Positions 1 through 64,000 of a stretch of DNA of 64,000 nucleotides are shown here, in pieces. Each line of letters begins with the position of its first letter. Position 1 is the stretch's first letter. A model generated the notes under the pieces. It did no database searches, had not been told where the DNA came from, and saw nothing but the letters and a program-made list of their open reading frames with translations. Both the position numbers and the translations under genes were made by a program. Source of the DNA: Aldersonia kunmingensis (GTDB taxonomy: Bacteria > Actinomycetota > Actinomycetes > Mycobacteriales > Mycobacteriaceae); contig NZ_LRRB01000179.1 of assembly GCF_001646865.1 (NCBI RefSeq), positions 1 through 64,000 on the forward strand, given 5' to 3'.

Positions 1-1
1 C

Positions 2-97
2 GCTGGAGTCGTGCGGGCGCGGCTGCTCGGCGACGACGGGGAGTTGGACCTCGCGCACGACCTGGCGGTGGAGCTACTCAATGGCTTGCCGCACTGA
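2..97 (+). CDS. 3' end of an unidentified protein (partial)
   Basis: An open frame enters from the left edge and stops at the TGA at 95-97. It gives 31 residues ending in VELLNGLPH, with an acidic stretch (GDDGELD). Composition is normal for a coding C-terminus. No domain can be recognised from so short a piece. It reads in the same direction as the next gene but lies about 100 bases away. Whether it is the tail of a regulator or an enzyme cannot be decided here. Confidence 0.45.
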   Translation, partial: AGVVRARLLGDDGELDLAHDLAVELLNGLPH

Positions 98-202
98 ATG
101 ATTCGGCACATTCGGCCCAGGTAGGCGCGCGTTTCCTCGCGGCGGTAATGTTCGAATCCGCTTGCCCCGATGAGCGACTGACAGGGAAGGAGTGATGGCG
201 CG

Positions 203-496
203 ATGGCGACGGCCGCCCAACCCGATCCACGTCCGGCCAAGGCTCCTGCATTGTTCGATGCCTACCAAATGATTCGGTTCGCTCGGGCGTATCACGCTGC
301 GGTGATGCGTGAGCGTGAGGGAAATCGCTCGAGCGAGGAAATCGGCTCGTTCGAGTTGATGCAGATGGCCCGGCAGGTCGGCGTGCCGTTCAAGGAACTG
401 GCTGCCATCGAGGCCGCCGCGGACCGCGACTTCTCCCGCGGCGGCGGGGACACGGCACTGAACGATCTGTTCATGTCGCCGCCCGATCTCACGTAG
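203..496 (+). CDS. Small hypothetical protein, 97 aa
   Basis: The frame starts at ATG 203. A purine-rich ribosome binding site (AAGGAG, 187-192) lies 10 bases upstream and decides this start; an ATG at 195 is out of frame. The protein is soluble and mostly helical by composition. It has a charged middle (REREGNRSSEE), an alanine- and glutamate-rich helix (ELAAIEAAADRD) and a short glycine run. There is no signal peptide or membrane segment. I do not recognise the family. It stands alone ahead of the mmpL operon and ends 168 bases before the operator. Confidence 0.6.
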   Translation: MATAAQPDPRPAKAPALFDAYQMIRFARAYHAAVMREREGNRSSEEIGSFELMQMARQVGVPFKELAAIEAAADRDFSRGGGDTALNDLFMSPPDLT

Positions 497-663
497 CTGA
501 GAGAATTCCTCCTCACTTATCTCATCCCCTGGCCGGTCGCCGACTCCACCCTCGGTAGGAGATCGAATGCCGCCCCCGGCAGGACGCGCCACCTGTACCT
601 CGCTTTGTACCGTCAGTCCAGGCACGCCAGACCCGGCCGAGGTAGGTGGTTTCACGGTTGGGT

Positions 664-684
664 TAACGGCGTTACGATAACGCC
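664..684. promoter_or_regulatory. Overlapping palindromes, probable TetR operator of the mmpL operon
   Basis: GGCGTTA (668-674) and TAACGCC (678-684) form a perfect 7-base inverted repeat with a 3-base spacer. A second palindrome, TAACG-G-CGTTA (664-674), shares its right arm. The array therefore reads TAACG, CGTTA, TAACG. It lies 27 bases before the MmpL start codon, where a repressor would block the promoter. The obvious candidate ligand is the TetR regulator encoded second in the operon. That assignment is inference. Confidence 0.55.
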
Positions 685-711
685 ACTAACTGATGGTCAG
701 GGGGACCTGCG

Positions 712-2988
712 ATGCTGGATCGCATTGCCTATTTCGTGATCGGGCGGCCGCGCGCCGTGCTGGTCGCCGCGTTGTTGATCGCCGTGGCAAGCGGACTGTT
801 CGGCTTCAGTGCGATCAGCCACATGAAGGCAGGCGGTTACGGCACCGAGGACGCCGAGTCGGCGCGCGCGAGCGAGATGCTCGTCGACAACTTCGGCGGC
901 GCGGAACCCAACCTGGTCTTCCTGGTCGATGCACCTGACGGCGTGGACAGCCCGGCTGCTGAGGCGGCGGGTGCGCACATCGTCGACACCCTGAAGTCCG
1001 CCGAGTACGTCGACCCCGCGTCGGTGCAGTCGTACTGGACCTCACCGTCCGACTTGGCCAGCGCGTTCCGCAGTCGCACCGCGCACACCGCCCTGATCAC
1101 GGCGCACGTCGACGGCGACGACACCACCGCACCCGCGCGGGCGACCGAACTGTCCGAGGACCTGACCGGTACCACCGACGGCATCACGGTCCGCGCGGGC
1201 GGCATGACGATGGCCTACCACGAGATCAACGATCAGGTCGCCAAGGACCTCGCGATTGCCGAGGCCATCGCGATCCCGATTTCGGCGATCGTGCTGATCC
1301 TCGTCTTCGGCAGCCTGATCGCCTCCCTGCTGCCACTGGTAATCGGGATCTTCGCCATCCTCACCACCCTCGCGATCCTGCGCCTGTTCACGCTGATCAC
1401 CGACGTCTCGGTGTTCGCGCTGAACATGACGACCGCGCTCGGCCTCGCGCTCGCGATCGACTACAGCCTGTTCATGGTCAGCAGGTTCCGCGAGGAACTC
1501 GCCGCGGGCCGCGATGTCGGGCCCGCCGTGGTCCGGACTGTCCAGACCGCGGGGCGGACCGTGCTGTACTCCGCTCTCGTTGTCGCGCTGTCGATGTCGG
1601 CGCTGATGGTCTTCCCCATCTACTTCCTGAAGTCGTTCGCCTACTCGGGCCTCGCGGTCGTCGCTGCGGCCGCGGTCGCCGCGCTCGTTGTGGTCCCGGC
1701 CGCGCTGATGGCGCTCGGCCACCGCGTGAACTCGCTCGACCTCCGTGAGCCGCTGCGCCGCCTGTTCCGGCTGCAACCGCGCCGGGAGGTGCCGCCGGAG
1801 GAGAGCCGTTGGTACGTCGGCGTCAACGCGGTGATGCGGCGTGCGGCGCCGGTCGCCATCGCGGCAATCGTCTTCCTGCTGTTCCTCGGTGCGCCCTTCC
1901 TCGGCGCCAAGTTCAGCTACCCCGATGAGCGGGTCGTTCCCGCGGCGGTCTCGGAAAGCCGCGCGGTCGGCGATTCGCTGCGGCAGAACTTCGATTTGAA
2001 CACCGGCGGCGCCACCATCGCGGTGCTGCCCGGCTATTCCGCCGGGTCCGGGCCGCTCGCCGACTATGCCGCTGAACTGTCCGAGGTGCCCGGAATCTCC
2101 GCGGTCACATCGAGTGCAGGCACGTACATGGCAGGGGCGCGAGTCGCGTCCCCACTGCCGGAAATGGCGAACGAGTCCGGGACCTACCTACGGATCGTCA
2201 GCGACTCGGACCCGTTCGGCAAAGCCGCCGCAAGCCAGCTCGAGGCGGCGCGCGCCGTCCCGGCACCGGGCGAGGTGCTGTTCACCGGACCCGCTGCGGC
2301 CAACCATGATTCGCTCAGCGCGCTCGGCAGCAGGCTGCCGCTCGCACTTGGCCTGATCGTGGCATCGACACTCATCGTGCTGTTCCTGTTCACCGGCAGC
2401 GTTGTCCTGCCCATCAAGGCGGTCCTGCTCAACACGCTGTCGTTGTCGGCGGCGTTCGGCGCGATGGTCTGGATCTTCCAGGAGGGCCACTTCTCCGACC
2501 CGCTCGGCTTCACCCCCACCGGTTACCTATCGCCGACCATGCCGCTGCTGATGTTCTGCCTGGCCTTCGGCATGTCGATGGACTACGAGGTGTTCCTGCT
2601 GTCCCGAATCCGGGAGGAGTGGCTGCACTCCGGCCGAACCACAGAGGACAACACGCATGCCATCGCAATGGGCATCGCGCGGACCGGCCGAATCTTCACT
2701 GCCGCAGCGGTGTTGATGGCTATCGTCTTCATCGCCATGATCACCGCGCAGGTCTCCTTCATGAAGATGTTCGGGCTCGGCCTCGGCATCACCGTCCTCG
2801 TCGATGCGACTCTCATCCGCGGCTGCCTCGCGCCGGCGATGATGCACCTCATGGGCCGGGCGAACTGGTGGGCACCGAAGCCGCTGGCACGGCTGCACGA
2901 GCGCTTCGGCCTGCGCGAGCACGACGCACCCGAGGACGAGCAGCCCGTGGCCGACGAGCGTGTGCCAGTGGGCCAAGGAACCTCCTGA
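712..2988 (+). CDS. MmpL-family RND lipid transporter
   Basis: A 758-residue inner-membrane transporter of the MMPL/RND superfamily, which uses the proton gradient to move lipids or lipid-like compounds outward. The protein has the family's duplicated plan: one N-terminal transmembrane helix, a periplasmic domain of about 150 residues, five more helices, then a second copy. The paired proton-relay motifs are present as Asp250-Tyr251 (DYSLFMVSRFREE) and Asp624-Tyr625 (MDYEVFLLSR). A GGGGG ribosome binding site precedes the ATG. It is not MmpL3, which lies at 45583. It heads an operon with a TetR regulator, an acyl-CoA ligase and a thioesterase, which suggests an acylated substrate. The substrate itself is unknown. 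Confidence 0.92.
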   Translation: MLDRIAYFVIGRPRAVLVAALLIAVASGLFGFSAISHMKAGGYGTEDAESARASEMLVDNFGGAEPNLVFLVDAPDGVDSPAAEAAGAHIVDTLKSAEYVDPASVQSYWTSPSDLASAFRSRTAHTALITAHVDGDDTTAPARATELSEDLTGTTDGITVRAGGMTMAYHEINDQVAKDLAIAEAIAIPISAIVLILVFGSLIASLLPLVIGIFAILTTLAILRLFTLITDVSVFALNMTTALGLALAIDYSLFMVSRFREELAAGRDVGPAVVRTVQTAGRTVLYSALVVALSMSALMVFPIYFLKSFAYSGLAVVAAAAVAALVVVPAALMALGHRVNSLDLREPLRRLFRLQPRREVPPEESRWYVGVNAVMRRAAPVAIAAIVFLLFLGAPFLGAKFSYPDERVVPAAVSESRAVGDSLRQNFDLNTGGATIAVLPGYSAGSGPLADYAAELSEVPGISAVTSSAGTYMAGARVASPLPEMANESGTYLRIVSDSDPFGKAAASQLEAARAVPAPGEVLFTGPAAANHDSLSALGSRLPLALGLIVASTLIVLFLFTGSVVLPIKAVLLNTLSLSAAFGAMVWIFQEGHFSDPLGFTPTGYLSPTMPLLMFCLAFGMSMDYEVFLLSRIREEWLHSGRTTEDNTHAIAMGIARTGRIFTAAAVLMAIVFIAMITAQVSFMKMFGLGLGITVLVDATLIRGCLAPAMMHLMGRANWWAPKPLARLHERFGLREHDAPEDEQPVADERVPVGQGTS

Positions 2989-3668
2989 TGAGCACTGCAC
3001 GTCAACGGGCGCCGCGCGGGTCGGGCAGTCGTCTCCGCGGCGAGATCCTGGACGCGACAAAGGATTTACTGGCCCGCACCGGCGACGCGCACGACGTGTC
3101 GATCCGCGCGGTCAGCGACCTGGTCGGGGTGACCGCGCCGTCGATCTACCGCCACTTCGCCGATAAGGACGCGCTGATCGACGCCGCGGTCGCGGACGTG
3201 ATTTCCGATCTCGATGCGGTCATGCAGGCGGCCGTCATCGACGAAGTCGGTCCGCTGCATCGGCTCCGCGCCCAGGGCCTGGCCTACGTTCGGTTCGCCC
3301 GCGAGCACCCCGAGCACTACCGCCTGGCGACCATGGAATGCGGCGAGGGCGTCGGCGAGGTGGACCAGGTGCTCGGCAGTGCGGCCTTCTCGCATTTCCT
3401 CGACACCGTCACCGAGTGCATCGCTGCCGGTCTCTTCGCCGAACAGGATCCCCTGCCGGTGGCCATGGAAATGTGGGCGGCCGCGCACGGCATCGCCTCC
3501 CTGCTGATCGCCAAGCCGTACCTGCCCTGGGGCGATCCCGAAGTGGCCGCGGATCGGGTGCTGAAGTCGGTGTGCGCCGGCCGCATCCTCGGCGATCTGC
3601 TCGGCGACGACGCCGACCCCGACGACCTGATGGGCTGGCTGGTCGAGCAGCGCCGGGTGACCAAGTGA
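2988..3668 (+). CDS. TetR family transcriptional regulator
   Basis: A 226-residue protein whose ATG overlaps the TGA of the mmpL gene by one base (TGATG), so the two are translationally coupled. The N-terminal helix-turn-helix is clear: VSIRAVSDLVGVTAPSIYRHF, with the usual YRHFADKDALIDA continuation into helix 4. The C-terminal half (FAREHPEHYRLATM, then a MEMWAAAHGIASL helix) matches the TetR_C_13/WHG type of ligand domain. Its place inside the operon suggests that it represses mmpL and the downstream genes through the palindromes at 664-684. It probably senses a fatty acyl compound, which is inference from the neighbours. Confidence 0.88.
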   Translation: MSTARQRAPRGSGSRLRGEILDATKDLLARTGDAHDVSIRAVSDLVGVTAPSIYRHFADKDALIDAAVADVISDLDAVMQAAVIDEVGPLHRLRAQGLAYVRFAREHPEHYRLATMECGEGVGEVDQVLGSAAFSHFLDTVTECIAAGLFAEQDPLPVAMEMWAAAHGIASLLIAKPYLPWGDPEVAADRVLKSVCAGRILGDLLGDDADPDDLMGWLVEQRRVTK

Positions 3669-3703
3669 ACGGGCCCTCTGGACAGGCCGCGTAGAAAGTA
3701 CGT

Positions 3704-5296
3704 GTGAGTCACGACACCAGGCATGACATGGGCGGCTCGCTGGCGCCCGGCAGCGGCATGACGATGAGCGACCAGGTTGCCCGGCACGCTCGCAGCATCC
3801 CGGATGCGGTTGCGCTGCGGCACGAAGGCGCACAGCTCACCTACCTCGAACTCGACGGCCGGGTGAACCGGCTCGCGCACGCCCTGCGCGACCGCGGCGT
3901 CAACAACGGGGACCGGGTGGCAGTGCTGGCGCTCAACGGCCTCGAACCAATCGAGACCTTCCTCGCCTGCGCGCGCCTCGGTGCCATCTGCTCCCCGCTG
4001 AACTTCCGTTCGGTCGCTGCCGAGGTCGGCTACATGCTCGGCAACTGTGGCGCTCGGGTGCTCGTGGTCGACGCCGGGCTCCTCGATGTCGCACTCGAAG
4101 CCGTCACGGAGGCACCCGCGGTGCTGGCTGGGCTGGTCATCGGTGGCCCTGCAGCAACCGCGCCGACCGGGTTCGACGCGTACGAGACGGCACTTGCCAC
4201 GTCCTCTGCGGACCCGATCGCGGTAGCCGTGGACGAGCGCGCTCCCGCGTTCATCATGTACACCTCCGGCACGACCGGGCGGCCCAAGGGCGCGGTGCTG
4301 TCGCACTACAACCTGTACGTGCAGACGACGAGCCGGATCGCACACGTGGGCCTGCCCACCGAATGCCGTACGTGGCTCGTAGGCACCCCGCTGTTCCATA
4401 TCGCCGCGATGTCCGCGATCCTTCCCGCGTTTCTCACCGGCGGTCGTGCTGTGGTGACCAAGTCGGGTGCGTTCGACCCTGAACAGATGCTGGATCTGCT
4501 TGCCCGGGAACGAATCTCGTCGTGTTTCCTGGTCCCGTCGCAGTGGCAGGCAATCTGCTCGGTGCCCGATATCGCCGACCGCGACCTGTCTGCACTGAAG
4601 ATGATCGCGTGGGGCGCGGCGCCGGCATCGACCACCCTGCTGCGCAAGCTGCTCGAAGCGTTCCCCCAGGCGCAGCTGAGCACCTCCTTCGGCCAGACCG
4701 AATGCAGCCCAATCACCTGCGTGCTGCGCGGCGAGGACGCGGCCCGAAAAATCGGCTCGATTGGCACGCCCCTGCTCAACGTCGAGGTACGGGTCGTAGA
4801 CCTGGACATGAACGACGTTCCGCCCGGCGAGGTCGGCGAAATCGTCTACCGCGGCCCATCAGTGATGACCGGCTACTGGAACAACCCGGAGGAGACCGCC
4901 AAAGCCTTTGCGGGTGGCTGGTTCCATTCCGGCGACCTGGTGCGTCAGGACGACGACGGTTACCTCTACGTCGTGGACCGGCTCAAGGACATGATCATCT
5001 CCGGCGGGGAGAACGTGTACTGCGCCGAGGTGGAGGACATCGTGGCCGGGCATCCCAAGGTGTCCGAGGTGGCCATCGTCGGGGTGCCGGACGAGCGCTG
5101 GGGCGAGGTGCCGCACGCGATCGTGGTGCCGATCCACGCCGCCGATCCGCCGACCGCCGACGAGATCGAGCAGTGGTGCCGGGACCGGCTGGCCGGTTTC
5201 AAATGCCCACGGAAGCTGACTGTGCTCACCGAGCTGCCCAGAAATGCGAGCGGCAAGGTGCGCAAGACGGACCTGCGGGTGCTCGTTCGTGGCTGA
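3704..5296 (+). CDS. Acyl-CoA synthetase (FadD-like, AMP-binding ANL enzyme)
   Basis: A 530-residue ANL-superfamily ligase that would activate a carboxylic acid, probably fatty, to an acyl-adenylate and then to acyl-CoA. Visible motifs are the P-loop YTSGTTGRPKG near residue 190, the FGQTE motif, the hinge GDLVRQDDDGYLYVVDRLKD and the C-terminal lysine in NASGKVRKTDLR. The start taken is GTG 3704, 35 bases after the tetR stop. In-frame ATG codons about 8 and 18 codons further in are possible alternatives. The thioesterase gene follows after 22 bases. A ligase-thioesterase pair next to an MmpL pump suggests a lipid made or recycled by the operon. Confidence 0.9.
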   Translation: MSHDTRHDMGGSLAPGSGMTMSDQVARHARSIPDAVALRHEGAQLTYLELDGRVNRLAHALRDRGVNNGDRVAVLALNGLEPIETFLACARLGAICSPLNFRSVAAEVGYMLGNCGARVLVVDAGLLDVALEAVTEAPAVLAGLVIGGPAATAPTGFDAYETALATSSADPIAVAVDERAPAFIMYTSGTTGRPKGAVLSHYNLYVQTTSRIAHVGLPTECRTWLVGTPLFHIAAMSAILPAFLTGGRAVVTKSGAFDPEQMLDLLARERISSCFLVPSQWQAICSVPDIADRDLSALKMIAWGAAPASTTLLRKLLEAFPQAQLSTSFGQTECSPITCVLRGEDAARKIGSIGTPLLNVEVRVVDLDMNDVPPGEVGEIVYRGPSVMTGYWNNPEETAKAFAGGWFHSGDLVRQDDDGYLYVVDRLKDMIISGGENVYCAEVEDIVAGHPKVSEVAIVGVPDERWGEVPHAIVVPIHAADPPTADEIEQWCRDRLAGFKCPRKLTVLTELPRNASGKVRKTDLRVLVRG

Positions 5297-5318
5297 GGCC
5301 CCGGACTAGCCTGCGTTC

Positions 5319-6107
5319 ATGGAGTCGTTCTACGTCCGCGATCCCGCACATCCGGACCGCTACGAATCGACCGACCTGACCAGGGGTCCGTGGTCCCCCG
5401 ACGCACAACACGCCGGGCCACCATCTGCGCTGATCGCGCACGTGATCGAGCGTTGCGAGCCGCGAGAGGGCTTCCAGGTCGGCCGGGTCGCAGTCGAGAT
5501 CCTCGGCCCGGTGCCACTGGAGCCGCTCACCGTCACCGCCCGCGTCGCACGGCCTGGCCGCAGCGTGGAGCTGATCGAGGCCGAGGTACGCACCGCAAAG
5601 GGTCCGGTGCTGCGTGCGAATGCCTGGCGTTTCCGCCGATCCGACCCGCCGCTCGACATCCCAGAGGCGATGCTGCCCAGCGGCGCGGTGCCCGGACCGG
5701 CAGAGGGCGTCGAGTCGCCGTTCCCCTCGCTGCAGCCCGTGGGCTTCCACACCGGCATCGACTACAGGTTCGTTAGCGGAACATTTCTCGAGCCGGGTCC
5801 CGCGACGTGCTGGATCCGGCTGCGCTATCCGATCGTGGCCGATACGACGCCGAGTCCGCTCGAGCGTGCTGTGGCCGCGGCCGATTCGGGCAATGGCGTG
5901 AGTTCGACGCTGGACTGGCGCGAATACCTGTTCATCAACACGGATCTCACGGTGTCGCTGCATCGGATGCCAGAGGGCGAGTGGGTATGCCTGGATGCGG
6001 TGACGTCGCCGCAGCCGCATGGGATAGGGCTTACAGAGACCGCGATGTACGACGAAATCGGGCCGGTGGGGCGCGCGACGCAGACGTTGCTGCTCGGCCG
6101 CCGCTGA
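5319..6107 (+). CDS. Acyl-CoA thioesterase-like protein (TesB/4HBT_3 type)
   Basis: A 262-residue protein that fits the two-hotdog thioesterase-like superfamily. The N-terminal hotdog contains the family's GPWSPDAQHAGPPSALIAHVIE segment, with the long central helix. The strands RVAVEILGPVPLEPLTVTARVARPGRSVELIEAEV follow. The C-terminal hotdog ends in GIGLTETAMYDEIGPVGRATQTLLLGRR. Such enzymes hydrolyse acyl-CoA thioesters in the cytoplasm. It is the last gene of the mmpL-tetR-fadD operon and lies 22 bases after the ligase. Its specificity cannot be read from sequence. Confidence 0.85.
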   Translation: MESFYVRDPAHPDRYESTDLTRGPWSPDAQHAGPPSALIAHVIERCEPREGFQVGRVAVEILGPVPLEPLTVTARVARPGRSVELIEAEVRTAKGPVLRANAWRFRRSDPPLDIPEAMLPSGAVPGPAEGVESPFPSLQPVGFHTGIDYRFVSGTFLEPGPATCWIRLRYPIVADTTPSPLERAVAAADSGNGVSSTLDWREYLFINTDLTVSLHRMPEGEWVCLDAVTSPQPHGIGLTETAMYDEIGPVGRATQTLLLGRR

Positions 6108-6272
6108 GACAAAAGGCGGTTTCGTATTGCCGCCGGGTCGGGGGTCTGGCGGCAACACGAAACCATTCTCGTTGTCGGCGCGGACGCGATCGGCGTTACA
6201 TACCGAGCAAAACTATTTTCGAATCGGTTGCTGGGCCATCGTCTGGGGTACAGACTCGACAGGGTGACTGCC

Positions 6273-7295
6273 ATGCAACTAGGGATGGTTGGCCTGGGCC
6301 GGATGGGCGCAAATATAATCCGGCGAATCCTCGAGGACGGCCACTCGGCGGTCGTCTACGACACCAATCCCGACGCCGTGAAGGAACTCGAAGCCATCGG
6401 CGCGACCGGCACAACGACATTGCCGGATTTCGTCGCTGCACTCGAAAAGCCGAGGGTCGCGTGGGTAATGATCCCCGCCGGCATCACGACCAAGGTCATC
6501 GAGCAACTAGCCGAACTCCTCGAGCCCGGCGACATCGTCATTGACGGTGGCAACAGCCGCTACCACGAGGACATCAAGCGCGCGAAGGCGCTGTCCCCGA
6601 AAGGCTTGCACTACATCGACATCGGCACATCGGGCGGCATCTTCGGCCTCGAGCGCGGCTTCTGCCTCATGGTCGGCGGGGAGACCGAACCCGTGCACCA
6701 CATCGAGCCGCTGCTGAAATCGATCGCTCCCGGCGTCGAGTCCGCACCGCGAACCCCCGGGCGTGAGGGCGAGCCGTCGCCTGCCGAACAGGGCTATCTG
6801 CACTGCGGCCCAGCCGGCGCAGGGCACTTCGTGAAGATGGTGCACAACGGCATCGAGTACGGCGCGATGGCCGCCCTGGCCGAGGGCCTGAACATCCTCA
6901 ACCAGGCCGATATCGGCGCCCGGTCGACGGGTGAGTACTCGGCGGAAGAGACCCCGCTGGAACAGCCGGAGCTCTACCAGTACGACATCGACATCCCCGA
7001 GGTCACCGAGGTGTGGCGGCGCGGCTCGGTGGTCGCGTCCTGGCTACTCGATCTCACCGCGGCCTCGCTGTACGCCGATCCCACCCTCGAGCAGATGGGC
7101 GGACGGGTCTCCGACTCCGGTGAGGGCCGCTGGACGGTGGACGCGGCGCTGGACGAGGGCGTTCCGGTGCCGGTGCTATCGACCGCGCTGTATCAGCGCT
7201 TCTCTTCGCGCGGCAATGCGCTCTACGCCGACAAGGTGCTCTCCGCGATGCGGATGGCCTTCGGCGGGCACCACGAATTGCCCAAACCGAAGTAG
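6273..7295 (+). CDS. gnd: 6-phosphogluconate dehydrogenase, decarboxylating (short NAD-type)
   Basis: Converts 6-phosphogluconate to ribulose-5-phosphate and CO2 in the pentose phosphate pathway. The 340-residue chain is the short form, which often uses NAD+, rather than the 470-residue NADP+ form. It opens with the dinucleotide fold LGMVGLGRMGANI and an acidic residue after strand 2 (VVYDTN), which favours NAD+. The substrate motif DGGNSRYHED and the catalytic segment GAGHFVKMVHNGIEYG follow. I chose ATG 6273; an in-frame GTG at 6264 is equally possible because neither has a strong ribosome binding site. A hairpin follows at 7314-7337. Confidence 0.93.
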   Translation: MQLGMVGLGRMGANIIRRILEDGHSAVVYDTNPDAVKELEAIGATGTTTLPDFVAALEKPRVAWVMIPAGITTKVIEQLAELLEPGDIVIDGGNSRYHEDIKRAKALSPKGLHYIDIGTSGGIFGLERGFCLMVGGETEPVHHIEPLLKSIAPGVESAPRTPGREGEPSPAEQGYLHCGPAGAGHFVKMVHNGIEYGAMAALAEGLNILNQADIGARSTGEYSAEETPLEQPELYQYDIDIPEVTEVWRRGSVVASWLLDLTAASLYADPTLEQMGGRVSDSGEGRWTVDAALDEGVPVPVLSTALYQRFSSRGNALYADKVLSAMRMAFGGHHELPKPK

Positions 7296-7313
7296 TCGTA
7301 GGCAAAGCTGTTT

Positions 7314-7337
7314 CCGGGGGCGATGTTTCGCCCCCGG
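7314..7337 (+). terminator. Hairpin after gnd
   Basis: CCGGGGGCGA (7314-7323) pairs with TCGCCCCCGG (7328-7337) around a 4-base loop, a perfect 10-base stem 19 bases past the gnd stop codon. There is no U-tract, as is usual for high-G+C actinobacterial terminators. The gene beyond it (7410) converges on it, so it may serve both strands. Confidence 0.65.
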
Positions 7338-7409
7338 GAACTTGCTCGTACGGACGTGCCTATCGTGGGCTGATCGACGAGCCGCCGTCCTCGCTAAAAC
7401 CCAACCTCA

Positions 7410-7961
7410 TCACCGGCTGAGAACGAAGGCGCCGGTCATGCCGTAGGCGGGCTTTTCGCCCGTCACGTTGCACAGCGTCATAACTACATAGATTCCATTC
7501 GGGATGTTGTTGAACGTATGGGTCGCAACGTTCGCCGCGTCCGCCCACCGCACCAGCTCGCCCGCGACCACCGCTCCCGAGTCGTTGAGATTCTTGAGCA
7601 TGAGGGCGAGTTGCGCCATGGGGACTTTGCCGCTCAGAATCAGGCTTATCAGCGGCGGTGCGAGGATCGGCGCGGCCTTGATTGCATCGATCACCCCAGT
7701 CGAGCACGCACCTGGAATCGGCAGGTTGACGACGGGGATGTATCCGCTGGGCGGCACGTTCGTCGCGGTGTAGGTCACCGCGTTCCCGGCGACCTTTACC
7801 GAGTAACCCATGCCGTCCGCGATACCGACGAGCGGAACAGCGGGCGGAACCAGCGGTTGCGGAGCGGCAGTGCCGATCGCCGGGGCCGCGAACGCGATCG
7901 CGGTGGTCGCGGCCAGTGTTGCTGTCAATCGAACGAAGAATTTCCGACGCATCGTGCGCAC
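7410..7961 (-). CDS. Secreted hypothetical protein
   Basis: A 183-residue protein with a classic Sec signal peptide: a basic start (MRTMRRKFFVRL), a hydrophobic alanine-rich core and a likely cleavage near residue 33 in GTAAPQ. An in-frame ATG three codons later (7952) is an alternative start. The mature part is small, rich in proline, valine and alanine, and ends in a beta-rich stretch (NGIYVVMTLCNVTGEKPAYGMTGAFVLSR). Its two cysteines could form a disulfide. I do not recognise a characterised family; it looks like the many small exported proteins of Nocardia and Rhodococcus. It is monocistronic and converges with gnd. Confidence 0.75.
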   Translation of the reverse strand: MRTMRRKFFVRLTATLAATTAIAFAAPAIGTAAPQPLVPPAVPLVGIADGMGYSVKVAGNAVTYTATNVPPSGYIPVVNLPIPGACSTGVIDAIKAAPILAPPLISLILSGKVPMAQLALMLKNLNDSGAVVAGELVRWADAANVATHTFNNIPNGIYVVMTLCNVTGEKPAYGMTGAFVLSR

Positions 7962-8298
7962 CTCAATCAGGTCGGTTATTACCCCTGATGTTCGAGGCTA
8001 GTTTCATCGCGTCTGCCGCGCGGAGGTTCCGAGCAATGCCGAAGAACTACGAGAACGAACGTCGCCGGCCCGCGCCCCGTGGCGGGTGTTGTCGTAGGCC
8101 GATTCGCGCAGCACCGTAGCCAATTCGGTTGCAGCCAGAGGTCATCGGGCGTGAAACACGAAGTGACACCGGCATACGCCGGGTTCTGCGGCATCGTCGG
8201 CCCGGTTGACGCTACTCGCTCTCCCCGCCACTTCTGCCCCACAAACCGATCAGGAATCGAGAAGCTTTCGACGTCCGGCGCGACGTAGCGTGACAACC
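7962..8298. other. Divergent intergenic region of 337 bases, no gene seen
   Basis: This stretch separates the secreted-protein gene (leftward) and the DUF1801-like gene (rightward), so it should hold two promoters. Short open frames exist on both strands, but none has a ribosome binding site or sensible composition. A small hairpin, CCGGC (8169-8173) with GCCGG (8178-8182), is the only structure noted. No repeat or recognisable operator was found. Confidence 0.6.
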
Positions 8299-8745
8299 AT
8301 GAACGCCACCAGTGACGGAACGGGTTTCTCCGCCGACGAGAAGGCCGCGATGAAGCAGCGCGCCGAGGAGTTGCGTACGACCAAGGGCCTCAAGGGTGCG
8401 GCGAAACAGGCCCGCGAACTCGAGGCGTGCATCGACGCGATCGACGCGCTCGAGGGAATCGACAGCGAGGTCGCAACGACTTTCCACCGGCTCGTCGCCG
8501 AGGAGGCACCAGATCTGCGACCGAAGACTATGTACGGGTTCCCCTCCTACGCGAACGCCGACGGCAAGGTCGTCATGTTCATGCAGCCCAAATCCAAGTT
8601 CGACACGAGGTATCCGACCGTCAACTTCGACGAGCACGCCAACCTCGACGACGGCGACATGTGGCCGACGTCGTTCGCCGTCGTCGCCGTGACGGACGCG
8701 GTGGAGAAGAGGCTGCGCGCGCTGGTGAAACAGGCCGTGTCCTGA
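8299..8745 (+). CDS. DUF1801/YdhG-like protein
   Basis: A 148-residue cytoplasmic protein. The N-terminal third is a charged helix (SADEKAAMKQRAEELRTTKG). The rest carries features of the DUF1801/YdhG-like fold: PKTMYGFPSYANADGKVVMFMQPKSKF, then a short beta segment and a C-terminal helix (AVEKRLRALVKQAVS). The fold is related to iron-chaperone-like proteins, but no reaction is established. The start is ATG 8299; a longer frame opens at 8206 but covers intergenic-looking sequence. There is no ribosome binding site before the ATG, so the message may be leaderless. Confidence 0.7.
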   Translation: MNATSDGTGFSADEKAAMKQRAEELRTTKGLKGAAKQARELEACIDAIDALEGIDSEVATTFHRLVAEEAPDLRPKTMYGFPSYANADGKVVMFMQPKSKFDTRYPTVNFDEHANLDDGDMWPTSFAVVAVTDAVEKRLRALVKQAVS

Positions 8746-8801
8746 CTGATCCTGCATCGCGGGACACACACGCTGCGCCACCAGAGAATTGGCGCGGTGT
8801 A

Positions 8802-8839
8802 CTTGGTTCCCACGAGCGCGTTTCGCCCGCGGGAACAAG
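8802..8839. terminator. Hairpin between convergent genes
   Basis: CTTGGTTCCC (8802-8811) faces GGGAACAAG (8831-8839) as an inverted repeat with one extra base in the left arm. It lies between the DUF1801-like gene and the end of the aldo/keto reductase gene, which converge. It probably ends both transcripts. Confidence 0.5.
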
Positions 8840-8871
8840 CTTTGCTCAGGTTTGGAGCGACTGCCCCCGCG

Positions 8872-9867
8872 TCACTCTCGGCCGAGCGAGACCCACGTCG
8901 GATCTGCCGTCCGTGCACCGACCGTGATCGACGCGAGTTCGTCGAGACGGCCCACCTGGTCCGCGGTCAGGTCGAGGTTCACCCCGCCCGCGTTCTCGGT
9001 GACCCGTGCCGCGTACCGAGTGCCGGGGATGGGAACGACCGGCAGCGAGAACTCCCGGCCCTTGGCGTAGAGCCAGGCGAGCGCGACCTGCGCCGGCGTC
9101 CCTTCTGTCTCGGCGGCAATATCCTCGATCACCGCCAGCACCTTCGCATTGCCCGGCAGTGCATCGGGTGCGAAGCGGGGGAACCGGCGGCGCAGATCGT
9201 TTTCGCCGATCTGGCTCGGGTCGAACGTGCCGGTGAGGAACCCTCGACCGACGGGCGAGTACGGCACGAATCCGATGCCGAGTTCCGCGGCGGTCGGGAC
9301 GACGAAGCGCTCGACGTCGCGGCTCCACACGCTCCATTCGCTCTGGATCGCAGCGATCGGGTGGACCGCGTGCGCGCGCCGCAGTTCGTCGCCGGTGGCC
9401 TCGGAGAGCCCGATGTGCCGCACCTTGCCTGCGGTCACCTGCTCGGCGATGGCTGCGACGGTCTCCTCGATCGGAACGTTCGGGTCCACTCGGTGCAGGT
9501 AGTACAGGTCGACGTGGTCGACACCGAGCCGCTCCAGGGAGGCGTCCAGGAACCCGGCGACGTGCTCGGGGCGGCCGTCGATCCCGCGCTGCCCCGCTGC
9601 GATATTGCCGACGAGGCCGAACTTGGTGGCCAGTTGCACCTCATCGCGCCGGGTGCGCAGCACCTCGCCGACGGCGAACTCGCTCGAGCCCTCGCCGTAC
9701 ACGTTGGCGGTGTCGATGAAGGTGACGCCGATATCGATCGAATGGTGCAGCGTCGCGAGGGCCTCGGCCGGGTCGGCGGGCCCGTAGGCGGGCGCGACCG
9801 ACATCGCGCCGTACCCCTGGGCGCTGACGACGAGATCGGGGGCGAGTGCAGTGGTCGGGACAGTCAT
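8872..9867 (-). CDS. Aldo/keto reductase
   Basis: A 331-residue NADPH-dependent aldo/keto reductase with the (beta/alpha)8 barrel of the AKR13/YakC type. The catalytic tetrad is visible: Asp and Tyr in FIDTANVYGEG, Lys in QLATKFG and His in LYYLHRVDPN. The cofactor end is seen in LPVVPIPGTRYAARVTENAGG. These enzymes reduce aldehydes and ketones in the cytoplasm; the natural substrate is unknown. The start is ATG 9867; the upstream open frame contains the palindrome at 9897-9939 and is not coding. It lies downstream of fadA2 on the same strand, but the strong hairpin between them suggests separate transcription. Confidence 0.9.
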   Translation of the reverse strand: MTVPTTALAPDLVVSAQGYGAMSVAPAYGPADPAEALATLHHSIDIGVTFIDTANVYGEGSSEFAVGEVLRTRRDEVQLATKFGLVGNIAAGQRGIDGRPEHVAGFLDASLERLGVDHVDLYYLHRVDPNVPIEETVAAIAEQVTAGKVRHIGLSEATGDELRRAHAVHPIAAIQSEWSVWSRDVERFVVPTAAELGIGFVPYSPVGRGFLTGTFDPSQIGENDLRRRFPRFAPDALPGNAKVLAVIEDIAAETEGTPAQVALAWLYAKGREFSLPVVPIPGTRYAARVTENAGGVNLDLTADQVGRLDELASITVGARTADPTWVSLGRE

Positions 9868-9896
9868 GCCTGCAATCCTGCCCTCGCATGCACGAA

Positions 9897-9939
9897 GGGC
9901 GCACGTCTTGCGATCACCGTGATCGCAGGCCGTGCGCCC
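9897..9939. terminator. Long interrupted palindrome between fadA2 and the aldo/keto reductase
   Basis: GGGCGCACG (9897-9905) and TGCGATCAC (9909-9917) pair perfectly with GTGATCGCA (9919-9927) and CGTGCGCCC (9931-9939) around a single central C, with a 3-by-3 internal loop. It can form a 21-position stem after the fadA2 stop. It has no U-tract on either strand. It could end fadA2 transcription, or the inner 9-base palindrome could be an operator for the reductase, whose start is 30 bases away. Confidence 0.6.
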
Positions 9940-9957
9940 GTCGGCGGGGCAGACGGG

Positions 9958-9974
9958 CGCTCCGCAGGCTCCGC
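9958..9974 (+). repeat. Dispersed 17-base repeat, copy 1
   Basis: CGCTCCGCAGGCTCCGC, found again exactly at 28894-28910 and 54798-54814. Here it continues GCCTACG, sharing four more bases with copy 2. It lies just past the fadA2 stop codon. Confidence 0.7.
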
Positions 9975-9983
9975 GCCTACGAA

Positions 9984-11318
9984 TCAGCGCTCGAGGATCG
10001 CAGTGACGCCTTGGCCACCGGCGGCGCAGATCGAGATCAGCGCGCGGCCGGAGCCCTTCTCCGCCAACATCTTCGCGGTCGACGCGACGATCCGCGCGCC
10101 GGTTGCGGCAAACGGGTGCCCGGCCGCGAGCGAGGAGCCGTTGACGTTGAGCTTGCTGCGGTCGATGCTGCCGAGCGCGCCGTCGAGGCCGAGGCGCTCC
10201 TTGCAGTATTCGTCGCTCTCCCATGCCTGCAGGGTCGCGAGCACCACGGAGGCGAACGCCTCGTGGATCTCGTAGAAGTCGAAGTCCTGCAATGTAAGAC
10301 CGTTGCGCGCGAGCAGCCGCGGCACTGCGTACGTCGGCGCCATGAGCAGGCCGTCCGCGCCGTGCACGTAGTCCACCGCCGCGGTCTCCGAGTCCACCAG
10401 GTGTGCCAGCACCGGAAGCTTGCGCTCGGCCGCCCATTCGTCGGTCGAGAGCAGTGCGGCGGACGCGCCGTCGGTGAGGGGCGTCGAGTTGCCGGCGGTC
10501 ATGGTCGCGTCGCCGAGCTTGGTGCCGAACACCGGCTTCAGCGTGGACAGCTTCTCGTACGACGAATCCGGACGCAGGTTGTCGTCGCGGGTCAGGCCGA
10601 GGAACGGCGTGATCAGATCGTCGAAGAAGCCGCGGTCGTACGCTGCAGCCATATTGCGGTGGCTGGCGACGGCGAGTTCGTCCTGATCCTCGCGGCGAAC
10701 GCCGAACTCCTTGGCGGTGATTGCCGCGTGGTCACCCATCGACAGCCCGGTGCGGGGCTCACCATTGCGCGGAATCTCCAGGCCGATCATCCCGGGCCGG
10801 ACATTGCCGAGCAGCTTCACCCGTGCGCCCGTGGTCTTGGCGCGGTTGAGCGAAAGCAGGAACTCGCGCATCTCGTTGTTGACGCCGATCGGTGCATCGG
10901 ACGTGGTGTCCACGCCGCCGCCGATACCCGCGTCGATGCGGCCCGCCGCGATCGCGTCGCCAACGGCGATGATCGACTGCAGGCCGGTGCCGCACGCCTG
11001 CTGCAGGTCGTAGGCCGGCGTGTACGGGCTCAGCGCGCTACCGAGGACACACTCGCGCATGAGGTTGAAATCGCGGCTGTGCTTGAGAACCGCACCCCCG
11101 ACAACCTGACCCAACCGCTCACCCTGCAGGTTGAAGCGACTGACCAGGCCATCGAGCGCGGCGGTGAACATGTCCTGGTTGGAAGCGTGCGCGTAGGCCT
11201 TGTCGGACCGGGCGAATGGGATCCGGTTACCGCCAAGTACTGCCACTGGGCGCAACTGTCGGCCGACACCCCTCGAGTCGGCTGACTTGGTGCTGGTCGC
11301 TGTGCTGGTCACGCGCAT
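9984..11318 (-). CDS. fadA2: Acetyl-CoA acetyltransferase, thiolase (FadA2-like)
   Basis: A 444-residue type II thiolase that cleaves 3-ketoacyl-CoA with CoA, or condenses acyl-CoAs, in fatty acid metabolism. The nucleophile is Cys109 (QQACGTGLQ). The other active-site motifs are the His in [16 protein letters not shown] and the second Cys in ICAAGGQG. The length and the divergent partner fabG4 match the M. tuberculosis Rv0243/Rv0242c arrangement. The shared 118-base promoter region carries a perfect palindrome 31 bases before this start, so the thiolase is probably co-regulated with fabG4-htdX. Confidence 0.93.
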
Positions 11319-11349
11319 CTCCCTAGCTCAGGTGGACTGCTCGACAGAG

Positions 11350-11369
11350 AACTTACTCCAGAGTAAGTT
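11350..11369. promoter_or_regulatory. Perfect palindrome in the fadA2/fabG4 promoter, probable TetR operator
   Basis: AACTTACTC (11350-11358) and GAGTAAGTT (11361-11369) form a perfect 9-base inverted repeat with a 2-base spacer. The core TTACTC-N2-GAGTAA recurs in front of the tetR gene at 14351. A single regulator bound here could control both divergent units. Confidence 0.8.
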
Positions 11370-11436
11370 GATTGTCGAACTCGCCCCCGGGGGGCGGGCG
11401 ATCCTCCATACCCACACAACCCGAGAAGGTAGGAAA

Positions 11437-12780
11437 GTGGCCAGCAAGGGAGCTTCGGACGTCTACGCGTCATTCCTGAACACCGCGGCCGGCGCGTTCA
11501 TTGCGAACAAGGCCGGCCTGCCGCAGCCCGAGGACCTGCGCCGATACCAGCCCGGCGAGCCCGCGCTGGCGGGCCCGGTGCTGCTCGGCGGCAACGGCAG
11601 GCTCGTCGAGCCGATCCGGGAACTGCTCGCGGACTACACGTTCGCCGACACCAATGACGCCAAGTTCGGCGCGCTGGTGTTCGACGCGACAGCACTGTCC
11701 AGCGCCGAGGAGCTTTCCGCGCTGTTCGAGTTCTTCCAGCCTGCGATGCGCAACCTCGCCAGCTGCGCCCGGCTCGTGGTGCTCGGCACCACGCCGGAGG
11801 AAACCGGCAGCGTGGACGCGCATATCGCGCAGCGCGCACTCGAGGGCTTCACCCGCAGTGTCGGCAAGGAACTCAAGCACGGCGCCACCGCGCAGCTGGT
11901 CTACGTCTCGCCGAACGCGACGACAGCCGCCTCCGGCGTCGAATCCACTCTGCGGTTCCTCCTTTCCGCCAAGTCCGCATTCGTCTCCGGGCAGGTCATC
12001 CGGGTCGGCGCCGGGGATTCCACCGCCCCAGCCAACTGGGATCGCCCGCTCGACGGCAAGGTCGCGGTTGTCACCGGCGCTGCGCGCGGCATCGGCGCGA
12101 CCATCGCTGAGGTGCTCTCTCGCGATGGCGCGCACGTGATCTGCGCCGACATCCCTGCCGCCGGTGATGCACTGTCGGAGACGGCCAACAAGGTCGGTGG
12201 CACTGCGCTCGCGCTCGACGTGACCGCGCCCGACGCCGCCGACAAGCTCGCCGCGCACCTGCTCGAGCGGCACAGCGGCGCGGACATCATCGTCAACAAC
12301 GCCGGCATCACCCGCGACAAGCTTCTCGCCAACATGGACGATGCGCGCTGGAACGCGGTGATGAACGTCAATCTCATTGCGCCGCAGAAGATTGTCGAGG
12401 CGCTCGTCGCCAAGGGCGCGCTCAAGGACGGTGGCCGCGTGATCGACGTGTCCTCGATCGCGGGCATCGCCGGCAACCGTGGCCAGACCAACTACGGCGC
12501 CTCGAAGGCCGGTGTCATCGGGCTCGTACAGGCCAGCTCCGCGGCGTACGCCGACAAGCAGATCACCGTGAATGCGGTGGCGCCCGGCTTCATCGAGACC
12601 GCGATGACGGCGGCCATCCCGTTCGCCACCCGCGAGGTCGGCCGCCGGATGAGCTCGCTGCTGCAGGGCGGCCAGACCGTGGATGTCGCCGAGACCGTCG
12701 CCTACTTCGCGAGCCCGGCCTCGAATGCGGTCACCGGCCAGGTGCTGCGGGTGTGCGGCCAAAGTCTGCTGGGGGCCTGA
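11437..12780 (+). CDS. fabG4: 3-oxoacyl-ACP/CoA reductase, FabG4 type
   Basis: A 447-residue high-molecular-weight FabG that reduces 3-oxoacyl thioesters with a nicotinamide cofactor. As in M. tuberculosis FabG4 (454 aa), an N-terminal flavodoxin-like domain of about 200 residues without catalytic motifs precedes a typical short-chain dehydrogenase domain. That domain has VTGAARGIG (212-220), NNAG (287-290), Ser340 and the Tyr353-x3-Lys357 pair. The start is GTG 11437 behind an AGGTAGGA sequence; the open frame extends upstream across the operator and is not coding there. The stop overlaps the htdX start by one base, so reductase and dehydratase are coupled. Confidence 0.94.
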
Positions 12781-13646
12781 TGACCGAGGTTCTCGAACTC
12801 GAGGGCACTCCCCGTACCCGCGACCTCTATCTGCGTGCCGTGCTCGGCGCGGTGCCCGTGCCGGGGCTGTCCAGCCGTAGCGAGACCATTCCGGACCGCC
12901 GCGTGGAGATTTCGGACATCCGCGTGGATCCCGACAACCTCGCCGCCTACGCGCGGACGTGCGGGCTGCGCTTCGGTGACGCCCTGCCGATCACGTACCC
13001 GTTCACGCTGACCTTCCCCGCCGTCATGCGGCTCGTCGTCGCGCGGGACTTCCCGTTCGCGGCGGTCGGCGCGGTGCACGCGGAGAACCTCATCACCCAG
13101 CACCGACCGATCTCGGTGACCGAGCCGCTCGATATCGCTGCGCACGTGGAGAACCTGCGTGAGCACCCGAAGGGCCTGCTGGTCGACGCGGTCAGCGAGG
13201 TCAGCGTCGGGCGCGAACTGGTGTGGCGGCAGGTGACGACGTTCCTGCACCAGCAGAAGACGTCGCTGTCGGGCGGTCCGAAGCCCGAGCCTAAGCCGGA
13301 CGAGGTGCCGCCGCCCCCGACGCGCACGATGCGGGTCGATCAGAAGACGATCGGCAAGTACGCCGCGGTGTCCGGCGACCGGAACCCGATCCACATTTCC
13401 ACGTTGGGCGCCAAGGCCTTCGGGTTCCCCAGGCCGATCGCGCACGGCATGTGGAGCGCGGCCGCGGTGCTGGGGCTCGTCGAGGGCCGGATCCCGGACT
13501 CGGCCACCTACCAGGTGAAGTTCGGCAAGCCGGTGATGCTGCCCTCGACGGTGAACGCCTACGCGGACCGCTCCGCTGACGGCTGGGATCTGTCGCTCAA
13601 GCACCCGAAAAAGGGCTACCCGCACCTGACAGCAACGCTGACCTAG
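12780..13646 (+). CDS. htdX: 3-hydroxyacyl-thioester dehydratase, HtdX type
   Basis: A 288-residue double-hotdog (R)-specific hydratase of the MaoC family that dehydrates 3-hydroxyacyl-CoA or -ACP. The C-terminal hotdog carries the hydratase-2 motif YAAVSGDRNPIHIS, with the catalytic Asp and His, and GFPRPIAHGMWSAAA. The N-terminal hotdog lacks that motif, as in the family. The ATG overlaps the fabG4 stop (TGATG). FabG4 and HtdX catalyse successive steps, so the pair can run two reactions of a fatty acid cycle, with FadA2 opposite. A strong hairpin follows. Confidence 0.93.
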   Translation: MTEVLELEGTPRTRDLYLRAVLGAVPVPGLSSRSETIPDRRVEISDIRVDPDNLAAYARTCGLRFGDALPITYPFTLTFPAVMRLVVARDFPFAAVGAVHAENLITQHRPISVTEPLDIAAHVENLREHPKGLLVDAVSEVSVGRELVWRQVTTFLHQQKTSLSGGPKPEPKPDEVPPPPTRTMRVDQKTIGKYAAVSGDRNPIHISTLGAKAFGFPRPIAHGMWSAAAVLGLVEGRIPDSATYQVKFGKPVMLPSTVNAYADRSADGWDLSLKHPKKGYPHLTATLT

Positions 13647-13660
13647 TTCCTCCGTGATCA

Positions 13661-13706
13661 CGAGCAAATGGCCCCGGAATCGCCTGATTCGGGGGCCATT
13701 TGTTCG
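13661..13706. terminator. Bidirectional hairpin between htdX and tetR
   Basis: Bases 13661-13680 pair with 13687-13706 (core CAAATGGCCCC with GGGGCCATTTG) around a 6-base loop, a 20-base stem with two mismatches. It lies 15 bases after htdX and 33 bases beyond the end of the convergent tetR gene, so it can end both. Confidence 0.8.
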
Positions 13707-13739
13707 TGCTCGGCGCAAGGCGGGGGCCATGTGGAACTC

Positions 13740-14351
13740 TCACTCCGCGCCGGCAGATTCCTTCTTCTTGCCCGCGAGGCCACGCCAGGCCAGGTTCTCC
13801 AGGAGGTCTGCGGCCTCCTCGGCGCTGATCTCGCCCTCGACCAGCCGGTCCGCCACGGCCTCGCCCGCGCCGATCAGGGCTACGGCCATGATGGTGAAGT
13901 TCGAGCCGACTTCGGGATTCTTCGTGCTCGATTCGAGGAGCTTGGCGGTCATCTCGATCATTCGCTCGCGGGCTCCGGCGACCTGCGCGACGAACTTCTG
14001 CTGCGCGATCGCCTGCCGGTACAGCACCTGCCACGAATCCCGATGCTCGTCGACGAAGTTCAGGAACGACACCAGTGCCATGCGTAGCTGCTCACGTGGA
14101 GCCAGTTTCGGATCGCCTGCCGGCGTGATCGCCTCGAGGAATCGCACGCCCTCGCGGCTGATGCAGGCGGCGAAGAGTTCGTCCTTGGAGCCGTAGTACA
14201 GGTAGAGCATCGGCTTTGAGATTTCCGCCTCAGCCGCAATCGCGTCCATCGATGCGTCATGGAAACCGTTGCGCGAGAATACAACTACCGCAGCATCGAG
14301 CATCTGTTGCTCGCGCACGGCACGTGGCAACCGTTTCGTTCCACCAGCCAT
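13740..14351 (-). CDS. TetR family regulator of the fadA2/fabG4 module
   Basis: A 203-residue TetR regulator, homologous by position to Rv0238. The helix-turn-helix is ASMDAIAAEAEISKPMLYLYYGSKDELF, preceded by a conserved REQQMLDAAVVVFSRNGFHD helix. The C-terminal domain is helical with a short-lived charged tail (GKKKESAGAE). ATG 14351 has a GGAGG ribosome binding site. The palindrome 28 bases upstream has the same core as the one between fadA2 and fabG4, so I infer that the protein controls itself and that lipid module. The ligand is unknown; an acyl-CoA would fit. Confidence 0.9.
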   Translation of the reverse strand: MAGGTKRLPRAVREQQMLDAAVVVFSRNGFHDASMDAIAAEAEISKPMLYLYYGSKDELFAACISREGVRFLEAITPAGDPKLAPREQLRMALVSFLNFVDEHRDSWQVLYRQAIAQQKFVAQVAGARERMIEMTAKLLESSTKNPEVGSNFTIMAVALIGAGEAVADRLVEGEISAEEAADLLENLAWRGLAGKKKESAGAE

Positions 14352-14379
14352 GCGTCCTCCAAATTGCGGGTACCGAAAT

Positions 14380-14395
14380 CTTACTCTTGAGTAAG
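14380..14395. promoter_or_regulatory. Palindrome in front of tetR, probable autoregulatory operator
   Basis: CTTACTC (14380-14386) and GAGTAAG (14389-14395) form a perfect 7-base inverted repeat with a 2-base spacer. The half-sites and spacing are the same as in the palindrome at 11350-11369. It lies 28 bases before the tetR start. Confidence 0.8.
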
Positions 14396-14441
14396 TTCAA
14401 ATTTCTTCGTTCGGAGAATCGGTATCACACGCAATGAGACG

Positions 14442-15608
14442 TCAACACGACAACGCACCCTTGTACCGCGCGACGCGCAGCACCGACGCATCCACCCGAT
14501 CGGCCGGCAGCCTGCCTTCGGCGACCGCACGCTCGAGCTGATCCAGCACCGCAGGCACCTCGGTGGTGGTGATCCAGAGCGCGTCGTCGGCACCCGCGAC
14601 CAGCGCCGCCTCGACCGCCTGCGGAATGGAAAGCCTGCTGGTAATTGCGGCCATGCCGCCCAGATCGTCGGTGAAGATCACCCCGTCGAAAGGCGCAGCG
14701 CCGTACCCGGTGCCGGTGCGCAGGAGGTTCATCGCGGCCGGGCTGATGCTGGCCGGGATACCGGGCGCGGTCAGGCCGGGCACGTCCAGATGGCCCACCA
14801 TCACGGCCGCCCCGGAGGTCACCAGGCTGCGGAACGGCACCAGGTCGGTGGCCTGCAGTTCCGACAGCGGCGGCGTGGAGACCGCGCCGGTGTGCGAATC
14901 GCCCGACCCGGAGCCGTGACCGGGAAAGTGCTTGATGACCGCGCCGAGGCCGCCATCATTCAGGCCGCGGATCACCGCGTCGCCGTACTGCGTCACGGTG
15001 TCCGGATCATTGGAGTAGGACCGGTCGCCGATCACCGAGTCGTCCGGCTGACTGCTCACATCCACGTCGGGCGCGAAGTCGACGGTGATGCCGAGTCCCT
15101 TCATGGCCTTGGCGCGCTCGAGCGTCAGGCCGTAGACCTGCTCGGGCGTCATCGTGGCCGCGGCCTCGCGCGCGGACGGCGCCACGCCGATCAGGTTCGC
15201 GACGCGCGAGACGCGGCCGCCTTCCTCATCGATGGTGACCATGACGGGCACGTTCGCCGCGCCCTGCACCTGGGCGACACCGCCCGCTGTGAGCAGCGAC
15301 TGGTCGGTCCAGCCGCCGATGAAGATGCCGCCGACCTGGCTTTCGCGCACCACGTTCACCGCGTCGGCGGTACCGGTCACGCCGACCGTGAGCAGCTGCC
15401 CGAGCTTCTGCCGGGGGTTCAGCTTCGCGAGGAACGCCTGCTCGCAACTCAGCGCCACGGGCGTGACCGAGGTCGATTCCGTGCTGGTGGACGGCGCGGC
15501 CGCGGGTTCCGACGAGGCTGTCGTCGAGACGATTTCCGACGTCGATCCCGAACACGCTGTTGCCACCGTTGCCACCGCTACGAGTACTCCGACACCCACC
15601 CATCGCAT
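14442..15608 (-). CDS. lpqI: Beta-N-acetylhexosaminidase lipoprotein, LpqI/NagZ (GH3)
   Basis: A 388-residue exported lipoprotein that removes N-acetylglucosamine from peptidoglycan fragments during wall recycling. The signal peptide ends in a lipobox-like VATAC with Cys19 as the lipidated residue; a Ser/Thr-rich linker to about residue 50 follows. The GH3 motif KHFPGHG (226-232) leads to the Asp237-Ser-His239 dyad that acts as acid/base in NagZ enzymes. The predicted nucleophile is Asp314 in FTDDLGGM. The start is ATG 15608; the longer frame upstream runs into the divergent stress-protein gene. It corresponds to Rv0237 and lies next to the tetR gene as in mycobacteria. Confidence 0.93.
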   Translation of the reverse strand: MRWVGVGVLVAVATVATACSGSTSEIVSTTASSEPAAAPSTSTESTSVTPVALSCEQAFLAKLNPRQKLGQLLTVGVTGTADAVNVVRESQVGGIFIGGWTDQSLLTAGGVAQVQGAANVPVMVTIDEEGGRVSRVANLIGVAPSAREAAATMTPEQVYGLTLERAKAMKGLGITVDFAPDVDVSSQPDDSVIGDRSYSNDPDTVTQYGDAVIRGLNDGGLGAVIKHFPGHGSGSGDSHTGAVSTPPLSELQATDLVPFRSLVTSGAAVMVGHLDVPGLTAPGIPASISPAAMNLLRTGTGYGAAPFDGVIFTDDLGGMAAITSRLSIPQAVEAALVAGADDALWITTTEVPAVLDQLERAVAEGRLPADRVDASVLRVARYKGALSC

Positions 15609-15680
15609 AGCCGACGACGCTACCCGTCCGGGGGTACGCTCGTGGCACCCGAAGAGGCGGCCGAGCCCGGGAGGTTGGCT

Positions 15681-16169
15681 ATGCCCTGCGACGTCATGCT
15701 CATTGCCTATGACGGATCCGATCACGCGAAGCGGGCCATCGAGTACGCGGGCCGCTTCCTCGCCGCGAACCGGGCGGTCGTGCTGACCGCGTGGGAGCCG
15801 ATGGTGCGGCAGGCCGCACGGATGTCCGGTCTCTCCGGTGTTATGCAACCCGATTGGGTCCCCGACGAGGACATCGACGACATCGCCTATACCGATGCCC
15901 GCAACATCAACGAGGAAGGTCTGCAGCTCGCCAAGGCTGCCGGCCTGAATGCGGAACCCCGCACCGCCGAATGCTCGAGCACGATCTGGAACACCATCGT
16001 CGATGCCGCCGACGAACTCGATGTGGACGTGATCGTCGCAGGCACCCGAGGGTCCACCGGGATCCGTGCGCTGCTGCACAGCAGCGTTGCCGACGCAGTG
16101 ATCAAGCACTGCCATCGTCCGGTGTTCCTGGTGCCGCCTGTCACAGAGAAAGCCCCGCAATCCCGCTGA
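15681..16169 (+). CDS. Universal stress protein (UspA family)
   Basis: A 162-residue single-domain universal stress protein. The fold opens with MLIAYDGSDHAKRAIEYAGRF and closes with the nucleotide loop GTRGSTGIRALLHSSVADAVIKHCHRPVFLVP. The loop follows the ATP-binding pattern G-x2-G-x9 but has Ser-Ser in place of the final Gly-Ser, so ATP binding is likely but not certain. A GGGAGG ribosome binding site (15669-15674) precedes ATG 15681. It is divergent from lpqI (72 bases) and 18 bases upstream of the isochorismate synthase gene. Such proteins act in dormancy and stress responses in the cytoplasm. Confidence 0.9.
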   Translation: MPCDVMLIAYDGSDHAKRAIEYAGRFLAANRAVVLTAWEPMVRQAARMSGLSGVMQPDWVPDEDIDDIAYTDARNINEEGLQLAKAAGLNAEPRTAECSSTIWNTIVDAADELDVDVIVAGTRGSTGIRALLHSSVADAVIKHCHRPVFLVPPVTEKAPQSR

Positions 16170-16187
16170 CGGTTATCGTCGGTCGAG

Positions 16188-17279
16188 ATGGACGGATTCC
16201 TCCTCGCTCGTGCGGGCTCGGTGCTGCGCGCGAGCGGCACCACCGAACTCTTCGCCGACGCGCAGGCCGCGGCGGCGGCATTTCGCGCAGGCACCGCACC
16301 TCGACTGGTAGGCGCACTGCCGTTCGATCCCACTCGCCCGGCCGCTCTTTTCGTCCCGGAGACCTGGATCCACCGCAGCGGCCCGCTCGTCACCGATGCA
16401 CCGCCGTCCCTGCCTACGGCCCGCGTAGTGCACGAGACACCGAGCCGCGCCGAACACATTGCCCGGGTGCGCAAACTGCTCGAGCTGCTCGAAGCCACCG
16501 AGCTGCGCAAGGTGGTCGCCGCCCGCTCGGTGCAGCTCGTAGCGGATGCGGCGATCGACCCCGAACTGCTGCTCGCCCATATGGTGACGCGGCATCCGTC
16601 AGCGAACGGTTTCGCGGTCGATGTGACATCCGCGCTCGGCCGCAGAGCGACCCTGGTCGGCGCGAGCCCCGAAGTGCTCATCTCCCGCCGCGGCCCGCAG
16701 GTCTCGCTGCGACCGATGGCAGGGACCGCGCCGCGGCACGCCGATCCGGCAACCGACAAAGCCATCGCCCAAGAGCTACTCGGTTCGGCGAAGAACCTTG
16801 CCGAGCACGCCTTCGTCATCGACTGGATTCGTGAACGCCTCGCGACGGCGTGCGACGAGCTGACCGTACCCAAGGACCCCGAACTCGTTGGCACGCCGGA
16901 GGTTTGGCACCTGGTTACCCCGATCCACGGTGTGCTGCGCGACCCGGCGACGACCTCGCTCGATCTCGCGCTGCTGCTGCACCCCACACCGGCGGTGTGC
17001 GGGACGCCGACACCAGCGGCACTGGCCACGATTGTCGAACTCGAGGAGGATCGCGAGTTCTACGGCGGGACGGTCGGCTGGTGCGACGAACATGGCGACG
17101 GCGACTGGATAGTCGCGATTCGTTGCGCCCAGTTGGCCGGTGACGGGTTGTCCGCTACCGCCTGGGCCGGAGGCGGGATTGTGGCTGGTTCGGACCCTCA
17201 ATCCGAACTCGATGAGACGACATCGAAACTCCGGACGCTGCTCGGTGCACTGGGTGCCGAGGCGCTGGTGATACCTTGA
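16188..17279 (+). CDS. entC: Isochorismate synthase
   Basis: A 363-residue chorismate-binding enzyme that isomerises chorismate to isochorismate, the entry step to menaquinone or salicylate-type siderophores. Visible family motifs are the lysine in ELRKVVAARS, LRPMAGTAPR, SAKNLAEHAFVID, HPTPAVCGTP, EFYGGTVGW and the terminal AGGGIVAGSDPQSE metal and substrate region. The length suits EntC/MenF rather than salicylate or anthranilate synthases, which are longer. No menaquinone or siderophore gene lies nearby, so the pathway it feeds cannot be read from context. It follows the stress-protein gene closely and may be cotranscribed. Confidence 0.88.
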   Translation: MDGFLLARAGSVLRASGTTELFADAQAAAAAFRAGTAPRLVGALPFDPTRPAALFVPETWIHRSGPLVTDAPPSLPTARVVHETPSRAEHIARVRKLLELLEATELRKVVAARSVQLVADAAIDPELLLAHMVTRHPSANGFAVDVTSALGRRATLVGASPEVLISRRGPQVSLRPMAGTAPRHADPATDKAIAQELLGSAKNLAEHAFVIDWIRERLATACDELTVPKDPELVGTPEVWHLVTPIHGVLRDPATTSLDLALLLHPTPAVCGTPTPAALATIVELEEDREFYGGTVGWCDEHGDGDWIVAIRCAQLAGDGLSATAWAGGGIVAGSDPQSELDETTSKLRTLLGALGAEALVIP

Positions 17280-17313
17280 CCCGGACGTATCGCATCTCGA
17301 AGGAGTGCTCTCG

Positions 17314-17484
17314 ATGAACTTTCTGGTCCCCGGACTGGTCAGCGCCCTTGTCGGTGCCGTCCTCGGTGTCGGCGTCGTGCTCGGAGTGACGGCCGCGGCG
17401 GAGCAGAACTCCCGCCCCGACGTCGATCGCAGCGGGAACGCAGGCTCGTCGCTGCTCAACCAGGTTGAGTACGGCAGCCGCTGA
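17314..17484 (+). CDS. DUF2613 small membrane/secreted protein (Rv0236A-like)
   Basis: A 56-residue protein. ATG 17314 is preceded by AAGGAG (17300-17305) with 8-base spacing. Residues 3-28 form one hydrophobic glycine/valine helix (VPGLVSALVGAVLGVGVVLG), which serves as a signal anchor, followed by a short polar tail ending in VEYGSR. It matches the DUF2613 proteins encoded immediately before aftD in mycolic-acid bacteria. The aftD frame starts inside its last codons, which suggests translational coupling. Its role is unknown; the context points to help in AftD assembly or function. Confidence 0.85.
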   Translation: MNFLVPGLVSALVGAVLGVGVVLGVTAAAEQNSRPDVDRSGNAGSSLLNQVEYGSR

Positions 17485-20400
17485 TTCCACCGGTCGTGAC
17501 TCTGCTCGTCACGGGCACGGGTCGGACTCTTCGCAAATAACTTCTCCAACACCGTCGGTCGAGCCACTCGACCGGCGGTGGTTTATCGGCGCTGCCCTCA
17601 TCGCGCTCCTACTGGCGTTCCTGCAGTCGCCCGGCAAGACCGTCGCCGACACCAAGTACGACCTCACGCAGGACCCGTTGGGCTTCCTGGCCCGCGCGTC
17701 CCACCTGTGGAACAGCGAGGCACCGCTCGGCCAGGTGCAGAACCAGGCCTACGGCTACTTCTTCCCGCACGGTTCCTTCTTCGGGCTCGGTCAGCTCCTT
17801 TCCATACCGCCGTGGATCACCCAGCGGATCTGGTGGGCGCTGCTGCTGCTCGTCGGTTTCTGGGGCATCATCCGGCTGGCCGAGGCACTGGGCATCGGAA
17901 ACCGTGGCTCACGGGTAATCGCGGCGCTCGCATTCGTGCTCTGTCCGCGGGTGCTCACCACACTGGGTTCGATCTCGTCGGAGTCGCTGCCGATGATGCT
18001 GGCCCCGTGGGTGCTGCTGCCGGTGGTGCGCGCGTTCGGCCGGGAGCCGGGCCGTCTGCGGGTGCACGCCGCCTCGTCGGCAGGCGCGGTCGCCCTGATG
18101 GGTGCGGTGAACGCCGTCGCGACCGTCGCCGCGGTCGCCCCGGCCGTGTTGTGGTGGCTCTCATCCCGCCCGAACCGTCGCTGGTGGCGTTTCACCGTGT
18201 GGTGGGTGCCCGCACTGTTGCTCGCGACTCTGTGGTGGATCGTGCCGCTGCTGCTGCTCGGCCGGTTCAGTCCCCCGTTCCTGGATTACATCGAATCGTC
18301 CGGGATCACCACGCAATGGGCCTCGCTCGCGGAAGTCCTGCGCGGCACGACCAGCTGGACACCGTTCGTCTCCCCGGAGCGCGTCGCAGGCACGATTCTG
18401 GTGACGCAGTCCAGCGCGGTAATCGCGACCGGTGTCGTCGCGGCCGCAGGCATGGCCGGCCTCGCGATGCGATCCAACCCGATCCGTGGGCGCCTGGCCT
18501 TGATCCTGCTCATCGGCATCGCCGGAATCACCGCCGGCTATCTCGGCGAACTGTCCTCACCCATCGCGGAGTCGGTCCGGATCTTCCTCGATTCGGGCGG
18601 CGCACCGCTGCGCAATGTGCACAAGCTGGAACCGCTGATCCGGTTGCCGCTTGTGCTGGGACTCGCGCACCTGCTGACCCGGGTGCCGCTGCCCGGCTCG
18701 GTGCCGTTCCGGACGTGGCGCTACGCGTTCGCGCATCCCGAGCACAACCCGATGATCGCGCTGACCGGCCTGCTCCTCGTCGCACTCACGCTCGCCACCG
18801 CTGTCGCCTGGACAGGGCGGCTCGCCCCGCGTGGCGCCTACGACGAAGTCCCCGAGTACTGGCATCAGGCCGCAAATTGGCTGGCCGCGAATGCCGACAG
18901 TGGCGGCGCAGCACCCGACGAGCGCGCGCTGGTGGTTCCGGGCGCGCCATTCGCGGCGCAGGTCTGGGGCCTGACCCGCGACGAGCCGTTGCAGGCTCTC
19001 GCGCAAACGCCGTGGGCCGTGCGGGACGCCGTTCCACTCACCCCGCCCGGCGCGATCCGTGCGCTGGACTCGGTGCAGCGGTTGATCGCCGACGGTCGCC
19101 CGTCGAGCAGCCTCGCCGAGACCCTGCGAGCCCAGGGCATCGGGTTCCTCGTGCTGCGCAACGACCTCGATCCGGACACGTCCCGCTCGGCGCGACCGGT
19201 GCTGGCACACCAGGCGATCGAGGGCTCCCCTGGATTGACCAAGGTCGCCGAATTCGGCGAGGAGATCGCGCCGCGCAAGGTGGAGCATCTGGTGGTCGAC
19301 GGCGACCTGCGGGTCGGCTACCCGGCGATCGAGATCTTCCGAGTGGATGCCGGAGCTACCGGCCTCGCGAATGAGCCCTACCTGGTCGACGCCGCGGATC
19401 TGCCGATCGTGGCCGGCGGCCCCGAGGCGCTGCTTCGGATGCATCAGTCCGGGGAGACGGGCTCTGCTCTGCTCGCCGCCGATGCCGAGCGAGCGGGACT
19501 GCGCATCGACACCGTCACCGTGACCGACACCCCGGTCGATCGCGAGACCGACTTCGGCCAGGTCGATTACCACAGCTCCGCGATTCGGGCGGTCGACGAA
19601 TCGCGCCGCACCTTCAATCGCGTGCCGGACTATCCGGTCGACGGGGCACCGCTGGTGCGCGGCGAATGGTCGGGGGCGACCATCACGACGTCGAGCGCGG
19701 CGGCGGACGCCACACAGCTCGGCGGTGTCGCCCCGGGAGCCGGCCCGACGGCGGTGATCGATGGTGACGAGTCGACATCGTGGTTCAGCAACGGACTGGA
19801 AAGTGCCGTGGGCCAATGGCTCCGGCTGGATCTGGACAACCCGATCAAGGGCGGGCTGCTGCACGTCACCGTCAATCCGGCCACCATTGGCAGCCCGGTG
19901 AAATGGCTCGAGATCCAGACGCAGCGCGGCAGCACTGCGGCGCGAGTCGGTGAGAAGGGGAAGCCACTCACCATCGCGCTCCCGCCCGGCGAAACATCGT
20001 GGGTGCGGATCCTCGCGACCCAGACCACGGACGGTTCGGTCGGTTTCCAGTTCAGCCTCAGCGAAGTGTCGATCGACGATTACACCGACCCGGACAACCC
20101 GGTCCCAGTCGAAATCCGGCACCGCACAGTGCTTCCCCCGCCGCCGGCAGGGGCGGACGTGCGGGGTTGGGACCTCGGGCAGGAGCTCGTCGGCCGGACC
20201 AGCTGCGTGGAGACAACCGAGCGGGTGCGGTGCTCGACCGCGCTGCAGCTCGCGCCGGAGGAACTCAACGCCTTCCAGCGGACACTCGACGTGCCAGCGG
20301 CGGTTGCCGTCGCCCCCGAGGTGACGCTGCGATCGCGGCCAAGCCTGGAACTCGACGCGCTGCTCGCACAGCCTGGCCGGCCGCTTGCCACGGGCGCGGC

Positions 20401-21793
20401 CGACACCCCGGACCCACGGGGTTCGGCGATCGCGGCAACCGATGGCGACCCGCGGACCACCTGGACGGCCCCGGCGAACACCGTCCGCAGACCTGCTGGA
20501 CCGAAGCCGACGCTGACCATCGAACTGCCCGAAAAGCAACTGGTCACCGGGCTCACGCTCGAATCGAGTCTCGGCCGCGCTCCTGCCAGGCCCACCTCGG
20601 TCGCGGTGGATCTCGGTGCGGGACCGCAGGTGCGCGAGGTCGGAGTCGGCCCAATCGAGTTGTTCCCGTACGTCACCGATCGGATCGAGCTCAGCATTCA
20701 GAGCTGGGACGAGCTACACGATCTGGCTGGGATCGGCTTCACCCAACCGATGGCGCCCGGTTTCGCGGAGATCGAGGTGCTCGGCGCGGACGGCAAACCC
20801 ATCGGGCCGCCCGCCGATCTGGACCGGATGATCACCGTGCCGTGCGAGGACGGACCGAAGGTCACGATCGCCGGGCAGACGATGCAGCTGTCGATTACCG
20901 CGACAGCAGACCAATTGCGTTCCGGCGCACCCGTGTCGGCGCGGCCGTGCGCGGCAGACACCGCCGCTGCCCTTCCGGCCGGACGGCCGGACATCGAGGT
21001 TCTGCCGGGACCAGCGTTCTTCGTCGACTCGATGCGACTCAAGGACATCGCGGCCGCACCCGCACAGGTTCCGGCGACCACGCCGCTCGGATCCGCGATC
21101 ACCACCTGGACCGCGGACGAGCGGGAAATCGATGTCGCCGCAACCGATCGCGACCGACTGCTTGTGGTCCCGGAAAGCACAAACCCAGGCTGGCGCGCCC
21201 GTACCAACGACGGCACGGAGCTCGCGACCGTCGTGGTGAACGGGTGGCAGCAGGGCTGGATCGTGCCCGCCGGCACCGCCGGACCGATCACGCTCGATTT
21301 CCCGCTCGACCGTTGGTACCGGACTGCGATCTTCGGTGGGCTCGCACTGCTGCTCGTCCTGCTCGGCCTTGCGCTGTGGCGGCGCGGCAGCCTGGGCGCA
21401 GCATCTCCGGCTCCGCGTCCGTGGCGCAGCACAGTCGTTGCCGCGGCTGGTGTGCTGGCGGTCGCCACGGTGATTTCCGGGCCGGTTGGAACCGCACTCG
21501 CGGCCGCCGGCCTCGCCGGATCCGCGCTGGCAGTCCGGCGCTGGGGAGCGCGGGTCACCGCGTGGACCCTGACGATCGTCGCGGGCGGCGGCACGATTGC
21601 CGCTACCGCCTGGCTGTCTCGGGCGCCCTGGCGTTCACCCGAGGGCTACCTCGGGCATTCCCTGTGGGTTCAGCTCCCCGCGCTGCTCGCGGTCATCGCC
21701 GTCGGCGTCGCCGTCGTGCCATTCCCGCGTTGGCTGCGCCGCCGCTCCCAGGACCGGACCCAACGACGCACCGGCTCCTCCACCATCGCGTAG
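17465..21793 (+). CDS. aftD: Arabinofuranosyltransferase AftD
   Basis: A 1442-residue GT-C membrane glycosyltransferase that adds branching alpha-(1->3) arabinofuranose to arabinogalactan and lipoarabinomannan, with decaprenyl-phosphoarabinose as donor. The first 450 residues hold about a dozen hydrophobic segments, with the acidic loop QDPLGFLARASHLW expected to carry the catalytic Asp. The long periplasmic part contains carbohydrate-binding modules of F5/8 type C (VIDGDESTSWFSNGLESAVGQWLRLD, and a second at ATDGDPRTTWTAP). Hydrophobic helices return at the C-terminus. The start used is TTG 17465, inside the DUF2613 gene; no better codon is nearby. M. tuberculosis AftD has about 1400 residues. 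The 3' end overlaps the convergent acyltransferase gene by 124 bases. Confidence 0.94.
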   Translation: MSTAAADSTGRDSARHGHGSDSSQITSPTPSVEPLDRRWFIGAALIALLLAFLQSPGKTVADTKYDLTQDPLGFLARASHLWNSEAPLGQVQNQAYGYFFPHGSFFGLGQLLSIPPWITQRIWWALLLLVGFWGIIRLAEALGIGNRGSRVIAALAFVLCPRVLTTLGSISSESLPMMLAPWVLLPVVRAFGREPGRLRVHAASSAGAVALMGAVNAVATVAAVAPAVLWWLSSRPNRRWWRFTVWWVPALLLATLWWIVPLLLLGRFSPPFLDYIESSGITTQWASLAEVLRGTTSWTPFVSPERVAGTILVTQSSAVIATGVVAAAGMAGLAMRSNPIRGRLALILLIGIAGITAGYLGELSSPIAESVRIFLDSGGAPLRNVHKLEPLIRLPLVLGLAHLLTRVPLPGSVPFRTWRYAFAHPEHNPMIALTGLLLVALTLATAVAWTGRLAPRGAYDEVPEYWHQAANWLAANADSGGAAPDERALVVPGAPFAAQVWGLTRDEPLQALAQTPWAVRDAVPLTPPGAIRALDSVQRLIADGRPSSSLAETLRAQGIGFLVLRNDLDPDTSRSARPVLAHQAIEGSPGLTKVAEFGEEIAPRKVEHLVVDGDLRVGYPAIEIFRVDAGATGLANEPYLVDAADLPIVAGGPEALLRMHQSGETGSALLAADAERAGLRIDTVTVTDTPVDRETDFGQVDYHSSAIRAVDESRRTFNRVPDYPVDGAPLVRGEWSGATITTSSAAADATQLGGVAPGAGPTAVIDGDESTSWFSNGLESAVGQWLRLDLDNPIKGGLLHVTVNPATIGSPVKWLEIQTQRGSTAARVGEKGKPLTIALPPGETSWVRILATQTTDGSVGFQFSLSEVSIDDYTDPDNPVPVEIRHRTVLPPPPAGADVRGWDLGQELVGRTSCVETTERVRCSTALQLAPEELNAFQRTLDVPAAVAVAPEVTLRSRPSLELDALLAQPGRPLATGAADTPDPRGSAIAATDGDPRTTWTAPANTVRRPAGPKPTLTIELPEKQLVTGLTLESSLGRAPARPTSVAVDLGAGPQVREVGVGPIELFPYVTDRIELSIQSWDELHDLAGIGFTQPMAPGFAEIEVLGADGKPIGPPADLDRMITVPCEDGPKVTIAGQTMQLSITATADQLRSGAPVSARPCAADTAAALPAGRPDIEVLPGPAFFVDSMRLKDIAAAPAQVPATTPLGSAITTWTADEREIDVAATDRDRLLVVPESTNPGWRARTNDGTELATVVVNGWQQGWIVPAGTAGPITLDFPLDRWYRTAIFGGLALLLVLLGLALWRRGSLGAASPAPRPWRSTVVAAAGVLAVATVISGPVGTALAAAGLAGSALAVRRWGARVTAWTLTIVAGGGTIAATAWLSRAPWRSPEGYLGHSLWVQLPALLAVIAVGVAVVPFPRWLRRRSQDRTQRRTGSSTIA

Positions 21794-22884
21794 CTCGCGG
21801 CCGCTACCGGCAGGGTCAGCAGCACCGTCACGATCAGCACGAAGGCGAAATGCCCGTTGAACATCGGGAGCCCGAACGTCGGGAAGATGATCGCCAGCAC
21901 GAACAGGTGCCAGATGAAGATGCCGTAGGACCAGCGGCCGAGCATCAGCGACACCGGGTGGGTGAGCACGCGGTACCGGCGCTCGACGAGCACGGGCGTG
22001 GCGAGCAACCCGAAGGCGACGATAGAACCGAGCGCGATCTTCGTCGCGTACTGCCACGGATGCGCCCGGGTGAGGCCCTCCGGCCCGGCCAGGTCCGTCG
22101 CCGTGAGCAGGAACGCCACCAGCGCCAGCCCCAGCATCAGCCACCGGCGCGACGCCAGGCGACGCATCCGCGGCGCGGGTGTCACCGCGAGTTCGGCGAG
22201 CACCATACCCGCGGCGAACCACGGGAAGTAGCCGGGCAGCCAGTTGTCGGAGTAGATCGCGTTCGGGGTCGGGATCGGCAGGAACGCCCAGGCAAGCGAC
22301 GCCACGGCGACGGCGAGCAGCACCCGCAAACGCAGCCGCGCGCGCCGGCCACGCAGCGGTCGCATCGCCAACGCAATGATCGGCAGAATGAGATAGAACG
22401 CGAATTCGACCGAGAGACTCCACATTTGGGTGAGTCCTTCGGTGAGGGTGAGCGGAACGAACACCTGCACCAGACCGAGATTTGCCAGCCACAACTGCAT
22501 GCCCGAGCCGGCCTGCGGCAGGAACAACAGCACCACGATGACCGCCACCCAATAGGCCGGCAGGATGCGCGCCGCACGGTGTCGCAGATATCGCGCGGTG
22601 GTCGGCGCAGAAGGCCCACCGTGCGCCGCCGCCGCGTGCGGGCGCCACAGCAGGAAGCCGGACAGCGCGAAGAACACCGCCACGGCGAGATCGAACCGGC
22701 TCCACACCCGCCCGATCACCGGCGTTCCCGTCGCCAGGGTCTGGAACGCGACATGGGTGAGAAGCACACCGAGCGCCGCGTACCCCCGCATACCCTCCAA
22801 GGCGGGGACGAAGGCGCGCTGGGTCCACGGCGGCGTCTCCGCAGTGGTCATCCAGCCAGGGACGGCGGTGTGAGTAACAGTCAT
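21670..22884 (-). CDS. tmaT: Membrane acyltransferase, TmaT-like (acyltransferase 3 family)
   Basis: A 404-residue polytopic acyltransferase of the OafA/acyltransferase-3 family. It shows the N-terminal EGMRGYAALGVLLTHVAF segment with the conserved His, then the AVFFALSGFLLWRP and YLRHRAARILPAYW signatures, and about ten transmembrane helices. Its place beside the DUF3068 gene matches Rv0228. The corynebacterial homologue TmaT acetylates trehalose monomycolate before MmpL export; that this protein does the same is inference from synteny. The last 40 codons overlap the 3' end of aftD on the other strand. The gene is divergent from the DUF3068 gene across 176 bases. Confidence 0.85.
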   Translation of the reverse strand: MTVTHTAVPGWMTTAETPPWTQRAFVPALEGMRGYAALGVLLTHVAFQTLATGTPVIGRVWSRFDLAVAVFFALSGFLLWRPHAAAAHGGPSAPTTARYLRHRAARILPAYWVAVIVVLLFLPQAGSGMQLWLANLGLVQVFVPLTLTEGLTQMWSLSVEFAFYLILPIIALAMRPLRGRRARLRLRVLLAVAVASLAWAFLPIPTPNAIYSDNWLPGYFPWFAAGMVLAELAVTPAPRMRRLASRRWLMLGLALVAFLLTATDLAGPEGLTRAHPWQYATKIALGSIVAFGLLATPVLVERRYRVLTHPVSLMLGRWSYGIFIWHLFVLAIIFPTFGLPMFNGHFAFVLIVTVLLTLPVAAASYAMVEEPVRRWVRSWERRRSQRGNGTTATPTAMTASSAGS

Positions 22885-23060
22885 TTCAATCCAGTGTGCC
22901 TGCCGTTTGAGCGTGCGACGCGCCGAGTTCGGACCTCAGCGGTCCAAACCTGTTGCATCGACTGTTAGTGTCTCGGTCGATCACCTGTCCATTTTGGGCA
23001 GCTGACTGCCGGGCCGGGCTCCGTCCGGCATGGCAGACAACGCGATGTTGAGGAGATTCG
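22885..23060. promoter_or_regulatory. Divergent promoter region of acyltransferase and DUF3068 genes
   Basis: These 176 bases separate two diverging envelope genes and must hold both promoters. A GAGGAG ribosome binding site for the rightward gene lies at 23049-23054. No clear palindrome or riboswitch was found. Confidence 0.5.
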
Positions 23061-24200
23061 ATGGCAGAGCGGTCGAGGTCGGGACGGACGCTGGCCTACA
23101 TACTCGTCGGGCTCGGCGCATTCTTGATCGTAGCCGCGCTGCTTTTGCCCACCTATTCGGTGAACAAGCTGGGCAAGACGCCGCTTGACCTGGAGATCAC
23201 CACCGTGGCCACCACGCCCGACGAGGGTGGTGAGGTGCTCGTTGCGAGTTCCCTCACATCGGCCACGGGATCCGCGACCGTCGACAAGGGCGTCCCTATG
23301 GTGTCGCAGCGCTTCCTCACCGTCGAGGAGCCCTCCGACGCCGACAAGATGACCATCCAGGCCGGTACCACGCTGCGCCGGACCGACAAGCAGGGCGACA
23401 CCGGCCTGCTCACGGCCTCGGTCGACCGCGTGACCGTGGATCGCAAGACCGGCATGCCGGTGGACGACCCGATCGGTTCGATCCAGGTGGACGGCACCCG
23501 CCCGGCGGACGAGGTTTCGCACACCGGCCTGCAGTACCGCTTCCCGTTCGACACCGAGCAGAAGAGCTACCCGTACTTCGACATCAACTCGCGCGAGACG
23601 CACGACATCGACTTCGTCGAGGAGACGGAGATCAACGGCACGACGGTGTACCACTTCCGCCAGAAGCTGGACCCGGTCGACCTGTCGAAGGTCGTGCCGT
23701 CGGCCACGAACAAGCTCACCCTGCCTGCCGCCAAGTGGGGCGTTCCGGGCGGCGAGGCGCCGGTCACCATGACCCGTTGGTACTCCAACGAGCGCGACGT
23801 GTGGGTGGAGCCCGTCACCGGCGTAATCGTCAAGGGCGAGGAGAAGCCGTACCAGTTCTACGCACGTAGCGGCGACAAGCCCGAGGTCACCGTGCTGCAG
23901 GCGGACCTGACGTTCGACGAGAACACGGTCGAGTCGCAGCTGCAGAAGGCCAATGACGGCAAGGATCTGCTCTCGCTGTTCGGGCGGATCCTGCCGATCG
24001 TGTTCGGCATCCTCGGCATCATCGCCCTGGTGGTCGGCATCGTGATCGGTGTCCGCCGCGGACGTGGCGACGACGAGCCTGCCTACACCAACGGCCCGAG
24101 CTCGCCGTCGGGTTCTGCGGGTAACGCGCCGCCGAGCGGGCAGGCTTGGGACCAGACCGAGGAGATCAACGTCAATCAGGACGATCTGCGCAAGCAGTAG
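23061..24200 (+). CDS. pgfA: DUF3068 envelope protein, PgfA-like
   Basis: A 379-residue protein with one N-terminal helix (LAYILVGLGAFLIVAALLLP), a large extracytoplasmic beta-rich domain (roughly 35-310), a second helix (IVFGILGIIALVVGIVIGV) and a short disordered cytoplasmic tail. The layout is that of the DUF3068 family. The M. smegmatis member PgfA works with MmpL3 in trehalose-mycolate trafficking and polar growth. It corresponds by position to Rv0227c. The tail is rich in Gly, Ser and Pro and ends in NVNQDDLRKQ. A hairpin just past the stop separates it from the convergent VOC gene. Confidence 0.88.
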   Translation: MAERSRSGRTLAYILVGLGAFLIVAALLLPTYSVNKLGKTPLDLEITTVATTPDEGGEVLVASSLTSATGSATVDKGVPMVSQRFLTVEEPSDADKMTIQAGTTLRRTDKQGDTGLLTASVDRVTVDRKTGMPVDDPIGSIQVDGTRPADEVSHTGLQYRFPFDTEQKSYPYFDINSRETHDIDFVEETEINGTTVYHFRQKLDPVDLSKVVPSATNKLTLPAAKWGVPGGEAPVTMTRWYSNERDVWVEPVTGVIVKGEEKPYQFYARSGDKPEVTVLQADLTFDENTVESQLQKANDGKDLLSLFGRILPIVFGILGIIALVVGIVIGVRRGRGDDEPAYTNGPSSPSGSAGNAPPSGQAWDQTEEINVNQDDLRKQ

Positions 24201-24218
24201 TCCAACCGACTCCGACTT

Positions 24219-24262
24219 ACACCCGCCCGGTGCTCGCTTACAGCGAGTGCGCGGGCGGGTGT
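24219..24262. terminator. Bidirectional hairpin, DUF3068 / VOC genes
   Basis: ACACCCGCCCG (24219-24229) pairs with CGGGCGGGTGT (24252-24262), with a nested CTCGCT/AGCGAG stem inside, and is followed by TTTTGG on the plus strand. It reaches into the last codons of the VOC gene and probably ends both transcripts. Confidence 0.8.
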
Positions 24263-24591
24263 TTTGGTTCGTAGAGCAGGATCGCGCCGGCACCCGGCAC
24301 CTGGAGGTAGGTCGTGCGGCCCCACTGTTGCTCGCCGATCCCGCCGGTGAACGTCGCCCCCTTTGCTTCCAGTTCGGCGATCGTGGCATCGAGGTCGTCG
24401 CACATCAGCGAGATCTCGTGGTGTGATCCGGTGTCCGCGGCGGGGTGAATCGCCACCTCGCTCGGACCGGACTTGAAGATCAGCCAGCCACCACCGGCGT
24501 CGATGTGCGGCCACCCGACCACGTCACGCAGGAAGTCGCGGGCCGCCTCGGAATCCTCGGCGTAGAGCAACGCATGCATCGCGGTGATCAT
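24238..24591 (-). CDS. VOC (glyoxalase/bleomycin-resistance-like) protein
   Basis: A 117-residue vicinal-oxygen-chelate protein built from two beta-alpha-beta-beta-beta modules: HALLYAEDSEAARDFLRDVVGWP in the first and SLMCDDLDATIAELEAKGATFTG in the second. The metal ligands expected in enzymes are partly visible (His6 and the late Glu in LLYEPKHPP). It could be a small lyase, dioxygenase-like or binding protein; its substrate is unknown. The ATG overlaps the stop of the upstream flippase-like gene (ATGA), so the two are coupled. As I recall, mycobacteria lack both genes at this point. Confidence 0.82.
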   Translation of the reverse strand: MITAMHALLYAEDSEAARDFLRDVVGWPHIDAGGGWLIFKSGPSEVAIHPAADTGSHHEISLMCDDLDATIAELEAKGATFTGGIGEQQWGRTTYLQVPGAGAILLYEPKHPPAHSL

Positions 24592-25835
24592 GAACTGACG
24601 GTAGGCCCGCCCTGAGGCTGTGCCAACGGTTCTTTCGGCCATGGGGGCGCCGATCGCGCCCGCCACAGTTCGGCGGACCACGCAGCGATGCACGCCATGG
24701 CCGAGCCGATGACCACGATCGTCAGCACTTCGGTGATCGTGTCCGCGAGGGCGAGTATGAGCGCGGCCTCGGCCGCCAGGGCGGCCCAGGCGACAACGGA
24801 CAACCACGTGCGTTCGCCGGCGATCGCGGCAAGCAGGGCACCCTGCAGGATCGCCAGGAACGCACCGTCCGCCGCGAACGCCCAAAGAATGCCCTCGACC
24901 GGCGCATAGGCCTCGCCGACGATCACCGGCACCAGTTGGGCGACCAGCGCCGCCCCACCGACCGTCAGCACAGCGAGTCCAGCCAGCACCATCAGCGTCA
25001 ACCGGGATGCGGCGGCGGACTGCTGCGGATTGGCCATCCGCGGGTACAGCACCACCCCGACCGCCGCCGGTAGCCAGAACGCCGCCTTGGTTGCCACCGC
25101 ACCCAGCGCATAGATACTTGCGTCATCGGGACTGAGCACGACTCGGGAGAGCAGCAGATCGACGGAGATCAGCGCGATCAGCACCAACTGCACCTGCGAG
25201 GCACGCAATACCGCCGCCACACCCGTGTCGGAGACTTCCTTGCCGGGTACCGCGGCGGACTGGGTGCCGGCGACGAAGTGGGCGATAAAGGCCGCCACCG
25301 TGAATCCACAGGCGACACCCACGAGTGCGGCCGCCGAGCCGCCGCCGGCGGCGAGCACCGCGACGGCGGGCACTACTCGCGCGACCCCGGCGAGCGCAAT
25401 GACGAACGCTAGTGCGGTGAATCGCTGTTCGCCTTGCAGGAGCCCCTGTTCACCGGACAGCAGGACCACAACAGGTGCGGTGACCAGCGCAGCCGCCGCC
25501 GCACCGACACCAACGTGCAACACCTCGACGACGACGGGCACGAGGACGATTGCGACTACGGCGACGATCGCTGCGCAGCGGATCTGCAACGCGCGCACGC
25601 GTCCGGACGACTCGCCGCGCACCACATCGCGCGCCACTACCGTCTGCAGCGCGAGGCCGGGAACGGCGAGCAGCAACTGCAACCCGAGCAGGCTGGCGAA
25701 CTCGCTGTAGCCGTCGAGACCGAGCCAACGGCTTGCGGGCACGTGCAACACGTAGGCCGCGACGTTGGCGACCATGGTGCCCGCGGTGACCAGGCCCATG
25801 CCGGTGACAGTCGCCCCCGCGCCGCGTGAACTCAC
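24588..25835 (-). CDS. Flippase-like multidrug/oligosaccharidyl-lipid/polysaccharide exporter family protein
   Basis: A 415-residue polytopic protein with about twelve hydrophobic helices in the pattern of the MOP superfamily (MATE, Wzx, MurJ). It opens with GTMVANVAAYVLHVPASRWLGLDGYSEFASLLGLQLLL, typical of Wzx-like flippases, and has the TKAAFWLPAAVGVVLYPRMA segment in the middle. Such proteins turn lipid-linked sugars across the cytoplasmic membrane. The start taken is GTG 25835; ATG 25799 is an alternative and neither has a good ribosome binding site. Neighbouring glycosyltransferase, methyltransferase and GT-C-like genes suggest that it moves a lipid-linked glycan. That role is inference. 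Confidence 0.75.
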   Translation of the reverse strand: MSSRGAGATVTGMGLVTAGTMVANVAAYVLHVPASRWLGLDGYSEFASLLGLQLLLAVPGLALQTVVARDVVRGESSGRVRALQIRCAAIVAVVAIVLVPVVVEVLHVGVGAAAAALVTAPVVVLLSGEQGLLQGEQRFTALAFVIALAGVARVVPAVAVLAAGGGSAAALVGVACGFTVAAFIAHFVAGTQSAAVPGKEVSDTGVAAVLRASQVQLVLIALISVDLLLSRVVLSPDDASIYALGAVATKAAFWLPAAVGVVLYPRMANPQQSAAASRLTLMVLAGLAVLTVGGAALVAQLVPVIVGEAYAPVEGILWAFAADGAFLAILQGALLAAIAGERTWLSVVAWAALAAEAALILALADTITEVLTIVVIGSAMACIAAWSAELWRARSAPPWPKEPLAQPQGGPTVSS

Positions 25836-25879
25836 GGGACCACTATGGCACCGCCCCCGCACAACTAGGGTGATCCGCC

Positions 25880-27628
25880 ATGAGCAGCACTGCGCGAGTC
25901 CGAACCGAGTCCGGTTCCGCGCAACCGCTGTTCGCTCTCTACAGCCTGGCGCTCGCCGCGGTGGTGTTCGGCCCGCTCTTCGGCCCGGGCTGCCTCCTGC
26001 TCCGGGATGCGGTGAGCACGCCGCGGTCCTTCCTGACGGATTCGGCACTCGGCCTCGGCGATGCCGCGCCTCGCGCAGTGCCGCAGGACGCGCTACTGGC
26101 CGTGCTGTCTCCCGTCTTCGGCGGCTGCCTCGTGGTGAAGGTGATCCTGCTCGCTGCGCTGTGGCTGGCCGGTTGGGGCGCAGCGCGGATGGTCCGCATC
26201 GTGCTGCCGTCGCTCGGTGTCGGTGCCGCGCTCGTGGCCGCGACTGCGGCAAGCTGGAATCCGTATGTCGCCGAACGCCTCCTGCAAGGGCATTGGAGCC
26301 TGCTGGTCGGCTACGCCGCGCTGCCGTGGACGGTTTCTGCCGCGGTGCGCCTGCGGCAGGGCTCGGGATGGCCCGCGTGGTCCGCACTCGCGGTGTGTCT
26401 GGCCGCCGCCGCACTGACCCCGACAGGCGCTCTGCTCGCCGGGCTGGTCGCTGTCGTCACGGTCGGGGTGCGCCGGATTCCCGCGGCGCTGACGCTTACC
26501 GTGCTCGTTTCGGCACCGTGGCTGGTCGCCACCGCGCTCTCCGGCGCCGGTACCGAATCGGATCCAGCGGGTGTGACAGCCTTCGCCGCCCGCGCCGAGC
26601 CGGGCCTTGGCACCATCGGCAGCGTCGCGGGCCTTGGCGGCATCTGGAATGCGGACGCCGTTCCCGGCAGTCGCACCGGCTACTTCGCGCTTGCCGGGAC
26701 CATCGTGCTGCTCGTGCTCGTCGCACTCGGCGCGCCCGCGTTGTGGCGTCGCCGTACGAATCCGGTGATTGCCGCCCTCGCCGTACTCGCCGTCGGTGCG
26801 GTGGCGTTCGCCGCGGTGGCCGCAACGCCCGCCGGGCTCGACACCATGCGTTGGGGCGTCGACCATGTGCCCGGCTGGGGGCTGGCCCGCGACACACAGA
26901 AGTGGATCGCGCTGGCGATGCCCGGCTATGTCCTCGCAGCCGCGGCCGGATGCGCGTGGCTGACCCGTCGCGCCGGCAATGCGGTCGTGCCCGCGCTGGT
27001 GTCGATCCTGCTGTTGATTGCGGTGCTGCCGGACCTGGCCTGGGGAGTAAGCGGGGCGATGCGCCCGGTGCACTACCCTGCCTCGTGGCAAACCGTGGCC
27101 GCGGCAGTGAACTCCGCCGATGACGACACCGATGTGGCTGTGCTGCCGGGGGGTATGTTCCGGATCTTCCCGTGGGCCGGTGACGCGCCGGTGCTCGACC
27201 CTGCGCCGCGAATGCTGCCCCGCGATGTGTTGCAGACCGGTGTTCTGCCGGTTCGCGGGGTAGCGGTGGCCGGCGAAGGCAATCGGGCCGCCGAGGCGGA
27301 GGCGGCGTTGCTGGACGGAGCTGCACCGGAACGGCTGGGCGAGCTAGGAGTTGGCTGGGTGCTCGTCGAGCGGACCTCTCCCGGCCCGCTGGGGGATTCC
27401 GCGCGCACCCTGGCACAACTCGAGCGCGTGCACATCGACGATGAACTTGCGCTGTACCGAGTACCGGACGCGAGCGGCGAACCCGCGGACAACCGCTGGG
27501 TCGCGGCGCTGGCCCACCTGCTGTGGGTGGCGACGCTAGCCGGTGGCGTCGCGGCGCTAGCCTGCGGCGCGCTCGGTGGCGCGCTCGGTGTCGTGCTCGG
27601 CGTGGTCCGCCGTACCGATAAGGCCTGA
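25880..27628 (+). CDS. Polytopic membrane protein, GT-C-like (Rv0226c homologue)
   Basis: A 582-residue membrane protein with about a dozen helices, corresponding in place and length to Rv0226c (about 576 aa). The N-terminal part (SFLTDSALGLGDAAPRAVPQDALLA then WNPYVAERLLQGHWSLLVGYAALPW) resembles GT-C glycosyltransferases such as AftD. A soluble extracytoplasmic segment follows around residues 400-530 (DVAVLPGGMFRIFPWAGDAPVLD), then a last helix pair. I infer a polyprenyl-linked sugar transferase or a partner of one, but no reaction is proven. ATG 25880 is divergent from the flippase gene by only 44 bases. The 3' end overlaps the glycosyltransferase gene on the other strand by 72 bases. Confidence 0.78.
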   Translation: MSSTARVRTESGSAQPLFALYSLALAAVVFGPLFGPGCLLLRDAVSTPRSFLTDSALGLGDAAPRAVPQDALLAVLSPVFGGCLVVKVILLAALWLAGWGAARMVRIVLPSLGVGAALVAATAASWNPYVAERLLQGHWSLLVGYAALPWTVSAAVRLRQGSGWPAWSALAVCLAAAALTPTGALLAGLVAVVTVGVRRIPAALTLTVLVSAPWLVATALSGAGTESDPAGVTAFAARAEPGLGTIGSVAGLGGIWNADAVPGSRTGYFALAGTIVLLVLVALGAPALWRRRTNPVIAALAVLAVGAVAFAAVAATPAGLDTMRWGVDHVPGWGLARDTQKWIALAMPGYVLAAAAGCAWLTRRAGNAVVPALVSILLLIAVLPDLAWGVSGAMRPVHYPASWQTVAAAVNSADDDTDVAVLPGGMFRIFPWAGDAPVLDPAPRMLPRDVLQTGVLPVRGVAVAGEGNRAAEAEAALLDGAAPERLGELGVGWVLVERTSPGPLGDSARTLAQLERVHIDDELALYRVPDASGEPADNRWVAALAHLLWVATLAGGVAALACGALGGALGVVLGVVRRTDKA

Positions 27629-28768
27629 GATGAACCGGCCGCTCACCGAAGCCGTGAGCACCTCGCGCACGCCGTCCCCGCACTGCTCCCACGAGAACTC
27701 ATGCGAGCGCACCCGCGCCTTCTCGCCGAGCTGCACGCGCAATTTCGGATCGGCGAGCAGTTCGCCGACCGCCTCGGTCAGCCCCGCCGAATCGTCGACG
27801 AGCAGACCGGTCACCCCGTCGATGACGGAATCGGTGAGCCCGCGCGAACTGCGGTAGCCGACCGTCGGCACGCCGTGCTGGGCGGCCTCGATCACCGCGA
27901 GTCCCCAGCCCTCCTTGCGCGAGGGCAATGCGTGCACCCAGGCGCGGGATAGCAGTTCGTGCTTGCGGTCCTCGGACACGTGCCCGTGGAAGGTGACGTC
28001 ACGTTCGATACCGAGTTCGCGGGCGCGCTCGGCGAGGTTGTCGGCCCACCATCCGCCGCCAACAACGTCGAGGTGCAGGCCCGGATGGTCGGCGCGCAGC
28101 CGCGCGACCGCGTCGAGCGCGTCTTCAATCTGCTTGTGCGGCACCAGCCGTGAGAGCACGACGATGCTCGGGTGCGATGTGCGCGCCTCGGGCACACCGG
28201 CGGTGACATAGGCAGGCACAGGCTCGGCCCCGTTGCGCACGACCGCGATCCGGTCCCGGTCGACACCGAGCGCGGCAAGATCCTCGGCCGAGGGCAGCGA
28301 CACGGTGAGGTACTGATTGCGCCGGTGCACGCGCGGGGACAGCACCGACTCCAGCCACCAACCGAGCTTGCCGACGAGCCGCCCGGCAACCGGCCACTGT
28401 TCGCGGTGGCCGTGGTGCACCAGCACGGTGACCGGCGCGCCCGCGGCGACCGTCGCGAAGAAGGGGATGCCGTTCTGGGTGTCGATGACGGCGTCGGGGC
28501 GCACACCACGAAGCGGGCCAAGCCCGATCCGGCCGAGCGTGATCGCTGCGAGCGCGGCTGGGTAGACGGAGAACCGGCCCCCGCCGCGGCTGATTCGCAC
28601 GCCGTCGACGATCTCGCGGCGCGGCGCCCCCGGATATCCGGCGGTACGCAGCGTGACCCGAACCCCTGCCGCGGCCAGATGCGCACCAACTTGTTGCAGG
28701 TACCGCTCGCTGCCGCCGCCCTGAGGATGCCCGGTGTCGCGCCAGCACAAGAGCAGCACTTCGCGCAC
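27557..28768 (-). CDS. GT4-family glycosyltransferase (Rv0225 homologue)
   Basis: A 403-residue GT-B glycosyltransferase. The N-terminal Rossmann domain begins LLLCWRDTGHPQGGGSERYLQQVGAHL, with the glycine-rich acceptor loop. The C-terminal domain begins at IVVLSRLVPHKQIEDALDAV and carries the GT4 donor motif E-x7-E in KEGWGLAVIEAAQHG. It is cytoplasmic or membrane-peripheral and transfers a sugar from a nucleotide donor. The start is GTG 28768; longer frames would overlap the divergent methyltransferase gene. It has the same neighbours as Rv0225, so a role in the envelope glycans of this locus is likely. Donor and acceptor are unknown. Confidence 0.88.
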   Translation of the reverse strand: MREVLLLCWRDTGHPQGGGSERYLQQVGAHLAAAGVRVTLRTAGYPGAPRREIVDGVRISRGGGRFSVYPAALAAITLGRIGLGPLRGVRPDAVIDTQNGIPFFATVAAGAPVTVLVHHGHREQWPVAGRLVGKLGWWLESVLSPRVHRRNQYLTVSLPSAEDLAALGVDRDRIAVVRNGAEPVPAYVTAGVPEARTSHPSIVVLSRLVPHKQIEDALDAVARLRADHPGLHLDVVGGGWWADNLAERARELGIERDVTFHGHVSEDRKHELLSRAWVHALPSRKEGWGLAVIEAAQHGVPTVGYRSSRGLTDSVIDGVTGLLVDDSAGLTEAVGELLADPKLRVQLGEKARVRSHEFSWEQCGDGVREVLTASVSGRFISGLIGTADHAEHDTERATERAAG

Positions 28769-28875
28769 GACGGGCCTCTTTCGGATCTGATGAAACGTTC
28801 GGCCCAGGGTAGCTACTACTCGCAGGTACGCGGCAAGGACATGCCCTTTTCTGCCGATCGCTAGGGTGTCATGCC

Positions 28876-29697
28876 GTGCCTTTGCGATTTGGTCGCTCCG
28901 CAGGCTCCGCGCCTGCGACAAGCGTCACTGCTCGATTCCGGCGCCGCGCGACGCTGGGACGCTCGGTGCGGCTGCTGCGTACCTTCCCGCACGAGCAGAC
29001 CGATCCGGCACTGTTCTACGGCTCGCTGGCCACCGACACGGCAGCCATGATCGGCGACCTGTACGCCGCCGCGACCGGGCGCGACCTGACCGGTACCACT
29101 GTGCTGGATGTCGGCGGCGGGCCCGGCTACTTTGCGGACGAGTTCGCCGCGCGCGGCGCCCGGTATGTGCCGGTCGAGCCGGATGCCGGCGAAATGCATG
29201 CCGCCGGACTCGCCGTGCCCGGTTCGATCCGCGGTTCAGGCACCGCGCTGCCCTTCCGAAACGACGCGGTTGACGTGTGCTTCTCCTCCAATGTCGCCGA
29301 ACACGTCGCCGATCCCTGGGATATGGCCTCGGAGATGCTTCGCGTGACCCGCCCTGGTGGGTTGATGGTGCTGTCCTACACCGTGTGGCTCGGGCCGTTC
29401 GGCGGGCACGAGACAGGCCCGTGGCACTACCTGGGCGGTGAGCGTGCTGCCCGGCGCTACCGGCGCAAGCACGGACGTGAGCCGAAGAATCGATTCGGGG
29501 AGTCACTGTTCCCGATCCGGGCCGGTGACGGCCTGCTCTGGGCGCGCGCCGTTTCGAAGGATCCCGGGGTTACGGCCGAACTGCTCGCCTCCTTCCCTCG
29601 CTACCACCCGCGCTGGGCGTGGTGGATCACGGCCATCCCGGGCCTGCGCGAGGTTGGGGTCAGCAATCTGGTGTTGGTGCTCCGCCGCACAGCCTGA
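28876..29697 (+). CDS. SAM-dependent methyltransferase (Rv0224c homologue)
   Basis: A 273-residue class I methyltransferase. Motif I is TVLDVGGGPGYFADEFA, the acidic residue for ribose binding is in YVPVEPD, and motif IV/V is FRNDAVDVCFSSNVAEHVADPWDMASEMLRVTRPGGLMVLSY. The start is GTG 28876. The first 25 codons contain copy 2 of the dispersed repeat, so they may be a recent extension; the next segment (RRATLGRSVRLLRTFPHEQTDPALFYG) is the conserved N-terminus. It is divergent from the GT4 gene and probably modifies the same glycan or lipid. Confidence 0.86.
   Translation: MPLRFGRSAGSAPATSVTARFRRRATLGRSVRLLRTFPHEQTDPALFYGSLATDTAAMIGDLYAAATGRDLTGTTVLDVGGGPGYFADEFAARGARYVPVEPDAGEMHAAGLAVPGSIRGSGTALPFRNDAVDVCFSSNVAEHVADPWDMASEMLRVTRPGGLMVLSYTVWLGPFGGHETGPWHYLGGERAARRYRRKHGREPKNRFGESLFPIRAGDGLLWARAVSKDPGVTAELLASFPRYHPRWAWWITAIPGLREVGVSNLVLVLRRTA
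28894..28910 (+). repeat. Dispersed 17-base repeat, copy 2
   Basis: CGCTCCGCAGGCTCCGC, identical to copies at 9958 and 54798. It lies inside the first codons of the methyltransferase frame, where it encodes the low-complexity run RSAGSA. Confidence 0.7.
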
Positions 29698-29839
29698 GCC
29701 GTGACCGACAGACTCGAACGATGGCCTCGCTTCTCCGTAGCGGGGGATTGACACCCGCGGCGCTCCATTGGCGCGGTTCGCTCGTCGGCTCGCGCGGCGC
29801 GTGAGGCGGCCGAGCCGGTCGCGTAGCAAAATCAGGGGC

Positions 29840-30736
29840 ATGACGGCGCTTGCGATCGATATCGGTGCCAGCAAGATCGTCGCGTGCCACGTCGGTCCGG
29901 ACGGCACGACAGGCGAAGCGCGATCCGTTCGAACGCCGACCTCGGGCGTATGGCAGGCCTGCGTCACGCTCCTGGAGTCGCTGGGGCGCGGTGAACAGAC
30001 CGAGGCGCTCGGCATATCCGTTCCAGGCCCGCTTGATGACGGCATCGCGGCGCCGATCAACATCCCGGAGTGGGCGGACGGCTTCGCTGTCGACAAGGCA
30101 GCTCGCGACCAGTTCCCGGCGGCCCGGATCGAACTGGCGATGGACGGCCAGTGCGCGGCGCTCGGCGAGTACGCGTTCGGTTCGGCGCGTGGGACCACCG
30201 ACCTGCTCGGGGTCGTCGTGTCCTCCGGCGTCGGCGGCGGGATAGTTCGCCATGGCCGGGTGGTGCTTGGCCGCACCGGCAATGCCGGCCACATCGGCCA
30301 CATCCCGGTCCCGGGCGGTACCGAAGCCTGCGCCTGCGGTGGCATCGGCTGTCTGGAGACCGTGGCGAGCGGTCCGGCGGCAGTGCGGTGGGCCCAGGCC
30401 CAGGGCTGGCCCGGTACGTCCGGAGCGGAACTCGCCGGCGCCGCACAAGCGGGCGACGAGTACGCGATCGCCGCCCTGGACCGGGCCGGAACGGCGTTGG
30501 GCACCGTTCTGGCCGGGGCGGCAGCGCTACTCGACGTCGACCTCGTGACGATCGGCGGCGGCTTCGCCCAATCCGGACCGCCGCTATGGGAACCGCTGCA
30601 GGCCGCGCTCGCCCGGCACAGCGGCCTGCGATATCTGTCCGGCGTGGCCGTCCTGCCCGGGCAACTGGGTGCCCGGGCGAGCCTCGCGGGCGCGGTGGCG
30701 CTGGTCGACGACGGTTACCGGCCCTGGCCGAATTGA
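29840..30736 (+). CDS. ROK-family sugar kinase or regulator
   Basis: A 298-residue ROK protein without a DNA-binding domain, so a kinase is more likely than a repressor. The phosphate-1 loop is LAIDIGASKIVA and the adenosine loop is SSGVGGGIVRHGRVV. The zinc site is present in full (HIGHIPV followed by CACGGIGCLE). The catalytic Asp is expected in ISVPGPLDDG to AMDGQCAA. It would phosphorylate a hexose or N-acetyl-hexosamine in the cytoplasm. ATG 29840 has AGGGGC upstream. It appears monocistronic: 142 bases separate it from the methyltransferase gene and 134 from the next gene. Confidence 0.87.
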   Translation: MTALAIDIGASKIVACHVGPDGTTGEARSVRTPTSGVWQACVTLLESLGRGEQTEALGISVPGPLDDGIAAPINIPEWADGFAVDKAARDQFPAARIELAMDGQCAALGEYAFGSARGTTDLLGVVVSSGVGGGIVRHGRVVLGRTGNAGHIGHIPVPGGTEACACGGIGCLETVASGPAAVRWAQAQGWPGTSGAELAGAAQAGDEYAIAALDRAGTALGTVLAGAAALLDVDLVTIGGGFAQSGPPLWEPLQAALARHSGLRYLSGVAVLPGQLGARASLAGAVALVDDGYRPWPN

Positions 30737-30814
30737 AACGCGTTCGCATGCGCCCTCCGGGCCGACTCGTGCAAGCTGGGCTTGCGTACACCCTTCCTCA
30801 GCTCCGGCGTTTTC

Positions 30815-30828
30815 TGTAACGTGTTCTA
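30815..30828. promoter_or_regulatory. KstR-type operator before the aldehyde dehydrogenase
   Basis: T-GT-AAC-GT-GTT-CT-A (30815-30828) fits the published KstR consensus TnnAACnnGTTnnA at every fixed position on both strands. It lies 43 bases before the start of the aldehyde dehydrogenase gene. As I recall, its M. tuberculosis counterpart Rv0223c belongs to the KstR cholesterol regulon. Confidence 0.8.
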
Positions 30829-30870
30829 CATTGTGACCACGCCACCGACGCCGTTCACGAAAGAGGAGAT

Positions 30871-32319
30871 ATGAAGGATTTCGACAAGCTCTACATCGGC
30901 GGTCAGTGGGTCGCACCATCGACCGACGAGACGCTCGACGTGTACTCCCCGGCAACGGGTGAGCGCGTCGGCCGAGTGCCGGTCGCCGGCCCCGCCGACA
31001 TCGACGCCGCGGTGGCCGCCGCCCGCACTGCGTTCGAGTCCGGCCCGTGGTCGCAGACCACCCCGCAGCAGCGCGCCGAGATCATCGGCAAGGCAGCGAA
31101 GCTCATCGAGGAGCGCGCGGAGGAGATCGTTTCGACGCTGAGCGCCGAAATGGGCGCACCGGCGCCGGCCGCCGCCATGATGCAGCACACCCCGACGCTG
31201 GCAGCGCTGAACTACTTTGCCGGACTTGCGGATTCGTTCCCGTGGGAAGAGAAGCGCATCGGCGCCTTTGGCGAGTCGGTGGTCCTGCGTGAGCCGGTCG
31301 GCGTCGTCGGCGCGGTCATCGCGTGGAACGTGCCGCTGTTCCTGATGGCGAACAAGCTCGGTCCTGCGCTGCTCGCCGGTTGTACCGTCGTGATCAAGCC
31401 CGCCCCGGAAACCCCGCTTACCTGCAACGTCGTTGCCGACCTCTTCGCCGAGGCCGGCCTGCCCGAGGGCGTGCTCTCGGTCCTCCCCGGTGGCGCCGAG
31501 ACCGGCGAGTACCTCGTGTCGCACCCCGATGTCGACAAGGTGACCTTCACCGGCAGCACCCCGGTCGGCCGCAAGATCGGCGAGATCGCCGCGAGCCAGT
31601 TCAAGCGCTGCTCGCTCGAGCTCGGCGGCAAGTCCGCCGCGATCCTCCTCGAGGACATGGACATCGCCTCCACCATGCCGATGCTGGTGATGTCCGGGAT
31701 CATGAACACCGGTCAGGCCTGCGTCGGCCAGACCCGTGTCCTCGCGCCGCGTTCGCGCTACGACGAGATCCTCGAGGCCATGGTCGCCACCCTCGGTTTC
31801 ATGCCCGTGGGCATGCCGGACGACCCGAATGCGCAGCTCGGCCCGCTGATCACCGAGAAGCAGCGCGATCGTGTCGAGGGCTACATCGCCAAGGGCATCG
31901 AGGAAGGTGCGCGCCTGGTTGTCGGCGGCGGCCGCCCCGAGGGCCTGGATACCGGCTGGTTCGTCGAGCCGACGATCTTCGCCGATGTGGACAACTCGAT
32001 GACCATCGCGCGGGAGGAAATCTTCGGCCCGGTCATCTGCGTGATTCCTTACGACTCGGTGGACGAGGCGATCAAGATCGCCAACGACTCCGACTACGGC
32101 CTCGCGGGCTCGGTGTACACCACCGACATCCCCAAGGGCATCGAGATCGCCAAGCAGATCCGCACCGGTACGTACGCGATCAACTGGTACGCCTTCGACC
32201 CCGGCTCGCCCTTCGGCGGCTACAAGCAGTCCGGTGTCGGCCGTGAGAACGGACCCGAAGGCGTCGAGTCGTTCTGCGAGACAAAGTCGGTGCTGATGCC
32301 GCTCGGTTACACCAGCTGA
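30871..32319 (+). CDS. NAD(P)-dependent aldehyde dehydrogenase (Rv0223c homologue)
   Basis: A 482-residue aldehyde dehydrogenase that oxidises an aldehyde to the acid. The catalytic Cys284 (GQACVGQTR), the general base Glu250 (SLELGGKSA), the oxyanion Asn153 (AWNVPL) and the coenzyme loop FTGSTPVGRKIGE are all present. An AAAGAGGAG ribosome binding site precedes ATG 30871. A KstR-type site lies in the promoter, so expression is expected to rise during sterol breakdown, and the substrate may be a sterol side-chain aldehyde. That substrate is inference. A strong hairpin follows the stop. Confidence 0.95.
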   Translation: MKDFDKLYIGGQWVAPSTDETLDVYSPATGERVGRVPVAGPADIDAAVAAARTAFESGPWSQTTPQQRAEIIGKAAKLIEERAEEIVSTLSAEMGAPAPAAAMMQHTPTLAALNYFAGLADSFPWEEKRIGAFGESVVLREPVGVVGAVIAWNVPLFLMANKLGPALLAGCTVVIKPAPETPLTCNVVADLFAEAGLPEGVLSVLPGGAETGEYLVSHPDVDKVTFTGSTPVGRKIGEIAASQFKRCSLELGGKSAAILLEDMDIASTMPMLVMSGIMNTGQACVGQTRVLAPRSRYDEILEAMVATLGFMPVGMPDDPNAQLGPLITEKQRDRVEGYIAKGIEEGARLVVGGGRPEGLDTGWFVEPTIFADVDNSMTIAREEIFGPVICVIPYDSVDEAIKIANDSDYGLAGSVYTTDIPKGIEIAKQIRTGTYAINWYAFDPGSPFGGYKQSGVGRENGPEGVESFCETKSVLMPLGYTS

Positions 32320-32337
32320 CTTCTTTCCCCCTCACCC

Positions 32338-32381
32338 GGTAACGCCGCGGTACCCACGCAATAGGGTGCCGCGGCGTTACC
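32338..32381 (+). terminator. Strong hairpin after aldehyde dehydrogenase
   Basis: Bases 32338-32355 pair with 32364-32381 (GGTAACGCCGCGG with CCGCGGCGTTACC at the base) around an 8-base loop, 18 pairs with one G-U. It starts 18 bases past the stop codon and ends only 8 bases before the next start codon. Confidence 0.85.
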
Positions 32382-32389
32382 GTCTGCGC

Positions 32390-33316
32390 ATGGCTGCCGA
32401 GGAAAGCACGATCACGGTGGTGCTGGCTTTCGCCGCGAATGCGGCGATCGCGTTGGCGAAAAGCGCAGCAGCGGCCATCACCGGTTCGGCATCGATGGTC
32501 GCCGAGGCGGCGCACTCATGGGCTGATACCGGCAACGAGGTGCTGTTGCTGATCGCCGACCGGAGATCGCGCATCGAGCCCAGCTCCGAGCACCCGCTCG
32601 GGTTCGGGCGCGAGGCCTACATCTGGTCGATGTTCGCCGCGCTCGGCCTCTTCGCGGTCGGTGCGGGCGTGTCCATCACGCACGGCGTTCAGGAACTGCT
32701 CGATCCCGAGCCGGCGAGTGATTTCGGGGTTGCCTACGCGGTGCTCGCGATTTCGGCTGTGCTGGAAGCGATCTCATTTCGGCAGGCCAGCGGGCAATTG
32801 CGCAAAGAGGCGTCGGCAATCGACCGGACGCTGCTCGAACACACATTCCATACCTCGGATCCCACAACGCGCGCAGTGTTCGCCGAAGACTTCGGCGCGC
32901 TCGTTGGACTGGCGATCGCCTTCGTCGGCGTCCTGCTGCACCAACTCACCGGATCACCGATTCCCGACGCGCTCGGCTCAATCGCGGTGGGCATTCTGCT
33001 CGGCGTCATCGCAATTATCCTGGTCGACCGCAACCGCCGCTTCCTCATCGGCGAGGACGCGCCAGCGCTGCGGGCGGGAATGCTGGAGCTGCTGCTCAAT
33101 CAACCGGAGGTAGAGCGCGTGACGTTCCTGCGGCTCGAGTACCTCGGGCCGCGCCGGGTGTATCTGACAGCGAATGTCGATCTCGTCGGTGACGCCGCAG
33201 AGTCGTCCGTCGCCGAGGCGCTGCGTGCGGTGAAGCTGCGTGTGCAGGAGAACCAGCACGTCGTCCTGGCCGTCCTCGGCCTGTCCACCCAGGAGGACGT
33301 CACCATCACCGAATAG
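32390..33316 (+). CDS. Cation diffusion facilitator transporter
   Basis: A 308-residue CDF-family protein that exports divalent metal (Zn, Fe, Mn or Co) in exchange for protons. Metal-site residues are visible in helix 2 (HSWADTGNE) and helix 5 (FAEDFGALVGL), where the usual Asp/His pairs sit. The N-terminal helix (TVVLAFAANAAIALAKSAAAAITGS) and four further helices lead to a C-terminal cytoplasmic domain (VERVTFLRLEYLGPRRVYLTANVDL). ATG 32390 directly follows the terminator hairpin and has no ribosome binding site, so it is probably read from a leaderless transcript. It shares no operon with its neighbours. Confidence 0.85.
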   Translation: MAAEESTITVVLAFAANAAIALAKSAAAAITGSASMVAEAAHSWADTGNEVLLLIADRRSRIEPSSEHPLGFGREAYIWSMFAALGLFAVGAGVSITHGVQELLDPEPASDFGVAYAVLAISAVLEAISFRQASGQLRKEASAIDRTLLEHTFHTSDPTTRAVFAEDFGALVGLAIAFVGVLLHQLTGSPIPDALGSIAVGILLGVIAIILVDRNRRFLIGEDAPALRAGMLELLLNQPEVERVTFLRLEYLGPRRVYLTANVDLVGDAAESSVAEALRAVKLRVQENQHVVLAVLGLSTQEDVTITE

Positions 33317-33417
33317 CCCCGGGCATTTCCGATCCGACTTCTCGAAATCGAGACCGCGCGGGGGTTTCTCCATAGACTTGCGGCGTCCGAGTCGACCGCT
33401 CGAAAACGGAGTGCGAT

Positions 33418-33858
33418 ATGCCCCGAACGCTGCAAGTTGACGACATCGGCCCCGTGGATGTGGCCGTAATTCTTTTCGAGGGAAACAATTTCACGGGCGA
33501 GGTAGCGCCCGCCCTGTTGGACCTGCAGCAATCCGGGATCGTGCACTACATCGACCTGGCCTTCGTCTCGAAGGGCGAAGACGGTTCGGTGGTGGGTATC
33601 GAGATCGAGGACTCACCGGTGAGCAGTGCGTTCGCCGGCCTCGCCGATGACAGCCTCGACCTGCTCAGCGCCGACGACCTCGCCGAGATCGGCGAAGGCC
33701 TCGACCCGAACTCGTCCGCACTGGTGATCGTGTGGGCGAACCTCTGGGTCACCAGGCTCGCCAAGGCCATCCGCGGCGCGAACGGCGAGGTGCTGTTCCA
33801 GGAGCGGATCCCGCGCGAGGTGGTTGAGGCGGCGGTCGCCGCGCTGAACAACGCCTAA
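33418..33858 (+). CDS. DUF6325-type protein
   Basis: A 146-residue acidic cytoplasmic protein. It has the pattern of the DUF6325/DUF1269-related group: GPVDVAVILFEGNNFTGEVAPALLDLQQSGIVHYIDLAFVSKGEDG, then an acidic low-complexity middle and a C-terminal NLWVTRLAKAIRGANGEVLFQERIPREVVEAAV. The family is widespread in actinobacteria and has no proven function. The start is ATG 33418 with no obvious ribosome binding site. It lies 101 bases after the CDF gene and is followed by a terminator-like hairpin. Confidence 0.78.
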   Translation: MPRTLQVDDIGPVDVAVILFEGNNFTGEVAPALLDLQQSGIVHYIDLAFVSKGEDGSVVGIEIEDSPVSSAFAGLADDSLDLLSADDLAEIGEGLDPNSSALVIVWANLWVTRLAKAIRGANGEVLFQERIPREVVEAAVAALNNA

Positions 33859-33873
33859 TCCGTCCCGGGTCGC

Positions 33874-33912
33874 TCGGGCCCCGCATCCGGTCATTCCAAC
33901 CCGGTGCGGGGC
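33874..33912 (+). terminator. Hairpin after the DUF6325 gene
   Basis: GGGCCCCGCA (33874-33883) pairs perfectly with TGCGGGGCCC (33903-33912), and CCGG/CCGG pair inside it. It lies between the DUF6325 stop and the FmdB start. Confidence 0.7.
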
Positions 33913-33929
33913 CCAGCTATCCTGCTGAA

Positions 33930-34160
33930 ATGCCTCGCTACGAGTACCGCTGCCGCTCCTGCGGCGATACGTTCGACCTCACCCGCCCGATGGCCGAGTC
34001 CTCCGACCCAGCCACTTGCCCGAGCGGGCACGACGACACCGTCAAGCTGCTGACCACGTTCAGCGTGGGCGGATCGAGCAACTCGGGTGCGACGCCGAAC
34101 GTTGTGCAGGCGCCGCCGATGGCCGGTGGGGGTTGCTGCGGTGGGGGCGGGTGCTGCTGA
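33930..34160 (+). CDS. FmdB-type zinc ribbon protein
   Basis: A 76-residue protein with the FmdB/CxxC-CxxC zinc ribbon at its N-terminus: YEYRCRSCGDTFDLTRPM, then CPSGH. In the second half-site the usual second Cys is replaced by a His-containing CPSGH, a change common in actinobacterial members. A flexible Gly/Ser/Pro linker leads to a cysteine-rich tail (GGCCGGGGCC) that ends the chain and could bind a second metal. Related proteins are putative regulators, but the function is not established. ATG 33930 lies 17 bases past a hairpin. Confidence 0.85.
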   Translation: MPRYEYRCRSCGDTFDLTRPMAESSDPATCPSGHDDTVKLLTTFSVGGSSNSGATPNVVQAPPMAGGGCCGGGGCC

Positions 34161-34219
34161 GCGTCGCGCTCGGCAGTTCGTAATCGAACGCGCCGCATTC
34201 CACCCGGACAAACAAAAAA

Positions 34220-34244
34220 GGAAGGCGAGCAATCGCTCCCTTCC
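34220..34244 (-). terminator. Minus-strand hairpin with a U-tract, no gene upstream
   Basis: Read on the minus strand, GGAAGG and GAGC arms (34235-34244 with 34220-34230) form a stem with one bulged base, immediately followed by TTTTTTG. This is the only classic U-tract terminator noticed in the window. No minus-strand gene precedes it, because helD at 34433 runs the other way. Confidence 0.5.
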
Positions 34245-34266
34245 ACCTTCAATCTATACCCGACCC

Positions 34267-34287
34267 GGGGCCTTGCGGCAAGGCCCC
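34267..34287 (+). terminator. Hairpin between fmdB and helD
   Basis: GGGGCCTT (34267-34274) pairs with AAGGCCCC (34280-34287) around a 5-base loop, followed by TTTC on the plus strand. It is the likely end of the fmdB transcript. Confidence 0.65.
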
Positions 34288-34432
34288 TTTCATGGTGCAC
34301 AATCGTCGACCTAAGCCATTGACCAGCGGGAATAGGGCTGTCCACTGTGCCCGAAATTGGGTGCGGTGGCCCCGCATGGTCCACGACCGAAGGTCGTGAG
34401 GTGGTCGTCGAGCCCAGGAAAGTGAGGGGCAT

Positions 34433-36634
34433 GTGACCAGTCGGGACTACGAAGAAGACCTGGCGTCCGAGCGCGAATACGTGGCAGGACTGTACGCGCG
34501 GCTCGATGACGAGCGGGCGCAGGCGAAGGGCCGCTACAAGTCGGCACTAATGGGCAACCGCGACAGGCTCGTCGATCGAGATGTCGAGGTGCGGGCGCTC
34601 GCGCGCGAGGTGAAGCGGCTGGACGTGGCCGATAACGGGCTGTGCTTCGGCCGGTTGGATAACAGCTCGGGCGAGCCCTCGTATATCGGTCGCATCGGCC
34701 TGTTCGACGAGAGGAACGAGTTCGAGCCGCTGTTGTTGGACTGGCGCGCCCCAGCGGCGCGCGCGTTCTACACCGCCACCGCCGTCAATCCGGAGGACAT
34801 GCACCGACGCCGGCAGTTCCACGCCCGGGGGCGCCGCCTGGTCGATTTCACCGACGAGATCCTCGGTCGCCCGGACGCAGACGAGACAGAAGGCCGCGGC
34901 GATTCGGCACTCCTCGCGGCGGTCAATGCGCCGCGCGGCGACGGAATGCGCGATATCGTCGCGACCATCCAGGCCGAGCAGGACGCGATTATCCGGCACG
35001 ATCATCCGGGTGTGCTCGTCATCGAGGGCGGCCCGGGCACCGGAAAGACGGTGGTGGCGTTGCACCGCGTCGCCTACCTGCTTTACACGCAGCGGGAGCG
35101 GATCGAGCGGCATGGGGTCCTCGTCGTCGGGCCGAATCCTGCTTTTCTGCAGCACATCTCGCGCGTGCTGCCGTCGCTCGGCGAATCGAACGTGGTGTTC
35201 ATGACCACTGGCGATTTCGTGCCAGGCCTGCAGGTTACGGCCGAGGACACACCGGAGGCAGCGCGGATCAAGGGCTCCCTGCGCATGCTCGAGGTCCTCG
35301 CGGCGGCCATCGCGGACCGGCAGCGCCGACCGAGCGCCCCGATATCAATCGACCTCGCGGATGTGCAGGTGCGGATCGATTCGGAGACCGCCGAGTGGGC
35401 CATCCAAGAGGCGCGCGACAGCAAACTGCCGCACAACGAGGCGCGTGCGGTGTTCCAGGAGATCGTCACCTATGTCCTGACCGAGCGCGCGATCGGCCGA
35501 ATTGGCAAGGGCTGGTTGACGCGTAAGGACCGTGACGCGTGGGAGGACCTGCGGAAGAATCTTGTCGCGGAGCTCGCGGAGAACGAGCAGTTCGCATCGG
35601 CGATGGACGATCTGTGGCCGATACTGAGGCCGGAAATGCTACTGGCACAGCTCTACTCGTCGCGCGAGCGTCTGGCTGCCGTGTGCGCCGACCCGGTGCT
35701 TTTCCGTGCAGACGGCGACGCCTGGACTGTCTCGGATGTCGCATTGCTCGATGAACTGGTCGACCTGCTCGGCCGAGACAAGGCCAAGGAGGAGGCCGCC
35801 GATCAAGCCGCCGAACGGGAGCGGAAAGCCGAGGCCGAGTACGCGACGGGCGTGCTGGATCTCCTTGTCGACCGGTCGGACCACATGGACGATGAGGACC
35901 ACCTGTTCGCCACCGACATGCTCTATGGCGAGGACCTGGCCGAGCGCTTCGTCGAACGCGACACCCGCGAACTCGCCGAACGCGCAGCCGCGGACCGCGA
36001 TTGGACCTATCGGCACATCGTCGTCGACGAGGCCCAGGAACTATCCGAAATGGATTGGCGGGTGCTGATGCGGCGTTGTCCCGGGCGCTCCTTCACGGTG
36101 GTCGGCGACCTCGCCCAACGCCGTTCCGCCGCGGGCGCGACATCGTGGACCACGATGCTCGACCCTTACGCCTCAGAACGGTGGGTCTTCCGGTCACTCT
36201 CGGTGAACTACCGAACGCCGGCGGAGATCATGGGTGTCGCAGCCGCGGTGCTCGCCGAGTTCGCACCGGGCGTCGTGCCGCCGGACTCGGTGCGCTCGTG
36301 CGGCGTCGCACCATGGTCGCGCCACGTCGTGGGCGACGAATTAGACTCTGCCATAGCAGAATTCGTCGAGGACGAGGCGAATCGTGAAGGCACCAGCGTT
36401 GTGATCGGTCCACCCGGTGTGCCGGGCACGGTGCCCGCATCCGAGACCAAGGGGCTCGAGTTCGACGCCGTTCTGGTGGTGGAACCGGAACGCATTCTCG
36501 CGGACGGTCCACGCGGTGCGGCCGAACTGTACGTCGCCCTTACCCGAGCGACTCAGCGGCTCGGCGTCCTGCATCTGGGACCGTTGCCGCAGGCGCTCGC
36601 CGGGCTCAGTGAAATGGCGACGGCCAGCAGCTGA
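34433..36634 (+). CDS. helD: HelD-like superfamily 1 helicase (RNA polymerase recycling factor)
   Basis: A 733-residue UvrD-like ATPase. The N-terminus is a charged coiled-coil (residues 1-70: EEDLASEREYVAGLYARLDDER) followed by an oligonucleotide-binding-like domain. The Walker A motif GGPGTGKT ends near residue 204; Walker B is VVDEAQELSEMDW and motif III VVGDLAQ. Motifs V/VI appear in ETKGLEFDAVLVVE and YVALTRATQRLGVL. This layout fits HelD, which pulls RNA polymerase off DNA and recycles it, rather than a DNA repair helicase. The start is GTG 34433; the ATG two bases earlier is closed at once by TGA. It is monocistronic and ends at a bidirectional terminator. Confidence 0.87.
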   Translation: MTSRDYEEDLASEREYVAGLYARLDDERAQAKGRYKSALMGNRDRLVDRDVEVRALAREVKRLDVADNGLCFGRLDNSSGEPSYIGRIGLFDERNEFEPLLLDWRAPAARAFYTATAVNPEDMHRRRQFHARGRRLVDFTDEILGRPDADETEGRGDSALLAAVNAPRGDGMRDIVATIQAEQDAIIRHDHPGVLVIEGGPGTGKTVVALHRVAYLLYTQRERIERHGVLVVGPNPAFLQHISRVLPSLGESNVVFMTTGDFVPGLQVTAEDTPEAARIKGSLRMLEVLAAAIADRQRRPSAPISIDLADVQVRIDSETAEWAIQEARDSKLPHNEARAVFQEIVTYVLTERAIGRIGKGWLTRKDRDAWEDLRKNLVAELAENEQFASAMDDLWPILRPEMLLAQLYSSRERLAAVCADPVLFRADGDAWTVSDVALLDELVDLLGRDKAKEEAADQAAERERKAEAEYATGVLDLLVDRSDHMDDEDHLFATDMLYGEDLAERFVERDTRELAERAAADRDWTYRHIVVDEAQELSEMDWRVLMRRCPGRSFTVVGDLAQRRSAAGATSWTTMLDPYASERWVFRSLSVNYRTPAEIMGVAAAVLAEFAPGVVPPDSVRSCGVAPWSRHVVGDELDSAIAEFVEDEANREGTSVVIGPPGVPGTVPASETKGLEFDAVLVVEPERILADGPRGAAELYVALTRATQRLGVLHLGPLPQALAGLSEMATASS

Positions 36635-36645
36635 ACACGGCGTGA

Positions 36646-36681
36646 GACAGGCCCCCGATCGGAACCGATCGGGGGCCTGTC
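36646..36681. terminator. Perfect bidirectional hairpin after helD
   Basis: Bases 36646-36662 and 36665-36681 (GACAGGCCCCCGATCGG and its complement) form a perfect 17-base inverted repeat with 2 central bases. It separates convergent genes and should end both transcripts. Confidence 0.88.
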
Positions 36682-36695
36682 GTACACGACTGCTG

Positions 36696-37226
36696 CTACT
36701 CGTAGAGCCCGTCCGGGTTCATAAGCTGAAAAGTCGTGAGCGCGGCGAGGCCGAGGCGCAGAAGTTGGGCTGCAGTCTGGGCGAGGCTGGCCCCCGCGAT
36801 GAGCATCCCGTCGTCAAAGGCAGCTTGGTCCATGGTTACGGGAGCTTCCAGGGTGCCGTCCTCCAGGGAGGCTTGAACTGGCTCCAGAGCGATGGGAGCT
36901 TGCTGCAGCACCCAGTCCTGGCAATTCCGGGTTTCGAGGGTCTCTCCCTCGACAATCTCTATGCGGCCACCGCGACTATTGCTGCCCATGACGCGGGTGA
37001 AACCGCCCGCCCGATGGATCGACCATCGGCAGGGGGTTTCGTGGTCCAGGGAGCCTTCGGTGCGGTAGGTGCCTGGGAGGAGCTGCGCGGACTCGGCGCT
37101 TCCAGCCGCATAGGAACCGTTGCCACCCGCTGAGGCCTGCGGCGTCGCATTGGCCGCGCCCACGCCGATCAACCCTGCAAGTGTCGTCGCAACGATCACG
37201 ACGCCGATCCGCGCACAGTTCCTCAT
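36696..37226 (-). CDS. Secreted protein, tandem paralogue A
   Basis: A 176-residue exported protein with a Sec signal peptide (RIGVVIVATTLAGLIGVGAANA, cleavage near residue 28). The mature domain has a conserved core shared with its neighbour at 37300: LLPGTYRTEG, PCRWSI, GETLETRNCQDWVL. Its two cysteines probably form a disulfide. A predicted helical tail (ASLAQTAAQLLRLGLAALTTF) follows. ATG 37226 has GAAGGGA upstream. I do not recognise a named family. The two genes are tandem duplicates, since their signal peptides and mature N-terminal halves align closely while their C-termini do not. Confidence 0.78.
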   Translation of the reverse strand: MRNCARIGVVIVATTLAGLIGVGAANATPQASAGGNGSYAAGSAESAQLLPGTYRTEGSLDHETPCRWSIHRAGGFTRVMGSNSRGGRIEIVEGETLETRNCQDWVLQQAPIALEPVQASLEDGTLEAPVTMDQAAFDDGMLIAGASLAQTAAQLLRLGLAALTTFQLMNPDGLYE

Positions 37227-37299
37227 ATGTTCCCTTCCAGGTTCCATAAACCCACACCGCGTCCAGCGATGCGCCATGCGCTCCCGGCTACGCCGACAG

Positions 37300-37965
37300 C
37301 TAGGGAGTGCCGGGAATTACGCGGCCGATAATCGAGCCAGCGGAACCGGTTCCGAGATCGGCGGTGGCAGCCGCACCGCCGCCGCCAAAGACACCAGAAC
37401 CCGTACCGAAATCGTCGCCTCCGCCAGCAGAACCCGAACCGAACATCAAAGCCATCGCCGATGCCACACTCAAAGCGGCAGTGGAACCGGTACTGGAACC
37501 GGTCTCGAGGGCGAAACCGTTTCCGGTCCACAAGGAGGCGGCGATAATCGAGGCGAGGCTGGAACCGACTAGGGCACTACCGGTCCCGGCGAAACCCAAG
37601 CTCGCGAGGATCATCGACATCGTGGCCTCGTTCGGACCGGTGTCAAGCACCCAGGACGCGCAGTTCCGCGTATCGAGACGCTCGCCGTCGGCAATGGCGA
37701 TACGGGCGCTCTCGATCGACTTTCCTTCGGTACGGATGCGGCCGTCCGAAGTGCGGATCTCCCACTCGCACGGAAACTCCCCGTCTACCGGGCCCTTCGT
37801 GCTGTAAAGCCCCGGGAGCATCTGGGCTGAGTCGATACTTCCGACCGCGTATGTACCCTCTCCGGCCACATTCGACAGCGGCACCGCATTGGCCGCACCC
37901 GCGCCCATCAACCCGGCCAACGTCGCCGCAACTGTCACGACGCCGATGCGCGCGCGGTGCATCAT
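37300..37965 (-). CDS. Secreted protein, tandem paralogue B
   Basis: A 221-residue exported protein, paralogous to the gene at 36696. The signal peptide (RIGVVTVAATLAGLMGAGAANA) differs from its partner's at a few positions. The shared core is MLPGLYSTKG, PCEWEI, GERLDTRNCASWVL, with two matching cysteines. The C-terminal part is different: low-complexity Gly/Ser/Ala sequence (FGSGSAGGGDDFGTGSGVFGGGG). ATG 37965 has AAAGGGA upstream. It lies 73 bases before its partner on the same strand, so the two are probably cotranscribed. Function unknown; surface exposure is likely. Confidence 0.78.
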   Translation of the reverse strand: MMHRARIGVVTVAATLAGLMGAGAANAVPLSNVAGEGTYAVGSIDSAQMLPGLYSTKGPVDGEFPCEWEIRTSDGRIRTEGKSIESARIAIADGERLDTRNCASWVLDTGPNEATMSMILASLGFAGTGSALVGSSLASIIAASLWTGNGFALETGSSTGSTAALSVASAMALMFGSGSAGGGDDFGTGSGVFGGGGAAATADLGTGSAGSIIGRVIPGTP

Positions 37966-38122
37966 TTGTTCCCTTTCGACACACTTCTGCCGGCCCAATC
38001 CGGGTCCAGCGATCCCGTGAACCACAGCACCAACGAAGCCGCTCATGCGCACTTCGAACCATCCTACGAAATCGTTACAGTACAGCGGCGCAACCGTTAT
38101 CGATTACGGGGCGCGCAGCTGA

Positions 38123-38156
38123 AAGGGCCCCCGATCCAACTGGATCGGGGGCCCTT
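38123..38156 (-). terminator. Terminator of pckG
   Basis: AAGGGCCCCCGATCC (38123-38137) pairs perfectly with its complement at 38142-38156 around a 4-base loop, 19 bases past the pckG stop codon. On the minus strand TTTC follows. Confidence 0.85.
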
Positions 38157-38175
38157 CGACAGTCTCTGCGGCGAA

Positions 38176-40008
38176 CTACGCCAGACGCTCCTTGAGTGCC
38201 TCGAACTCGTCGCGGACGCTCGTCGGGAGCTTGTCACCGATGAACTCGAACCACTCCTCGATGAGCGGAATCTCTTCCTTCCACTCATCGACGTTCACCG
38301 CGAGCGCCTCGTTGACGTCGGCGATGGCGACATCGAGGCCTTCGAGGTCGAGGTTGGCCGCAGTCGGGACGTAGCCGACAGCCGTGGACTCGGCCTCACC
38401 CTTGCCCTCGATGCGGTTGACGACCCACTCCAGCACGCGCGAGTTCTCACCGAAGCCCGGCCACAGGAAGCGACCGTCCTCTCCGCGACGGAACCAGTTG
38501 ACGTAGAAGATCTTCGGAAGCTTCGTCGCATCGGCGTTCTTGCCGATGTTGCTCCAGTGGCCGATGTAGTCGCCCACGTTGTAGCCCAAGAACGGAAGCA
38601 TGGCCATCGGGTCGCGGCGGACGCTGCCGACCTTGCCCTCGGCGGCGGCGGTCTGCTCGGAGGCCATGGTCGCACCCATGAACACGCCGTGGTCCCAGTT
38701 GAAGGACTCGGTCACCAGCGGGACGGTGGTCTTGCGACGGGCACCGAACAGAATCGCCGAGATCGGCACACCCTGCGGGTCGTCCCACTCGGGAGCGAGG
38801 ATCGGGCACTGCTCCATCGGGGTGCAGTAACGCGAGTTCGGGTGCGCGGCCTTTTCGTCCGACTCGCGCAGGTCCCAGTCGCGACCCTTCCAGTCGATCA
38901 GGTGGTCGGGCTCGCCCTCGAGACCCTCCCACCAGACGTCGTTGTCGTCGGTCAGCGCGACGTTGGTGTAGACCGTGTTGCCGGCCTCGACCGTCTTCAT
39001 GGCATTCGGGTTCGACGACCAGTTGGTGCCGGGCGCGACACCGAAGAAGCCGTTCTCCGGGTTGACGGCGTAAAGCTGGCCGTCCTTGCCGAAGCGCATC
39101 CAGGCGATGTCGTCACCGAGGGTCTCGGCGCGCCAGCCCGGGATGGTCGGCTGGATCATCGCGAGGTTGGTCTTGCCACAGGCCGACGGGAATGCCGCAG
39201 CGACGTAGTAGTTCTTGTTCTCCGGCGAGATCAGCTTGAGGATCAGCATGTGCTCGGCGAGCCAGCCCTCGTCGTGCGCCATCGCCGAGGCGATACGCAG
39301 CGAGTAGCACTTCTTACCGAGCAGCGCGTTGCCGCCGTAACCGGAGCCATAGCTCCAGATCTCCCGGTCCTCCGGGAAGTGGGTGATGTACTTCGTGTCG
39401 TTGCACGGCCACGGCACATCCGCCTCGCCCTCGGCCAGCGGCGCACCCAGCGAGTGCAGCGCCTTCACAAAGGGGCGGTCGGTGCCGAGCACGTCGAGCG
39501 CCTTCTGGCCCATGCGGGTCATGACGCGCATGGAGACGACGACATATTCGGAGTCGGTGAGCTCGACACCGAGCTTCGGGTCCTCGGCGCCGAGCGGGCC
39601 CATGCAGAACGGAACGACGTACATCGTCCGGCCGCGCATGCAGCCGCGGTAGAGCTCCGTCATGGTCGCGCGCATCTCGGCCGGGTCGACCCAGTTGTTC
39701 GTGGGGCCGGCATCCTCCTGCTCGCGCGAGCAGATGTAGGTGCGGGACTCGACACGCGCAACGTCGCTCGGGTCGGACAGCGCGAGGAACGAGTTCGGCT
39801 TCTTCTTCTCGTCCAGCTTGCGGAAGGTGCCCGCCTCGACCAGCTTGGTGGTCAGACGGTCCCATTCCTCGTCGGAGCCATCGGCCCACACGACGCGCTC
39901 CGGCTGTGTCAGCTCGGCTACCTCGCGCACCCAAGCGAGCAACTCGCTGTGCTGGGTCGGCGGCTTACCGTCGGTTCCGCTGATACCCGGAATGGTCGCT
40001 GAGGTCAT
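38176..40008 (-). CDS. pckG: Phosphoenolpyruvate carboxykinase (GTP)
   Basis: A 610-residue GTP-dependent PEP carboxykinase that converts oxaloacetate and GTP to PEP, GDP and CO2, linking the TCA cycle to gluconeogenesis. The kinase-1a loop with the reactive cysteine is FPSACGKTN near residue 275. Other conserved parts are the substrate motif [25 protein letters not shown], and the GTP-type nucleotide segment [20 protein letters not shown]. The length equals that of the family, and the gene matches Rv0211. ATG 40008 has AGGAGA a few bases upstream. The gene is monocistronic and closed by the hairpin at 38123-38156. Confidence 0.97.
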
Positions 40009-40171
40009 CGAACTCTCCTGGATGTGGGTTGGCCCGATAGAAGTTGCAGCTCACGTATGCGAGCGCTCCCGACGAGTGTTCCCCAAGGTCTCGTTGGCTA
40101 CTCGTTCGGGTGCATCGGAGCATAGCGATGCATCACGGGCAGAGTGCCTTCTTTGCTTTTCCACAGACTAA

Positions 40172-40198
40172 CCCGGTGGCGGCTCGCACGCCGCCGGG
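40172..40198 (-). terminator. Hairpin after the DUF6802-like gene
   Basis: CCCGGTGGCG (40172-40181) pairs with CGCCGCCGGG (40189-40198), with one G-U, around a 7-base loop. It lies 59 bases past the stop of the DUF6802-like gene and 164 bases before the pckG start, all on the minus strand. Confidence 0.6.
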
Positions 40199-40256
40199 GG
40201 TAGTGCGCGATTTCTCACATACCCGCAGCAAGGGGACCCAATTGTGCCGGTCGCCA

Positions 40257-40565
40257 CTACTCGCCGACCCTACCGTGGTTGATCTCGGTCCAGCCATCCA
40301 CTCCGTCGGCACCGACCTCGTATCGCCAGGATGCAAAAACGCCGTCGTCGTCCACTGCGGTGAGCTCGTCCGCCAACCCGTCGAGATCGGTGTCGGTGAC
40401 CACCAAGAGCGAGTCGCCGTCCGACAGCGTGGCGGTATCGAGCACGCCATCACCGTCGAGGTCGATCGTGGGGTGTTGCAGATCCACTGCACCTAGGTCA
40501 CCGAGCTCCGAGGTGGCGTCGATGCCGGACAACTCGGTCAGCGAGAACGCATCTGACGTGACCAC
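40257..40565 (-). CDS. DUF6802-like acidic protein with Asp-Gly repeats
   Basis: A small, very acidic protein of about 102 residues. It contains two calcium-binding-like repeats, DLDGDGVLDTATL and DTDLDGLADEL, followed by DDDGVFASWRYEVGADGVDGW. These resemble the D-x-D-x-D-G loops of dockerin or thrombospondin type-3 repeats, which is the pattern of the actinobacterial DUF6802 group. No signal peptide is visible. The start is uncertain: GTG 40565 was chosen because the upstream frame becomes arginine-rich shadow sequence. It is the last gene on the strand of the two GTPases. Metal binding is inference. Confidence 0.6.
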   Translation of the reverse strand: MVTSDAFSLTELSGIDATSELGDLGAVDLQHPTIDLDGDGVLDTATLSDGDSLLVVTDTDLDGLADELTAVDDDGVFASWRYEVGADGVDGWTEINHGRVGE

Positions 40566-40653
40566 CGTGGCTCCTCGAGTGCGCTGGATTGCTGTTTGCT
40601 CGGATTGCAGGACGCGGTACCGCCAGCCCTGCGGACATGGTTCGCCTTGATGT

Positions 40654-42177
40654 CTATAGACGCACGGCGTCGCGCTCGGGTTCCTTCCCTGCCGAAATCG
40701 CACGAAGCCCCTCCTCGACCGCGGCCAGGTCACGCCGGCAGGACGCCATCCGCCCGGACCGCGCGCTGCCAAGCCGCCGGATCTCCGCGTCGATCGCCCC
40801 GACCTCCACGTCGACGAGTGCGGCGCGCTCACCGGCCCGGCGCACGATGTCCTCCGCGACCAGCGCCTCGGCCTCGACGAGCGCACTCACCATCCGCTGC
40901 TCGAGCTGCGCCTTCACCTCGACGAGCGCCTCAGCGGCCCACTGCCGCAGCTGCGCCCGCTCGGCCACCTGCGCGCGGGAGCGGGTGAACCACCACGCCG
41001 CACCCGCGCCGAGCACGAGCGTGAGCGGGATGGTGAGCGCATCGAGCGCCGGGATCATGGTCAGCGGAGCGACTGCGAGACGGCCGAGGCCCACACCCGC
41101 GGACGCACCCAGAGCAATCGTGAGCCGACTCTCCACCGTGTGCCGCGCTCGCGGTGGTGGCGGACCGACGCGCGGCGAGCCACCGGCAGGACCCCACAGC
41201 CCATCCGCAGCAGCGTTTGCGACCCGGCGTGCGAGTTGCGCGATCCGCGCCGTTGTCCAGGCGTCGAGACGTTCGGTGAGCTCGGCGACCGCACTGTCGA
41301 GATAGCTCGCGAGGTCGGCCAATTCGCGAGGAGCGGCGTCATCCACCCGGGCACGCACAACGCCGTTCAGCGCGCGGACCTGGGCACCGACCTCGTGCAC
41401 CACGTCGACGCGGGCTAGTTGTACCTGGCTGCGCAGTGCGGCGACGGCCTCGGTCCGGCCGCCATCCCGACTCGCGAGCAGTCGTGCGCGCTCCGCCCGC
41501 GGCTGTGTGATGTCGTCGCCATCGCCGAGCGACCGGACCATCGCCCGAATACTGTCGGCGGCCTGGTCGGCGACCGTTCTGGTCAGGTCCCGGTGGTGGT
41601 CCGACCGCGCTCGCTGCGCATCGGAGGGCAGCGCCGCCGCCAGCTGCCTGGCCAGTCCCGGGACGCCCGACGCGGCGAGCACGCGCATCCGCACGCCGGA
41701 GTCCGTGTCGGCGAGTGCGATTCGCGCGGTGGCCGCAAGCCGAGCCGACACCGGCACGATGACCTGCGGCCCGCCGAACTGCGCACCGAGCGCTTGCATG
41801 TTCGCACCGCGGACGACTGCCCAGTCCTCGTGGACATCGATCTTGTTGAGCGCGAACACCACTCGGCGACCAGGCGTGCGAGGGACGTCCAACGGGGCCT
41901 TCGCCGGCGCTGCGGCATCGAGCACGACGAGCAGCACGCCGGAATCATCCGGACTGCCGGATAGATCGAGTTCGGGCGAGTACGCGACCAGCTCGGCGAT
42001 GAGCTCGGACTTGCCGGCTCCCACTTCTCCGACCACGGCGATCCGACGTGGATCCCAGCGGCCGTCGGTGACCGCGGCGAGTCGCCGCCAGCCGTCCGGC
42101 TGCCAGCGCGAGAGCACATCGGCGAACTCCGACGGCGGATCCGTGGCCTGGGGAACACCGCATTCGAGGGCGCTCAC
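40654..42177 (-). CDS. Dynamin-like GTPase with a membrane hairpin (Rv0210 homologue)
   Basis: A 507-residue P-loop NTPase. Walker A is VVGEVGAGKSEL and the guanine-specificity motif is FALNKID; a standard DxxG switch motif is not obvious. A long helical, alanine/arginine-rich middle (about 190-320) follows. A pair of hydrophobic segments (LTIALGASAGVGLGRLAVAPL and LTIPLTLVLGAGAAWWF) and a C-terminal coiled coil complete it. This layout resembles bacterial dynamin-like proteins, which bend or fuse membranes. The start is GTG 42177, which overlaps the stop of the upstream GTPase by four bases (GTGA), so the two are coupled. It corresponds to Rv0210, whose function I do not know. Confidence 0.75.
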   Translation of the reverse strand: MSALECGVPQATDPPSEFADVLSRWQPDGWRRLAAVTDGRWDPRRIAVVGEVGAGKSELIAELVAYSPELDLSGSPDDSGVLLVVLDAAAPAKAPLDVPRTPGRRVVFALNKIDVHEDWAVVRGANMQALGAQFGGPQVIVPVSARLAATARIALADTDSGVRMRVLAASGVPGLARQLAAALPSDAQRARSDHHRDLTRTVADQAADSIRAMVRSLGDGDDITQPRAERARLLASRDGGRTEAVAALRSQVQLARVDVVHEVGAQVRALNGVVRARVDDAAPRELADLASYLDSAVAELTERLDAWTTARIAQLARRVANAAADGLWGPAGGSPRVGPPPPRARHTVESRLTIALGASAGVGLGRLAVAPLTMIPALDALTIPLTLVLGAGAAWWFTRSRAQVAERAQLRQWAAEALVEVKAQLEQRMVSALVEAEALVAEDIVRRAGERAALVDVEVGAIDAEIRRLGSARSGRMASCRRDLAAVEEGLRAISAGKEPERDAVRL

Positions 42178-43013
42178 CGGCAACCACCGAGCCGGCCCGC
42201 GACAGGACCGTCGAGGAAGGTCTCCACTTCGGCGGCGGCAGCGGGGTGATCGGGTATCGCGCGGGCCGCTATGCGTTGGAGTTCGTCGATCAGTAGTGCG
42301 CCTCGCGATGTCCGCACTTCGGACACACGAGCGCTCAGTGCCGCGGCGACACCGTCGACGCCCGAGGCGACAAGAAGCAGGTCCCGCAGACCTTCCGCAT
42401 CGAGGCTCGGGTTGGCCGCAAGACCGGCGACAGCGAGGCGGATTCCTGCCATTGGCCAGCGTGCGAGCAGTTCGCGGCGGTCCGCGGCCGGCACCGGCAC
42501 CTGCGCGGCTACGAACAGTTCGGCCGAGAGCATCAGCGTGGGGTCGGTCGCCACCGCGAGCGCCTGCAGGGTTTCGAGCTCGGCCGACTGGATGTCATTG
42601 CGCTGTACGGCAACTGCGAGCGAGGCAATCATCGGCACGACGCGGTGGCCGGTTGCCGCCGCCAGCTGTGCACAGATCTCCTGCGGATCCGCATCGATCG
42701 TGTCGGCCTTGTTCAGCACAACGACCGAGGCTCGGTCGAGGGTGGCAATCGTGGATTCCGCGTCCGGCTGCACAGGCCAGACCTCGACATGGACCACGAC
42801 ATCTGCGGCGAGGGTGCTGTCCTCGCTGCTTGCGGCGGGAAGTCCGAGCGCTGCGCGCACCCTGGATTTCCCGACGCCGTAGCGTCCGGCGACGCCGACC
42901 TGCACCGGCGATCGCCAGAACGCGAGCGCAAGGTCGAGGGCGTCGGCGACCCGCGGTGCCCCCGATCGGCGCACCGCGTCCACCACACGCTCCAACTCGG
43001 CCGACTCCGGCAC
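42174..43013 (-). CDS. P-loop GTPase, partner of the dynamin-like protein (Rv0209 homologue)
   Basis: A P-loop GTPase of about 279 residues from GTG 43013, which has GAAGGGGG seven bases upstream; an ATG at 43088 would add 25 residues. Walker A is GVAGRYGVGKSRV and the specificity motif is VVVLNKADT. The rest is helical (ELETLQALAVATD, RRELLARWPMAGIRLAV) without membrane segments. It would be the soluble half of a two-GTPase system with the 507-residue protein, as bacterial dynamins often act in pairs. The gene matches Rv0209 by position. The function is unknown; envelope or membrane remodelling is inference from the neighbours. Confidence 0.73.
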   Translation of the reverse strand: MPESAELERVVDAVRRSGAPRVADALDLALAFWRSPVQVGVAGRYGVGKSRVRAALGLPAASSEDSTLAADVVVHVEVWPVQPDAESTIATLDRASVVVLNKADTIDADPQEICAQLAAATGHRVVPMIASLAVAVQRNDIQSAELETLQALAVATDPTLMLSAELFVAAQVPVPAADRRELLARWPMAGIRLAVAGLAANPSLDAEGLRDLLLVASGVDGVAAALSARVSEVRTSRGALLIDELQRIAARAIPDHPAAAAEVETFLDGPVAGRLGGCR

Positions 43014-43092
43014 GGCGTCACCCCCTTCGACCGGCGATTCTTGCAAACTCGGCCGACAACTGGCGCGAGAGTGCTTGACCTCGACCATGGTT

Positions 43093-43106
43093 CAGGTTGG
43101 AACCTG
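43093..43106. promoter_or_regulatory. Palindrome before the quinone oxidoreductase gene
   Basis: CAGGTT (43093-43098) and AACCTG (43101-43106) form a perfect inverted repeat with a 2-base spacer, 6 bases before the start codon. It lies in the divergent interval with the GTPase gene. It may be a regulator site or a chance palindrome. Confidence 0.35.
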
Positions 43107-43111
43107 TTGCA

Positions 43112-44086
43112 ATGGACGCCATCGTGATCCGCGAATTCGGTCCCGCGCAGAACCTGCACCTCGAGTCGGTGCCCGATCCCGTACCCGGGCCCGACGCGGT
43201 CCGGATCGCGGTCGCCGCGAGCGGGGTGCACGTCATCGACACCCGTATCCGCGCGGGCATGCGGCTCGGACCGTTTCCGCTGCCCGACCTGCCGTATATC
43301 CCGGGGCGAGAGGTGGTTGGCACGGTCGAGGCGGTGGGGTCGCAGGCTGATGAACACCTGATCGGCGCCCACGTCGCGGTATCGCTGGGCAACGCCAACG
43401 GCGGGTACGCCGGTCTGGCCATCGCACCCGCGACCGATCTGCACGTGATCGACAGCGGTCTGGACCCCGCAACCGCGATCACCATGGTCGGCACCGGGCG
43501 CACCGCCGTCGGCCTACTCGAGGGCGCGGCCCTGCGCCCTGGTGAGACGGTGCTGATCACCGCTGCGGCCGGCGGGGTCGGTTCGATGCTGGTGCAGGGC
43601 GCGCGCCGGGCCGGTGCCCGCGTCGTCGCCCTGGCCGGCGGACCCGCGAAGGTCGCACTTGCCCGGGAGAACGGGGCCGATCTCGCTGTGGATTACCTCG
43701 ATCCCGGGTGGCCGTCGATCGTGCGCGATGCGGGCGCGGCCCCGACGGTGTTGTTCGATGCCGTCGGCGGGGCCATCGCCGACACCGCGATCGACCTACT
43801 CGCGACTCCGGCGAGGGTGGTGTCGTACGGGAATGTCGCAGGCAATGCCGCCGCGACCGATGCCGAGCTCGCGGCCCGCGGTATCGCCCGCGGCACCGGC
43901 CTGGGACCGGCCGGAGGATTCACACCCGACAACATCTGGCGCTGGGCGGCGGAGGCACTCGCACTGGCCGCGAATGGCGAACTCACCGCGTCGACGACCC
44001 GGTTTGCGCTGGCCGACGCCGCGGCCGCACATATCCGGATGGAGAACCGGGAGACGGTCGGCAAGGTTGTGCTGGACGTCGCATGA
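43112..44086 (+). CDS. Zinc-free quinone oxidoreductase (MDR family)
   Basis: A 324-residue medium-chain dehydrogenase/reductase of the quinone oxidoreductase group. It has the N-terminal GroES-like domain (VRIAVAASGVHVIDTRIRAG), the GREVVGTVEAVG turn, and the cofactor loop LITAAAGGVGSMLVQGARRAGA, which fits NADPH. The structural zinc cysteines are missing, as usual for this group. The start is ATG 43112; a TTG at 43097 is less likely. It is divergent from the GTPase genes and 52 bases before trmB. It reduces quinones or enone-type compounds; the substrate is not known. Confidence 0.9.
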   Translation: MDAIVIREFGPAQNLHLESVPDPVPGPDAVRIAVAASGVHVIDTRIRAGMRLGPFPLPDLPYIPGREVVGTVEAVGSQADEHLIGAHVAVSLGNANGGYAGLAIAPATDLHVIDSGLDPATAITMVGTGRTAVGLLEGAALRPGETVLITAAAGGVGSMLVQGARRAGARVVALAGGPAKVALARENGADLAVDYLDPGWPSIVRDAGAAPTVLFDAVGGAIADTAIDLLATPARVVSYGNVAGNAAATDAELAARGIARGTGLGPAGGFTPDNIWRWAAEALALAANGELTASTTRFALADAAAAHIRMENRETVGKVVLDVA

Positions 44087-44121
44087 CACCACGCTCCCGA
44101 TCCGTCACTTTCGTCCCTTCC

Positions 44122-44147
44122 GTTACGCATCCGCTGGCATGCGTGAC
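44122..44147. promoter_or_regulatory. Inverted repeat in front of trmB
   Basis: GTTACGCAT (44122-44130) and ATGCGTGAC (44139-44147) form an inverted repeat with one mismatch and an 8-base spacer. It overlaps the possible trmB ATG at 44139. If it is an operator, the real start is more likely GTG 44157. Confidence 0.4.
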
Positions 44148-44876
44148 AATGGACGGGTGAACGACGCGGAACAGGCCTCCCCCCAAGCTCGGGAGCACAA
44201 TGCCCGGCTTTACCCGAGGGTGACGAGTTTCCGTTCCCGTCGTGGCGCTTTGACGCCTACCCAGCAGCAGGCTTGGGACCGCACATGGCCGCAGGTAGGC
44301 ACAGACGTCGGCGACGATTTGCTCGACGCCGACACCTGGTTCGGGCGCACCGCTCCACTCGTAATCGAGATCGGCTGCGGAACTGGCACGGCCACTGCGG
44401 ACATGGCTGTCGCCGAGCCTGAGATCAACCTCATCGGGGTCGAGGTGTACCGCCCCGGTCTCGCGCAGCTCGTTCAGCGCATCGAGCGCGACGAAATCGG
44501 AAACATTCGGCTCGTTCGCGGCGATGCCGTGGACGTGCTCGAAAATATGATTGCTCCCGAGTCGCTGACCGGCGTCCGGGTGTTCTTTCCGGACCCGTGG
44601 CCCAAGGCTCGGCACCACAAGCGCCGCCTGCTCCAGCCGCGGACCGTCGCGCTGATCGCGAGCCGTCTCATGCCGGGGGGTGTGCTGCATGTTGCCACCG
44701 ACCACGCCGAATACGCCGAGTTCATAGCCGAAGTCGGCAATGCCGACCCGCATCTGACCGCGCTCGATTGGGACTCCCCGATCAACCATGAGCGCCCGGT
44801 CACCAAGTTCGAGGGCAAGGCGCATCGCGCAGGCAGCGTTGTCACCGAGCTGATTTGGGGGAAGATCAAACCATGA
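44139..44876 (+). CDS. trmB: tRNA (guanine-N7-)-methyltransferase TrmB
   Basis: A 245-residue SAM-dependent enzyme that makes 7-methylguanosine at position 46 of tRNAs. Motif I is VIEIGCGTGTATADMA, followed by the acidic residue in LIGVEVYRPG. The family signature VFFPDPWPKARHHKRRLLQP and the late ERPVTKFEGKAHRAG motif are present. The start is ATG 44139 or GTG 44157; neither has a strong ribosome binding site. The stop overlaps the next start by four bases (ATGA), so it is coupled to the NYN gene and then mmpL3. This trmB-NYN-mmpL3 order is that of Rv0208c-0207c-0206c. Confidence 0.95.
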   Translation: MRDNGRVNDAEQASPQAREHNARLYPRVTSFRSRRGALTPTQQQAWDRTWPQVGTDVGDDLLDADTWFGRTAPLVIEIGCGTGTATADMAVAEPEINLIGVEVYRPGLAQLVQRIERDEIGNIRLVRGDAVDVLENMIAPESLTGVRVFFPDPWPKARHHKRRLLQPRTVALIASRLMPGGVLHVATDHAEYAEFIAEVGNADPHLTALDWDSPINHERPVTKFEGKAHRAGSVVTELIWGKIKP

Positions 44877-45583
44877 GCGGAACCGTTGCTCTGCCCGATT
44901 CCGGCGTCGATAACGACGGCAGCGTGGATCTGGGCAGCAACCCCGGTGGAACCGGCCGAGTGCTGCTGGTCTGGGACGCCCCCAACCTCGACATGGGCCT
45001 CGGCGCGATCCTCGGTGGTCGCCCCACCGCCGCCTACCGGCCCCGTTTCGACGCGCTCGGACGCTGGCTGCTCGGCCGCACCGCGGAACTGTCCGTCGGC
45101 AGCGCACGCCCGGTCGAGCCCGAGGCGACCGTCTTCACCAACATCGCAACTGGCAGCGCCGACGTCGTCCGGCCATGGGTCGAGGCGCTGCGCAACGTCG
45201 GTTTCGCGGTGTTCGCCAAGCCCAAAATCGACGAGGACAGCGACGTCGACTCCGATATGCTGGCGCATATCGCGCTGCGCGCGGAGCAGGGACTGAGCGG
45301 TCTCGTCGTCGCGTCCGCCGACGGTCAGGCCTTCCGGGAGCCGCTGGAAGAGATCGCCGCCACGGGCGTCAGCGTCCAGGTGATCGGGTTCCGCGAGCAC
45401 GCCAGCTGGGCGGTGACGTCCCAGTCTCTCGAGTTCATCGACCTCGAAGAGATTCCGGGCGTGTTCCGAGAACCGCTACCGCGAGTCAGCCTCGACTCGC
45501 TGCCCGACGAAGGTGCCTGGCTGCAACCGTTCCGCCCCCTCTCCGCCTTACTTGCAGGGCGTTCGGGGCAGGGAGTCGGCTAG
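44873..45583 (+). CDS. NYN/PIN-like domain protein (Rv0207c homologue)
   Basis: A 236-residue protein with an NYN domain, a PIN-related fold found in putative ribonucleases. The expected acidic residues are visible in VLLVWDAPNLDMGLG, in DEDSDVDSDMLAHIAL and in LVVASADGQAF, so a metal-dependent nuclease site is plausible. It has no signal peptide or membrane segment. It lies between trmB and mmpL3 with a 4-base overlap upstream and a 1-base overlap downstream. Why a predicted RNase is fixed beside the essential mycolate exporter is unknown. Confidence 0.88.
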   Translation: MSGTVALPDSGVDNDGSVDLGSNPGGTGRVLLVWDAPNLDMGLGAILGGRPTAAYRPRFDALGRWLLGRTAELSVGSARPVEPEATVFTNIATGSADVVRPWVEALRNVGFAVFAKPKIDEDSDVDSDMLAHIALRAEQGLSGLVVASADGQAFREPLEEIAATGVSVQVIGFREHASWAVTSQSLEFIDLEEIPGVFREPLPRVSLDSLPDEGAWLQPFRPLSALLAGRSGQGVG

Positions 45584-48576
45584 TGTTCGATAGTTGGGGA
45601 AACATCGTCTACCGCTTCCGATTCGGTGTAATCGGCCTGATGGTTGCCGGGCTGCTCGCGCTCGGCGCCTACGGGCTCGGGCTCGAGAAGCACCTGAGCC
45701 AGAGCGGCTGGGACGACCCCGGCTCCGAATCGGCGCAGGCCGCCCGCCTGGCCGACGAGACGTATGGGCGCGACCATGGCTCCGATGTCGTCGTGCTCTA
45801 TACCGCACCGCCCGGTAAGACTGTCGACGATCCGCAGTTCAGCGCCGCGATCGTCAACAATCTGAACAGCCTGCCGCGGGAGCACCCGGACCAGATCATC
45901 GGCGTCAACGTGTCGTACTGGAAGACCGAGACGGGCCAGCAGGCCCCGCTTGCGGACAAGACGAAGCAACATGCGTTCGCGACGGTCGGCATCAAGGGCG
46001 ACAACGACACGGAACAGACCGAAAACTTTCGCGAGGTCCGCGACGCCTTCTATATCGACGGCATCGATGTGCAGCTCGCCGGTCTGCAACCAGTGGCAGG
46101 CACGCTGAACGACACCATGGCGCAGGACGTCCGGCGCATGGAGTTGCTCGCCATCCCCGCGGTCGCGGTGTTGCTGTTCTTCATCTTCGGCGGCTTGGTT
46201 GCCGCTGCACTGCCGCTCATCGTCGGCGGGCTCACCGTGGTCGGCGCCTGGGGCATCGTCCGCTTCATTACCGAATTCACCGAGGTCAACGCATTCGTCT
46301 CACCCGTGGTGTCGCTGATCGGCCTCGGCTTGGCGATCGACTACGGACTGTTCATCGTGAGTCGCTTCCGCGAAGAGATTGCGGAGGGCCACACGACCGG
46401 TGACGCCGTGCGCCGCTCGGTAATGACAGCAGGCCGCACCGTCGTGTTCTCGGCGACGATGATTGTCGCCAGCCTCGGCGGTCTGTTGATCTTCCCGCAG
46501 GGCTTCCTGAAGTCGGTGGCCTACGGCGCGATCGCGACGGTCAGCCTCGCCGCCCTCACCGCTGTGACCGTGCTGCCCGCGATTCTCGGCATCCTCGGCC
46601 CGCGCATCGACATGCTCGGCTTCAAGTGGCTGCGCAAGACCAAGACCGCCGAGGAAGTCGAGAGCGGTTTCTGGGGCCGCATCACCCGTCAGGTGATGAA
46701 GCACCCGTTGCGATACGCGATTCCGATCGTTGTCGGCCTGTTGCTCCTGATCATCCCGGTCAAGAACATCACCTTCGGTGGCATCAACGAGCGCTACCTA
46801 CCACCGGACAACTCGACCCGACTTGCGCAGGAGGAGTTCGACCAACTCTTCCCGCTGCGTCCCACCGAGCCGATCAAACTGGTTGTCACCACAGAAAACT
46901 CACGCTCTGTTGGGCAGATCCGGCAGCAGGCCAACCAGGCCCCCGGGCTTGCGTCGGACTTCGTGCTACCGACATCACAGACGAAGGACAACGTCTGGAT
47001 TCTGTCGGGGACGCTGGAGGAACGGAACAACGCGCAGCCAACGATCGACTATCTGCGATCGATGGCAGTACCGGCCGACGCCACGATGCTCGTCGGCGGC
47101 ACACCGGCGATCGAACGCGACAGTATCGACGCGCTGCTCGACAAAATGCCGTGGATGGTCTTGCTCGTGTTGTTGGTGACAACGCTGCTGATGTTCCTGA
47201 CGTTCGGATCGCTGGTTTTGCCGATCAAAGCCGCTTTGATGAGCGCACTGGGTCTCGGTGCGACGCTTGGCATTTTGACGTGGATATTTGTGGACGGTCA
47301 TGGCGCGGGGATTCTCAACTTCACGCCGGAACCGATCATGGCACCGGTGTTGGTGTTGATCATCGCGATCATCTACGGCCTATCCACCGACTACGAGGTG
47401 TTCCTGCTCTCTCGCATGGTCGAGGCGAGAACCATGGGCGCGAGCACCACCGAGGCGATTCGGATCGGCACCGCGCACACCGGCCGGATCATCAGTGCGG
47501 CAGCGGTGATCCTGATCGTTGTGACCGGCGCGTTCGGCTTCTCCGAACTGGTGATGATGCAGTACATCGCGTACGGCATGATCGCGGCCCTGATCATCGA
47601 CGCGACGCTCATCCGCATGTTCCTCGTGCCCTCGGTGATGAAACTGCTCGGCGACGACTGCTGGTGGGCACCCGCCTGGATGAAGCGAATCCAGGCGCGG
47701 ATCGGGCTCGCGGAGCCGGTCCTGGTGACCGGCTACCTCCCGGACGATGTCGTCGACCTCACCCGCACTGCCGTTGCCGCAAAGCCGAAGCCGCCGCCCC
47801 GCCGCCGTCGCCGCAACGAGCCGGAGATCCCCGCCGACGACACATCGACAGTGGCGTTCGCGGCGGTCGCGACGCTCACCGAGGAACGTCCCGCAGCGGA
47901 ACAGCCGCCTGCCGAGCAGCAGTCCGACAATGCGGACGACGCTCCCACCGAGAAACATGCGCGGATTGAGCCGGAACCCACAGTCGAGCCGGAATCGCCG
48001 GCGCCGAAACGGTTCTCGCTGTTCGAGAAACCGCAGGGCCCTGCGCAGCCGCAGCAACGGCACCGCGCTGCGGAAAACATTCCGACCCCGCAGACGCCGG
48101 GTGCCGAGCCGACGCCGAGCGCCGAGCAGAGGCCGTCCGCCGAAGAAACGCCGGACGTGGACCCTCAGCCGCCCGTGCAGCAACAGCAGCAGCCGGCGAA
48201 GCGGCAGCAGTCGCTGTTCGAGAAGCCAGAGCCGCTGACCCGGCCGCATCAGCCCGCCATGGACGACACGCCAACTGTGCAAGCGCCGCGTGTCGAGCCT
48301 GAGCCGCCCGCAGACCAAGCACCACAAGCCGAGCAGTCGCGCGCCGAACAGCCGCGGTCCGAGCAGAAGCCGCTAACCCAGGCGCCTGCGACAGAGCAAC
48401 GGGTATACGCCTTCCGCGGCATCAAGCCCGCCGACGAGGACGTCGAAAACTGGATCGCTGCGCCGGCGCCGGAAGAGAAGCGCAACGGCGACAGCGACGA
48501 CGAACCGCACGGTCGGCATCAGCGGACGGATAAGAGCCTTAGCGTCTCGGATCTAATGCGACGCAAGGGGCGTTAG
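45583..48576 (+). CDS. mmpL3: MmpL3, trehalose monomycolate exporter
   Basis: A 997-residue RND transporter that flips or exports trehalose monomycolate across the inner membrane, essential in mycobacteria. It has twelve transmembrane helices with two periplasmic porter domains. The proton-relay pairs are Asp253-Tyr254 (AIDYGLFIVSRFREE) and Asp603-Tyr604 (STDYEVFLLSRM). The MmpL3-specific stretch MFLVPSVMKLLGDDCWWAPAWMKRIQ follows helix 12. The C-terminal 280 residues are disordered, Pro/Glu/Gln-rich and carry two SLFEKP repeats. They end in the motif SLSVSDLMRRKG. The start is GTG 45583 (GGGAG at 45571), overlapping the NYN stop by one base. The second periplasmic domain looks about 40 residues shorter than in M. 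tuberculosis. Confidence 0.96.
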   Translation: MFDSWGNIVYRFRFGVIGLMVAGLLALGAYGLGLEKHLSQSGWDDPGSESAQAARLADETYGRDHGSDVVVLYTAPPGKTVDDPQFSAAIVNNLNSLPREHPDQIIGVNVSYWKTETGQQAPLADKTKQHAFATVGIKGDNDTEQTENFREVRDAFYIDGIDVQLAGLQPVAGTLNDTMAQDVRRMELLAIPAVAVLLFFIFGGLVAAALPLIVGGLTVVGAWGIVRFITEFTEVNAFVSPVVSLIGLGLAIDYGLFIVSRFREEIAEGHTTGDAVRRSVMTAGRTVVFSATMIVASLGGLLIFPQGFLKSVAYGAIATVSLAALTAVTVLPAILGILGPRIDMLGFKWLRKTKTAEEVESGFWGRITRQVMKHPLRYAIPIVVGLLLLIIPVKNITFGGINERYLPPDNSTRLAQEEFDQLFPLRPTEPIKLVVTTENSRSVGQIRQQANQAPGLASDFVLPTSQTKDNVWILSGTLEERNNAQPTIDYLRSMAVPADATMLVGGTPAIERDSIDALLDKMPWMVLLVLLVTTLLMFLTFGSLVLPIKAALMSALGLGATLGILTWIFVDGHGAGILNFTPEPIMAPVLVLIIAIIYGLSTDYEVFLLSRMVEARTMGASTTEAIRIGTAHTGRIISAAAVILIVVTGAFGFSELVMMQYIAYGMIAALIIDATLIRMFLVPSVMKLLGDDCWWAPAWMKRIQARIGLAEPVLVTGYLPDDVVDLTRTAVAAKPKPPPRRRRRNEPEIPADDTSTVAFAAVATLTEERPAAEQPPAEQQSDNADDAPTEKHARIEPEPTVEPESPAPKRFSLFEKPQGPAQPQQRHRAAENIPTPQTPGAEPTPSAEQRPSAEETPDVDPQPPVQQQQQPAKRQQSLFEKPEPLTRPHQPAMDDTPTVQAPRVEPEPPADQAPQAEQSRAEQPRSEQKPLTQAPATEQRVYAFRGIKPADEDVENWIAAPAPEEKRNGDSDDEPHGRHQRTDKSLSVSDLMRRKGR

Positions 48577-48584
48577 CCGAAGGC

Positions 48585-48902
48585 TCACTCGACGTCGGCG
48601 AACTGCTTCTCCATACGCTCGATGATCATGTCGTCGTAGGACCGCTCATTGAGGTACTCGGCCTCGAAGCCGTCCTCGATGTGCTCACCGGCAATGGCGC
48701 GCTCGGCGAGGCCGACGAGGCGCGCCTGAACTTCGGGATCGCGGTGCATCTCCGCGTGCTTCGCGGTGAGCAGTGCCATCACCGCCTCGATCGACTCGGC
48801 AGCCACCGACCAGTCCTCGCCGGTATACCGGCCCTTCCACACGCCGTCTTCGTTCGTGACAATCGCGCGCTGCTTGATGTGCAGTCTCGATGTTTCGCTC
48901 AT
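48585..48902 (-). CDS. Conserved hypothetical protein, 105 aa
   Basis: A 105-residue acidic cytoplasmic protein with the look of a conserved actinobacterial family: LHIKQRAIVTNEDGVWKGRYTG, then a helix-rich middle (AAESIEAVMALLTAKHAEMH) and a repeat-free tail (YDDMIIERMEKQFADVE). I chose ATG 48902 because the AAGGGG motif is 9-11 bases upstream; an in-frame GTG at 48911 is too close to it. It converges with mmpL3, with only 8 bases between the two stop codons. Function unknown. Confidence 0.72.
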   Translation of the reverse strand: MSETSRLHIKQRAIVTNEDGVWKGRYTGEDWSVAAESIEAVMALLTAKHAEMHRDPEVQARLVGLAERAIAGEHIEDGFEAEYLNERSYDDMIIERMEKQFADVE

Positions 48903-48992
48903 CCAGTCCACCCCCCTTGACTGTTTTCTACCATCATTTCTCTCGAGGTGGCAAACATTCAGCTAATTTCAATTGGCTAACAGGTAGGCGGA

Positions 48993-49652
48993 TCAGTGCA
49001 TTGCCCGGCCCCAACCACCCATCATTCCGCGCAGCGCGGTGCCGAACGGATGCTTGGCGGTGAGCGAGCCGAACCGCACCCGGCCGCGCACGATGATGTG
49101 CAACGGACCGATCGGCGGGCCGGTGCGTACCTTGTTTGTCGCACTCGCACCGACGAGGTCGAGGCCGTTGACGTCGACGGTTGCCTCACTCGGAACGATG
49201 AGCGTCACGCTGCTGCAGAAATCGTCGACGACCATCTCCACCACCTGCGTCCGCATGACGGCTTCGGTGAAGTCGAGGGTCACGCTGGACAGCCGGCTGC
49301 TCAGGTGGAGCCGCGGCGCCACATGCCACGGCCCCTTGCGGGTGACGGTGGACATGCGCCCCCGAATGAGGTCACCGGAGTTGGTGGTCTGCGGCGGCTG
49401 CGATCCATAACGGGCCTGCGCGGGTTCGGCCGGCGCGTCCTCACCGACACGGCGCTCGTCGCCGGCGTAGCGCAGGCCGGGCAGGTCGAGCAGCACGGCG
49501 TTCAACTCGCCGCGCGTCTTCGCCGCGAGCGCGGTGTCCATCCGTTCGGTGAACTCGCCGAGCGACAGCATCCCTTGCCCGACCGCCCGCTGCAGCAACT
49601 GGCCGACATGCTCGCGTTCAGCGTCGGACACCCGAAATTCCCTCGCGTCCAT
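48993..49652 (-). CDS. DUF1707 domain protein
   Basis: A 219-residue protein with an N-terminal DUF1707 domain (FRVSDAEREHVGQLLQRAVGQGMLSLGEFTERMDTALAAKTRGEL), a short helical module common in mycolic-acid bacteria and Streptomyces. A linker and a beta-rich C-terminal half (LSSRLSSVTLDFTEAVM, CSSVTLIVPSEATVDVNG) follow, resembling the cell-wall-active antibiotic response (LiaF-like) beta-helix fold. No signal peptide is seen. ATG 49652 lies four bases after the stop of the AI-2E-type gene, so the two form an operon. A regulatory or stress-sensing role is possible but unproven. Confidence 0.8.
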   Translation of the reverse strand: MDAREFRVSDAEREHVGQLLQRAVGQGMLSLGEFTERMDTALAAKTRGELNAVLLDLPGLRYAGDERRVGEDAPAEPAQARYGSQPPQTTNSGDLIRGRMSTVTRKGPWHVAPRLHLSSRLSSVTLDFTEAVMRTQVVEMVVDDFCSSVTLIVPSEATVDVNGLDLVGASATNKVRTGPPIGPLHIIVRGRVRFGSLTAKHPFGTALRGMMGGWGRAMH

Positions 49653-49656
49653 GACT

Positions 49657-50847
49657 TCAGGATAGGGGCGCTGCCGGTGGTGACGCCCGGCCTCGATCCT
49701 CGGGCTCACCTGGCTTCACCGCGGACGAGCCTTCCGCGGCACTTTCGGCCTCGAGTTCCTCGTCGGGATCCCGCGCCATCAGCGAGCGAATCGCGGTGTT
49801 GAGCATTGCGACCAACGGGACAGCGACCAGTGCGCCCGGGATGCCGGCCAGCACGAGACCGACGGTGATGGACAGCACGACGGCGAGCGGGTGAATCCGC
49901 ACCGCCCGGCCGAGCATGAGCGGCTGCAGCACATGCCCTTCCAGCTGCATGACGCCGACGATGATGCCCAGCACGATCAGCGCCGTCACGAAACCCTTGG
50001 TGACCAGCGCAATGAAAACCGCGATGAACCCGGTTAAGAAGGCACCGATGATCGGAATGAACGCACCGATGAAGATGAGGGACGCGAGCGGTAGCGCGAG
50101 CGGAACACCGAGGATCGCAAGTCCCGCACCGATACAGATGGCATCCACTGCGGCAACGGCAACGGTCGCCCGCACGAATCCGACCAGCGTGCCGAAGCCG
50201 AGAACGCCTGCGGTCCGAACCTTGGCCCGGGTCTGCATCGGAACGATCCTCGTGACGAACTCCCAGATCTGGGCGCCGCCGTAGAGGAAGAAGATCAGCG
50301 TGAACAGCGTGAGCAGAGCGCCGGTCGCGACCTCACCGATCACGGTGGCCGTGGTGAGCGCGCCGCTGGTCAACTCCTCCTGATTCGAATTGATCGCCTT
50401 CACGATCGAATCGCCCGCGCGGTGGATCTGGTCCTCGGACAGATTCAGCGGCGGTCCGGTGAGCCAGTCCTGAATCTCGCTGATGCTGTCGGTGAACTTC
50501 TCGCTGAGCTCGGGCAACCCCCGGATGAACTGATCGACGACGAAGGTCAGGACGCCCGCGACGATCCCCATCGTGACGACGATCGCGATGAGCACCGCGA
50601 TCGAGCGCGGCACCCGCCGCCGATTCATCCAATCGACGGAAGGAACGAGCAGCGCGGAGATCATCAGCGCGATCGCGACAGGGATGATGACGGTGGACAG
50701 CCGCTCCAGGGCAAGTGCGAGACAAATCACCAATGCGAAGATCACGAGCAATCGCCAGGCCCACTCGGCCCCGACTCGTACCAGCGGATGTACCGAATCC
50801 GCAGGCGAGCGGCGTTCTGCGCCGCTGCCGGTCGCGTCAACGCTCAC
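49657..50847 (-). CDS. AI-2E family transporter (Rv0205 homologue)
   Basis: A 396-residue polytopic protein of the AI-2E/TqsA exporter family. It has the expected eight hydrophobic segments, with the amphipathic stretch around ELSEKFTDSISEIQDWLTGPP after helix 3. The family motif GAFIPIIGAFLTGFIAV is followed by VLQPLMLGRAVRIHPLAVVLSITVG. Some members export autoinducer-2 or act as sodium/proton antiporters; the substrate here is unknown. The C-terminal tail is acidic and cytoplasmic. The start is GTG 50847; the longer frame to 50952 would run into the divergent cyclase gene. It matches Rv0205 in strand and place. Confidence 0.87.
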   Translation of the reverse strand: MSVDATGSGAERRSPADSVHPLVRVGAEWAWRLLVIFALVICLALALERLSTVIIPVAIALMISALLVPSVDWMNRRRVPRSIAVLIAIVVTMGIVAGVLTFVVDQFIRGLPELSEKFTDSISEIQDWLTGPPLNLSEDQIHRAGDSIVKAINSNQEELTSGALTTATVIGEVATGALLTLFTLIFFLYGGAQIWEFVTRIVPMQTRAKVRTAGVLGFGTLVGFVRATVAVAAVDAICIGAGLAILGVPLALPLASLIFIGAFIPIIGAFLTGFIAVFIALVTKGFVTALIVLGIIVGVMQLEGHVLQPLMLGRAVRIHPLAVVLSITVGLVLAGIPGALVAVPLVAMLNTAIRSLMARDPDEELEAESAAEGSSAVKPGEPEDRGRASPPAAPLS

Positions 50848-50917
50848 CCGCGCGAGCGTATCCGCAACCGCACGCTCCGTACGTGGATTGACTGTGCCGA
50901 CCGCTAAATTGGTCTGC

Positions 50918-52432
50918 GTGTCGGCGCCACTAGAAGCGGTCAAACAGACCATCCAAACGCGCTGGCCTATCTATATGGCTTCGATGCTGTTGGCGAACGG
51001 CTTCGGCGCGGTGCTTTCCTACGCCTTCATCCGCTACGGCCTGCCGATTCCGCGCACGTCGGAGTACATCGAATACCGCGGCACCAACATGGTCGTGTTC
51101 ATCCTGGTGCTCGCAGCGGGTGGGCTCATCAGCCTCGCTGTCTCGGCCTGGATGCTCAAACCGGTCGTCCGCTGGCAGTTGCGCGGCGGTGCACCGACCA
51201 AGCAGGAACAGATGGCGGCACTGCACGCGCCGCTGCGGCAGTCGATCGTCCACCTCATCCTCTGGGTGGTCGGCGGCGCGATCATCTCCGGGCAGATCAT
51301 CGCGATCGAGCCGGAACTCGGCCTGGCCGTGGTCATCACAGTGGCGATGGCCGCGACCATTGTGTTCGGCTTCTCCTACATGCTCGGCGAACGCATCCTG
51401 CGCCCGGTCGCCGCGGACGCGCTCGCCTCAGGTGACTTCGACCGCACCCTCACCCCTGGCGTGGGCACCCGGATGGCACTGACGTGGGGCCTGGGCACGC
51501 TCGCACCGACCACCGGCATCGTGTTGCTGTGCGCCACGCAGCTTTCTACCGATCTGCAGTTCTCGGCGAACTCGCTGGCGGTCGCGATCCTGCTGCTGTG
51601 CGGCCTTGTTGTCATGCAGGCGCTCGCGCTGTCGATGCTCACTGCCTCCAGCATCTCGGACCCGATCCAGCAGCTGTCCACGGCGATCGAGGCGGTCCAG
51701 GGCGGCGAGGACGACGTGCAGGTCGAGGTGTTCGACGGCTCCGAGATCGGCCGGCTGCAGGTCGGCTTCAACCGCATGATGGAGGAGGCGTCCGAGCGCC
51801 GCGCTCTGCAGGAACTATTCGGCCGGCATGTCGGTGAGGACGTCGCCCGGCGCGCGCTGCAGTACGGCACGGAACTTGGCGGTGAGACGCGGTTCGTCGC
51901 CGTGCTGTTCGTCGACCTGGTCGGATCTACCGCTACCGCCGCCGAACGTCCCCCGGCCGAGGTCGTCAGCCTGCTCAACGAGTTCTTCCGGGTCGTGGTC
52001 GAGGTAATCGACGAGCACCACGGGTTCATCAACAAGTTCATGGGAGACGCAGCGCTCGCGATCTTCGGTGCGCCACTGGACCGCCCGGACGCACCGACCG
52101 CCGCGCTTTCCGCCGCTCGCGATCTGCGCGAACGCCTAGCGCAAGTAACCGAATTGGATATGGGCATCGGCGTTTCCGCGGGCCTCGTCGTCGCAGGCAA
52201 TATCGGTGCCGCCAATCGCCTCGAGTACACCGTCATCGGCGATCCGGTGAACGAGGCATCACGCCTGACCGAGCTCGCCAAGTTGCGGCCGAGCCGGGTC
52301 CTCGCGTCGAGCAGCGCCCTCTATTTCGCCGACGAATCCGAGCAAAACCTGTGGGAACTCGGCGAAGAGGTGCAGCTGCGGGGCCGTCGACGCAACACGC
52401 AACTCGCGTGGCCCGTCGCCGGTAGTGAATGA
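50918..52432 (+). CDS. Membrane-bound class III adenylate cyclase with HAMP domain
   Basis: A 504-residue cyclase making cAMP from ATP. Six hydrophobic helices (residues 15-260) are followed by a HAMP linker (SISDPIQQLSTAIEAVQGGEDDVQVEVFDGSEIGRLQVGFNRMMEE) and a cytoplasmic cyclase domain. The metal-binding aspartates are Asp333 (FVDLVGST) and Asp377 (KFMGDAALAIFG). The transition-state residues lie in IGDPVNEASRL. The layout is that of the Rv1318c-1320c/Rv3645 group. GTG 50918 starts the gene, 70 bases from the divergent transporter gene. In M. tuberculosis, as I recall, no cyclase interrupts Rv0204c-Rv0205, so it appears to be an insertion here. Confidence 0.9.
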   Translation: MSAPLEAVKQTIQTRWPIYMASMLLANGFGAVLSYAFIRYGLPIPRTSEYIEYRGTNMVVFILVLAAGGLISLAVSAWMLKPVVRWQLRGGAPTKQEQMAALHAPLRQSIVHLILWVVGGAIISGQIIAIEPELGLAVVITVAMAATIVFGFSYMLGERILRPVAADALASGDFDRTLTPGVGTRMALTWGLGTLAPTTGIVLLCATQLSTDLQFSANSLAVAILLLCGLVVMQALALSMLTASSISDPIQQLSTAIEAVQGGEDDVQVEVFDGSEIGRLQVGFNRMMEEASERRALQELFGRHVGEDVARRALQYGTELGGETRFVAVLFVDLVGSTATAAERPPAEVVSLLNEFFRVVVEVIDEHHGFINKFMGDAALAIFGAPLDRPDAPTAALSAARDLRERLAQVTELDMGIGVSAGLVVAGNIGAANRLEYTVIGDPVNEASRLTELAKLRPSRVLASSSALYFADESEQNLWELGEEVQLRGRRRNTQLAWPVAGSE

Positions 52433-52460
52433 CAAAAGCTTCGTTAGTTAGTCTGACAGC

Positions 52461-53564
52461 GTGGGACAGCGCGAAACGGAATCGTCGCCGACGGTCCGTA
52501 TTCGGCAGCGAAGTCGCTTCTGGTGGGCCAAGTGGGCCGCCGGGTTTGCGCTGCTCGCACTTCTTGCTGGTGAGGGCGTCTACCTCTGGCCCCGGCTGCA
52601 CGAGTCCTGGCGGGCACTGACCGAGATCCACTGGGGCTGGCTCGCGCTTTGCGTATTCGCACAGGCGGTCTCACTGAGCTCCTACGGCCGGATGCAGAAA
52701 CAGCTGCTGCACGCCGGCGGCGTCGAGGTCACCCAGCGCACCTCCGACTCGGTGATCTACGCCAGCACCGCGATGTCGGTAACCCTGCCTGCGGGCCAGG
52801 TGTTCTCCACCGCCTTCAGCTACCGCGCGTTCCGCCGCTGGGGTGCCAGCCCGGTCGTCGCCTCGTGGGAACTGGCCATCTCCGGTGTGATCGCCGCCGC
52901 CGGTCTCGCCCTGATCGGCATGTGCGGCGCTCTGCTCGTCGGCAGCTCGGTGAATCCCGCGATGCTGATCGCCTCGGTCGGCGCGGTCATCGCGCTCGTC
53001 TGGGCGGGTCACTACGCGTCGAACAACCCCCGGTCGCTGGAATCAGCGGCCCGATGGGCGGTCGCCCGGTACAACCGGATGCGCAAGAAGGCCGCAAACG
53101 AGGGCATGGACAAGGTGCGCGAGGTCATCGCGCAGGTCGAGTCCGTCGATCTAGGCACGAAGGACGGCTTGCTGACGGCGCTCTGGGCGTTCGGCCATCG
53201 CTTCGGCGATATCGCCTGCCTTGCCGCCGCTTGCTATGCGGTCGGTGCCGACCCGCGCCTTTCCGGCCTGCTCATTACCTACGCCGTGGGCAAGGCGGTC
53301 GGCACGATTCCGTTCGCCCCGGGCGGTCTGGTGCTGGTCGACGCAACGCTGATCGCCACACTCACCTCGACCGCCGGGCTCACCGCGCCACAGGCCATCG
53401 CGTCGGCATTCGTCTACCGCGGGGTGAGCTTCATCCTCGTCGCGATCGTGGGCTGGATCGTGTTCCTCATCCTGTACCGCCGCAAGCAGCACGAGGATCT
53501 CGAGTACGACCTCGAGATGGAACAAGCCGAGGCGCGCGAGCTGCGCCGGCAGTCCGAAAGCTGA
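52461..53564 (+). CDS. LPG-synthase-like/UPF0104 membrane protein (Rv0204c homologue)
   Basis: A 367-residue polytopic protein of the lysylphosphatidylglycerol synthetase transmembrane region (UPF0104) family. Hydrophobic helices alternate with basic loops. Family hallmarks are YASTAMSVTLPAGQVFSTAFSYRAFRRWGAS near residue 100 and GTIPFAPGGLVLVDATLIATL near residue 285. There is no aminoacyl-transfer domain. Such proteins move or flip lipids, but this one has no proven role. GTG 52461 starts 28 bases after the cyclase stop, so the two are probably cotranscribed. The C-terminal tail is a charged helix (EDLEYDLEMEQAEARELRRQ). Confidence 0.85.
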   Translation: MGQRETESSPTVRIRQRSRFWWAKWAAGFALLALLAGEGVYLWPRLHESWRALTEIHWGWLALCVFAQAVSLSSYGRMQKQLLHAGGVEVTQRTSDSVIYASTAMSVTLPAGQVFSTAFSYRAFRRWGASPVVASWELAISGVIAAAGLALIGMCGALLVGSSVNPAMLIASVGAVIALVWAGHYASNNPRSLESAARWAVARYNRMRKKAANEGMDKVREVIAQVESVDLGTKDGLLTALWAFGHRFGDIACLAAACYAVGADPRLSGLLITYAVGKAVGTIPFAPGGLVLVDATLIATLTSTAGLTAPQAIASAFVYRGVSFILVAIVGWIVFLILYRRKQHEDLEYDLEMEQAEARELRRQSES

Positions 53565-53637
53565 ACGCCCGCAGCTATCTGTGACCCTCTGATATACATA
53601 TCCCGGTCGTTGTGGGGTGAATCACACCGGGAGGGTC

Positions 53638-54795
53638 ATGCCGAGTCGGGTCGCTATCGCGCGAATCGCAGCCGCGGCGTTCACATTCGGACTCGGAGCG
53701 GCGATTCTTTCCGCCCCAGTAGCGACCGCGGCGCCGCCGACGACGACGACTTGGCTGTGCCACCCCGGCATCGCCGCGGACCCATGCGATCTGCCGCAGG
53801 ACACGACCGACCTGAACACCGGCCTCGTCTCCACGCCGCCCCCAATCGCCGAGGCGGACAAGCCGGTGGACTGCTTCTACGTCTATCCGACGGTCACCGA
53901 TCAGATCGCGCTGAATGCCGACCGCACCGCCCAGCCTGAGGTGCAGTCCATTGCGAGCTATCAGGCCGCACGGTTCAACAACCAATGCCGCGTGTTCGCG
54001 CCGGTATATCGGCAGATGACGCTTACCCCGGGACTGGCAGCGGCCATCATCGATCCCGCGGTCGCACCGACCGCCTATTCCGATGTCCTCGCCGCGTGGA
54101 ACGACTACCTCGCGCACGACAACAATGGCCGCGGCGTCATCTTCATCGGCCATTCTCAGGGAACGATGATGCTGCGCAAGCTGATCCGCGAGCAGGTCGA
54201 TCCCAGCCCCGAGGTGCGCAGCCGCATGGTCGGCGCGTTCCTGATGGGGGGCAACGTGGCGACAGCCAGGGGCAGCGACGTCGGCGGCGACTTCGCGAAC
54301 ATCCCGGTGTGCACTCGCCCGGGCCAGGCGGGGTGTGTCGTGGCGTACTCGACCACGCAGACCGGCCTGCTGCCGGGCGTATTCGGCAACTCTCAACTCG
54401 ATCTGCTCTCTCGCCTCATGGGATTGCCCTCGGGCCCGGCGTTCCAGATCGCATGCACCGACCCGGTGATGATCAGTGGCGACCCCCGCCCGGTCGGCCT
54501 GACCGTGCCGAGCGCGCCATACAACTTCGGCATCATCTCCGTGCTGCTCGACTACACCTCGTTCCCGTCGGGCCCGCCGCGATCCGCGTCGACGTGGACC
54601 ACCAGCGCCCAGCGGGCCACTGGCAGTTGCGTCGATACGAACGGTTTCCGCATGTACGAGTTCCACATCATCGGACCGCACGCGGTGAACGAGCTGCCGC
54701 TCATGGGGGCGCATCTGGTCGACGTGAACCTCGGCTACGACCGCCTCGTGAACATCGCGGGCCAGCAGACAAGGAGCTGGCTCGCTGCGAGGTAG
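53638..54795 (+). CDS. Secreted DUF3089 alpha/beta hydrolase
   Basis: A 385-residue exported hydrolase. The signal peptide (RVAIARIAAAAFTFGLGAAILSAPVATAA) is cleaved near residue 34. The DUF3089 domain begins at DCFYVYPTV. The nucleophile elbow is GHSQGTMML, and the late His is probably in FHIIGPHAVNELPLMGAH; six cysteines in the mature part may form disulfides. Lipase or esterase activity on the outside of the cell is likely. ATG 53638 is preceded closely by GGGAGGG; a GTG at 53617 is an alternative start with the same signal peptide. It stands alone and ends near copy 3 of the dispersed repeat. Confidence 0.85.
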   Translation: MPSRVAIARIAAAAFTFGLGAAILSAPVATAAPPTTTTWLCHPGIAADPCDLPQDTTDLNTGLVSTPPPIAEADKPVDCFYVYPTVTDQIALNADRTAQPEVQSIASYQAARFNNQCRVFAPVYRQMTLTPGLAAAIIDPAVAPTAYSDVLAAWNDYLAHDNNGRGVIFIGHSQGTMMLRKLIREQVDPSPEVRSRMVGAFLMGGNVATARGSDVGGDFANIPVCTRPGQAGCVVAYSTTQTGLLPGVFGNSQLDLLSRLMGLPSGPAFQIACTDPVMISGDPRPVGLTVPSAPYNFGIISVLLDYTSFPSGPPRSASTWTTSAQRATGSCVDTNGFRMYEFHIIGPHAVNELPLMGAHLVDVNLGYDRLVNIAGQQTRSWLAAR

Positions 54796-54797
54796 GG

Positions 54798-54814
54798 CGC
54801 TCCGCAGGCTCCGC
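54798..54814 (+). repeat. Dispersed 17-base repeat, copy 3
   Basis: CGCTCCGCAGGCTCCGC, identical to the copies at 9958 and 28894. It starts three bases past the DUF3089 hydrolase stop codon and continues TCCGC rather than GCCT. Confidence 0.7.
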
Positions 54815-54881
54815 TCCGCACAGTGATCGGCGTCACGCCAACGAACGGGAATGACACCTCCAGGCAGATCGTTGCGATAGC

Positions 54882-54899
54882 TAGTTGAACTTGCAACTA
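54882..54899. promoter_or_regulatory. MarR-type operator before yceI
   Basis: TAGTTG (54882-54887) and CAACTA (54894-54899) form a perfect inverted repeat with a 6-base spacer (AACTTG). An A/T pair in the spacer also matches the pattern TAGTTGnA. This is the usual look of MarR/OhrR-family operators. It lies 17 bases before the yceI start codon. Confidence 0.7.
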
Positions 54900-54916
54900 A
54901 ATTCTTGGAGGCTCGC

Positions 54917-55468
54917 ATGACCAGCACCACCACCATCCCCGCCCTCGCCGCAGGCACCTGGACCATCGATGCCAGCCACTCCAGCGTTGGCTTCTCCGTT
55001 CGCCACCTGATGGTCAGCAAGGTTCGTGGCCGCTTTACCGAGTTCGGCGGCAAGATCGTCATCAACGAGGACGGCACCGCGAGCGCCGAGGCCGAGATCA
55101 GCGTCGAGTCGGTCACCACCGACAACGAGCAGCGCGACGGCCACCTCAAGACCGCAGACTTCTTCCACGCCGCCGACTTCCCGAAGGCCACCTTCAAGTC
55201 CACCGGCTTCCGCGTCGTCAATGGCGACTTCGTCGTCGACGGCGAGTTCACCATTCGCGGCGTCACCCGCCCGGTGTCGCTCGAGGTCGAGTACCTCGGC
55301 ACCAACCCGGGCATGGGCCACGGCCCGGTCGCCGGCTTCGAGGCCAAGACGGTCATCAACCGCAAGGACTTCGGCCTCAGCATCGACATGCCGCTCGAGG
55401 GCGGCGGCGCGGTGATCGGCGACAAGATCACCCTCACCCTCGAGGTCGAGGTCGGCCAGCAGGCCTGA
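54917..55468 (+). CDS. YceI family protein
   Basis: A 183-residue lipocalin-like beta-barrel of the YceI family, which binds isoprenoid or other long hydrophobic molecules. The opening GTWTIDASHSSVGFSVRHLMVSKVRGRFTEFGG is diagnostic. TAEFFH-like segment LKTADFFHAADFPKATFKSTG and DFVVDGEFTIRGVTRPVSLEVEYLG follow. There is no signal peptide, so this is the cytoplasmic form common in actinobacteria. The start is ATG 54917 behind TGGAGG. The MarR-like site upstream suggests induction by an organic acid, peroxide or phenolic compound. A hairpin follows. Confidence 0.92.
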   Translation: MTSTTTIPALAAGTWTIDASHSSVGFSVRHLMVSKVRGRFTEFGGKIVINEDGTASAEAEISVESVTTDNEQRDGHLKTADFFHAADFPKATFKSTGFRVVNGDFVVDGEFTIRGVTRPVSLEVEYLGTNPGMGHGPVAGFEAKTVINRKDFGLSIDMPLEGGGAVIGDKITLTLEVEVGQQA

Positions 55469-55520
55469 TCTCCCGACAGACCCGGGACGGTGGCACAACG
55501 TCGGCCACCGCACCCGATTC

Positions 55521-55561
55521 GGCACCCGCAGCGGACCGGCGACCCGGACCGCGCGGGTGCC
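55521..55561 (+). terminator. Terminator of yceI
   Basis: GGCACCCGC (55521-55529) pairs perfectly with GCGGGTGCC (55553-55561) and is followed by GTTTTGT. It overlaps the first possible start of the next frame (55557), which argues that the DUF3054 gene starts further right. Confidence 0.8.
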
Positions 55562-55580
55562 GTTTTGTCTGGGCACCGTA

Positions 55581-55973
55581 GTGTCGGTCGACGTGAAGAA
55601 GTTCGTCGTTCCTGCGGTCGTCGACGTCATCCTGGTCATGGTGTTCTGCGCCATCGGCCGGCGCAGTCACGAGGAAGCCAACGCGATCGCCGGACTCGCC
55701 AGCACCGCGTGGCCGTTCCTTGGCGGGCTTATCGCGGGGTGGGTCGCCGCGCTGCGACTGCACGCAGATCCCGTCGGCCTGTACCCCTTCGGCGTGTCCG
55801 TCTGGTTCGGCGCGGTGGCCGGCGGGATGGTGCTGCGGGTGATCGGCGGGCAGGGGACCGCCTTCAGCTTCATCATCGTCGCCTCGATCGTGCTCGCGAT
55901 CTTCCTGCTCGGCTGGCGCGCCATCGCGGCGTTGGTCTTGCGCCGGCGGATGGCTGGAAAGGGCGCGGCGTAG
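55581..55973 (+). CDS. DUF3054 membrane protein
   Basis: A 130-residue membrane protein with four hydrophobic helices: VPAVVDVILVMVFCAIG, STAWPFLGGLIAGWVAAL, VSVWFGAVAGGMVLRVIGG and FIIVASIVLAIFLLGWRAIAALV. The motif GRRSHEEA after helix 1 is the mark of the DUF3054 family of actinobacteria, of unknown function. The start is uncertain: GTG 55581 or 55593. The frame also opens at 55557, but that codon lies in the yceI terminator. The gene is followed 25 bases later by the peptide transporter. Confidence 0.82.
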   Translation: MSVDVKKFVVPAVVDVILVMVFCAIGRRSHEEANAIAGLASTAWPFLGGLIAGWVAALRLHADPVGLYPFGVSVWFGAVAGGMVLRVIGGQGTAFSFIIVASIVLAIFLLGWRAIAALVLRRRMAGKGAA

Positions 55974-55998
55974 CCACAGGTGGTGGCAGAGTTGGCGT

Positions 55999-57471
55999 AT
56001 GGCCGAGTCTGCCGATACGACGACGCCGCATCGCGAACGTGACACGCGCTTCTTCGGACAGCCGCTGCCGCTCGCGAATCTTTTCGGCGTCGAGATGTGG
56101 GAACGCTTCTCGTTCTACGGGATGCAGGGCATCCTCATCTACTACCTCTACTACTCCGCCGCCGATGGCGGCCTTGGCATCTCCGAGGCCTCCGCGACGA
56201 GCATCGTCGGCGCATACGGCGGAACGGTCTACCTCTCCACGATCGTCGGGGCGTGGATCGCCGACCGATTAATCGGCTCGGAACGCACGCTGTTCTACAG
56301 CGCGATCGTCATCATGGCCGGGCATATCGCGCTCGCGATCTTGCCCGGGCTTGCCGGAGTCGGCGTTGGCTTGGTCCTGGTCGCATTCGGCAGCGGTGGC
56401 CTGAAAGCCAACGCGACCTCGATGGTGGGCGAGCTGTACGACGCAGACGACGAGCGCCGTGACGCCGGATTCTCGTTGTTCTACATGGGCATCAATATCG
56501 GCGCGTTCGTCGGCCCGCTGCTCACCGGTCTGGTACAGGACAACATCGGCTTCCATGCCGGCTTCGCCCTCGCGGCAATCGGTATGGGGATCGGCCTCAC
56601 GCAGTACACCATCTTCCGCAGCCAACTCAAGGATGTCGGCGCCCATCCGTCGAACCCGCTGCCACGCAACGAGCTGTCGCGCTGGATCTGGATCGCCGTC
56701 GCCACGGTCGCGATCATCGTCATACTCGCCGTGCTCGGCATCATCACAGCAGGAAACCTGTCCGAGTGGGTCACCGGCGTGACAGCGGCCGCGGCCGTCG
56801 GCTACTTCGTGCTCATTCTGACCAGCCGCAATATCACCCGCGTCGAACGCAGCCGGGTCATTGCCTTCATCCCGATGTTCGTTGCCAGCGCGGTGTTCTG
56901 GTCTCTGTTTCAGCAGCAGTTCACCACCGTTGCCGAGTACTCGGACAAGCAGCTCGACCGCAACCTGTTCGGTTGGGAGTTCCCGGCGTCGTGGGTCCAG
57001 TCGATCAACCCGGTCTTCATCATTATTTTTGCAGGCGTGTTCGCCTACATCTGGCAGGAACTCGGAGACCGGCAGCCGAGTTCGCCGATCAAGTTCGCCT
57101 GCGGCACCGGGATCATGGGTGTGGCGTTCCTGTGCTTCATCCCGTTCTCCGGCGGCGGACCCAACAGCACACCGCTGATCGCACTCGCCGGAATCTTGCT
57201 GCTGTTCACGTTCGCCGAACTGTTCCTCTCCCCGGTCGGGCTTTCGCTCGCGACCAAGCTGGCCCCGGAGAAGTTCCACACGCAGATGGTTGCGCTGTTC
57301 TTCCTCTCGGTGGCGCTCGGCAGCTCGATGGCAGGCACGCTCGGTGGCTACTACAACACCGAGGACGAGGTGCCCTACTTCCTCGCGGTCGGCCTCGCCT
57401 CGATCGCCACCTCGGTCATCATGGTGCTGATGACCCCGTGGATCCGGAAGATGATGGTGGGCGTGCACTAG
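55999..57471 (+). CDS. POT/PTR2 family proton-dependent oligopeptide transporter
   Basis: A 490-residue major-facilitator transporter that takes up di- and tripeptides with protons. The family's proton and peptide motif ExxERFxxYG is present as EMWERFSFYGMQGIL in helix 1. The second signature, SLFYMGINIGAFVGPLLTGLV, lies in helix 5, and FAELFLSPVGLSLATKLAP in helix 10. There are fourteen hydrophobic segments, as in DtpT-type members, and GGLKANATSMVGELYDADDERRDAGF links helices 4 and 5. The start is ATG 55999. A perfect hairpin downstream separates it from the convergent PBP-like gene. Confidence 0.92.
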   Translation: MAESADTTTPHRERDTRFFGQPLPLANLFGVEMWERFSFYGMQGILIYYLYYSAADGGLGISEASATSIVGAYGGTVYLSTIVGAWIADRLIGSERTLFYSAIVIMAGHIALAILPGLAGVGVGLVLVAFGSGGLKANATSMVGELYDADDERRDAGFSLFYMGINIGAFVGPLLTGLVQDNIGFHAGFALAAIGMGIGLTQYTIFRSQLKDVGAHPSNPLPRNELSRWIWIAVATVAIIVILAVLGIITAGNLSEWVTGVTAAAAVGYFVLILTSRNITRVERSRVIAFIPMFVASAVFWSLFQQQFTTVAEYSDKQLDRNLFGWEFPASWVQSINPVFIIIFAGVFAYIWQELGDRQPSSPIKFACGTGIMGVAFLCFIPFSGGGPNSTPLIALAGILLLFTFAELFLSPVGLSLATKLAPEKFHTQMVALFFLSVALGSSMAGTLGGYYNTEDEVPYFLAVGLASIATSVIMVLMTPWIRKMMVGVH

Positions 57472-57503
57472 CCGGAACCTACGATCAGCAGCCCAACAGA
57501 GCC

Positions 57504-57540
57504 GTAGCCGTCCGAGGCCGATTCGCACTCGGACGGCTAC
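57504..57540. terminator. Bidirectional hairpin, peptide transporter / PBP-like gene
   Basis: GTAGCCGTCCGAG (57504-57516) pairs perfectly with its complement at 57528-57540 around an 11-base loop. It lies between two convergent stop codons (57471 and 57556). Confidence 0.85.
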
Positions 57541-57555
57541 TGCGTTTGTGGCGGG

Positions 57556-59232
57556 TTACTGGGCAGCGGGGTGGTCGAATGCGCGCAACATCCGCGCGGC
57601 CACCTTGACCGCCATGTCACTGCCGTCGACATCCTCGACATAGACCGCGAACGCCATGTCGCCGCGCTGCCCGATCAACCATCGGTCGTCGCCGCTTGCT
57701 GCCGGGAATCCGATCGCATCGCCATAGCCACGCAGACCGGCGTAGTCGGGATTCGCCGCGGCACCTCGCATCATGCCGCGCAGCCGGTCAACCACGTCCG
57801 GTCGAATCGGCTCGAGCGGCGCCGCGGTGGTGGCCGGCTGGCCCATCGCGATCATCGGCATCGGCGTCGAACCGCGTGCGATCGACGCCGCGACCAGCGC
57901 CATGCCGAATGGGCTGACCTGCGGTTCCTCCGACCTGTTGGCGTCCCGGCGCACTTGCTCCATGCCCTTCCCGGCGTTCGGCATCCGCCCGGTGGTCTCC
58001 TCCAGGCCGGGGATCGCGAAGTCCACCCCGAGCCCGAGCGTCGATGCGGCCTCGGCTAGGTCCTCAGGCGAAACATCCTTCGGTGCAACACCTTTCATCA
58101 CAGCGGCGGCGTTTCGCACCAGCTCGAGGTTCTCCCCGGCAGGGAAAAGGCCGGTGAAGGCGATCGGGCCGATCTCGTTTGCCTGGCTGTTCTGCGCCAC
58201 AGCGAGCAGCGCTCCACTCGACGGCTGAATCGCGACGATGGCGGCGGGGGTACCCACGCTGACCGCCGCCTCCTCGGCGGCAAGTTGCATCCGAACGTCG
58301 AGCGTAGATGTGATGTCGGGTCCGGGCGGGCCCTGGTAACCGGCCGTCTGCGTCGGCGGCGCACCGTCGGGCGTGCTGATGTGGACGGCCCAACCCGCGG
58401 TCGCGTCCCGGTTGGCCTGCCAGACATTGCGCAGCGGATCGAGGAGTGGCGAGACGATACGGCGGTCGGCCGAGATCAGCTTGGGTTGCTTCTCCAGCAC
58501 GACACCCGGAATGGGCGCCATGTCGGGTTCGAGAATTTCGAAGTCTGCCTCGCGCAGATTGACTGCGGTGATCGACCCGCCATCGGCCGCGGCGATATCG
58601 GCCATCAGGCTGGGTCCGGTGATCAACGGGGCCACCACCTCGATGACCTTCGCGAGCGCGTTCGTCGACGCGACCGGATCAGGCGCACGCGACGCGTCGA
58701 ACTTGACCGCGTTGATGACCTGTTCGGTCATCAGCGGACCGCCGCCGATATCGCGGACCACAGGTGCCGGCGCGTCGGTGCGGACAAGGTTGACAGTGCG
58801 ATCGCCACCGAGACCGGGCATCACCGCGCCCGGGTCCCACGACACGCGCCAGCCCACCGCCAATTTGTGGATGCTGGCCTGGGTGCTGTAGTTCCAATCC
58901 TTACCGTCACCGAAATGCCACTTGGCGTCCATGGTGAAGAAGCCGGACTCGTCGTCCAGCGGAATGTATTGGCTTACCTGATAGTCCACCTTCTCGGCAT
59001 GCATTCCGTCGAATATCTGGCCGAGGGTGGCGGCGGCTGCATTCGGGTAGGACGTCAGCGCTCCGGCAGCATCGGCATCGCTGTCGTCGAGGGCGGCGGC
59101 AAACTTATCTGCCAGCGCTTCCGGATCGCTCGTATCGGTGGCACACGAGGCGAGCGTGACACTCAGTGCAGCAACCGCGCCGGCGACCGCAAATGTGCGC
59201 AAGCGGCGGCGGAGGGATCCCTGGTAACCCAT
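57556..59232 (-). CDS. PBP-like lipoprotein lacking catalytic motifs
   Basis: A 558-residue lipoprotein related over its whole length to the penicillin-binding protein encoded next door. The signal peptide ends in a perfect lipobox LASC. An NTF2-like MecA-N domain (DPEALADKFAAALDDSDADAAGAL) and the PBP dimerisation part follow. The transpeptidase domain is present but disabled. Where the partner has GSTFK, this protein has GENLE, with Glu367 in place of the serine. The segment that should hold S-x-N is deleted by about 40 residues. The KTG strand reads AIGFPAAS. It cannot be an active transpeptidase and would not bind beta-lactam covalently. A scaffold or decoy role is inference. It is transcribed after its active paralogue, 249 bases downstream. 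Confidence 0.88.
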   Translation of the reverse strand: MGYQGSLRRRLRTFAVAGAVAALSVTLASCATDTSDPEALADKFAAALDDSDADAAGALTSYPNAAAATLGQIFDGMHAEKVDYQVSQYIPLDDESGFFTMDAKWHFGDGKDWNYSTQASIHKLAVGWRVSWDPGAVMPGLGGDRTVNLVRTDAPAPVVRDIGGGPLMTEQVINAVKFDASRAPDPVASTNALAKVIEVVAPLITGPSLMADIAAADGGSITAVNLREADFEILEPDMAPIPGVVLEKQPKLISADRRIVSPLLDPLRNVWQANRDATAGWAVHISTPDGAPPTQTAGYQGPPGPDITSTLDVRMQLAAEEAAVSVGTPAAIVAIQPSSGALLAVAQNSQANEIGPIAFTGLFPAGENLELVRNAAAVMKGVAPKDVSPEDLAEAASTLGLGVDFAIPGLEETTGRMPNAGKGMEQVRRDANRSEEPQVSPFGMALVAASIARGSTPMPMIAMGQPATTAAPLEPIRPDVVDRLRGMMRGAAANPDYAGLRGYGDAIGFPAASGDDRWLIGQRGDMAFAVYVEDVDGSDMAVKVAARMLRAFDHPAAQ

Positions 59233-59481
59233 GTCGACAATCTCCATCTTTGTCGCGATTACAACAAGCACGCCGACCCTACGATGCAATTACGATATCG
59301 CCACGGTTCTCCGATATGCCCTGCGCGAGTGGCGGGTACGGCCCAACCACGGCATGATGCGCACCCGGGTCGCGGCGCGTTTATCGGAGCTTCATACCGC
59401 TGTGCCCGAATCGGCCGCGCGACGAGAGGTGCTGTGGCCCATCCCGGTTCGGCGCCCAGCGGCGGATCCGCGCCTGCACTG
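59233..59481. other. Spacer between the two PBP-like genes
   Basis: A 249-base interval between two genes on the minus strand. A plus-strand open frame of 84 codons covers it but has no ribosome binding site and runs into the PBP gene. No hairpin strong enough for a terminator was seen. A promoter for the downstream PBP-like gene is likely. Confidence 0.45.
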
Positions 59482-61260
59482 CTAACGGGAAGCACGCAGG
59501 AACCGGCCGGCAGCTTCGAGCGCCGGTGCGGACGATCCGGCGTCGGAGACGAACACGGCGAAAGCCAGGTCCCCCTGGACTCCGACGAACCAGCCGTGCG
59601 CGTGGGTGTTGTCGCCGAACTCCGCCGTGCCCGTTTTCCCGATCAGGCCGGGAATGTCCTTCAGCGTGGTCGCGGTGCCAGCCGAAACCGTTTCGCCCAT
59701 CATCGATCTCAACTGCTCCGCGACGCCCGGCGGCAACGCCGGCGGTGTACGATCGGCAACCCCCGGCTCCCCGGTGATCATCGTCGGCGCGGGGACCGAC
59801 CCACGCGCGATCGAGGCTGCCACCAGCGCCATGCCGAACGGCGATGCGGTCACCCTGCCCTGCCCGATGCCGGACTCGACGCGAGCCGCGGCGCTGTCGG
59901 CGCGTGGCACCGAGCCGGTGACCGTGGTCAAGCCGGGTGTCACGTAGTCGACGCCCAGCCCGAGCTGGGCGGCGGTGTTCGTGAGCGCATCGGGTGCGAG
60001 CCCGACCGCGAGCCGCGCGAGCGTCGTGTTGCACGACCGCGCGAATGCGGTGTGCAGCGGAACCGCGCCAAGTTCGAAGTTCTCGTCGTTCGGGATCTGA
60101 CGTCCCTCGATGTTTTCCGTTCCCGGGCAGGGCAGGACCGTATCGGGCGTGACCGCCCCGCCCTCGAGCGCTGCCGTCGCGGTGACTGTCTTGAAAGTGG
60201 AGCCAGGTGGGTACAAACCGGTGAGCGCGATCGGCCCCTGCTGGTCCGCGGGTTGGTTTTGCGCGACCGCGAGTACGTCACCCGTCGACGGCTGCAGCGC
60301 CACGATCGCGGCTGCCTGCGGGATCGGCGCGAGCGCGGCTTCGGCGGAACGCTGCAGCCGGACGTCCAGCGTGGTCGGTATGTCCTGCGTCGGCTGCGGA
60401 TCCCCGCCGACCAGGCCGCGCGTGGCGGCCTCGTCGTTCACTGCCTGCACGGTCCACCCCGCGGCGGCGTCGTTGGACTCCTGCCACTTCTGGGCGACAT
60501 CGTTCAGGGTCGGCGAGGACAGTTCCCGGTCGACCGTGAGCAGCCTGGTCTGCTTCGCCAATGTCACTCCCGGCATCGCCATGAGCGCGGGTTCGACCGC
60601 CGTCAGGTCCGATTCACGCAGCGTGATCGCCGTGATCGGCTTGCCCTGCGCGCCGGCCAGGTCCGACTGCAGCGACGCCGCTGTCACCCCGAACGGCGCC
60701 AGCACTGCGGCGACCCCAGCGGCGTCGGCGGTCGGATCCACCTGCACCAGCGTCACAACCTGCTGAGACATCAGCTCGCCACCCGTGCGGTCGAGCACGC
60801 GCGCCGGCGTCGGATAGACGGGCGCGAACTGCAGCGTTTCCTCCGCGGTCAGGCCGGGCGCGAGCAGCGACGGATCCCAATGGATGAGCCAGTCTTCATC
60901 GGGCTGCGACGCCTGGCCCGCGGTTTGGTAGTTCCATTGCTTGTCGCCGGCGAGCTTCCATTGCGCGTCCAGCTTGAACTCGCCCGAACTCCCGTCCCGC
61001 GAGGACTCCGCGACCGTGAACGTGCCGTCGGTGCCGAGTGCATCGAACATCTGCTGCAGCGCAGCAGTCGCCGCGGACGGATTGTCTGTGAGCGCGGCGG
61101 CCGCGGCCACGTCGTCGTTGTTCACGGCTTCCGCGTACTGCTCGGCGACAGTCTGAGGCTGATCCGGCCCGAATGGGTTACAGGCGGTGGTAATTGCGGC
61201 GGCGAGCACGAGGACGGCGGGGGCAGCGACACGTCTGGCGTTGGGCACCCAATCGATCAT
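59482..61260 (-). CDS. Penicillin-binding protein lipoprotein (Rv2864c-like, class B)
   Basis: A 592-residue transpeptidase that cross-links peptidoglycan on the outer face of the membrane. The signal peptide ends at a lipobox-like TTAC (about residue 27). A MecA-N/NTF2-like domain (VAEQYAEAVNNDDVAAAAAL) and a PBP dimer domain come next. The transpeptidase domain has all three motifs: S354-T-F-K357, S409-C-N411 and K542-T-G544. Size and lipoprotein form match Rv2864c, but that gene lies elsewhere in M. tuberculosis, so this is a lineage-specific setting. ATG 61260 was chosen because it begins the signal peptide. Beta-lactams would acylate Ser354. Confidence 0.92.
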   Translation of the reverse strand: MIDWVPNARRVAAPAVLVLAAAITTACNPFGPDQPQTVAEQYAEAVNNDDVAAAAALTDNPSAATAALQQMFDALGTDGTFTVAESSRDGSSGEFKLDAQWKLAGDKQWNYQTAGQASQPDEDWLIHWDPSLLAPGLTAEETLQFAPVYPTPARVLDRTGGELMSQQVVTLVQVDPTADAAGVAAVLAPFGVTAASLQSDLAGAQGKPITAITLRESDLTAVEPALMAMPGVTLAKQTRLLTVDRELSSPTLNDVAQKWQESNDAAAGWTVQAVNDEAATRGLVGGDPQPTQDIPTTLDVRLQRSAEAALAPIPQAAAIVALQPSTGDVLAVAQNQPADQQGPIALTGLYPPGSTFKTVTATAALEGGAVTPDTVLPCPGTENIEGRQIPNDENFELGAVPLHTAFARSCNTTLARLAVGLAPDALTNTAAQLGLGVDYVTPGLTTVTGSVPRADSAAARVESGIGQGRVTASPFGMALVAASIARGSVPAPTMITGEPGVADRTPPALPPGVAEQLRSMMGETVSAGTATTLKDIPGLIGKTGTAEFGDNTHAHGWFVGVQGDLAFAVFVSDAGSSAPALEAAGRFLRASR

Positions 61261-61350
61261 GCCCGAGACATTGCCCAAAGTTCGGGCGTGCCTAACCCCG
61301 ACCGATTGACCAGTGGATCCACATTCCCCGTTGCATAAATTGCGGTGTAA

Positions 61351-61372
61351 TCTTGTAATCGTTCTTACAAGA
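61351..61372. promoter_or_regulatory. Perfect palindrome TCTTGTAA-N6-TTACAAGA
   Basis: TCTTGTAA (61351-61358) and TTACAAGA (61365-61372) form a perfect 8-base inverted repeat with a 6-base spacer, 13 bases before the start codon of the following gene. A+T content is far above the surroundings. The AAGGAGG ribosome binding site begins right after it. It looks like the operator of a dimeric regulator, perhaps the downstream protein itself. Confidence 0.75.
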
Positions 61373-61385
61373 CAAGGAGGCAGCC

Positions 61386-61946
61386 ATGCGCCACCAACCA
61401 CGAGGGCGAGGATTCGGCCGGCCGGGCGGCTGGCAGCAGGCCGATGTGCCCGATGCCGGGGACGCCGCCGATTGGTTCGCCGGACGCCTGCCCGACGACT
61501 GGTTCGCCGGTCCGGCAATCGTCGAAGTCGACCGCGAGGAGATCGTGGTCATCGGTGAACTGCCCAAACCCGCCGAGGGTGACTCCGAGGCCGAAGCCAC
61601 CGTTCAGGGCCGCATTGCACGGTTCCGGGAAACCACCCGGCCGCAGCGGATGCAGATTGCCGACGAGGCCGAAGCCCGCTACGGGCGCAAGGTCGCCTGG
61701 GGTGTGGCGGTCGACGGCACACACACGCTGTTCACCCATCTCGCTGTGCCGGTCATGACTCGGCTGCGCCAGCCCGAGCGCAAGGTGCTCGACACGCTCG
61801 TCGACGCCGGCGTAGCGCGATCCCGCGCGGATGCGCTGGCCTGGACCGTGCGACTGGCCGGTGAACACGCGCAGGAGTGGCTGGACGAACTGCGCGCGGC
61901 GATGTCGAAGGTGGACGACTTGCGGTCGGAGGGCCCGCAACTCTGA
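61386..61946 (+). CDS. Conserved hypothetical protein with a C-terminal ribbon-helix-helix-like segment
   Basis: A 186-residue protein with AAGGAGG five bases before ATG 61386. The N-terminus is Gly/Arg-rich and disordered, then a tryptophan-marked acidic part (AADWFAGRLPDDWFAG) and a beta segment (IVEVDREEIVVIGELP). The C-terminal half (QPERKVLDTLVDAGVARSRADALAWTVRLAGEH) looks like the ribbon-helix-helix fold, where 'GVARSRSEAL' is a common dimer motif. This suggests a small DNA-binding regulator, but I cannot name it. The palindrome just upstream would then be an autoregulatory site. The gene is divergent from the PBP gene by 125 bases. Confidence 0.7.
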   Translation: MRHQPRGRGFGRPGGWQQADVPDAGDAADWFAGRLPDDWFAGPAIVEVDREEIVVIGELPKPAEGDSEAEATVQGRIARFRETTRPQRMQIADEAEARYGRKVAWGVAVDGTHTLFTHLAVPVMTRLRQPERKVLDTLVDAGVARSRADALAWTVRLAGEHAQEWLDELRAAMSKVDDLRSEGPQL

Positions 61947-62041
61947 GCGGAGTGCGAGACAAATTACGTTGCGCACGGCAGCAGGGCGCCGATACCGTGG
62001 AAGCGTCTTGTTGTCGACGATCGGATCGAAGGTTGCTCATT

Positions 62042-62097
62042 CAGAGGTAACGCTCGCGCGGCCCGCATGATGCGCGCTGCTCTCGTTCACACCTCTG
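62042..62097 (+). promoter_or_regulatory. Leader hairpin before the ABC-F gene
   Basis: CAGAGGT (62042-62048) is complementary to ACCTCTG (62091-62097), whose last G begins the ribosome binding site GGAG (62097-62100). The 42-base loop contains an in-frame ATG-ATG. The pairing would hold down the translation start, a layout seen in antibiotic-responsive leaders of ABC-F genes. Confidence 0.35.
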
Positions 62098-62105
62098 GAG
62101 CACTC

Positions 62106-63698
62106 GTGTCCACAATTTCCCTCTCCGATCTGTCCTTCATCTGGCCGGACGGCTCCGCAGTCTTCGACGGCCTCGACGCCGTATTCCCGAGCGGCACCAT
62201 CGGTCTGGTCGGGCGCAATGGCACCGGCAAGTCCACGCTGTTGCGGCTCATCGCACAGGAACTGCGCCCGTCCCGCGGTTCGGTCACGGTGACCGGACGG
62301 CTGGCCTACCTGCCGCAGGACCTCACCATCCGCACCGACCTACCGATCGATCGCGTGCTCGGCATCGAGAACAAGCGAAAAGCTTTGCACCGCATCGAAT
62401 CCGGCACGGGAACCGACGACGATTTCGACCTCGTCGGCAGCGACTGGGACATCGAGGAACGCGCCGTCGCGCTGCTCGGCAGTCTGGGCCTTGGCCATCT
62501 TGTGAGCGGCCCGGACGATCTCGATCGGACCGTGGCCAGCATGTCGGGCGGCGAAACCACGCTGCTCGGCCTGTCCGCGCAGCTGCTCACCGAGCCTGAT
62601 GTGCTACTGCTCGACGAGCCCACCAACAACCTTGATCTCGTTGCCCGCCAACGCCTCTACGACGCAATCTGGGCGTTCGCGGGGGCCGTCGTCGTGGTCA
62701 GCCACGACCGCGCGCTGCTCGACCGGTGCGACAGCATCGCCGAATTGCGCAGGGGTTCCTTGCGAATGTTCGGCGGCAATTTCACGAACTACGAGGCGAT
62801 TGTCGCCGCCGAACAGGAGTCGGCCCTCGCCGCGGTGCGAGACGCACGCAGCGATGTGCGGCGCCAAAGCCGCGAGCTGGTCGAGGCACGCACCAAGCTC
62901 GACCGCAGACAGCGCTACGGGCGAAAGATGGCCGAGCAGAAACGAGAGCCGAAAATCGTGATGGGCCTGCGCAAGATGGCGGCCGAGGAGTCAGCCGGGA
63001 AGCTCCGCAACACTCACATCGAGCGACTCGAGTCGGCGCGCGAGAGCCTGTCCGACGCGCAGAATCAGGTTCGCGACGACCGCGAAATTCGCGTCGATCT
63101 GCCGGATACACAGGTGCATCCGGGTCAGCTCGTGATCGAGCTCGAGCCACGCACGTTGTTGCCGGGCGGGCCGGAGGTCTCGCTGAAGGTGCACGGACCC
63201 GAGCGCATCGCGCTCATTGGACCCAATGGCATTGGCAAGACGACCCTGCTCGATGCCATCGCCGCCGCACCGCCGCGGGTGCCGTGGAAGCTGCTGCCTC
63301 AGCGTCTCGACATCTTCGATCCGGGATTGTCTCTGGTAGACAACGTCGCTCTCGCCGCGCCGCATCGGGACGCCGAGCAGATCCGGGCGAGCCTGGCCCG
63401 CTTCCTGTTTCGAGGCGCGGACGGTGACGCGCTCGCGTCGACACTGTCCGGCGGTGAACGCCTGCGCGCCGCGCTGGCAATGCTGCTGAGCGCCGAACCT
63501 GCGCCGCGGCTGCTGCTGCTCGACGAGCCGACCAACAACCTGGACCTGCCCAGCCTCGCGCACCTTACCCAGGCACTTTCCGCATTCCGGGGCGCGCTCA
63601 TGGTGGTGAGCCACGATGTCGACTTCCTGCGCGAGGTCGGGCCGACGCGGTGGTTGGAGCTGTCGCCGGACGGCCTGATCGACGTCTACCCGCGCTGA
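62106..63698 (+). CDS. ABC-F family ribosome-associated ATPase
   Basis: A 530-residue protein with two ABC ATPase domains and no membrane part, the layout of ABC-F factors that bind the ribosomal E site. Domain 1 has Walker A GRNGTGKST and signature MSGGETTLL. The linker is a charged helical arm (SRELVEARTKLDRRQRYGRKMAEQKREPK) where the P-site tRNA interaction motif sits. Domain 2 has GPNGIGKTT and LSGGERLRAAL. Both Walker B motifs read LLLDEPTNNLDL. GTG 62106 follows GGAG by five bases; ATG 62067 would add 13 residues without a ribosome binding site. It may protect ribosomes from antibiotics, but a housekeeping translation role is also possible. Confidence 0.9.
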   Translation: MSTISLSDLSFIWPDGSAVFDGLDAVFPSGTIGLVGRNGTGKSTLLRLIAQELRPSRGSVTVTGRLAYLPQDLTIRTDLPIDRVLGIENKRKALHRIESGTGTDDDFDLVGSDWDIEERAVALLGSLGLGHLVSGPDDLDRTVASMSGGETTLLGLSAQLLTEPDVLLLDEPTNNLDLVARQRLYDAIWAFAGAVVVVSHDRALLDRCDSIAELRRGSLRMFGGNFTNYEAIVAAEQESALAAVRDARSDVRRQSRELVEARTKLDRRQRYGRKMAEQKREPKIVMGLRKMAAEESAGKLRNTHIERLESARESLSDAQNQVRDDREIRVDLPDTQVHPGQLVIELEPRTLLPGGPEVSLKVHGPERIALIGPNGIGKTTLLDAIAAAPPRVPWKLLPQRLDIFDPGLSLVDNVALAAPHRDAEQIRASLARFLFRGADGDALASTLSGGERLRAALAMLLSAEPAPRLLLLDEPTNNLDLPSLAHLTQALSAFRGALMVVSHDVDFLREVGPTRWLELSPDGLIDVYPR

Positions 63699-63717
63699 GC
63701 CGGGCAGACTTGGCGGC

Positions 63718-64000
63718 ATGCGCACGGCAGTGAACCCGACCGATGGGGTCCGCATCTCCTACGAGACCTTCGGCGATGGGCCCCCGCTGCTGCTCGTGCA
63801 CGGCAGCGTCCTGACCCGCGCGATCTGGCGTGCCTACGGTTATGTCCGCGCGCTCAAAGCGGACTACCGGCTGATCCTCGTCGATCTGCGAGGGCACGGG
63901 CGCAGCGATAAGCCGCACGACCGGGCGTCGTACCGGATCGAGCGGGTCGTCGAAGATCTGCTCGCGGTGCTCGACGACCTCGAGCTGTCCCGGGCCGACT
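63718..64000 (+). CDS. Alpha/beta hydrolase, N-terminal part (cut by the window end)
   Basis: The frame opens at ATG 63718, 19 bases after the ABC-F stop, and runs off the right edge after 94 residues. It shows the start of an alpha/beta hydrolase: DGVRISYETFGDGPPLLLVHGSV with the oxyanion HG, then LILVDLRGHGRSDKP and RVVEDLLAVLDDLEL leading to the nucleophile strand, which lies outside the window. It could be an esterase, peptidase or ring-cleavage hydrolase. It is probably cotranscribed with the ABC-F gene. Confidence 0.85.
   Translation, partial: MRTAVNPTDGVRISYETFGDGPPLLLVHGSVLTRAIWRAYGYVRALKADYRLILVDLRGHGRSDKPHDRASYRIERVVEDLLAVLDDLELSRAD

Follow-up and report, generated by a model that had tools for sequence, protein, structure and literature searches.

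A conserved mmpL-tetR pair with a four-half-site operator and its fadD-thioesterase extension in Aldersonia

In a 64,000-nucleotide stretch of Aldersonia kunmingensis DNA (the window), an mmpL gene and the tetR gene directly behind it form a conserved and old unit that is spread over many soil actinobacteria, and the fadD-thioesterase half that follows is a recent addition to this pair in Aldersonia. The pair is a new, well-conserved example of the known TetR-autoregulated RND/MmpL exporters. In mycolic-acid bacteria, MmpL exporters contribute to the construction of the outer membrane; whereas the Mycobacterium tuberculosis TetR regulators described for MmpL3-like pumps bind at many places, the switch found here is local, with a single clear site in the genome. 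Because the switch is local, its operator is defined, and relatives lacking tetR provide natural controls, the ligand, and through it the cargo, could be identified with a simple reporter.

Layout of the operon and families of its proteins

The four genes are arranged head to tail on the plus strand (712-6107) behind the palindrome at 668-684 (Table 1). The compact unit with junctions of 1, 35 and 22 bases described in the sequence-only reading was borne out by the coordinates: the TGA of mmpL and the ATG of tetR have one base in common (2988), 35 bases (3669-3703) lie between the tetR stop and the GTG of fadD, and 22 bases (5297-5318) lie between the fadD stop and the ATG of the thioesterase gene. 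The hairpin behind the operon (-38.6 kcal/mol, z -5.0) was equalled by none of 200 shuffles and is kept in Aldersonia sp. NBC_00410, where one paired change and one pair-breaking change were read by eye; it was absent from the list of a terminator scan.

Table 1. Features of the operon and its flanks, in window positions
Feature	Positions	Strand	Description
-35-like hexamer TTTCAC	650-655	+	Weak; 17 bases 5' of the -10-like hexamer; read by eye
Operator, GTTA-N5-GTTA-NNN-TAAC-N5-TAAC	662-690	+	Four half-sites; 29-bp array, conserved 5' of mmpL
Perfect 7+3+7 palindrome GGCGTTA-CGA-TAACGCC	668-684	+	Inner part of the operator; element of the sequence-only reading, 664-684
-10-like TACGAT (TANNNT)	673-678	+	In the operator centre; same register in 88/88 first-set loci
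AGGGGG	699-704	+	Likely mmpL ribosome-binding site; read from sequence
mmpL	712-2988	+	758 aa; MMPL/RND exporter, MmpL3-like branch, without MmpL3 C-terminal domain
tetR	2988-3668	+	226 aa; TetR_N + TetR_C_33 regulator
fadD	3704-5296	+	530 aa, GTG start; acyl-CoA ligase, nearest FadD5
Thioesterase gene	5319-6107	+	262 aa; TesB-type (double hotdog) acyl-CoA thioesterase
Hairpin	6118-6164	+	Strong, 3' of the operon, no T-run; possible transcript end; folding against shuffles

The Pfam families MMPL, TetR_N with TetR_C_33, AMP-binding with AMP-binding_C, and 4HBT_3 with 4HBT_3C all exceeded their cut-offs. The MMPL domains of MmpL, in two stretches, scored 234.8 bits (cut-off 20.5). The earlier designation as a lipid pump agrees with the membership of MmpL in the lipid-exporter family and with its nearest solved relative, the trehalose monomycolate exporter MmpL3 (8qkk, E 5.6e-96), which has the same two Asp-Tyr motifs (AIDYSLF at 248 and SMDYEVF at 622); these motifs have a role in MmpL3. 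Unlike MmpL3, the protein has no C-terminal domain, its match to the 992-position MmpL3 model NF052608 stopping at 767. It reached 400.5 of the 1,400 bits set as the cut-off of this model, whereas the best MmpL3 match of the genome scored 1020.7 bits; since no gene of the genome reaches the cut-off, the relative score matters more. Two genes of the genome match MmpL3 better than MmpL does, and the cargo of the pump therefore need not be mycolate. The cut-off of the HAE3 exporter model TIGR00921 was likewise not reached (116.5 of 351.9 bits).

The DNA-binding domain of TetR (TetR_N) scored 40.5 bits against a cut-off of 24. The weak sequence matches of TetR included 5d18, which we take to be Rv1816 (E 6e-7), and a predicted model from a 3-row alignment (pLDDT 69.9) gave generic TetR matches only, with TM values of at most 0.49. 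FadD resembles FadD5 (best relative 8r2q, 504 bits) but remained below the cut-off of the FadD5 model NF005857 (600.5 of 733 bits); that of the general long-chain-fatty-acid-CoA ligase model PRK06187 was exceeded (501.7 against 476). For the thioesterase, a double hotdog model (pLDDT 94.3) had E. coli TesB as its top match (1c8u, Foldseek E 7.9e-15), from which it differs in being only 14% identical; a profile search against solved sequences returned E 0.22 at best. The catalytic residues of E. coli TesB are Asp/Thr/Gln, and D189, N207 and Q255 were invariant in 22 of 22 aligned rows, with Asn where the motif leads one to expect Thr.

The mmpL-tetR pair and its operator among relatives

Close relatives of the TetR had mmpL directly upstream in 129 of 129 loci, namely the window, 87/87 other first-set loci and 41/41 further loci, whereas this held for 0 of 13 loci of weaker TetR relatives (13 of 29 rows examined). 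In the TetR survey up to nine candidates were scored per genome, so that a genome without a match may still contain one. An additional search gave 22 matches, of which 13 were examined, 6 corresponded to genomes already covered (same contig and position), and 3 were left out. One copy of the pair is carried by a Tsukamurella plasmid.

The letters at 664-684, TAACGGCGTTACGATAACGCC, are those given in the sequence-only reading, which had nevertheless under-described the operator: it extends over 29 bp, contains four half-sites and lies over a -10-like sequence of the actinobacterial form TANNNT. The operator was present 5' of mmpL in 88 of 88 first-set loci. Among the further loci, 4 of 41 end inside mmpL; the core was found within 110 bases in 36 of the 37 with readable upstream DNA and at 136 bases in the remaining one, giving 125/125 readable loci overall. 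The mean half-site match was 13.8 of 16 letters (best match per locus, 88 loci); dinucleotide shuffles averaged 8.4, with 7 of 4,400 reaching the observed score, and a stretch within mmpL averaged 7.7. Choosing the register by the highest-scoring fit to the half-site pattern biases the match towards those letters, but shuffles and in-gene stretch were scored identically, which makes the comparison fair.

By contrast, where mmpL has no tetR beside it (eight genes), the upstream sequences scored 7-10, which corresponds to background, and one of the eight contained the core. Antrihabitans illustrates this difference, with scores of 13 and 15 in two genomes with tetR and of 7 and 9 in two without. 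Three of the tetR-less loci (L019, L020 and L031) may be paralogues rather than losses, because the same genomes carry a normal mmpL-tetR pair elsewhere. Since the operator is kept with the pair and its score falls to background before tetR-less mmpL, autorepression of the operon by TetR, through occlusion of the -10 sequence, is most likely; that TetR acts at this operator was already implied in the sequence-only reading.

We consider it very improbable that the palindrome serves just as a promoter, or is bound by another regulator, while TetR acts elsewhere. About four perfect 7+3+7 palindromes are expected by chance in the window (64000/4^7, by simple arithmetic), and the palindrome as such is thus unremarkable; it is its position and its conservation over the loci that raise it above chance. 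The centre also overlaps the -10-like sequence, which would be kept anyway. Furthermore, the match between TetR residue 55 and the central bases (86/86 rows) amounts to only two changes on the tree, from which 2 of 88 mmpL rows with short reading frames were left out, and position 55 comes 16th by mutual information, with 15 other TetR columns ahead of it. However, conservation over 88 loci extends beyond the -10 sequence to all four spaced half-sites, and these are at background before mmpL genes that lack a neighbouring tetR.

In the A. kunmingensis genome, the mmpL site is the sole perfect match to both the 17-mer core and the 29-mer. Allowing up to three mismatches, the 29-mer recovered the mmpL site in eight of nine genomes; the operator of the ninth (G146) diverges more. 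The few remaining places all had three mismatches, with one in A. kunmingensis and two in another genome (G202), and a backwards-pattern control gave 0-4 per strand. The 17-mer with up to two mismatches gave 11 places per strand in the own genome, below the 48 of the control. In the own genome the mmpL site alone is a close match, and a wider regulon sharing this operator was rejected.

Distribution of the fadD-thioesterase half

All four genes occur together in the two Aldersonia genomes only; none of the other 127 mmpL-tetR loci examined has the full set. The sequence-only reading had named the occurrence of the unit in relatives as its own test; the unit proved not to be general, and a family-wide four-gene operon was rejected. 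Beside the pair in these 127 loci, fadD was found in none and a thioesterase gene in two, both from Antrihabitans, where it adjoins mmpL. Because they accompany the pair so rarely, these two genes say little about the role of the pump elsewhere. In four of four genomes of genus g11 with a fadD of 64-66% identity, another MMPL gene directly follows fadD. Genes downstream of the pair in other loci include, by sequence reading only, a short-chain dehydrogenase, a methyltransferase and a Bax-inhibitor-like gene; this survey is qualitative, since gene calling often missed tetR.

The separate histories of the two halves are consistent with two transcription units: the operator would control mmpL-tetR, and a separate promoter, located in the 35-base gap or within tetR, would control fadD-thioesterase. 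So is the arrangement in Aldersonia sp. NBC_00410, where tetR and fadD are separated by a second mmpL, itself preceded by a decayed copy of the operator. Nevertheless, the gaps of 35 and 22 bases are short, and a generic sigma-70 promoter scan over 500-6400 listed nothing, although it also missed the mmpL promoter and its TTTCAC hexamer. We regard two units as unlikely.

Proposed mechanism and comparison with known systems

We propose that TetR dimers occupy the 29-bp array (662-690) and mask the -10 TACGAT, silencing mmpL and tetR as well as, in Aldersonia, fadD and the thioesterase gene; binding and repression at this array are highly probable. TetR would be released by a hydrophobic ligand, for which a long-chain acyl compound is the most likely candidate; we give this step an even chance. 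MmpL, which belongs to the MmpL3-like branch of proton-driven RND pumps, may then move an acylated lipid to the envelope, for and against which the odds are about balanced. In Aldersonia the same switch would drive FadD, which converts fatty acids to acyl-CoA, and the TesB-type thioesterase, which discharges acyl-CoA, so that acyl-CoA pool and pump would be set together; this is the least certain step. The whole reading, a negatively autoregulated exporter operon with acyl-responsive release and acylated-lipid export, is about as likely to be right as wrong. Also in its favour are the proximity of the pump to the lipid exporter MmpL3, the two acyl-CoA enzymes and the MMPL gene behind fadD in g11; against it, pairing a ligase with a thioesterase would cost ATP to no purpose if both acted on the same substrates. 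The earlier suggestion that an acylated compound is made or recycled and exported on demand is plausible in Aldersonia only, on the strength of family names. More tentatively, the pair could be an acyl-lipid homeostasis switch of the Mycobacteriales, a TetR-MmpL module with its four-half-site operator kept in several families, into which single genera plugged acyl-CoA enzymes; the Aldersonia circuit would then sense an acyl compound, charge or discharge it (FadD/TesB), and export it. We consider this possible but doubtful.

Alternatively, TetR may sense a hydrophobic toxin or drug that MmpL pumps out, with fadD and the thioesterase gene as passengers in Aldersonia. A tetR gene adjoining its pump gene is the usual layout in drug-efflux systems, no lipid enzyme is a constant neighbour of the conserved pair, and the plasmid copy in Tsukamurella also fits such a role. 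Conversely, the pump is closest, among solved proteins, to MmpL3 lipid exporters, acyl-CoA enzymes joined the operon in Aldersonia, and Antrihabitans has a thioesterase gene next to mmpL. We regard xenobiotic defence as a minority possibility.

TetR repressors of the QacR/LfrR type, encoded beside pump genes, act locally at an operator that lies over the promoter and has several half-sites. The putative repressor described here shares these properties, but its gene lies 3' of the pump gene in the same operon. In the open-licence literature, which largely leaves out subscription papers, we found no description of the mmpL-tetR pair or its operator. TetR proteins at the promoters of MmpL pumps have precedents in Rv1816, Rv0302 and Rv3249c/AlkX of M. 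tuberculosis, which bind mmpL3/mmpL11 regions; in the presence of palmitate such proteins come off the DNA (PMC6463170), which speaks for the proposed mechanism. Against it, mmpL3 expression in M. tuberculosis was reported to be unchanged after deletion of one TetR described as its regulator (PMC9430723). Unlike these M. tuberculosis regulators, which act at a distance on several genes, the TetR analyzed here is encoded directly behind its mmpL.

Gene arrangement and operator

The window lies at the start of contig C10 in a draft genome of 5.6 Mb, and the junctions between the four genes of the operon are as the sequence-only reading had described them. The thioesterase is 85% identical in the one other genome of the sampled genus. 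The hairpin that follows its gene is kept in Aldersonia sp. NBC_00410, in which, by our own reading, the loop is identical, one paired T-A is changed to C-G, and one further change breaks a pair.

Features of the operon and its flanks in the window
Feature	Position	Strand	Remarks
Operator	662-690		GTTA-N5-GTTA-NNN-TAAC-N5-TAAC, four half-sites
Operator core	668-684		perfect 7+3+7 palindrome
-35-like hexamer			TTTCAC, weak, 17 bases upstream of TACGAT
-10-like hexamer	673-678		TACGAT, TANNNT form, within operator
mmpL	712-2988	+	MMPL family by Pfam
tetR	2988-3668	+	TetR family by Pfam
fadD	3704-5296	+	acyl-CoA ligase family by Pfam
Thioesterase gene	5319-6107	+	family by Pfam
Hairpin 3' of thioesterase gene	6118-6164		strong, without T-run; lies within a fold of -38.6 kcal/mol, z -5.0

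Overlapping TAACG palindromes had been proposed at 664-684; these are present, but the full element is larger and comprises four half-sites. A 7+3+7 palindrome is expected approximately 4 times per 64 kb and thus carries little weight on its own. The score over the 16 half-site letters, taken as the best match before mmpL, averaged 13.8 across the 88 loci, namely the window plus 87 relatives. Dinucleotide shuffles averaged 8.4, with 7 of 4,400 reaching the observed score, and a control stretch within mmpL averaged 7.7. In 76 of these loci the distance from the end of the operator to the mmpL start used was 17 to 32 bases, and in all 88 TANNNT, the actinobacterial form of the -10, lay in the same register of the operator. 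A repressor bound there would cover the -10-like hexamer. The mmpL promoter was absent from the output of a generic sigma-70 scan. The genome holds a single perfect copy of the core, and a search of nine genomes with the 29-mer, allowing up to three mismatches, recovered the mmpL site in eight, along with few other sites, no more than a backward control. TetR thus looks like a single-target autoregulator, with more degenerate sites possible.

Distribution of the mmpL-tetR pair

Among the matches listed, a strong TetR match (E <= 1e-40) was found in 88 of the 301 genomes of the family sample, own genome included, and mmpL was located directly upstream on the same strand in all 87 other loci. 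For weaker matches (35-40% identity), mmpL was upstream in none of the 13 loci fetched, of 29 such rows. The order sample yielded strong matches in 54 of 298 genomes, of which 22 belong to two other families. These 22, together with 5 new loci of the own family, 13 from genomes to which named Nocardia loci had led and one on a Tsukamurella plasmid, provided 41 further loci, all with mmpL upstream of tetR. The core GNTANNNTANC was present at most 110 bases upstream of mmpL in 36 of the 37 further loci with readable upstream DNA, and at 136 bases in the remaining one (L261). The pair is old and has stayed together wherever it is present. Genomes without a strong match are the majority, namely, 213/301 in the family sample (among the matches listed) and 244/298 in the order sample.

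The genes just 3' of tetR vary by genus; in L117, L112 and L159 we read them as a short-chain dehydrogenase, a methyltransferase and a Bax-inhibitor-like membrane protein. On the Tsukamurella tyrosinosolvens plasmid (L256 2816-5687), the pair and its operator (score 14/16) adjoin genes for a cytosine permease and a methionine ABC transporter.

mmpL genes without tetR

Eight mmpL genes, 52-61% identical to the window's mmpL, lie close to a relative of the thioesterase gene but gave no tetR match within the DNA fetched around them. Two are from Antrihabitans (L297 and L299) and six from five Nocardia (L015, L019, L020, L031 and two in L047). Their operator scores (7, 9, 8, 8, 9, 9, 8 and 10 of 16) are at background, and the core precedes one of the eight. 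Since L019, L020 and L031 hold a strong TetR match elsewhere, their tetR-less mmpL genes may be paralogues. The cleanest case of the operator apparently tracking tetR is Antrihabitans, where the thioesterase gene comes after mmpL in all four genomes that have it: the two with tetR in between scored 13 and 15, and the two without scored 7 and 9. Aldersonia sp. NBC_00410 carries an additional mmpL after tetR (L005 2873-8280), so that its genes run mmpL-tetR-mmpL-fadD-thioesterase; the operator before the first mmpL is intact, and that before the second is a decayed copy (score 10) without the core. The two mmpL share 77% identity, and each is about 80% identical to the mmpL of the window. The DNA before the second mmpL corresponds to the upstream flank in the window. 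Background scores where tetR is missing are the best evidence, short of experiment, that TetR would act at this site.

In the open-licence literature we found no description of the pair or the operator. A TetR beside its pump is a kind of system already known, of which mmpL-tetR is a well-conserved new case; new are the order-wide extent of the pair, the four-half-site operator over the putative -10, the tetR-less relatives, which serve as natural controls, and the acyl-CoA enzymes that were added in one genus.

Acyl-CoA genes and proposed function

The best solved relatives of the pump are MmpL3 (E 5.6e-96), from which it differs by the missing C-terminal domain. It scored 400.5 bits with the MmpL3 model, and the genome has two better matches, with 1020.7 bits at 45586-48573 of the window (the genome's best, positions 2-991 of 992) and 788.5 bits on another contig; no gene of the genome reached the curated cut-off of 1400. 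Given the missing domain, the score and the two better matches, it is an accessory MmpL3-like pump. The nearest relative of FadD is FadD5 (504 bits); with curated models, FadD falls below the FadD5 cut-off but exceeds the one set for general long-chain ligases. The predicted thioesterase model (pLDDT 94.3) best matched Escherichia coli TesB; D189, N207 and Q255 do not vary among the 22 rows compared, and TesB presumably has Thr in place of the Asn.

We propose that TetR represses its own operon, that an acyl-type ligand may free it from DNA, and that the pump would export an acylated lipid; in Aldersonia, FadD and the thioesterase would set the acyl-CoA pool simultaneously with export. The ligand step is suggested because Mycobacterium tuberculosis TetR proteins at mmpL regions let go of DNA with palmitate (PMC6463170). 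Against it, mmpL3 expression is reported to be unchanged after deletion of one such TetR (PMC9430723).

The chief alternative is a pump that responds to drugs or toxins, in which case fadD and the thioesterase gene would be passengers. The four genes had been expected to form a common unit in relatives, which did not hold: the unit is complete only in the two Aldersonia genomes. At the thresholds used, the fetched stretches of the other 127 mmpL-tetR loci contained fadD in none and the thioesterase gene in two (L109 and L110, both Antrihabitans). Thioesterase relatives (E <= 1e-60) occur in 30/301 genomes, own included, and 4/31 genera; among 43 loci found through the thioesterase, the DNA fetched contained an mmpL above 300 bits in eight and a fadD above 400 bits in one, that of Aldersonia. 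Outside the genus, fadD has its closest relatives (64-66% identity) in four genomes of genus g11 (L190-L193), on contigs other than that of tetR, and in 4/4 a different MMPL gene, its product 24-26% identical to the window's, follows directly. This adjacency lends slight independent support to a FadD-MmpL link.

The same four loci also encode a 139-aa protein, with no Pfam match in the one scanned. In three genomes of genus g29 (L199-L201), the fadD relative is half of a 1044- to 1067-aa protein made up of two FadD halves, and a scan of one of these proteins showed two AMP-binding stretches. An enoyl-CoA hydratase gene and a relative of acyl-CoA dehydrogenase lie nearby.
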